Part shown: piece by piece, positions 1-22,870 of the stretch
Numbering within the stretch: the first letter of the stretch is position 1
Layout of the letters: each line of letters begins with the position of its first letter
IMG/VR virus record: IMGVR_UViG_3300046820_000574
Location: 1-22,870 of that record
From: a virus
Length of the DNA: 22,870 bases
Strand: one strand, 5' to 3'
Notes under the pieces: model-generated
Told to the model about the DNA's origin: nothing
The model's input: the letters and a program-made list of their open reading frames with translations, nothing else
The model's database searches: none
Position numbers and translations under genes: made by a program

Positions 1-226
1 GTTCCAGTCTGGTGAGTACGATTTTTATTTTAGAGGTGACGATATTGGTCTTGATACCATTGGTGATTTGGTTACTACCGCAGAACTAAACGGTATTGTT
101 GAGCGCACTGGTGCCTGGTATATACTTCCTGATGGCACAAAGGTGCAGGGTAAGGAAGCGTTTGTTAATCGTGTAAGAGAGGATCTTGACTTGCAAGAAT
201 CAATCAAGGCTAAACTAAATGCCTAG
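1..226 (+). CDS. recA: RecA-like recombinase, C-terminal part (truncated by window edge)
   Basis: The open frame enters at base 2 and ends at TAG 224-226, giving about 74 residues. The fragment matches the end of the RecA core and its C-terminal domain: a GDDIGLDTIGDLV segment corresponds to the RecA region that reads roughly GEGISREGELIDLG. It is followed by ELNGIVERTGAWY (RecA: IIEKSGAWYSY), a basic GTKVQGKEAF stretch and a final helix LQESIKAKL. Known role of the family: ATP-dependent filament formation on single-stranded DNA and strand exchange. In a phage this serves recombination-dependent replication and repair. The nuclease genes just downstream fit that. The Walker motifs lie outside the window, so activity cannot be judged. 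Confidence 0.8.
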   Translation, partial: FQSGEYDFYFRGDDIGLDTIGDLVTTAELNGIVERTGAWYILPDGTKVQGKEAFVNRVREDLDLQESIKAKLNA

Positions 227-395
227 TTTTACTGTATACCACGGCAAATTTACATGCCATACATGCAAGGCTGAAGTTGGAACTTTAAGGCTTTATGCTG
301 AAACAAAAGAAATGACCTGGATGTGTAGGGATAAGCACCTAAGTAAGGTATACCTTGGCAAAAGAAAGAAGAGCGATTTTGACGGAGAAGAGTGA
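219..395 (+). CDS. Small zinc-finger-like protein, 58 aa
   Basis: ATG 219-221 overlaps the stop region of the recA-like gene, and the frame ends at TGA 393-395. The protein has CHTC at residues 13-16 and C36-x3-H40, a spacing that suggests one zinc-binding knuckle. The tail is charged (GKRKKSDFDGEE). I know no function for it. Its position between two recombination genes and its size suggest a nucleic-acid or protein-binding accessory factor, which is inference. The start is supported by translational coupling; there is no strong independent ribosome binding site. Confidence 0.65.
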   Translation: MPSFTVYHGKFTCHTCKAEVGTLRLYAETKEMTWMCRDKHLSKVYLGKRKKSDFDGEE

Positions 396-666
396 GTCCA
401 AAAGAATAGGTGCAAAACAGCACAAGAATTCTGGCCGTAACACCCAAAAAGGCGATGCCTCTTGGAAAAACTTTGTCGTGGATTTTAAAGAAGTTGGCAA
501 GTCTTTCACATTAAATAAAGAGGTATGGGCAAAGGCTACCACAGATGCAATGAAAAATGGAAAAGACCCAGCCATAGTGGTAGTAATTGGCGAAGGCAAT
601 GCTAAGGTTAGGCTTGCTATAATTGAGATGAGTCTTTTAGAGCAGATTTTAGAGAATGGTGTATAA
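355..666 (+). CDS. Hjc-like PD-(D/E)XK Holliday junction nuclease
   Basis: This 103-residue protein has the layout of small Hjc/VRR-like nucleases: a basic N-terminus with SKRIGAKQHKNSGR, then KGDASWKNFVVDFKEV in which D and the D-x-K pair stand where the D...E-x-K catalytic residues of the PD-(D/E)XK fold sit. After this come a helix LNKEVWAKATTDAMKNGKDP and the core strand AIVVVIG. The predicted role is cutting branched DNA during recombination or before packaging. The start is uncertain. TTG 355 lies about 8 bases after TAAGG and overlaps the previous gene by 41 bases; TTG 379 behind GAAGAG would give 95 residues and a shorter overlap. The second catalytic position is Asp rather than Glu, which should be checked against the family. 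Confidence 0.6.
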   Translation: MAKERRAILTEKSESKRIGAKQHKNSGRNTQKGDASWKNFVVDFKEVGKSFTLNKEVWAKATTDAMKNGKDPAIVVVIGEGNAKVRLAIIEMSLLEQILENGV

Positions 667-674
667 TAGGATTA
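662..674 (+). promoter_or_regulatory. Promoter -10 giving a leaderless mRNA
   Basis: TATAAT occupies 662-667 in the context TGGTGTATAAT. Seven bases further lies ATG 674, the best start of the 2OG oxygenase gene, so transcription would begin at or next to the A of the start codon. No usable ribosome binding site precedes that ATG (AGGA is only 2 bases away). No recognisable -35 box is seen. A near-identical context occurs at 12691-12700. Confidence 0.5.
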
Positions 675-1345
675 TGAACACAGGATATGAACCAAAACTA
701 AAAGTAGTTCCACGCATCATAAAAAACTTCTTTACTGAAGAAGAAGTAGAAGTATTGCTTGCAATAGTAAATTATCAAAAAAAGGCTAAAGATTTAGACG
801 AGTTCTTTGCTCCACTAGTTCTACCAAGCATGGCCAGAATGCAAATAGAGGTTATGTATCCAGAACATATACGTAGAAAACTTGAAAAGTTTGCTTCAGA
901 AACAGTTGGAGAAGACGTATATATGTATCACAACAGTTATCTAAGTTACAGTCTAGAGCATAATCCAGATGCTAATCCAAAGTTGCCAGTTCATTATGAC
1001 TCAGACAACTACTTTACTAAACTTACAATGGACTATCAGTTAGGTGCAAATATTGATTGGCCTATAGTCATTGAAAATGAAAGTTTTAATCTTCAATACG
1101 GAGATCTTCTTATATTCTGGGGTGCAGGTCAAGCACACTGGAGAGAGCCAGTACGCTTTAAAGAAGGCGATTTCACTGACGTTTTAACAATGCACTTTTC
1201 AAAAAAGAAAGACTTTGAAGAGTTGAACCTTGCTGCCAGATCACCAGAAGCCAGAAAGCAAAGACTTGAGTCCTGGAGAAAAGATCCAGTCTTTATGAAG
1301 TATATAGAAGAGTTTGACAAAAAAGAACAAAGTCTTTTCCAATAA
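674..1345 (+). CDS. 2-oxoglutarate/Fe(II)-dependent oxygenase, 223 aa
   Basis: The core shows the double-stranded beta-helix signature of 2OG-Fe(II) oxygenases. HYD at residues 107-109 gives the HxD metal ligands. GDLLIFWGAGQAHWREPV carries the distal His (H155), with R157 near the usual 2-oxoglutarate-binding position; it is followed by a DVLTMHF strand. The N-terminus (VVPRIIKNFFTEEEVEVLL) is the typical opening of prolyl-hydroxylase-like members. The substrate is unknown: family members hydroxylate protein side chains, nucleobases or small molecules. I chose ATG 674 because of the TATAAT 7 bases before it; an in-frame ATG at 656 overlaps the upstream gene and has no ribosome binding site. 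It is the first of three such oxygenases in the window and is not in the later cassette. Confidence 0.75.
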   Translation: MNTGYEPKLKVVPRIIKNFFTEEEVEVLLAIVNYQKKAKDLDEFFAPLVLPSMARMQIEVMYPEHIRRKLEKFASETVGEDVYMYHNSYLSYSLEHNPDANPKLPVHYDSDNYFTKLTMDYQLGANIDWPIVIENESFNLQYGDLLIFWGAGQAHWREPVRFKEGDFTDVLTMHFSKKKDFEELNLAARSPEARKQRLESWRKDPVFMKYIEEFDKKEQSLFQ

Positions 1346-1400
1346 CTTATTAATGTATTTTAAAATAATTAAATCAATAACTATCTGATAGGATAAATAA

Positions 1401-1706
1401 ATGCAAAACGAAAACACAACTATAGAAATGGTAAATGGCTTGGCTGAGATTGCAGACTACATGCAAGACGAAGAACTAACAACCGCTCTGACATTTATCG
1501 CTAAGATTATTGTTAAGCCAGATATTCCGCTCAATGTGGCGACGGTAGAAATAGTAAGACTTCAGGCAATTGCAGCAAAGATGGCTTTTAAGGCTACCTG
1601 GATGGCCAATGTTGATAAGTCAGATCGTGGCAAGAAAAACCTTTATTACACGGCTGCAGAGTCCATCAATAATCTTGTATCTGCATTAAAGTACATAACT
1701 CGATAA
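1401..1706 (+). CDS. Small helical protein, possibly UvsY-like recombination mediator
   Basis: This is a 101-residue, mostly helical protein. ATG 1401 follows an AGGA-like site about 9 bases upstream. The first half is acidic and hydrophobic (EIADYMQDEELTTALTFIAKI); the second half (RLQAIAAKMAFKATWMANV, then NLYYTAAESINNLVSALKYI) alternates charged and aliphatic residues like a helical bundle. I do not recognise it with certainty. The pattern RLxAxxAKxAFKA...YYTAAExINxLVSALK is reminiscent of the T4 UvsY core (RIEAQKKVALKA...), and a UvsY-type mediator would make sense beside a RecA-like gene. This is a weak, unaided comparison. The gene is preceded by a 55-base AT-rich gap and followed by the promoter at 1709-1717. 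Confidence 0.6.
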   Translation: MQNENTTIEMVNGLAEIADYMQDEELTTALTFIAKIIVKPDIPLNVATVEIVRLQAIAAKMAFKATWMANVDKSDRGKKNLYYTAAESINNLVSALKYITR

Positions 1707-1708
1707 TC

Positions 1709-1717
1709 TGCTATACT
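1709..1717 (+). promoter_or_regulatory. Extended -10 promoter before the Cas4-like gene
   Basis: TGCTATACT at 1709-1717 fits the extended -10 form TGnTATAAT with one change. Transcription would start near 1724, 18 bases before ATG 1742. There is no clear -35 box, which is normal for extended -10 promoters. The TATACT variant recurs at 10871, 11435 and 22006. Confidence 0.45.
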
Positions 1718-1741
1718 TATACTAATAGAAACGAGAAACGA

Positions 1742-2557
1742 ATGACAAAAAATTTACTACATACTGTTATGATTAAGCCAGAAGAAAAGCCAGTTCATCC
1801 TATGGACATTGCTGGCCTTGAGGCAAAGATTAAAGAGGGGTACACGATTACTCGTGTAGACAAGCACACAACAAAGAAAACTTTTGCTCCATCTACAATT
1901 GCATATGGACATGGAGAGTGTGCAAGATATTGGTACCTTGCTTTTGATGGACAGATGTTTGAGGATAATGCAGATGCTTATGCTGCAGCAAATATGACTG
2001 CTGGAACTCTGTCTCACGCAAGAATTCAAAATGCAATGATGAATGCTGGAATTGTAAAGGTTTATCGTGATGAAAACAATGAGCCTACTACAGAGTTTAA
2101 GATCAAACACGATGACCCTCCTATCTTTGGGTACGGAGATGTTATGTTTGATTGGCAGGGAGAAGAACTCATTGGTGAAATTAAAACAATGATGAATGAG
2201 GGATTCGAGTATAGAAAAGCATCAGGTAAGGCTAAGACTGGCCACCTAATGCAGTTGCTTATATATATGAAAATTCTAAAGAGACCAAAGGGCGTAATGA
2301 TTTATGAAAACAAAAACAATCATGAACTTCTTTTGATCCCTGTAGATGTAAACGATCATTACCGTCGGTGGGTAGACCAGGCATTTGATTGGATGAGAAC
2401 AGTTAGAAAGGCATGGGAAGATAAAACCCTGCCAACTAAAAACTATAGATCAAACTCCAAGATATGCAAGTCATGCCCAATTAAAAAAGCATGTGAGTCT
2501 GCAGGTACAGGCGTAGTAAAAATAGCGCCTCTGGAGATTCTCGGTGAACAATTGTAG
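1742..2557 (+). CDS. Cas4/RecB-like PD-(D/E)XK exonuclease with Fe-S cysteines
   Basis: This 271-residue protein has the complete signature of Cas4-type nucleases. C60 sits in a GHGECARYWYL box, H92 in the following helix, D133 in GYGDVMFDW, E146 and K148 in LIGEIKT (the D...ExK core), and Q171 in the QLLIYM helix (motif IV). Three C-terminal cysteines C242, C245 and C251 (CKSCPIKKAC) complete the set of four that bind a 4Fe-4S cluster. Known role of the family: single-strand-directed exonuclease activity in recombination, as in AddB/Cas4. No cas1 or CRISPR array is present, so a recombination or replication role is more likely than spacer acquisition. The start ATG 1742 has a weak ribosome binding site (GAG) and follows the promoter at 1709. 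Confidence 0.85.
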   Translation: MTKNLLHTVMIKPEEKPVHPMDIAGLEAKIKEGYTITRVDKHTTKKTFAPSTIAYGHGECARYWYLAFDGQMFEDNADAYAAANMTAGTLSHARIQNAMMNAGIVKVYRDENNEPTTEFKIKHDDPPIFGYGDVMFDWQGEELIGEIKTMMNEGFEYRKASGKAKTGHLMQLLIYMKILKRPKGVMIYENKNNHELLLIPVDVNDHYRRWVDQAFDWMRTVRKAWEDKTLPTKNYRSNSKICKSCPIKKACESAGTGVVKIAPLEILGEQL

Positions 2558-2828
2558 ATGCTGCGATAATCAGTTTGAACCAACAGTATCTTATCAAATA
2601 TACTGCTCATCAAACTGTAGAGATATTGCAACAAAAGAAAAAATTGCAGCAAGATATCTGCAATCAAAAAGACAAAAAAGAAAGGGCAAGACAAGGCTTT
2701 GCAAGTCTTGTTCTCTGCCTCTTTCAATATATAATGATGATGCAGTTTGCTCATCTTGTAGTGTAAATCCTGATGCAGTTAGCAAAGCAATAAAAGAAAT
2801 AAAGGGTAGGATTAATGGTAAAAAATAA
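2544..2828 (+). CDS. Small protein with two zinc-ribbon-like modules
   Basis: It starts with GTG 2544 behind GGAG at 2533 and overlaps the end of the Cas4-like gene by 14 bases. The 94 residues hold two cysteine clusters. The first is CRCC then YCSSNC near the N-terminus, like the zinc knuckles of HNH or MYND-type small proteins. The second is LCKSC then VCSSC around residues 53-72. Between them is a very basic helix (KSKRQKRKGK type). It probably binds nucleic acid through two zinc sites. There is no catalytic motif, and I do not recognise a named family. Confidence 0.6.
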   Translation: MNNCRCCDNQFEPTVSYQIYCSSNCRDIATKEKIAARYLQSKRQKRKGKTRLCKSCSLPLSIYNDDAVCSSCSVNPDAVSKAIKEIKGRINGKK

Positions 2829-3405
2829 GTGGGGGCTTGAGTTAAAGCCAGAACGTATTTGTGCTATTGATGCTAGTACCAATAGTCTTGCTTTTGCATT
2901 GTTTGATGGAGAAAATCTTGACAAGGTGGGCAAGATTTATTTTGAAGGAAATAATATTTATGAAAAGGTTATGGATGCTGGAAAAAAAGTTAAGGCATTC
3001 TTTGACTACTGCGGTGGCTTTGAGGCAATAGTAATTGAACACACAGTGTTCATGAACAGTCCAAAGACTGCTGCTGATCTTGCACTAGTCCAGGGAGCAA
3101 TCCTTGGTGCAGCAGGTCAGTCTGGCACAAAGGTAATAGGAAAGGTATCTCCTATCACTTGGCAAAATTTTATAGGCAACAAGAAAATATCAAAAGATGA
3201 ACAACTACTTATTCGTTCTCAAATTCCTGGAAAGTCTGAGTCTTACTACAAGGCTCATGAAAGGATGCTACGCAAAGAACGAACAATAAACTTTATTAAT
3301 ATTAACTATGATAAAAATATTGACGATAACGATGTTGCAGATGCCTGTGGTATTGGTCATTGGGCATTAAAAAACTGGGGTAAAGCAATAGGGGTTGACA
3401 AATAA
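2815..3405 (+). CDS. RuvC-like Holliday junction resolvase
   Basis: This 196-residue protein has an RNase-H-fold resolvase layout. The first strand ICAIDASTNSLAFALF carries D19; IVIEHTVFMNSPKTA carries E75; a final DDNDVADACGIGHWAL segment carries acidic residues D171-D176 that would complete the metal site. The sequence in between includes a GAILGAAGQSGTKVIGKVSP turn typical of RuvC. Role: symmetric cleavage of four-way junctions, here probably resolving recombination intermediates before packaging. ATG 2815 overlaps the previous gene and follows AGGGTAGG. The phage thus seems to carry two different junction nucleases (this one and the Hjc-like gene at 355), plus the Cas4-like nuclease. Confidence 0.8.
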   Translation: MVKNKWGLELKPERICAIDASTNSLAFALFDGENLDKVGKIYFEGNNIYEKVMDAGKKVKAFFDYCGGFEAIVIEHTVFMNSPKTAADLALVQGAILGAAGQSGTKVIGKVSPITWQNFIGNKKISKDEQLLIRSQIPGKSESYYKAHERMLRKERTINFININYDKNIDDNDVADACGIGHWALKNWGKAIGVDK

Positions 3406-3409
3406 AGAC

Positions 3410-3565
3410 ATGGCTGCTAAACTATATACAAGTGAAACATTTATGCGTAAGAGATATCTTATGGATAAGAAGACACCAGAAGAAATTGCAAAGGAATGTG
3501 GATGCTCTTTAGAGACTGTCTATGTATACCTTGCTAAATTTGGATTAAGGAAGTCAAAGAGATGA
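3410..3565 (+). CDS. Small helix-turn-helix protein, 51 aa
   Basis: ATG 3410 to TGA 3563-3565 encodes 51 residues. After a short basic lead (FMRKRYLMDKKT) comes PEEIAKECGCSLETVYVYLAKFGL, which reads as a helix-turn-helix of the kind found in resolvase tails and phage small terminases: helix, CGCS turn, recognition helix, then a basic tail RKSKR. It probably binds DNA, as a small regulator or packaging accessory; the window does not say which. It ends in an ATGA overlap with the next gene, so the two are translationally coupled. Confidence 0.6.
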   Translation: MAAKLYTSETFMRKRYLMDKKTPEEIAKECGCSLETVYVYLAKFGLRKSKR

Positions 3566-3684
3566 AAAAAATTAAGTACATTCTTTTTATTATATCTTTA
3601 GTTGCAGCAGTTGGTATTTCTTATGCCACGGCAACTTTAAGAAACATGCCAGAGTATTTCGATTGGGAAGATGATGAAGAATAA
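3562..3684 (+). CDS. Small single-pass membrane peptide, 40 aa
   Basis: ATG 3562 overlaps the previous stop as ATGA. The 40-residue product has a basic N-terminus (MKKIKY), one hydrophobic segment ILFIISLVAAVGISYA (about residues 7-22) and a short acidic tail ending DWEDDEE. It is either a one-pass inner membrane peptide with its tail outside or a very short secreted peptide. Its function is unknown. It is supported by overlaps on both sides (ATGA upstream, and the next ATG 3671 inside its end). Confidence 0.5.
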   Translation: MKKIKYILFIISLVAAVGISYATATLRNMPEYFDWEDDEE

Positions 3685-3916
3685 TCTAAACATAACAGTA
3701 GACCAAGTTAATAATCCACTACACTATACATCAGATCCTTCTGGAATTGAGTGCATTGAGATTACCAGACATCGCAATTTTAACATTGGTAATGCCTTTA
3801 AGTATCTGTGGAGAGCAGGACTTAAGGACGAATCAAAAACAATTCAGGATTTAGAGAAAGCAATTTTCTACATTAAGGATGAAATAAATCGACTAGAGGG
3901 AAAGTATGTCAACTGA
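3671..3916 (+). CDS. DUF3310 family protein
   Basis: The 81 residues hold the DUF3310 pattern: VNNPLHYTSDPSGIECIEITRH, then NFNIGNAFKYLWRAGLKD, then a closing helix IQDLEKAIFYIKDEINRLEG. The family is widespread in phages (often annotated as a nucleotide-kinase-like SaV protein), but no enzyme activity is settled. Conserved HY, E and WR(A)G-K positions are all present, so the protein looks intact. There are two in-frame ATGs, 3671 and 3674; both overlap the end of the membrane peptide gene. It lies directly before the terminase pair. Confidence 0.85.
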   Translation: MMKNNLNITVDQVNNPLHYTSDPSGIECIEITRHRNFNIGNAFKYLWRAGLKDESKTIQDLEKAIFYIKDEINRLEGKYVN

Positions 3917-4442
3917 AGATGATTTAGTTAAGCATCTAGACCAAGTAAATCTTGTTGTTGAGGAATATCTAAAGGGCAATGACCCAACAGTCATTTCAAA
4001 AGAATTAGATATACCAAGAACAAGGGTTGTTGCATTAATTAATGAGTGGAAAAATATGGCATCTGACAATGCCGTTATTCGTGCCCGTGCTAAAGAAGCG
4101 CTTGTGGGAGCAGATCAACATTACAGCAAACTAATTTCTAAATCATATGAGGTTATTGATGAAGCGTCTATGACTAACAATCTTAGTGCAAAGACTGCTG
4201 CAATTAAACTTGTTATGGATATTGAATCTAAAAGAATTGACATGCTACAAAAGGCTGGACTGCTTGAGAACAAAGAACTTGCTGAAGAAATGATTGAGAT
4301 TGAGCGTCGTCAAGAAGTTCTTGTAGGAATATTAAAAGACATAGCATCAGAATATCCACAGGTTCGTGATGAGATTATGCGTAGACTATCTTCATTTGCA
4401 AAAGAAAATGAGGTGATTACAGTTGTCCACGATGTTCAATGA
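3906..4442 (+). CDS. terS: Terminase small subunit
   Basis: This 178-residue helical protein sits immediately before the large terminase and overlaps it. Near the N-terminus, EEYLKGNDPTVISKELDIPRTRVVALINEW is a helix-turn-helix of the type small terminases use to recognise the packaging site. The middle (KTAAIKLVMDIESKRIDMLQKAGLL) and the C-terminal helices (IEIERRQEVLVGILKDIASEY) suit oligomerisation. The role is to recognise phage DNA and recruit the motor. ATG 3906 overlaps the DUF3310 gene by 11 bases. The assignment rests on position and helix-turn-helix, since small terminases diverge strongly. Confidence 0.75.
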   Translation: MSTEDDLVKHLDQVNLVVEEYLKGNDPTVISKELDIPRTRVVALINEWKNMASDNAVIRARAKEALVGADQHYSKLISKSYEVIDEASMTNNLSAKTAAIKLVMDIESKRIDMLQKAGLLENKELAEEMIEIERRQEVLVGILKDIASEYPQVRDEIMRRLSSFAKENEVITVVHDVQ

Positions 4443-6207
4443 TTTTCTTGAAGCACTTCAGTCTGATCATTTTGAAGAAACCCCAGTAGATGCAAGAACA
4501 TTTGTTGAGGGTGAGCAGTACCTTGGACAACCACCACTTTCAGACATCCAGTACGATATTGTTGAGGCAATGAGTCAGATCTATCGTAAAGAAGATTTGA
4601 TTAACATTATGGGTGAAGAAAAGGGGACTCAGTACTATAACAAGTACACAAAAAACGAAATTATCTTGCAACTTGGCAAGGGATCTGGAAAAGACTTCAC
4701 ATCAACCGTAGCATGCTCCTACATTGTATACAAACTTCTATGCCTAAAAGACCCAGCAAAATATTTTGGTAAGCCCTCTGGAGATGCTATCGATCTAATC
4801 AATGTTGCTATTAACGCTCAGCAGGCTAAGAATGTTTTCTTTAAAGGTTTTAAAACAAAGATTGAAAAATCTCCTTGGTTTATTGGAAAGTACAATGCAA
4901 AGGCTGACTCAGTTGAGTTTGATAAATCAATTACGGTTTACTCTGGTCACTCAGAGCGTGAGTCTCATGAGGGTTTAAATCTGTTGCTTGCAGTTCTTGA
5001 TGAGATTTCTGGATTTGCTTCTGAGATTGGAACAGGAAATGATCAGGGAAAGACTGCAGACAACATCTATAAGGCTTTCCGTGCATCAGTAGACTCTCGC
5101 TTCCCTGATCTTGGTAAGGTTGTTTTGCTTTCATTTCCAAGATATCCAGGCGACTTTATTTCAGAAAGATATGATTCTGTAATCGCAGAAAAAGAAGTTA
5201 TTGAAAGAACACATGAGTTTATAATTAATCCATTGCTACCAGACTCTGACCAGGACAATAAGTTTGAAATTTCCTGGGACGAAGATCAGATTCTTTCATA
5301 CAAATATCCAGGAGTATTCGCACTAAAGAGACCCACATGGGAAGTCAATCCAACACGAAAGATTGATGACTTTAAGATTGCATTTATGACAGATCTTGGA
5401 GATGCAATGATGCGCTTTGCGTGTGTTCCAACCTTCGCTTCAGATGCATTCTTTAAGCAGGCAGACAAAGTAAGATCTTGCATGACCCTAAGAAACCCTA
5501 TTGATACATTTAAAAGATTTGATGAATCATTTAAGCCAGACCCAACAAAGAAGTACTACGTTCATGCTGACCTTGCACAAAAGCATGATAAGTGTGCAGT
5601 AGCAATTGCACATGTAGAAAAATGGGTAAACATTCAGGTAATTAACAATTATGAACAAGTGGCACCAATTGTAGTAGTAGATGCAGTAGCGTGGTGGGAG
5701 CCAAAGATAGAAGGCCCAGTCAATCTTTCAGAGGTTAAGCAATGGATCCAAAATCTTAGAAGAATGGGATTTGATATAGGTGTGGTCTCGTTTGACCGTT
5801 GGCAATCATTTGATATTCAAAATGAATTAAAGCAGGTTGGAATGAAAACTGATACTGTTTCTGTTGCTAAAAAGCATTATGAAGATATGGCTATGCTTGT
5901 ATATGAAGAAAGACTTGCTATGCCAGCAATCGACTTATTGTTTGAAGAACTAACACAGTTAAAGATTATGAAAAATGATAGAGTTGACCACCCACGCAAA
6001 AAGTCAAAGGACTTAGCCGATGCTGTGTGTGGTGCAATTTTTGGGGCCATATCACATACCCCAAAAAATATAGACACTGAAGTAGAGGTTCATACTTTTA
6101 GGGACAGACCTAAGCAGGTTGACGAACTACCAGAGAATGTGATACACTATAACCCTAGCCAAATAGAAGAGATAAAAGACTATTTGGATAGATTAAAAAC
6201 ACTATAA
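4423..6207 (+). CDS. terL: Terminase large subunit (ATPase-nuclease)
   Basis: The 594-residue protein shows both packaging domains. The ATPase half has the Walker A variant GKGSGKD at 85-91 and Walker B LLLAVLDE at 187-194 (D193, E194), with an SFPRYPGDF coupling segment at 237-245. The RNase-H-like nuclease half has HADLAQKHDKCAVAIAH with D383, VVSFDRWQSFD with D458, and KDLADAVCGA with D533, the three expected metal-binding acids. Length is normal for the family. TTG 4423 is the likely start because GAGGTGAT (4410-4417) lies at good spacing; ATG 4432 is the alternative, three codons later. The gene overlaps terS by 20 bases. No portal gene follows, which is unusual for a terminase locus. 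Confidence 0.92.
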   Translation: MSTMFNDFLEALQSDHFEETPVDARTFVEGEQYLGQPPLSDIQYDIVEAMSQIYRKEDLINIMGEEKGTQYYNKYTKNEIILQLGKGSGKDFTSTVACSYIVYKLLCLKDPAKYFGKPSGDAIDLINVAINAQQAKNVFFKGFKTKIEKSPWFIGKYNAKADSVEFDKSITVYSGHSERESHEGLNLLLAVLDEISGFASEIGTGNDQGKTADNIYKAFRASVDSRFPDLGKVVLLSFPRYPGDFISERYDSVIAEKEVIERTHEFIINPLLPDSDQDNKFEISWDEDQILSYKYPGVFALKRPTWEVNPTRKIDDFKIAFMTDLGDAMMRFACVPTFASDAFFKQADKVRSCMTLRNPIDTFKRFDESFKPDPTKKYYVHADLAQKHDKCAVAIAHVEKWVNIQVINNYEQVAPIVVVDAVAWWEPKIEGPVNLSEVKQWIQNLRRMGFDIGVVSFDRWQSFDIQNELKQVGMKTDTVSVAKKHYEDMAMLVYEERLAMPAIDLLFEELTQLKIMKNDRVDHPRKKSKDLADAVCGAIFGAISHTPKNIDTEVEVHTFRDRPKQVDELPENVIHYNPSQIEEIKDYLDRLKTL

Positions 6208-6226
6208 AAATAAGGAGAAATACCGA

Positions 6227-7345
6227 ATGAATTCATTCAAGAAAATCGCACTAGCCGTGGTTGCAGCCATGACTTTGGGCATGGTCGCAGTAGCACCTGC
6301 AAATGCTACAGTAATGACAGTGGCAGTATCGCTAGATGGAACAGCGAATACTACTAACGGTGTACTCGCTACACCTGCTACACTACCAGTCCCAGCAGAC
6401 AACACAATCGATGCAGCAGATGCACTACGCTTTGTGGCAACAGTAGCAGCAGGAACATCAGTTACTGCAGTAGCAACTAACGCAACAATCGTATCTGCAC
6501 TACACACATCAGCAGCACCAGTCGGAGCATCGTCAGGATCATCATCTTTGACAATTGCAACAGGCACTGGAACAACTGCAACATTCTTTGTCTACACCAA
6601 GACAACAGCAATTGGTACCGTTGTAATCAACAATGGCGGAACAACTCTTACATACTATGTACAGGGTACTGCTGGCAAGATTAACAACCTAACAGTTTCA
6701 GCACCTGCATCAGGCGCAGCAGGAACAAAGCAGGACATCACAGTTACAGCAACAGACGTATTTGGAAACAGAGTTTCTGGCAAGTCTCTTACTGCAACAG
6801 TATTCGCTGCAACAGCAGTACTAGACACAGCAACAGCAACAACTGGTGCTACACTAACAGACTTTGGAGTAGCAACCTTTAAGGCAACTCTTCCAACAAC
6901 TGGTTCACGAGCACTTATCACATTTGCTCCAACAACATCGTCAGATGCAACTTCTGCAGATGTAGTTGGTTTGACTGCTCGCACTCTTGCACCATTTGCA
7001 GAGATTGCAGTTCGTGATCTTGTATCAGAACTTGCAGCACAGACTGCTGCAAAGACTGCTGCTGAAAATGCACTTGCAAATGCCGTAGCAAAGGCTGCAG
7101 CAGATGCTGCTGCTGCTAAGGTCGCTTCAGATGCTGCTCTTGCAGCAGAAAAGGCTGCTTCTGCAAAGGCTCTTGCTGATGCAAAGGCTGCTTCAGATGC
7201 AGCGCTCCTTGCTAAGGATGCACAAATCGCTAAGTTGACTGCTGATAATGCAGCAGCAATTAAGTCACTAAAGGATGCTTTCAACAAGTTGGCTCGCCAA
7301 TGGAATGCAAAGAATCCAAAGGCTAGAGTTACACTAGTCAAGTAG
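6227..7345 (+). CDS. Secreted Ig-like protein with Ala-rich coiled coil
   Basis: ATG 6227 follows AAGGAG. Of 372 residues, the first 27 are a clear Sec signal peptide (MNSFKK, hydrophobic core, cleavage likely after PANA). Next is a Thr/Ala/Ser-rich beta region. About residues 152-245 look like an invasin/Big-type immunoglobulin-like domain (NNLTVSAPASGAAGTKQDITV, then TDVFGNRVSGKSLTATV). Residues 265-355 are an Ala/Lys/Asp coiled coil (repeats like AAADAAAAKVASDAALAAEKA), and a basic tail ends NPKARVTLVK. It should be exported and bind the cell wall or other proteins. A signal peptide on a phage protein next to terminase is unusual; the style resembles host actinobacterial surface proteins, and GCA/ACA-heavy codon use differs from its neighbours, suggesting acquisition from a host. 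It ends at the terminator hairpin. Confidence 0.8.
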   Translation: MNSFKKIALAVVAAMTLGMVAVAPANATVMTVAVSLDGTANTTNGVLATPATLPVPADNTIDAADALRFVATVAAGTSVTAVATNATIVSALHTSAAPVGASSGSSSLTIATGTGTTATFFVYTKTTAIGTVVINNGGTTLTYYVQGTAGKINNLTVSAPASGAAGTKQDITVTATDVFGNRVSGKSLTATVFAATAVLDTATATTGATLTDFGVATFKATLPTTGSRALITFAPTTSSDATSADVVGLTARTLAPFAEIAVRDLVSELAAQTAAKTAAENALANAVAKAAADAAAAKVASDAALAAEKAASAKALADAKAASDAALLAKDAQIAKLTADNAAAIKSLKDAFNKLARQWNAKNPKARVTLVK

Positions 7346-7352
7346 TTTGAGT

Positions 7353-7380
7353 CCTGGTGGGCGAAAGCCCACCAGGGTTT
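7353..7380 (+). terminator. Strong GAAA-capped hairpin terminator overlapping next gene's RBS
   Basis: CCTGGTGGGC (7353-7362) and GCCCACCAGG (7367-7376) form a perfect 10-bp GC-rich stem closed by a GAAA tetraloop, then GTTT. It begins 8 bases after the stop of the secreted protein gene. The T-run is short, so termination may be partial. The right arm contains AGG(G) 7374-7377, the only ribosome-binding-like site for ATG 7384. Confidence 0.8.
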
Positions 7381-7383
7381 ACT

Positions 7384-8145
7384 ATGAAGTCAATTTATTT
7401 TAATCATATACCAAGAACTGGCGGAACCACACTATCCAGAATGTTACACAACTCTGGAATCAATAGGTGTGGTTTAAGTATTTTTACTCCAGAAACATCT
7501 TTTAACCAAAACAAGGAATTTAATAAGACCAACATCTGCAAAAGCAATCTTGTTATGGGTCATTATGGTATTGCCCCATCAATATTTAATCCAGACATAG
7601 AGACCGTTACTTTTTTAAGAAATCCTATAGAACAAGTAGTTAGCATGTTTGCTAAGTTAAACTACGAAAGCCAAACCTCAGATCAGAATGCAACAATTTT
7701 TGAAGTGTTTAGGTTTAGTAAATTCAAGAATGATCCAGCAAACCTTTTTAGAGAATGGCTATATGATGAAAGATCGAAAGAGTATACAAATAATGGACAA
7801 ATATACAATCTAGTTAACACAAGATACCCATACCTATATGATGTAGAAACTGGCATGGATGCAGATCAAGAAACACAGACTATCGTAACAAACGAAAATG
7901 CAAAAGAAAAGATAGAGTCCTTGCTGTTTTTGGGAACCACGGAAAACATATACAGAGGATATGTACAGATAGTAGATATTATAAATAATGGTTTTGGGGT
8001 CAGCCTTAACAAACTTCAGAGGTCTGGAGTGTATAACGGGATAAACGAAACAAAAGATATACTTAAGACATTGAGCAAGGCAGAGAAAGACTATATTTTA
8101 GATAAAAATAGTATAGACAATTACTATTGGGAAAAGGCTTTGTAG
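7384..8145 (+). CDS. Sulfotransferase-like protein (family 2 type)
   Basis: From ATG 7384 the product is 253 residues. FNHIPRTGGTTLSRML at residues 6-21 matches the PAPS 5'-phosphosulfate loop of heparan-type (family 2) sulfotransferases (HIPKTGGTT). VTFLRNPIEQVVSMFAKLNY around residue 80-100 matches the 3'-phosphate site (FLRDPVERxxSxY). The C-terminal part ends in a TENIYRGY helix and a DNYYWEKAL tail. Predicted reaction: transfer of sulfate from PAPS to a sugar or other hydroxyl group; the acceptor is unknown. It sits alone between a terminator and a promoter, with its weak RBS inside the terminator stem, so expression is probably low or conditional. An APS-kinase-like domain at 19771 could supply PAPS. 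The in-frame GTG at 7357 lies inside the hairpin loop region and is an unlikely start. Confidence 0.75.
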   Translation: MKSIYFNHIPRTGGTTLSRMLHNSGINRCGLSIFTPETSFNQNKEFNKTNICKSNLVMGHYGIAPSIFNPDIETVTFLRNPIEQVVSMFAKLNYESQTSDQNATIFEVFRFSKFKNDPANLFREWLYDERSKEYTNNGQIYNLVNTRYPYLYDVETGMDADQETQTIVTNENAKEKIESLLFLGTTENIYRGYVQIVDIINNGFGVSLNKLQRSGVYNGINETKDILKTLSKAEKDYILDKNSIDNYYWEKAL

Positions 8146-8188
8146 CAACATAGGTCATTATACACAGTGATGGCTGTGTGCCACCCCT

Positions 8189-8213
8189 ATTTTATGCAAT
8201 AAAATGGTATAAT
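8189..8213 (+). promoter_or_regulatory. Extended -10 promoter with overlapping inverted repeat
   Basis: TGGTATAAT (8205-8213) is a perfect extended -10 box. Directly before it, ATTTTAT-GCA-ATAAAAT (8189-8205) is a perfect 7-bp inverted repeat filling the spacer region, where a repressor or activator could bind. No -35 box is seen. Transcription would begin near 8220, about 30 bases before the PA14 gene. A second small stem (ACACAG 8162-8167 with CTGTGT 8174-8179) lies upstream and may end transcription of the sulfotransferase gene. Confidence 0.6.
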
Positions 8214-8221
8214 CATCCTAT

Positions 8222-8251
8222 CAGACATCCAGTCTGCAAGGGGGAAGGGCA
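8222..8251 (+). promoter_or_regulatory. Leader hairpin and strong Shine-Dalgarno site
   Basis: CAGAC (8222-8226) pairs with GTCTG (8232-8236) around an ATCCA loop at the 5' end of the predicted transcript. It is followed by AAGGGGGAAGGG (8238-8249), an exceptionally long purine-rich ribosome binding site. The AGGGGG core ends 7 bases before ATA 8252, ideal spacing. This decides the start of the PA14 gene. Confidence 0.6.
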
Positions 8252-10333
8252 ATAAAACAATTACTAAGAATAGCGACAGCCACACTGTTAGCCTTTGGTT
8301 GGCTTCTAATAGCCCCTACAGAGGCTCATTCTGACGATCCTATAACAATAGGTGCCCAAAGGATAGAAGCCCTTAACGAAAAGGTCTCAGACCTTAATGA
8401 CAGTGCTGAGTTTGTCTCCCTTATTGGTGTGGCACAGGATAGGTATGAGGCTGCCGTAACTGCCAGGGACAACAAAATCTCAGCAGAAGAAGCATACGAT
8501 GAAGCAGTAGAGACAGAAGCCAATGCCCTATCTACCCTTGATGAAAAAATATTAAATGTATCTACAGCCCAGTCAGCAGTAGATGGACAAACAGCCACAG
8601 TAGAAATAGCCCTTAATGAAAAGAACGCTGCTCAAGAAGCACTTAGTATAGCCAACATTAATCTTCAAACCGCACAGTCCAATATGCAGTCTGCTGGAGG
8701 ACAAGGTTTGGCATATACTGTTTATCACCTGGCAAGAGTATTTCCTGGTATAGCAGTACCAAGTGGAGTTATCTGTACTGGAACTTGGAACTCAAACTAT
8801 ATGAGTCTTCCAGTTTGTGGCAATAGATATGAAAACTTTATAGTTAAATTTACTGGACAGATTACAGTTCCAGATCATTGGACATCAACATATTTTGCAG
8901 GATATACAGATGATGGTTTTAGAATGTACATTGATGGACAACTTGCAGTAAACAACTGGGTAGAGCAAGGAGTAAGGTGGAGTAACTATTCACCAGTATA
9001 TGATGTTACAACAGATAAGACATTTGATGTAGAAATTTGGTGGTACAACGGAGGAGGCCCAGGCTCCTATCATCTTGGCTGGGCTATTCCTGGAGGGTGG
9101 ACTGGAGCAGGATGTGACTACACTGGTGGCTGGGGAGTAGGATTTAGTTGTAATCTTGGAACATTTTCATCTGGTCCAGGTGCAACCCAGTCGCAAATAG
9201 ATGCTTATAATGAAGCACTTGCAACAAGGAATGCAGCGCAACAAGAATACAATAGCAGATCACTTGCATATACACAAGGGTCTGCAACATTAAGTAATTT
9301 ACAGAATGATTTAGAGTTAGCACAGGATGAAAAAGATGCTGCAGAAACTGCATACGAGATTGCACAATTAAACACTGCTTTAACATTGGCAGCAAAAGAT
9401 AGTGCCATTCAAAACTATAATAACGCTATTGAAGATATGAATGATGCTATTACTGCTGCTGAACAAGAGTATGAGGCTCAGTGGGATTTTGAAGAGAAGC
9501 AAAGAATTAACGCTGCTATTGCCACTGCCCTTGCAAATATGCCACAGCCAACACCTACACCAGAAGTTACAGTAGAGCCTACACCTTCGCCTTCTCCAGA
9601 GCCATCAACTGAACCAACTGAAGAGCCAACTCCAGAGCCTACAGATGATCCTACAGAGGACCCTAAGCCAGAGCCAACTGAGGAACCAACCCCAGATCCA
9701 GAAACAACAGATGAGCCAGTGGTAGACCCAACTGAAGAGCCAACTCCAGAACCTACAACAGAACCAACTCCTGAACCAGAACCAACAACTAATCCTGAAA
9801 TAGAAGATGAAGAGTTGGCTGAACTTATTCCTGAAAAGGGTACAGGAACAGAAGAAGATTTGTCTAATGTTATTGCTAATCTTACAAGCAAAGATAATAA
9901 ATTAGTTAAACTTTCTCCAGAACAGGTAGCAGCAGTTAGTCAGACACTTAAGTCATTAACACAAGAAGCAAAGGCTGAGGTTGCGGAAAACCTTGGTATT
10001 AAAGCATCAGAAGTTGCACAGATTGCTGAGCAGATGAAAGATAATCCAGCCCTTGCATCAGCATTTGTTGAATTCGCAGAAAGAGCAGGGGATGCAGGAG
10101 AAACACCAATGCCATTTACATTAGCAGATGCAGTAACAGAGGTTCAAACAGAAGCATTCTTAGCAGATCCACTTGGAGCATTATTCGATGTGGACCCACT
10201 AGAACTCCTATCCAATTTCTCTGAGTTGGGTATGGACATGACAGATGATCAGAGAGAAAAAGCCCAAGAAGTAATTGTCCCAGTAATCATTGTTTCACAG
10301 ATTGCTAGTGCAATGATTGGGATGAGGAGGTAA
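8252..10333 (+). CDS. Secreted PA14-domain protein with Pro-rich spacer; apparent ATA start
   Basis: The frame is open from 8213. Read from ATA 8252 it begins KQLLRIATATLLAFGWLLIA and ends PTEAHSDD, a complete Sec signal peptide, giving 693 residues. No ATG, GTG or TTG lies in frame upstream, and the first downstream (GTG 8429) would remove the signal peptide. Layout: coiled coil about 35-150; PA14-like beta domain about 155-284 (AGYTDDGFRMYIDGQLAVNNW, VEIWWYNGGGPGSYHLGW), which in this family binds carbohydrate; second coiled coil about 310-430; Pro/Glu/Thr spacer about 431-516; helical C-terminal domain (EQVAAVSQTLKSL...) ending in a hydrophobic VIVPVIIVSQIASAMIGM segment that may anchor in a membrane. 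It is probably a cell-surface or virion glycan-binding protein. It is followed one base later by a small membrane protein gene, so it belongs to the lysis region. Confidence 0.8.
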   Translation: MKQLLRIATATLLAFGWLLIAPTEAHSDDPITIGAQRIEALNEKVSDLNDSAEFVSLIGVAQDRYEAAVTARDNKISAEEAYDEAVETEANALSTLDEKILNVSTAQSAVDGQTATVEIALNEKNAAQEALSIANINLQTAQSNMQSAGGQGLAYTVYHLARVFPGIAVPSGVICTGTWNSNYMSLPVCGNRYENFIVKFTGQITVPDHWTSTYFAGYTDDGFRMYIDGQLAVNNWVEQGVRWSNYSPVYDVTTDKTFDVEIWWYNGGGPGSYHLGWAIPGGWTGAGCDYTGGWGVGFSCNLGTFSSGPGATQSQIDAYNEALATRNAAQQEYNSRSLAYTQGSATLSNLQNDLELAQDEKDAAETAYEIAQLNTALTLAAKDSAIQNYNNAIEDMNDAITAAEQEYEAQWDFEEKQRINAAIATALANMPQPTPTPEVTVEPTPSPSPEPSTEPTEEPTPEPTDDPTEDPKPEPTEEPTPDPETTDEPVVDPTEEPTPEPTTEPTPEPEPTTNPEIEDEELAELIPEKGTGTEEDLSNVIANLTSKDNKLVKLSPEQVAAVSQTLKSLTQEAKAEVAENLGIKASEVAQIAEQMKDNPALASAFVEFAERAGDAGETPMPFTLADAVTEVQTEAFLADPLGALFDVDPLELLSNFSELGMDMTDDQREKAQEVIVPVIIVSQIASAMIGMRR
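9542..9796 (+). repeat. Pro/Glu/Thr repeat spacer inside PA14 gene
   Basis: About 85 codons of degenerate tandem repeats encode units like PTEEPTPEPT and EPTTEPTPEPEP. At DNA level the GAAGAGCCAACTCCAGA type unit recurs at about 9621 and 9735 with variants between. Such spacers are extended and acidic and are classical targets for O-glycosylation on Thr or hydroxyproline. Repeat number probably varies between relatives. Confidence 0.85.
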
Positions 10334-10334
10334 T

Positions 10335-10541
10335 ATGAAAATAATCAAGAAGGTTGTAAAGGGATTCTTTACATGGCTAAAGGATGCAGGAGTGGAAGTA
10401 ATCGCACAGGCCTTTACTCTCCTAGGCTTCTTCATCGCATGGCTAACTTTGACGGGATCAGCAAGAGACATTGTTGGCATTGCAGTACTTGCAACCACAG
10501 TCGTATGGCTAATTACAATCCCACTAAGAAAGGAGGACTAA
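10335..10541 (+). CDS. Small two-pass membrane protein (possible holin partner)
   Basis: This 68-residue protein follows GAGGAGGT with good spacing, one base after the PA14 gene. It has an amphipathic basic N-terminus (MKIIKKVVKGFFTWLKD), a first hydrophobic helix (VIAQAFTLLGFFIAWLTL), a short polar turn (TGSARD), a second helix (IVGIAVLATTVVWLITI) and a charged tail. Two membrane spans in a tiny protein beside a holin-like gene suggest a holin, antiholin or membrane anchor. No sequence motif proves this. Confidence 0.65.
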   Translation: MKIIKKVVKGFFTWLKDAGVEVIAQAFTLLGFFIAWLTLTGSARDIVGIAVLATTVVWLITIPLRKED

Positions 10542-10542
10542 A

Positions 10543-10830
10543 ATGGCGACAAGAAAAAAGGTAGTAGAGGCCCCTAAGAAGGAGCACCCACAAAAGGCTT
10601 TGACAAATGTTTTGATGCGTATCGTAGCAGTATTCGCTGCTTCTGGTCTATCAGTACTTGGTGCTGGAGCAGTAGTAGGCATTGATACAGTCCAGGCAGT
10701 TATGCTTGCAGGCTTGCTAGGCGTAGCAACAGTCATTGAAAGACTGGCAAGGGCTTTTTTGGACGATGGAAAACTCACATTGGCAGAGATCAATGATGCG
10801 TTTAAGACTGTAGATAAAAAGGCTAATTAG
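10543..10830 (+). CDS. Holin-like membrane protein, 95 aa
   Basis: ATG 10543 follows AAGGAGG. The N-terminus is basic and Pro/Lys-rich (TRKKVVEAPKKEHPQK). Two hydrophobic helices follow, VLMRIVAVFAASGLSVLGAGAVVGI and VQAVMLAGLLGVATVIERLARAF, and then a polar helical tail DDGKLTLAEINDAFKTVDKK. Size, two spans and a charged C-terminus fit phage holins, and similar proteins sit in actinophage lysis regions. The endolysin, however, is 7 kb downstream, so lysis genes are split. The gene ends at the regulatory hairpin at 10852. Confidence 0.7.
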   Translation: MATRKKVVEAPKKEHPQKALTNVLMRIVAVFAASGLSVLGAGAVVGIDTVQAVMLAGLLGVATVIERLARAFLDDGKLTLAEINDAFKTVDKKAN

Positions 10831-10846
10831 TCATTATTGGCCTTAG

Positions 10847-10901
10847 TTGACAGCCCTCTCTGGCTGATGGTATACTTGATTATATCTATCTGGAGAGGGC
10901 T
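10847..10901 (+). promoter_or_regulatory. Consensus promoter nested in an RBS-hiding inverted repeat
   Basis: TTGACA (10847-10852), an 18-base spacer and TATACT (10871-10876, preceded by TGG) form a near-consensus promoter with a start near 10883. AGCCCTCTC (10852-10860) and GAGAGGGCT (10893-10901) are a perfect 9-bp inverted repeat, extendable with G-U pairs. The right arm contains GGAGAGG, the ribosome binding site of ATG 10907. RNA from upstream holds both arms and would hide the site; RNA from this promoter lacks the left arm. Confidence 0.75.
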
Positions 10902-10906
10902 TTGTC

Positions 10907-11431
10907 ATGACCTGTATTGCTGTAGTAAGACATGAAGATAAAATCTACATGGCTGGAGATCGTGGTGCCTCTGATGATGGAACAATTTTAGCACTTGATG
11001 CACCAAAAGTTTGGAAGATTGGTCCATATCTTATTGGTTATGCTGGGGCAATGGACGGAGAAAGAATCCGTTACAACTTTAAGCCAACACCACCTAACAT
11101 TAAAGACACAGACAAGTTTATGCAGACTAGGTTTGTTAAAGAACTTCGTGAATTCTATAACGAGTTCTGGGTAGATACTTCAAAAGATGGAGACCTAGGT
11201 TTGATCATCGCAGTCCGTGGAGAAATTTATGAGCACAGTTCTGCAGACATGTCTTTATCTAAGTACACACTTCCATATCTCGCTATGGGTTCAGGTGCAG
11301 AGTATGCTTATGGAGTTTTATATGCAACAGACAAGCAGAAAAATGCAAGGAATAGAGTAGTTCAAGCAGTAAATGCAGCAATTAAATTCAGCCCTTCATG
11401 CATGGGCCCAGTTGACATAGTTAGTCTTTAA
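10907..11431 (+). CDS. Proteasome/HslV-like Ntn-hydrolase protease
   Basis: The 174-residue protein begins MTCIAVVRHEDKIYMAGDRGAS. After Met removal the N-terminal residue is Thr, and the catalytic set T2, D18 (AGD) and K34 (DAPKVW) matches Thr1, Asp17 and Lys33 of HslV and proteasome beta subunits in exact spacing. IGYAGAMDGERI corresponds to the GFAGG oxyanion loop, and LAMGSGAEYAYGVLYA to the conserved GSG segment. There is no propeptide, as in HslV. It would form a ring-shaped peptidase, perhaps partnering with host unfoldases or acting alone. Placement after the holin and before a secreted subtilase is odd. Regulation by the nested promoter and hairpin at 10847-10901 suggests that timing of synthesis matters. 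Confidence 0.8.
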   Translation: MTCIAVVRHEDKIYMAGDRGASDDGTILALDAPKVWKIGPYLIGYAGAMDGERIRYNFKPTPPNIKDTDKFMQTRFVKELREFYNEFWVDTSKDGDLGLIIAVRGEIYEHSSADMSLSKYTLPYLAMGSGAEYAYGVLYATDKQKNARNRVVQAVNAAIKFSPSCMGPVDIVSL

Positions 11432-11440
11432 GGGTATACT
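11412..11440 (+). promoter_or_regulatory. Near-consensus promoter, leaderless start
   Basis: TTGACA (11412-11417), exactly 17 bases, then TATACT (11435-11440). ATG 11447 lies 7 bases after the -10 box, where transcription would begin, so the mRNA of the small acidic protein should be leaderless. The -35 box is inside the last codons of the Ntn-hydrolase gene. Confidence 0.75.
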
Positions 11441-11446
11441 TATTAT

Positions 11447-11650
11447 ATGAATCACTCACACGAAGATTTATCACCAGAAGAGCAAGAGTTTGGTATCTGG
11501 CTTGAAAACGGGATTGAAAGAGGCTGGGTAACACCACCTTACTGCAATACCCATGATGGTGGATACGAATACATGGGTGAAGAAGAATTAGAGGAATGGG
11601 AAGCAGGTGGCGACCCATGCCAACATGTCGTCAGATTGATGATATCGTAA
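11447..11650 (+). CDS. Small acidic Cys/His protein, 67 aa
   Basis: This 67-residue protein is very acidic (HSHEDLSPEEQEF, then MGEEELEEWEAGGDP). It contains YCNTHDGG and DPCQHVVRL, that is C-x2-H and C-x-H pairs that could bind one zinc ion. The tail HVVRL with preceding WEAGGDPC looks like a conserved actinophage motif to me, but I cannot name a family. ATG 11447 is placed by the promoter geometry. A following ATG for the subtilase lies 18 bases downstream of its stop. Confidence 0.6.
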   Translation: MNHSHEDLSPEEQEFGIWLENGIERGWVTPPYCNTHDGGYEYMGEEELEEWEAGGDPCQHVVRLMIS

Positions 11651-11667
11651 CAACGAAAAGGAATAAA

Positions 11668-12576
11668 ATGAAGAAGACACTACTAGCAGTACTATCAGCA
11701 CTACTTGTAATTACCACAGTTCAGCCTTCTCAGGCAAATGATCAAAAGGTTTTAGCAATTATTGATACCGCTATTAACTCAAAAAACTTTAACTCAATTA
11801 TTCATGAGGTTTGCTTTACAACCGTAAAGTCTCCAATTGCAACTCAAAACATGTCGTGCCCAAATGGAGAATTGTTTATGGAGGGTCCAGGAGCAGCATC
11901 TGCACCGTGGCCTGCATCAATTAATAATGGTACATACCATGGAGACACAATGGTAAAGGCAGCACTTGTAAACAATCCAAACATTAAGATTGTTTTTATT
12001 AGAGTTTATAATGTTTCTTCTGTAGGAAATTCACTAACACCATCAGATGGATCAACAATTATCAGTGCTTTGGACTGGATAAACAAAAACGCTTCAAAGT
12101 ATAGTATCGATGCAGTTTCGATCAGCCTGTCTGGAATCAATACTGATCTTAGAACAAGAGTAAAGTCACTACATACAGGATGCACCAACCCAGCAATATT
12201 GAATCCCATTGTAAGTCAGGTTGCAGGACTAAACGCAAAAAATGTTCCTACATTTGTTGCTACTGGTAATGATGGAGAAAGAAACATTGTGGGATTTCCA
12301 GCATGTGTTCCAGGAGTAATTGGTGTAGGTGCACTAGGAAGTGCCACTCAACTTGAAAAAGCAACCAATACTGGTCCAGGACTTGTGATGGTTGCACCAG
12401 GAAGAGTTAGCATCACCAAGTACAATGGCTCAGCAACAGATACCGCTGGAACCTCTGTAGCGACTGCAGTCTCTGCAGCATCATATGTAAACCGCAATAC
12501 ATTTAAAACTTTTGGAGAGTACCTGTCTTCTCTTCCAAAGATTTTAATCGGTACTGCATCGTACATTCGTAGTTAG
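11668..12576 (+). CDS. Secreted subtilisin-like (S8) serine protease
   Basis: ATG 11668 follows AAAAGGA. The 302-residue product has a Sec signal peptide (MKKTLLAVLSALLVITTV, cleavage likely after QPSQA) and all catalytic elements of subtilases: D33 in LAIIDTAIN, H91 in NGTYHGDTM, N201 in VATGNDG (oxyanion hole) and S263 in DTAGTSVATAVSAASY. Four or more cysteines (C49, C64, C172, C213) could form disulfides outside the cell. There is no clear propeptide of normal length, unusual for an S8 protease. The enzyme should act at the host surface or outside: wall protein removal, release, or virion maturation are options. It follows another protease gene, so the pair may work in succession. An in-frame GTG/ATG further upstream (11596) overlaps the previous gene and lacks a signal peptide start. 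Confidence 0.88.
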   Translation: MKKTLLAVLSALLVITTVQPSQANDQKVLAIIDTAINSKNFNSIIHEVCFTTVKSPIATQNMSCPNGELFMEGPGAASAPWPASINNGTYHGDTMVKAALVNNPNIKIVFIRVYNVSSVGNSLTPSDGSTIISALDWINKNASKYSIDAVSISLSGINTDLRTRVKSLHTGCTNPAILNPIVSQVAGLNAKNVPTFVATGNDGERNIVGFPACVPGVIGVGALGSATQLEKATNTGPGLVMVAPGRVSITKYNGSATDTAGTSVATAVSAASYVNRNTFKTFGEYLSSLPKILIGTASYIRS

Positions 12577-12611
12577 AAAATAGTCCTAGGCATGACTTTA
12601 AACTGCCCCAG

Positions 12612-12684
12612 TGCCCTATAACTCAGTTGGTAGAGTGCCGAACTGTTAATTCGGATGTCCCTGGATCGAGACCAGGTGGGGCAG
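12612..12684 (+). tRNA. tRNA-Asn (anticodon GTT)
   Basis: A full cloverleaf can be drawn. Acceptor arms are TGCCCTA (12612-12618) and TGGGGCA (12677-12683), with one T-G wobble. The D stem is ACTC/GAGT with an AGTTGGTA loop; the anticodon stem is CCGAA/TTCGG with loop CTGTTAA and anticodon GTT at 12645-12647; the T stem is CCTGG/CCAGG. The discriminator is G73, as expected for Asn. CCA is not encoded. The T loop is ATCGAGA, so the usual T54 is A. A second copy of the 5' acceptor strand, TGCCCCA (12604-12610), lies just upstream and pairs perfectly with the 3' strand. Confidence 0.92.
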
Positions 12685-12690
12685 CGGTGT

Positions 12691-12712
12691 GGTGTATAAT
12701 TGTTATACCAAG
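12691..12712 (+). promoter_or_regulatory. Promoter -10 with dyad, start of modification cassette
   Basis: TGGTGTATAAT ends at 12700 (TATAAT 12695-12700), 11 bases after the tRNA, matching the context at 657-667. GGTGTATAATTGTTATACC is an imperfect dyad across the -10 box and the expected start site (near 12707), a possible operator. ACAGGAAAA before ATG 12731 is the ribosome binding site. Confidence 0.55.
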
Positions 12713-12730
12713 GTTTTGAGACAGGAAAAA

Positions 12731-13390
12731 ATGATAATAAAGAAAAATGGTATTTCTGGTTCTGAGTGGTGGCTAAACTCTGAGAACTTGTCATTACCAG
12801 ACATACTGATCCAGTCAAGAATTCCAGAAAAATGGTCTAGGTATAACTCAAAAGATATTTTGAATATCTCTAGTGTGTTAAAACCAATAAATAACTATGT
12901 TCTTAATCTATATCCAAAACCACAAATCATGAGCATAAATAATAATATAGTTACATTTAGACAAAGAACTCATGCTGAAATTTGGGTCGAGGAAAGAGAA
13001 GATGGCACTTTGTATGCTTTAGATAAATGTCATCAAAGACAATTTTATCCATCTTCTAATAGGATAGAGAGTGAAGACTGCTTTGATCCAACATATAAAT
13101 TTTATATCCCCTGGTTTATAAATAAAGATATTGAAATACAAATAAACACAGTAGAGGATGAAGATACGCCATTCTATGTCGGCCAGCAAAACTTTATTGG
13201 GAAGTCAATCCAAGAGTCTTTGACATATGCATATTCAGAATTTGTTGATTTCAAGATTAAGAATACTGGTCAATATTATCTAAATCAAAAGTATGCTATT
13301 ATTAGTAAGAACACTGCTATGTATGATATGTCTGCTTTACTAAGCGACGCAGAAATAGCACAACTAAAGGATTACTATGGACAACAGTGA
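12731..13390 (+). CDS. Protein of unknown function, first gene of the cassette
   Basis: ATG 12731 follows AGGAAAA; longer in-frame starts run into the promoter. The 219 residues contain no motif I recognise. Visible are an SGSEWWLNSENLSLPDILIQ opening, alternating beta-like stretches (IVTFRQRTHAEIWVEEREDG), FYIPWFINKDIEIQINTVED, and a soluble helical end LLSDAEIAQLKDYYG. The IPWFI...INT...PF pattern recalls the beta core of the next gene, so both may share a jelly-roll fold. It overlaps the next gene by 14 bases (AAAGGATTACTATG), showing co-translation. Options include a substrate or scaffold protein for the enzymes downstream, or a virion decoration protein. Confidence 0.7.
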   Translation: MIIKKNGISGSEWWLNSENLSLPDILIQSRIPEKWSRYNSKDILNISSVLKPINNYVLNLYPKPQIMSINNNIVTFRQRTHAEIWVEEREDGTLYALDKCHQRQFYPSSNRIESEDCFDPTYKFYIPWFINKDIEIQINTVEDEDTPFYVGQQNFIGKSIQESLTYAYSEFVDFKIKNTGQYYLNQKYAIISKNTAMYDMSALLSDAEIAQLKDYYGQQ

Positions 13391-14141
13391 GTTAGAACTA
13401 ACATTCATTCCACACCACAAGAATGACCATCTTTTATCTCCAGAGCCATCCTACAAAAAAATACCTCAGTGGTATAGAGACCTAGCAAAACATTTTACTA
13501 GTAATGATTTAAAGTCGTTATGTCCAGTAAATGATAGGGGTGGAGATGGATCTAATGTTTCAACAAAATTATGTTTACCGTTTCAAGATGCCATGTCTCT
13601 TGGCTACATGTATTTATTAGAAGATGACTTAGAGGTGAAACTTAGTCTGTCTGGAAAGCCATCTTTGTCTTGGAAAAAAGACTTTACTATGATGGACCAA
13701 AGGCCAAATGTTGATATGGCAATTCCAAAGGATGTTCATCCCATACAGTTTGGCGTTAAGATGCAGTGGTATTATGAAACGCCAAAGGACTATTCTTTAT
13801 TAATGACAATGCCAATAAATAGACCAGACTTGCCATTTTGGGTTCCATCTGGTATAGTTGACTCTGACATATGGGGACTTCCTGCCTTTATACCATTCTT
13901 TATAAAGAGAGATTTTGAAGGTGTCATTCCGATTGGAACTCCAATATGTCAGATGATTCCAATCAAAAGGGAGCCATGGAACTTGGTAGTAGATGATTCT
14001 TTTGATGCAATAGAAAAGCATCAACTAAGAGCAGAGAACAGGCGGTCTGACATAACTGCACACTATAGAAAATTTGCATGGAGAAAAAAAGAATATGCAA
14101 AGTATAATAAAGAACAAACAAAAAATAAAGGAGATAACTAA
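13377..14141 (+). CDS. DUF6065-like phage protein of unknown function
   Basis: This 254-residue protein has features I associate with a phage family labelled DUF6065: SYKKIPQWYRDLAKHF near residue 25, STKLCLPFQDAMSLGYM near 62-77, HPIQFGVKMQWYYETPKDYSLLMTMPINRPD in the middle, GIVDSDIWGLPAFIPFF, and GTPICQMIPIKREPW near 190-205. It ends in a very basic helix (RKKEYAKYNKEQ). The pattern of beta strands with conserved Trp and Pro suggests a beta-sandwich, possibly cupin or jelly-roll. No catalytic residues are evident. The family name is from memory and the function unknown. Its company (oxygenases, glycosyltransferase) is the best hint of a role. Confidence 0.7.
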   Translation: MDNSELELTFIPHHKNDHLLSPEPSYKKIPQWYRDLAKHFTSNDLKSLCPVNDRGGDGSNVSTKLCLPFQDAMSLGYMYLLEDDLEVKLSLSGKPSLSWKKDFTMMDQRPNVDMAIPKDVHPIQFGVKMQWYYETPKDYSLLMTMPINRPDLPFWVPSGIVDSDIWGLPAFIPFFIKRDFEGVIPIGTPICQMIPIKREPWNLVVDDSFDAIEKHQLRAENRRSDITAHYRKFAWRKKEYAKYNKEQTKNKGDN

Positions 14142-14806
14142 TGCTAAATACAAATGGATCTTTGTCTAATAGCAACAAAGAGCATAAGTTTTTTGAAAAA
14201 TATCTAGATAACGACCTAGAGGAACTTGCTAGTTTTCTAGAAGAGAAGTATGTGCTAATCGAAAACGCCAAACTTCGTGGTGTCAACACAATGGAAAATG
14301 ATCCAGGGTACTGGTTAGAGTCTGGAAGTTTGTCAACTGTAAAGTGGCGAGAGTATAATGTATTTCAACTATATCATCCTGCCCTACATAAGTTGTATTC
14401 TGAACTATCAAAGACTGTAAAGGAAGCCTGTGAATACTACGGTGTAGATTTTGAAAAGCAGCAGTACTATGTTCAGGGTTGGTTCAATATTAATAAAGTA
14501 GGAAATGGAAAGTTAAACTGGCATGACCATGGTGCACCAGGGGCTCCTAATTTTCACGGGTACTACTGCGTAAAGGCTGAACCATCAATCACCTACTACA
14601 GACTTTACGGTGATCCAAATAGAGAAGTTGCTAATCACAATATCGACAACAGAATGATTGTTTCTGAAATGGGACACCCACATGCACAAGGTGATTGGGA
14701 TTGGCCTGGGTCAAGAATTACAGTTGCTTATGATATTCAGCCTCTTGAGGCCTTAATCAGAGGCGGAGACCAAACAATTCAGCAGCACTGGATTCCACTG
14801 TTGTAA
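14141..14806 (+). CDS. 2OG-Fe(II) oxygenase-like protein
   Basis: ATG 14141 overlaps the previous stop and follows AAAGGAG. In 221 residues the C-terminal half carries LNWHDHGAPGAPNFHGYYCV with an HxH pair (H128, H130), then a product-like strand PSITYYRLYG, then DNRMIVSEMGHPHAQGDWDWPGSRITVAYDI with a second His (H179 or H181) and R192 in the position that binds 2-oxoglutarate. The metal triad H-x-H...H instead of H-x-D...H is found in the putative 2OG-Fe(II) oxygenase_5 group of phages. The N-terminal half is helical. Predicted: hydroxylation of a protein residue or base; substrate unknown. The HxH in place of HxD should be checked, since such sites may still bind iron. Confidence 0.65.
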   Translation: MLNTNGSLSNSNKEHKFFEKYLDNDLEELASFLEEKYVLIENAKLRGVNTMENDPGYWLESGSLSTVKWREYNVFQLYHPALHKLYSELSKTVKEACEYYGVDFEKQQYYVQGWFNINKVGNGKLNWHDHGAPGAPNFHGYYCVKAEPSITYYRLYGDPNREVANHNIDNRMIVSEMGHPHAQGDWDWPGSRITVAYDIQPLEALIRGGDQTIQQHWIPLL

Positions 14807-14807
14807 A

Positions 14808-15641
14808 ATGAAAAAAATATTAGTTTATTTTTATGGGTACAAAAGTAAGTTGCTACCTCAAGCGGTAGAGCAACTCATAAAAAATCAAAGTGGTCAAAAT
14901 GATATAGAGGTTGTCGTATACGACCAAACAAATGTATCAAGACCAGAAAAGTTTTTAGGCCTAGAATACAACCATATTTATTGGGATAATCTAACATCTA
15001 GGTTTAAATACTTTAATCTTTTGAAAAAGAAAAAAGGCTTTGATTTTTTTATGTACATTGACGGTGCCAAAATGTTTGAAAAAGATTGGGATCTTGAGTT
15101 ACTAAAATATCAGGATCACTCAAAGACAATCTTGTCAGGCAATCATGACATTGTATTTAATAAAGATAACTATAAATTTTACACAGACTACAACAAGGTT
15201 AAAATAACAAAAGCATTAAAGACTAATTGGTTTGTTAAAGACTTTTCTTTTATGCAGTTTGATATATTTGAAAGCCTTCCTGATATCTCAATATTTAAAT
15301 ATTATGGGGTTGAGGAATATGTTTCAGTGTTTGCAGCGCATGAAGAAATTTCTATAGTTGCCATTCCAACAGAATTAATTGTTGATCTTGAACCCAGGAT
15401 AGAGGAGAATGATTTTATACCATTTTCTTTATATCATAACTATTCAAAAGTTATAGATTCATTTAAATTAAAGGATGACTCTATGCCTGGGGTTCAAGAA
15501 CTTAGTAAACTTGTAGACTATGACTTTAGTCGTTTGGAATATTTTCCATACAACACAAATGATGTTACATATAAATTTATTTCAAATCTAGACATGGTTT
15601 CTGAAAAAAGATTTCATTCAGTACAGAAAGGAATATACTAA
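14808..15641 (+). CDS. GT-A-type glycosyltransferase, GlcNAc-transferase-like
   Basis: This 277-residue protein starts 2 bases after the previous stop without a clear RBS, so translation is probably coupled. KKILVYFYGY is a first Rossmann strand. IEVVVYDQTN (33-42) and FDFFMYIDGAKMFEKDWDLELL (78-99) match the layout of the GlcNAc-transferase family (PF11397/GT60), whose members have an R...Y....D.H/F...WD pattern; here YIDGAKMF replaces the usual D-x-H/D. GNHDIVF (111-117) and a late VFAAHEEISIVAIPTELIVD segment follow. In eukaryotes GT60 enzymes put GlcNAc on hydroxyproline made by a prolyl hydroxylase. Here a prolyl-hydroxylase-like gene is the next one downstream, which makes a linked function plausible. 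Donor and acceptor are not proven. Confidence 0.6.
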   Translation: MKKILVYFYGYKSKLLPQAVEQLIKNQSGQNDIEVVVYDQTNVSRPEKFLGLEYNHIYWDNLTSRFKYFNLLKKKKGFDFFMYIDGAKMFEKDWDLELLKYQDHSKTILSGNHDIVFNKDNYKFYTDYNKVKITKALKTNWFVKDFSFMQFDIFESLPDISIFKYYGVEEYVSVFAAHEEISIVAIPTELIVDLEPRIEENDFIPFSLYHNYSKVIDSFKLKDDSMPGVQELSKLVDYDFSRLEYFPYNTNDVTYKFISNLDMVSEKRFHSVQKGIY

Positions 15642-16204
15642 TGATAACAAGCCCCGTGGTAATTAAAAACTTTATTACTCCTGAAGATGCACAAACACTG
15701 ATAGACGAGATTAATCGTCCGTCAGAAACAAACCCATACCCAGAATATTATAAAACTAGGTACGGTGGAACAGCATACCCATACAACAAAACAGTTCTTG
15801 CAATTCAAAGAAAGTACTCTCTTCTGTCTAACGAGACACACCAAAGACTTAATCCAGAAGAAACAAAACAGATAAAAACCTTTAAGTCTTTTGGTTCGGT
15901 TTGGCTAGAGGGAAGTGCAGCAAACCCTCATGTTGATGATCAGTCACCAGAAGAGTTTATCGAGTACAGCACTGTGATATATTTGGATGATACTTTTACT
16001 GGCGGTGACCTATATTTTCCAGACCTTGGATTTACATATAAGCCAGAAAAGTATGACGGTATATTTTTTATAAGTGATGGAGAATTGTGGAGGCATGGCA
16101 TATCTAAAATAGAAAGCGGTAAAAGAACAACGCTGCTTTATATGCATACAACACAAACAGAGCATCCAAAGGGGTACACAATTGTTGATCCAGATCTTAA
16201 CTAA
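15641..16204 (+). CDS. Prolyl-4-hydroxylase-like 2OG-Fe(II) oxygenase
   Basis: ATG 15641 overlaps the stop of the glycosyltransferase gene and follows AAAGGAA. The 187 residues follow the P4H/2OG-FeII_Oxy_3 layout in order: VVIKNFITPEDAQTLIDEI opening, ANPHVDDQSPEEF with H97 and D99, STVIYLDDTFTGGDLYFPDLG (the classic YLN-x-x-FxGGELxF strand), DGIFFISDGELWRHGISKIESGKRTTLLYMHT with H152 and R162. All metal and 2-oxoglutarate residues are present, so it should be active. Known activity: hydroxylation of Pro in peptides, or of other side chains in phage and bacterial members. Its partner genes on both sides suggest that the hydroxyl is further modified. Confidence 0.82.
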   Translation: MITSPVVIKNFITPEDAQTLIDEINRPSETNPYPEYYKTRYGGTAYPYNKTVLAIQRKYSLLSNETHQRLNPEETKQIKTFKSFGSVWLEGSAANPHVDDQSPEEFIEYSTVIYLDDTFTGGDLYFPDLGFTYKPEKYDGIFFISDGELWRHGISKIESGKRTTLLYMHTTQTEHPKGYTIVDPDLN

Positions 16205-16222
16205 TAGTCAGAGAGATAAAAA

Positions 16223-17647
16223 ATGATAATCCTTGGAGTAAATGAGACATCTCATGACGCATCAGTCTCTTTAATAAAAGACGGAGAAATACTTTTTGCA
16301 GGGCATGCAGAAAGATATAGCAAACAAAAAAATGACTGGTATGTGAATGATAGTTTAATAAAAGATGCACTGCAGTATGGTAGACCAGACTACATTGCCT
16401 ACTACGAAAAGCCCCTTCTAAAGGCCTCCAGACTGGCTTTAAGGGGTGGATCTGGCGAATGGAAGCCAAGGTTTAATATAGACGGAGTTAAAAGAAAATC
16501 TTTTGGACACCACTATTCTCATGCAGCAGCAGGATACTACACAAGTAATTTTAATGATGCCGTGATAGTTGTCCTTGATGCCATCGGAGAGTATAACACT
16601 TCTACAATTTGGGTTGGTGAAGGCGAAAAAATTAAATTAAAGTATAAGCAAAACTATCCAGTTAGTTTCGGTTTGTTCTACTCAGCATTTACACAACTTA
16701 TAGGGTTAATGCCAAATCAAGAAGAGTACATTATGATGGGGATGGCTGCTTACGGAAACCCAGAAAGGTATGCCCCTAAAGTGTCTAAGTATTTTCTTAG
16801 ACATGACATACAAAAATATAATTTTCACAAAGGTATTGTTGATTGGAATGAACCAATTACAGAGCAGGATAAGTTTGATATAGCAGCAGCCGTTCAGTAT
16901 GTTTATGAACAAAGACTTGCAGAGTTTATGAATATGGCTAAAGATATCACAGGTAAAAAGAACTTGGTATTTATGGGTGGGTGTGCACTTAATTCATCTG
17001 CAAATACTTTGTTGTGGAATATATTTGATATGATTTGGATCATGCCAAACCCTGGCGATGCTGGAAGTTCTTTGGGCGCAGCAGCAGCGCTATACGGAAA
17101 GCATCTTGACTGGAAGACTCCGTATCTTGGCTATGATCTTGGTGGTGAATACCCTATTCAAAAAATTGTTGACGGCATATTAAAAGACGGAATCGTAGCA
17201 GTAGCAACAGGTAGAGCAGAGTATGGTCCAAGAGCATTAGGTAACAGAAGTATTCTTGCAGACCCAAGAGACCCTTTGATTAAAGATAAGGTGAATAGAA
17301 TTAAACAAAGAGAATTGTTTAGACCGTTTGCCCCAGTCGTTATGGCAGAGCATGCACATAAGTGGTTTGATATGGATTTTGAAAGTCCGTACATGCAGTA
17401 CACCGTAAAATGCTTGAAGCCATATGCAATACCATCGGTTGTTCATGAAGATGGAACTTCAAGAGTCCAGACTGTTACAAGAGACCAGCATCCAGGACTC
17501 TATCGTGTGCTCAACAAGTTTTATCTTCAGACTGGTGTGCCAGTCCTTCTAAACACAAGTCTCAACATAAAGGGCCAGCCACTATTGAATGATGAAGAAG
17601 ATATTCTTAAGTGGGAAAAAGAATATAGTTTCGTAATATGCAGGTAA
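16223..17647 (+). CDS. NodU/CmcH-family O-carbamoyltransferase
   Basis: This 474-residue protein has the family motifs in order: GVNETSHDASVSLIKDG (H11), FGHHYSHAAAGYY (H96, H97, H100), VLDAIGEY (D119), an EEYIMMGMAAYGNPERY box, MGGCALNSSAN (251-261), PNPGDAGSSLGAA (276-288), GRAEYGPRALGNRSILADPR (330-349) and LLNTSLNIKGQPL (442-454). Both the Kae1-like domain, which makes carbamoyladenylate from carbamoyl phosphate and ATP, and the YrdC-like-partner region appear complete. The end is short compared with TobZ or CmcH (about 500-570 residues), missing the usual last helices. It transfers a carbamoyl group to a hydroxyl of a sugar, antibiotic or, in some phages, hydroxymethyl-base. A hydroxyl made or carried by the three preceding enzymes is the natural candidate acceptor. 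The RBS (GAGAG) is weak. Confidence 0.88.
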   Translation: MIILGVNETSHDASVSLIKDGEILFAGHAERYSKQKNDWYVNDSLIKDALQYGRPDYIAYYEKPLLKASRLALRGGSGEWKPRFNIDGVKRKSFGHHYSHAAAGYYTSNFNDAVIVVLDAIGEYNTSTIWVGEGEKIKLKYKQNYPVSFGLFYSAFTQLIGLMPNQEEYIMMGMAAYGNPERYAPKVSKYFLRHDIQKYNFHKGIVDWNEPITEQDKFDIAAAVQYVYEQRLAEFMNMAKDITGKKNLVFMGGCALNSSANTLLWNIFDMIWIMPNPGDAGSSLGAAAALYGKHLDWKTPYLGYDLGGEYPIQKIVDGILKDGIVAVATGRAEYGPRALGNRSILADPRDPLIKDKVNRIKQRELFRPFAPVVMAEHAHKWFDMDFESPYMQYTVKCLKPYAIPSVVHEDGTSRVQTVTRDQHPGLYRVLNKFYLQTGVPVLLNTSLNIKGQPLLNDEEDILKWEKEYSFVICR

Positions 17648-17648
17648 A

Positions 17649-17676
17649 CTGGTATAATAGATATGTCTTTGAAGGA
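17649..17676 (+). promoter_or_regulatory. Extended -10 promoter and GGAGG site of endolysin
   Basis: TGGTATAAT (17650-17658) is a perfect extended -10 box placed right after the carbamoyltransferase stop. The start would be near 17665. AAGGAGG (17670-17676) stands 7 bases before ATG 17684 and decides that start over ATG 17663, which has no ribosome binding site and coincides with the transcription start. Confidence 0.65.
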
Positions 17677-17683
17677 GGCAAAA

Positions 17684-18313
17684 ATGGCAGTAAAAGGTAG
17701 TCTAGAAGCAATCATTGAGGTTGCAAAGAAAGAAGTGGGCACAATTGAAGGCCCTAAAGATAATGAAACAAAGTACGGTGCATGGATCAAGGTAAACTTC
17801 CAACCATGGTGCCAGTCATTTGTTTCTTGGTGTGCATTTACAGCGGGAGTAAAATCATTCCCTAAGTCAGCATCAACAGTAGCAGCAGCAGATTGGTTCA
17901 AGAAGGCTGAGCGTTGGTCAGATGCTCGCAACGATGATCCACAGCCAGGAGACTGGATCTATTTTGATTTCCCAGAAGATGGTGTAAATCGTATTTCACA
18001 TGTTGGTCTTTGCATTAAGAACAATGGCGACGGAACCATCCAAGTTATTGAAGGAAATACTTCAGGAACTGCTAAGGGAGATCAGCGCAATGGAGGAATG
18101 TGCGTTGAGAAAACTCGTGGTTATGTAAAGAATAATAAGAAGAAGTTAGTTAATGCTGTAGTTGGTTGGGGCCGTCCAGTTTATGCTGGTGAAGAAAATG
18201 CTCCACTACTGAACAAGGTTGCAGCATCTGCACCTGCAACACCTGCACCAAAGAAAGCAGCGAAGCCTGCTGCAAAGAAGCCATCTGGCGGAGGAAAAGG
18301 TAAGGTAGCGTAA
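17684..18313 (+). CDS. CHAP-domain endolysin
   Basis: The 209 residues hold a CHAP cysteine peptidase/amidase: PWCQSFVSWCAFTAG carries the nucleophile C43, PQPGDWIYFDF is the strand before the His, ISHVGLCIKN carries H106, and VIEGNTSG (E123, N125) completes the active site. A C-terminal ASAPATPAPKKAAKPAAKKP tail is basic, Pro/Ala-rich and disordered, and could bind the negatively charged wall. There is no signal peptide, so release should depend on a holin (candidates at 10335 and 10543). The enzyme cuts peptidoglycan peptides for lysis. It has its own promoter. Confidence 0.85.
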   Translation: MAVKGSLEAIIEVAKKEVGTIEGPKDNETKYGAWIKVNFQPWCQSFVSWCAFTAGVKSFPKSASTVAAADWFKKAERWSDARNDDPQPGDWIYFDFPEDGVNRISHVGLCIKNNGDGTIQVIEGNTSGTAKGDQRNGGMCVEKTRGYVKNNKKKLVNAVVGWGRPVYAGEENAPLLNKVAASAPATPAPKKAAKPAAKKPSGGGKGKVA

Positions 18314-18532
18314 ATGGAGTCTAGAAGAAAGTCATTACTAAAAACTTTAAGTTGGCCACTTGTACATTTTACTTTTGTTGCTGGAATAATTTATTTCGTA
18401 CTTAAGTATTTTACTGGAGAGGCAGAGTGGGAATATGTTGGTCTATATGGACTGATGTACCTTTCTTTAGAAATGACTTTCTTCTATCTTCATGAAAGAG
18501 TCTGGGCAAGGTTTGGGAAGAAGGTAAAGTAA
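18314..18532 (+). CDS. DUF2061-like membrane protein (copy 1)
   Basis: This 72-residue protein starts right after the endolysin stop, behind AAGGTAAGG. It has two hydrophobic helices (LVHFTFVAGIIYFVLKYF and YVGLYGLMYLSLEMTFFYL) and ends FYLHERVWARFGKKVK, the DUF2061 signature (YY-x-HER-x-W). The family comprises small integral membrane proteins of unknown function. Placed after an endolysin, it could act in lysis, as holin or as a regulator, but this is inference. Two more copies lie at 20607 and 20807; this one is the most diverged. Confidence 0.75.
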   Translation: MESRRKSLLKTLSWPLVHFTFVAGIIYFVLKYFTGEAEWEYVGLYGLMYLSLEMTFFYLHERVWARFGKKVK

Positions 18533-18639
18533 TGCGTATTAAAATTATTAGATTTGTTGTAAAGGCTTTAGGTTATGAATGGTCTGGAGATGAACTAAAA
18601 CTACCAGTTTGGTATGTAAAAGAAAAGAAAAAGAAGTAA
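18532..18639 (+). CDS. Small basic protein, 35 aa
   Basis: ATG 18532 overlaps the previous stop (TAATG), and its own stop overlaps the next ATG (TAATG at 18637-18641). The 35-residue product is an amphipathic basic helix (MRIKIIRFVVKALGYEW) followed by SGDELKLPVWYVKEKKKK. I recognise no family. The two tight overlaps argue that it is translated. Confidence 0.5.
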   Translation: MRIKIIRFVVKALGYEWSGDELKLPVWYVKEKKKK

Positions 18640-18824
18640 TGGCTGTTTATGAATATAATTGCAACAATTGCAAAGATAATTTTATTAAGCAAAGGCCAAT
18701 TGGTTCTGAGGATCCAGGCTATAAGTGTGAGGTTTGCAATACCGACTTAACTCGTGTTTACTCCAATGTGAGTGCGGTTTTTAATGGTAGCGGATTCTAT
18801 AGCACAGACAATAGGAAAAGATGA
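18639..18824 (+). CDS. FmdB-like zinc ribbon protein
   Basis: From ATG 18639 the 61 residues begin MAVYEYNCNNCKDNF (C8, C11) and continue YKCEVCNTDLTRVYS (C30, C33), the FmdB/CxxC_CxxC zinc-ribbon layout including the aromatic YEYNC start. The tail FNGSGFYSTD is also typical of the family. It is probably a small regulatory or chaperone-like zinc protein; no precise function is known. A longer start at 18609 would overlap the whole preceding small gene. Confidence 0.85.
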   Translation: MAVYEYNCNNCKDNFIKQRPIGSEDPGYKCEVCNTDLTRVYSNVSAVFNGSGFYSTDNRKR

Positions 18825-19432
18825 TATCGAGAATTCCAGAAGATCAGGTGTGTCAAGCATTTGATCCTATGATGTTTTTGCCAGAGAAAACGCTAAACAT
18901 AATTGGTGTAACTCAAAACGCAAACCCATCTTGTGTAGCGCCTGCATTTGTCTATATAGAGGGAACTCATGGAAACAAGTTCTTGTGTGATTACCACTAT
19001 TATTATGAAATGAATATGACAAGAACAAGGGGAGACAGCAGTATAGGAAGCCCTTGGGAATCTATTCAAACATTTATTATTGATGAAAGAGAAAGGGTAA
19101 AGGAAACATTTGCGAAAGATGTGAATACTACAATCACTTTAGGTCACAAATGTTCTATATTTAGCACCCACAAGCCAAGTCTGGTATGTACTGCTGATGC
19201 TTTTGTCCATGTAAAGCCAAAGAAAAAGGTTGATGGAAAAATTAACTTTACTTATACTAGGACTCTTAATGAAAACGATGGAGCCTTTTACTGTAATTTT
19301 CATTTTAGAAAAAATTACTACAGATACTATAGTAACGGGGTTGTCTACGAAGATGTTCATGAAATCATAGACGAAAGATCTAGAATGACACAAACCATTG
19401 CTCAGGAATCTTCAAGTCTAGAGTGCGTATAA
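18821..19432 (+). CDS. Tandem DUF7455-like zinc-domain protein, 203 aa
   Basis: ATG 18821 overlaps the previous stop (ATGA) behind AGGAAAAG. The protein consists of two related halves. The first has C11, then PSCVAPAFVYIEG, KFLCDYHYYYEMNM and TFIIDERERVKE; the second has KCSIF, LVCTADAFVHV, AFYCNFHFRKNYY and HEIIDERSRMTQ. The shared pattern C...C-x-A-x-A-F-V...FC-x-H...IDER is also that of the next gene. I infer two zinc-binding units (Cys and His ligands) from a duplication that has diverged. Function is unknown. No signal peptide or membrane segment is seen. Confidence 0.7.
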   Translation: MISRIPEDQVCQAFDPMMFLPEKTLNIIGVTQNANPSCVAPAFVYIEGTHGNKFLCDYHYYYEMNMTRTRGDSSIGSPWESIQTFIIDERERVKETFAKDVNTTITLGHKCSIFSTHKPSLVCTADAFVHVKPKKKVDGKINFTYTRTLNENDGAFYCNFHFRKNYYRYYSNGVVYEDVHEIIDERSRMTQTIAQESSSLECV

Positions 19433-19439
19433 TTCAGCC

Positions 19440-19468
19440 TTGACATTGGCGCTATACTAATGTATAAT
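19440..19468 (+). promoter_or_regulatory. Perfect consensus sigma-70-type promoter
   Basis: TTGACA (19440-19445), exactly 17 bases, then TATAAT (19463-19468) preceded by TG. All twelve core bases match the consensus, the only such case in the window. Transcription should begin near 19475 and run into the DUF7455 gene at 19517 after a 42-base AT-rich leader. Confidence 0.85.
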
Positions 19469-19516
19469 TAAAGATATAATAACAACTAATCTAATAGAAG
19501 AAAGATAGAGTATACT

Positions 19517-19774
19517 ATGAAGACTATGACTGAAACACCTGTACAGACAAAAGAATGGGTACTAAAGGCTACAGATAGGTGCGACTCATGTGGTGCCGAA
19601 GCATTGGTCCAAGTCACTGGATTAAATGGAGATCTTCTTTTTTGTGGACACCACTATAATAAGATTATGAATGACCCATCAGGGTACAAAAAGATGATGT
19701 CGTTTATGATCACGGTCATAGATGAAAGAGATAAGTTAATCGAAAACAAAGCAAAGGAAGCGCCACACGCATGA
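19517..19774 (+). CDS. DUF7455-like zinc protein
   Basis: The 85 residues include ATDRCDSCGAEALVQVTGLN (C23, C26), LLFCGHHYNKIM with CGHH, and VIDERDKLIEN. This is the pattern of DUF7455, a short protein typical of actinobacteria (DRCDRCGAQAYV...ELLFCGHH), which supports an actinobacterial host. Two Cys, then Cys and His, should bind one zinc. Function is unknown. ATG 19517 or 19526 could start it; GAG at 19507 is a weak ribosome binding site. It follows the strongest promoter in the window and overlaps the kinase-transferase gene by 4 bases (ATGA). Confidence 0.75.
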   Translation: MKTMTETPVQTKEWVLKATDRCDSCGAEALVQVTGLNGDLLFCGHHYNKIMNDPSGYKKMMSFMITVIDERDKLIENKAKEAPHA

Positions 19775-20532
19775 TTATTCAAATTATTGGATTGCCTGGT
19801 TCTGGCAAAACAGAACTAGCAAAAGCATTGAAGGAGCGAATTAACGCTATTCACCTTAATGCAGATGAGGTTCGTGCAACAGTTAATTCAGACTTAGGAT
19901 TTAGCCCAGAGGATAGGATTGAGCAGGCTCGTCGTATGGGTGAGATGGCTCGTCTTATTGCTAAGCAAGGTGTTGCTCCAGTAGTCGTTGACTTTGTATG
20001 CCCTACAGATTTAACTCGTGCAGCATTTGGCAAGCCAGACATTCTTGTATTTATGGATACACTTGCTGAGGGTCGCTTTGAAGATACAAACAAGATGTTT
20101 GAGAGACCAACAGAGTTTGATGTATCTTTTATTAGCCACAACTTAGATGCAGAAACAAAGGCATCTCACATAATTCAAAAGTTTAATTTACATGATTGGT
20201 CTGCACCTACAACACTTATGTTAGGTAGGTATCAACCATGGCACGAAGGTCACCACGCCCTTTATAAAGAAGCGGGGAAGAGAACTGACCAAGTACTACT
20301 TGGAGTTCGTAATACATACAATACAAGCGAAAAAGATCCATTAAAGTTTGATCAAGTTAAAGAGTATATTGCCAAAGATGAATTCATGGATGGCGCATTA
20401 GTATTAAGATTACCTAACATTACTAACATTGTATATGGTCGTGATGTAGGCTATAAGATTGAGCAAGTAGATTTGGGGGCAGAGATTCATGCTATTAGCG
20501 CTACTGAAAAACGCAAGCAGTTGGGTATATAG
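19771..20532 (+). CDS. APS-kinase-like / NMN-adenylyltransferase-like fusion
   Basis: This 253-residue protein has two joined domains. Residues 1-140 are a P-loop kinase like adenylylsulfate kinase: Walker A GLPGSGKT (7-14), HLNADEVRATVNSDLGFS, RRMGEMARLIAKQGVAPVVVDFVCP, as in CysC. Residues 145-253 are an HxGH nucleotidyltransferase: LMLGRYQPWHEGHHALY (H158, H161), DQVLLGVRN, NIVYGRDVGY, and ISATEKR (242-248), matching the ISxTxxR motif of NadM/NadR-type enzymes. Possible roles: NAD salvage (NMN to NAD, with the kinase phosphorylating nicotinamide riboside) or PAPS synthesis in the order of human PAPS synthetase. The reaction is not settled by sequence. It ends directly after the ISATEKR helix, shorter than usual NMNATs. 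It is co-transcribed with the DUF7455 gene. Confidence 0.8.
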   Translation: MIIQIIGLPGSGKTELAKALKERINAIHLNADEVRATVNSDLGFSPEDRIEQARRMGEMARLIAKQGVAPVVVDFVCPTDLTRAAFGKPDILVFMDTLAEGRFEDTNKMFERPTEFDVSFISHNLDAETKASHIIQKFNLHDWSAPTTLMLGRYQPWHEGHHALYKEAGKRTDQVLLGVRNTYNTSEKDPLKFDQVKEYIAKDEFMDGALVLRLPNITNIVYGRDVGYKIEQVDLGAEIHAISATEKRKQLGI

Positions 20533-20620
20533 TCTTTTCTTTGACAACAAGATTGCAGATGCAGAAGAAAGACTGTACTCTGACTGGTTTAAAGAAGAGG
20601 TAGATGATGAGCGTCTCTAA
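20489..20620 (+). CDS. Possible small overlapping ORF or shifted tail
   Basis: In the +2 frame relative to the kinase-transferase gene, ATG 20489 to TAA 20618-20620 is open for 43 codons and spans the otherwise empty 20533-20603 stretch. Its second half (FFDNKIADAEERLYSDWFKE, then EVDDERL) looks like real coding sequence: charged, helical, ending in an overlap with the next gene's start. The first half only reads the other gene out of frame. It may be a separate tiny gene with an unrecognised start, or the remains of a tail lost by a frameshift. Low certainty. Confidence 0.3.
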   Translation: MLLALLKNASSWVYSLFFDNKIADAEERLYSDWFKEEVDDERL

Positions 20621-20810
20621 GAAAAGATCATTTGCCAAGTCATTAACTTGGAGAGTTGTTGCATTAGTTACTACCTTTGTAACTCTTTATGCCCTAAGCA
20701 AAGATATCAATATGGCTACACTTGCCACAATAATAACCAATGCTGTCAACTTTGTAGCATACTATTACCATGAAAGAATTTGGAATGCTGTTGGGTGGGG
20801 CAAGGAATGA
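20607..20810 (+). CDS. DUF2061 membrane protein (copy 2)
   Basis: It has two adjacent ATGs, 20604 and 20607; the second has better spacing from GAGG (20597-20600) and lines up exactly with the start of copy 3. The product has KKRSFAKSLTWRVVALVTTFVTLYAL (a basic start then a first membrane helix), MATLATIITNAVNFVAYYYHERIWNAVGWGKE (a second helix and the YY-x-HER-x-W signature of DUF2061). The stop overlaps the next start as ATGA. Membrane topology suggests both ends inside. Function of the family is unknown. Confidence 0.85.
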   Translation: MSVSKKRSFAKSLTWRVVALVTTFVTLYALSKDINMATLATIITNAVNFVAYYYHERIWNAVGWGKE

Positions 20811-20846
20811 CAGTAACCAAAGCAAGATCATTTGCCAAGGCATTAA
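20624..20846 (+). repeat. 200-base tandem duplication of DUF2061 genes
   Basis: AAGATCATTTGCCAAG occurs at 20624-20639 and again at 20824-20839, exactly 200 bases apart; both are followed by one variable base and CATTAA. The start codons (20607, 20807) are also 200 bases apart. The two genes thus descend from a tandem duplication. The rest has diverged at DNA level. Confidence 0.75.
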
Positions 20847-21010
20847 GTTATCGCATATGGGGAACGCTTTCCTCTGTTGCTGTTGCCTATGTTGTTACAA
20901 GAAATGCTGGTCTTTCTGTAACGATTGCCTTTTGGGAAACGGTAGTTAAAATATTTATCTACTACGCACATGAGCGTGGTTGGAACTACATACAATGGGG
21001 GAGAAAGTAG
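20807..21010 (+). CDS. DUF2061 membrane protein (copy 3)
   Basis: From ATG 20807 (AAGGAATGA context, overlapping the previous stop) the 67 residues begin MTVTKARSFAKALSYRIWGT and contain two hydrophobic helices. They end WETVVKIFIYYAHERGWNYI then QWGRK, with the DUF2061 signature. Residue for residue the N-terminus matches copy 2 (SVSKKRSFAKSL against TVTKARSFAKAL). It shares a one-base junction (TAGTG) with the thermonuclease gene. It may form a heteromer with copy 2. Confidence 0.85.
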   Translation: MTVTKARSFAKALSYRIWGTLSSVAVAYVVTRNAGLSVTIAFWETVVKIFIYYAHERGWNYIQWGRK

Positions 21011-21417
21011 TGTATACATACTATGTAAGAAAAGTGGAGAATGTTGTAGATGGAGATACCATCGATGTTCTTATTGATTTAGGGTTTGATATCCTATTTG
21101 CATCTCGTGTAAGACTAGCGGGTATTGATACCCCTGAGTCTCGCACAAAGGACCTTAAGGAAAAGGCTCTTGGTCTTGAATCTAAGGAGTACCTAAAGAA
21201 GGCTCTAAAGGATGCCAAGTCTGTTGTTATTAAGACAGAAAAGATGGACTCGTCTGAGAAGTATGGTCGTATTTTAGGATGGATCTATGTTAATGGAGAT
21301 ACAGTTTCCCTAAATGACATGATGATCAACGATGGTTATGCATGGGGATATCTTGGCGACACTAAGGTTAAAGATTTTGATGCACTTGCTAAGGCTAGAA
21401 AGAAGTCTGGCAAGTGA
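21010..21417 (+). CDS. Thermonuclease (SNase) homologue
   Basis: GTG 21010 follows GGGGGAG at good spacing and gives 135 residues; longer starts enter the previous gene. The staphylococcal nuclease signature is complete: ENVVDGDTIDVLIDLGF with the metal-binding Asp, VRLAGIDTPESR with R35, D40 and E43, and SSEKYGRILGWIYV with R87, by chance numbered as in the classical enzyme. The end (GYLGDTKVKDFDALAKARKKSGK) is the usual C-terminal helix. No signal peptide, so it acts inside the cell or is released at lysis. It could degrade host DNA or RNA or serve nucleotide scavenging. It overlaps the thioredoxin gene by 4 bases. Confidence 0.9.
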   Translation: MYTYYVRKVENVVDGDTIDVLIDLGFDILFASRVRLAGIDTPESRTKDLKEKALGLESKEYLKKALKDAKSVVIKTEKMDSSEKYGRILGWIYVNGDTVSLNDMMINDGYAWGYLGDTKVKDFDALAKARKKSGK

Positions 21418-21683
21418 GTCATGTACTTTACTTTACTGCTGAGTGGTGCAATCCATGTCAGAGAACTAAGCCTATTGCTGAAGAACTTCATGGTGAAGGC
21501 ATTATAAACTTTGAATTTGTAGATGCTGACTCTAATATTGATATGATCAAGAAGTTTGAGATTAGGGCTGTGCCAACATACATCTTGATTGAAGATGGTC
21601 AAGAGGTTAAGCGCATGAACGGTGCAAAAACTCGTCAAGACTTTTTAGAATTCGTTTCTAAGGAAGAAATTCAAAATGGATGA
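21414..21683 (+). CDS. Thioredoxin-like protein
   Basis: GTG 21414 overlaps the previous stop (GTGA). The 89 residues show a compact thioredoxin fold: VLYFTAEWCNPCQRTKPIAEEL with active site W11-C12-N-P-C15, FEFVDADSNIDMIKKFEIRAVPTYILI with the cis-proline P54, and a final helix TRQDFLEFVS. It is shorter than bacterial thioredoxin (about 105), like T4-type phage thioredoxins. The NP dipeptide between cysteines differs from GP and may shift redox potential. Possible roles: reducing ribonucleotide reductase or serving as a processivity factor. No reductase is seen here. Confidence 0.88.
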   Translation: MSHVLYFTAEWCNPCQRTKPIAEELHGEGIINFEFVDADSNIDMIKKFEIRAVPTYILIEDGQEVKRMNGAKTRQDFLEFVSKEEIQNG

Positions 21684-22005
21684 GTTTGACATTGTTGATA
21701 ACTTAATTTTAAATGGTGGGTTAGAGTTTGCAGGTAAAGATTCTGAAACTGGAGAACCATTGTACAGGCCTACAGAAAGGCTTAAGGAGATTGACTCCAG
21801 ACTTAGCCAAGAAATATCTATATATTTTTCAGAGGTAACTTTAAAACTTTGGGAAAAAGGATTTCTTGATATGGACATAACACAGGAAGATCCAGTTGTT
21901 AAACTGGGGCCAAAGTCTTTTGATATTGACTCAATAAAGTCTTTACCAAAGGATGAGAGGGTGGTTGTTGAAGAAATAATCAAGACTCTTTTTAACAAAA
22001 ACTGA
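21676..22005 (+). CDS. Acidic helical protein of unknown function, 109 aa
   Basis: ATG 21676 overlaps the thioredoxin gene by 8 bases behind AAGGAAG. The protein is acidic and largely helical: MDEFDIVDNLILNGGLEFAG, then a GEPLYRPTERLKEIDSRLSQ stretch, then EISIYFSEVTLKLWEKGFLDMDI, and a C-terminal RVVVEEIIKTLFNKN. I recognise no family or catalytic motif. Its position suggests co-expression with the redox and nuclease genes. A promoter lies at its end (22003-22011). Confidence 0.6.
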   Translation: MDEFDIVDNLILNGGLEFAGKDSETGEPLYRPTERLKEIDSRLSQEISIYFSEVTLKLWEKGFLDMDITQEDPVVKLGPKSFDIDSIKSLPKDERVVVEEIIKTLFNKN

Positions 22006-22025
22006 TATACTGGACATCTAGGAGT
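22003..22025 (+). promoter_or_regulatory. Extended -10 promoter and RBS
   Basis: TGATATACT (22003-22011) is an extended -10 box with one mismatch, starting near 22018. TAGGAG (22019-22024) lies 5 bases before ATG 22030. No -35 box is visible. Confidence 0.45.
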
Positions 22026-22029
22026 ATTT

Positions 22030-22446
22030 ATGAATAACTTTTATGGTGCTATTGCGACAACAATAACTATCCTATTGCTTGTTTATATATACATACTGAG
22101 AAACAGTATAAAAAATAATAGGCCACCTATTATTAGCCAGTCTATGCTACAGCATAGGTATAGCAAAAGAAAAAATAATTCAAGAAAGATAAAGGTCAGA
22201 AGCCAGTCAAGAATACATCACAACAAAACAAACATAAAGGTTATTATTTTTGACAACGATGCGTATTGGATCAAGGATAATATTTTTTATAAAGCACCAC
22301 TGGTTAATGAACTTATCGATAAAGAAGCAGCAGAACAAGTTGACACAATGGGTATGGATAAGGTACAATTAGATAAGATGTTATTCATAATGGATAAACT
22401 AAGAGAAGGGATTAACGATGATAGTAGGGGTTCAGGGAACCAGTAG
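22030..22446 (+). CDS. Membrane-anchored basic protein, 138 aa
   Basis: ATG 22030 follows TAGGAG. The N-terminus has one membrane segment (AIATTITILLLVYIYIL, about residues 7-23). A long basic linker follows (HRYSKRKNNSRKIKVRSQSR), then a beta-like IKVIIFDNDAYWIKDNIFYKAPL segment and helical acidic tail (EQVDTMGMDKVQLDKMLFIM). The basic part should lie in the cytoplasm. No family recognised. Its end overlaps the next gene by 29 bases. Confidence 0.6.
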   Translation: MNNFYGAIATTITILLLVYIYILRNSIKNNRPPIISQSMLQHRYSKRKNNSRKIKVRSQSRIHHNKTNIKVIIFDNDAYWIKDNIFYKAPLVNELIDKEAAEQVDTMGMDKVQLDKMLFIMDKLREGINDDSRGSGNQ

Positions 22447-22768
22447 TTTTGATAACTACCAGGTTTTCCTTAGATCTATGGCTGTTGCCCTATCTGAGTT
22501 GCCAGAAACCGATAAAGATTTTCACATATACTCTGCAGGGCCAAACAATATAAACATGATGGCTATGGAGTTTTCAAACCTTTCAGAAAAAGGTATGAAG
22601 TCAAGAGGAAAAAATATTAAGTTCTTTAAGGTTGCTCCTAGTTGGCTAGAAGAAAACTTATCTGAAATAGATCATTTTGCTTTTTTGTCTAATCCAAAAG
22701 AGCCAGTATCAAAAATTGTTCACATGTCAAAACTAAATAATATGAACACAAATGTTTATAATTTTTAA
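22418..22768 (+). CDS. SLOG/DUF2493-like Rossmann protein, 116 aa
   Basis: ATG 22418 follows AGAAGGG. MIVGVQGTSSFDNYQVFLRSM is like the first strand, Gly-rich turn and helix of SLOG (DprA/YspA-type) proteins (GSR.F.DY). FHIYSAGPNNINMMAMEFSNL replaces the GGA-G-D motif of the second strand. IKFFKVAPSW resembles the strand before PadW, and EIDHFAFLSNPKEPVSKIVHMSKLNNMNTNVYNF fits the last strands (ADxxIAF...S.G). SLOG proteins bind nucleotides or nucleic acid; some sense signalling nucleotides in anti-phage systems. The weak Gly motif means activity is uncertain. Confidence 0.6.
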   Translation: MIVGVQGTSSFDNYQVFLRSMAVALSELPETDKDFHIYSAGPNNINMMAMEFSNLSEKGMKSRGKNIKFFKVAPSWLEENLSEIDHFAFLSNPKEPVSKIVHMSKLNNMNTNVYNF

Positions 22769-22819
22769 CTAAGTTATACATACAATCTGTGCTTTGCACA
22801 TCAACAGAACGGAAAAGTT

Positions 22820-22870
22820 ATGAAATTAATTAATTCTTTAGAAACTATGGAATCAATAGTGAACAAGAAT
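22820..22870 (+). CDS. Start of a gene cut by the window edge
   Basis: ATG 22820 follows GGAAAAG and the frame stays open to the last base for 17 codons (MKLINSLETMESIVNKN). The 51 bases before it contain only a small stem (TGTGC-TTT-GCACA, 22787-22799). The N-terminal fragment is too short to name. Confidence 0.5.
   Translation, partial: MKLINSLETMESIVNKN

Follow-up and report, generated by a model that had tools for sequence, protein, structure and literature searches.

Skp1 of social amoebae and other protists is modified by a pair of enzymes, a prolyl hydroxylase and the GT60 glycosyltransferase Gnt1. Protein hydroxylation and glycosylation by virus-encoded enzymes are, to our knowledge, known from mimivirus, but not as a conserved multi-enzyme cassette of bacterial viruses. 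With its collagen-modifying enzymes, L230 and R699, mimivirus supplies both the 2OG hydroxylase and the glycosyltransferases that modify its own repetitive collagen-like proteins (PMC9546862). In phages, the MetaGPA study found that a carbamoyltransferase together with a thymidylate synthase marked modified DNA, and that in unmodified contigs the neighbours of the carbamoyltransferases were unrelated genes, glycosyltransferases for example (PMC8670742). For mycobacteriophage Maravista, virion glycosylation by a phage-encoded glycosyltransferase has been suggested (PMC11256854).

We analyzed a 22,870-base viral record, hereafter the window, which contains six genes (A to F) at 12731–17647 next to a tRNA gene:

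tRNA-Asn(GUU), 12612..12685, + strand: left border of the cassette
A, 12731..13390, + strand: 219 aa; first gene of the A-E unit; weak relative of B (DUF6065-like)
B, 13377..14141, + strand: 254 aa; DUF6065-like, as judged from its relatives (phrog_7084)
C, 14141..14806, + strand: predicted HxH-type 2OG-Fe(II) oxygenase fold; invariant H128, H130, H181, R192
D, 14808..15641, + strand: predicted GT-A fold glycosyltransferase, GT60/GT27-like
E, 15641..16204, + strand: putative prolyl-hydroxylase-like 2OG-Fe(II) oxygenase; invariant H97xD99...H152...R162
F, 16223..17647, + strand: predicted NodU/CmcH/TobZ-type O-carbamoyltransferase; optional, mobile member

Like the Skp1-modifying pair, the locus places a prolyl-hydroxylase-like oxygenase beside a GT60-like transferase (14 of the 32 relatives of D match PF11397). 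It differs in its phage context, in an additional oxygenase and a carbamoyltransferase, and in that it has no Skp1-like target and D of the window has no Pfam match. The nearest precedent is the mimivirus system (PMC9546862), which also combines a virus-encoded hydroxylase with glycosyltransferase activity and whose R699 is, together with human LH3, among the structural neighbours of D. However, mimivirus is a giant virus of eukaryotes, hydroxylation is lysyl there and would be prolyl or other here, and neither DUF6065 proteins nor a carbamoyltransferase are described in its pathway, whereas the phage cassette has both and its substrate is a candidate. Phages with a 5hmC carbamoyltransferase encode the same carbamoyltransferase Pfam domains as F, but they carry thymidylate-synthase homologues (PMC8670742), and none were found in the window record or in 15 related records. 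The Maravista glycosyltransferase is likewise proposed to decorate a virion protein, but the abstract of that work describes no coupled oxygenases or carbamoyltransferase (PMC11256854).

An initial annotation of the window had placed six tightly packed open reading frames here, and our check of the reading frames confirmed them. A and B overlap by 14 nt, B and C as well as D and E by 1 nt, and gaps of 1 and 18 nt separate C from D and E from F, respectively. The best start of A is the ATG at 12731 rather than the GTG at 12689. Calculated against four relatives (L003, L009, L012 and L015), dN/dS ranged from 0.04 to 0.25 across all six genes, with 0.11–0.22 for A. Therefore, none of the six is a chance open reading frame; all are real genes under purifying selection. 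A single promoter for the six genes, which had also been proposed, was not demonstrated, as promoter and terminator scans gave no excess of sites over shuffled sequence (24 promoter-like sites compared with 23.5 in the shuffles). A TATAAT is found 36 nt upstream of A. In the window, the cassette is flanked by a secreted protease and a CHAP endolysin.

Predicted folds and families of the six products

D of the window matched no Pfam family at E ≤ 1, and a search of 50,697 phage records gave no hit for it. Among its relatives the best match to GT60 reached 1.8e-5, and one relative matched GT2; through these relatives, the GT60-like identity first proposed for D is supported. The predicted model of D (pLDDT 89) has a GT-A fold. 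The best solved match of the model is ppGalNAc-T2 (Z 17.8, 228 residues, 3.0 Å), and the human LH3 region scored lower (Z 13.8). As modelled, the likeness to polypeptide GalNAc-transferases reflects a shared fold and is not proof of the acceptor. The metal motif of D varies, being IDG in the window, ING/VNG in three other loci (L038/L045/L044) and ISD elsewhere. Sequence searches against solved structures gave no convincing match for D, C or B.

No Pfam match was found for C. Its predicted model (pLDDT 91) forms the double-stranded beta-helix of 2OG oxygenases, with 3bvc as the best structural neighbour (Z 16.9) followed by PHD2 (Z 14.5). The four residues listed above are invariant among 36 sequences, and D129 is present in at least 90% of them. 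The putative iron-site motif is HxH (H128, H130), as opposed to the canonical HxD/E...H...R/K, and C is modelled as a 2OG-Fe(II) oxygenase fold of the HxH type. Relatives of C are encoded in 428 stretches of the viral collection. The C profile, whose peptide patterns reach fairly close relatives only, found none when run against the genomes of 84,980 species of bacteria and archaea. For E, the four listed residues are invariant in the alignment, the profile matches prolyl 3-hydroxylase 1 at 1.4e-7 and also prolyl 4-hydroxylases, and PF13640 is matched by 15 of 24 relatives. We therefore consider E a putative prolyl-hydroxylase-like 2OG-Fe(II) oxygenase. On its own, E of the window has a single family match, a very weak one to Tet_JBP (0.033). 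We rejected a TET/JBP reading of E because PF13640 fits its relatives far better and Tet_JBP never rose above its cut-off in 15 related records. Database families matching E carry the label 'DNA endonuclease', which calls for caution in annotation.

F scores above the curated cut-off in both of its domains (PF02543, 126.3 against 24 bits; PF16861, 182.3 against 27 bits). Among solved members it matches GdmN (5.5e-55) and TobZ (1.9e-44), and the novobiocin carbamoyltransferase was also matched. By these sequence matches, F is predicted to be a bona fide O-carbamoyltransferase of the NodU/CmcH/TobZ family. Thus, folds, profiles and relatives agree with the enzyme identities originally assigned to C, D, E and F. 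In some cassette relatives SGNH hydrolases lie near F. Our literature search found nothing that brings a carbamoyltransferase, a hydroxylase and a virion protein together.

DUF6065 (PF19541) is matched by 12 of the 38 aligned members of the B family (best 5.6e-9) and not by B of the window itself, which is accordingly classed as DUF6065-like via its relatives. A and B are weakly related (hhalign 77%). Halovirus relatives of B adjoin tail-fibre or adhesin genes or the minor virion protein VP1.

Conservation of gene order and separability of F

Neighbourhood searches with D, B and C yielded 16, 56 and 80 loci, the last being the best 80 of 428, and several contigs recurred across the searches. 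D sequences formed 43 clusters at 95% identity that differ down to about 25% identity, and related contigs are not independent. The gene immediately before D is C in 39 of the 43 clusters and a B paralogue in the other 4, and E lies directly downstream of D in 36. Conserved co-occurrence in other phages had been suggested as a check of the cassette, and these counts point to A-B-C-D-E as the conserved unit. F is found in 19 of the clusters, 13 times behind D and 6 times ahead of A; the remaining 24 lack it. The cassette is a real, conserved and phage-specific enzyme set, in which A-B-C-D-E is the unit and F is optional.

C occurs without D in 26 of the loci, of which 23 carry F, and C and F occur without A, B, D and E in 23. 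On the C tree, the label 'no D' changes at least four times on well-supported branches. The same tRNA-Asn stands before A where the cassette is complete and before C in those C+F-only sister phages that were examined. Therefore, C-F behaves as a resident or separable pair around which A-B and D-E were gained or lost, C being a resident gene that can also be found with F as its only partner.

It had also been proposed that each enzyme supplies the acceptor for the next, from hydroxyl to sugar to carbamate. As an obligatory chain this is contradicted by the clusters in which F is missing or precedes A. Moreover, since C and F recur without A, B, D and E and the label changes repeatedly on the C tree, a fixed chain is unsupported. 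Such a sequence of reactions may be used in the window's lineage, but it is no obligate pathway. The separate C+F loci, the label changes and the two positions of the tRNA-Asn could also be read as two unrelated cargo modules at a hot spot beside the tRNA gene, a C-F pair and an A-B-D-E set with different substrates. However, 39 of 43 clusters keep C in its place between B and D, among them genomes that lack F and have another architecture, and C is therefore also part of the larger unit. We regard two unrelated modules as unlikely.

The tail-module repeat protein as candidate substrate

In a second genome architecture (L058, L059, L063, L125, L133-L135, L138-L140, L142, L144-L151 and L153), the cassette comes immediately after a gene of the tail-fibre module. 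The product of this gene combines fibronectin III domains and an aromatic repeat, e.g. (PFGFT)n, with a Hint domain at its C terminus. In some loci one small gene stands between this gene and the cassette. Further upstream are tail-fibre genes, one of which encodes an Mtd_N domain. This Fn3-repeat-Hint protein is found upstream in 12 D clusters, none of which (0/12) also has a lysis-region neighbour. The converse search started from the Hint protein. Downstream sequence of about 0.8 kb or longer was available for 13 loci, and every one of these carries modification enzymes there. Here, PFGFT repeats are followed by the order C-B-A-B-C-C-D-E, and (APPGFF)n repeats, as in L192, by five 2OG oxygenases and a clear DUF6065 protein (5e-29). 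We found no literature on DUF6065, and the linkage to the Fn3-repeat-Hint protein provides its first functional context.

The window record, a 22.9-kb fragment, does not contain this candidate substrate. In long relatives of its lineage the Hint protein lies together with a second copy of B, about 50 kb from the cassette (G001 102492, 105242), and the pair is still there in G009, which has C and F only. The cassette of this lineage is not adjacent to the Hint gene, having been relocated beside the lysis genes, and the Hint-protein repeats are predominantly GAFGAF and contain little Pro or Thr (G001, G002 and G017). The link to the Hint protein is therefore indirect in this lineage. In addition, tail modules collect cargo genes, so that a common insertion site might account for the adjacency. 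As another possible substrate, the initial annotation had named a Pro/Thr-rich PA14 protein. We rejected this candidate, as its P/T-rich stretch does not track the presence of D and E: it occurs in phages lacking D and is absent from some that have D.

Target of the modification and proposed roles

A different use of the same chemistry would be DNA hypermodification, in which a hydroxymethyl base formed by an oxygenase would receive glucose from D, as happens in base J or T4, and a carbamate from F, as happens in phages with 5-carbamoyloxymethylcytosine. Phage carbamoyltransferases acting on 5hmC exist (PMC8670742), E retains its very weak Tet_JBP similarity, and a base-J-like direct oxidation of T would need none of the genes found missing here. 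Thymidylate-synthase-type (PF00303) and C5-methylase (PF00145) genes were found in none of 15 related records of 52–123 kb, which may be fragments, and PF00303 is also absent from the window record; this extends the first observation that no thymidylate- or cytosine-methylating enzyme is in sight. In the same 15 records PF12851 (Tet_JBP) never exceeded its cut-off. Together with the unrelated, e.g. glycosyltransferase, neighbours of carbamoyltransferases in unmodified MetaGPA contigs (PMC8670742), these results disfavor a DNA target. Linkage to the tail module is likewise not accounted for by DNA chemistry, and we judge DNA hypermodification quite improbable.

The missing DNA-hydroxymethylation genes, the adjacency to the tail repeat protein in sister lineages and the Hint-seeded search therefore favor a protein target, in line with the original preference. 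Of the readings considered, modification of a protein has the best support, and the Fn3-repeat-Hint protein is the best candidate substrate; we infer the enzyme activities, the protein nature of the target and the identity of that protein. In its full form, a virus-specific protein-modification cassette with the Fn3-repeat-Hint tail protein as likeliest substrate, the statement is about as apt to be wrong as right, leaning slightly to the former. In broader terms, the conserved gene set, which is present in a large group of uncultured viruses of bacteria, probably serves to hydroxylate, glycosylate and sometimes carbamoylate a repetitive tail protein, not the viral DNA. The Hint/repeat protein is a named candidate that is cheap to test.

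Under this protein-modification reading, the two putative 2OG oxygenases C and E would hydroxylate side chains within a low-complexity repeat protein that is produced late in infection, most likely the Fn3/aromatic repeat/Hint protein of the tail-fibre module. D would add a sugar to a hydroxyl group (of a hydroxylated residue, Ser or Thr). For the DUF6065-like A and B, binding or presenting the substrate is the probable role. F, as a separable extra, would O-carbamoylate a hydroxyl, either made by C or on the sugar. In the window's lineage, the cassette might act in trans on the Hint protein, or on another late protein.

The enzymes could instead decorate a host surface glycan, a cell-wall polymer or a small molecule, for instance against superinfecting phages, with F carbamoylating a sugar in the manner of NodU. 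The nearest solved relatives of F (GdmN, the novobiocin carbamoyltransferase and TobZ), which act on small molecules and sugars, are consistent with this, as are the SGNH hydrolases near F and the place of the window's cassette between protease and endolysin. However, the highest-Z GT-A neighbours of D are protein O-glycosyltransferases, C and E resemble protein hydroxylases, and the tail-module linkage would be left unexplained. Modification of the host envelope or of a small molecule thus seems rather unlikely.

A more specific version of the protein-modification reading, which we put forward tentatively as something possible but doubtful, is a matched repeat-and-enzyme system in tailed phages. 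An aromatic- or proline-repeat, self-processing Hint tail protein would be hydroxylated and glycosylated by the adjoining enzymes, the enzyme set would change with the repeat, DUF6065 would be a new class of modification factor, and the carbamate would be an optional cap. The pairing would then be PFGFT with the GT60-like transferase and HxH oxygenases, and APPGFF with the five 2OG oxygenases.

DUF6065-like relatives of gene B

Relatives of the DUF6065-like cassette gene B were found in 50 phage records, which are haloviruses nearly throughout. The two halovirus loci examined carry these relatives next to genes for tail-fibre/adhesin or minor virion proteins.

L018:6857-7693, DUF6065-like relative of B
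L019:6857-7741, DUF6065-like relative of B

Hint tail proteins and possible decoration genes

Related loci L188-L195 show a third architecture: behind a Fn3-(APPGFF)n-Hint protein lie five 2OG oxygenases together with a single, clear DUF6065 protein (5e-29). In other loci, the Hint domain has a Cys after the repeat and THNK at the C-terminus, resembling intein ends, and the tail protein may process itself directly behind the repeat.

L192:6001-11700, Fn3-(APPGFF)n-Hint gene, five 2OG oxygenases and DUF6065 protein
L125:4504-5859, L133:4480-5841 and L148:4506-5831, Hint proteins with Cys and C-terminal THNK

In the tail region of G001, a longer record of the window's lineage, a 2OG oxygenase, a fucosyltransferase-looking protein, an SGNH hydrolase and a sugar epimerase-like gene lie near tail genes (L158:12390-16103), possibly forming a second decoration cluster. 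In a 718-aa protein of L213 (G005, about 89.5-92.7 kb), (YSFTP)n repeats alternate with WxxWxxC modules similar to type 1 repeats of thrombospondin.

Further genes of the window

656-1345, further 2OG-oxygenase-like gene, upstream of terminase
6227-7345, signal-peptide protein with Ala-rich tail, beside terminase
11596-12576, secreted protease-like gene with signal peptide, adjoining the cassette

A homologue of the oxygenase-like gene is located within the cassette in L058, L059, L063 and L069. The protein with the Ala-rich tail is kept across the group of related viruses, and in several relatives a trypsin-like secreted protease (c28) takes the place of the protease-like gene.
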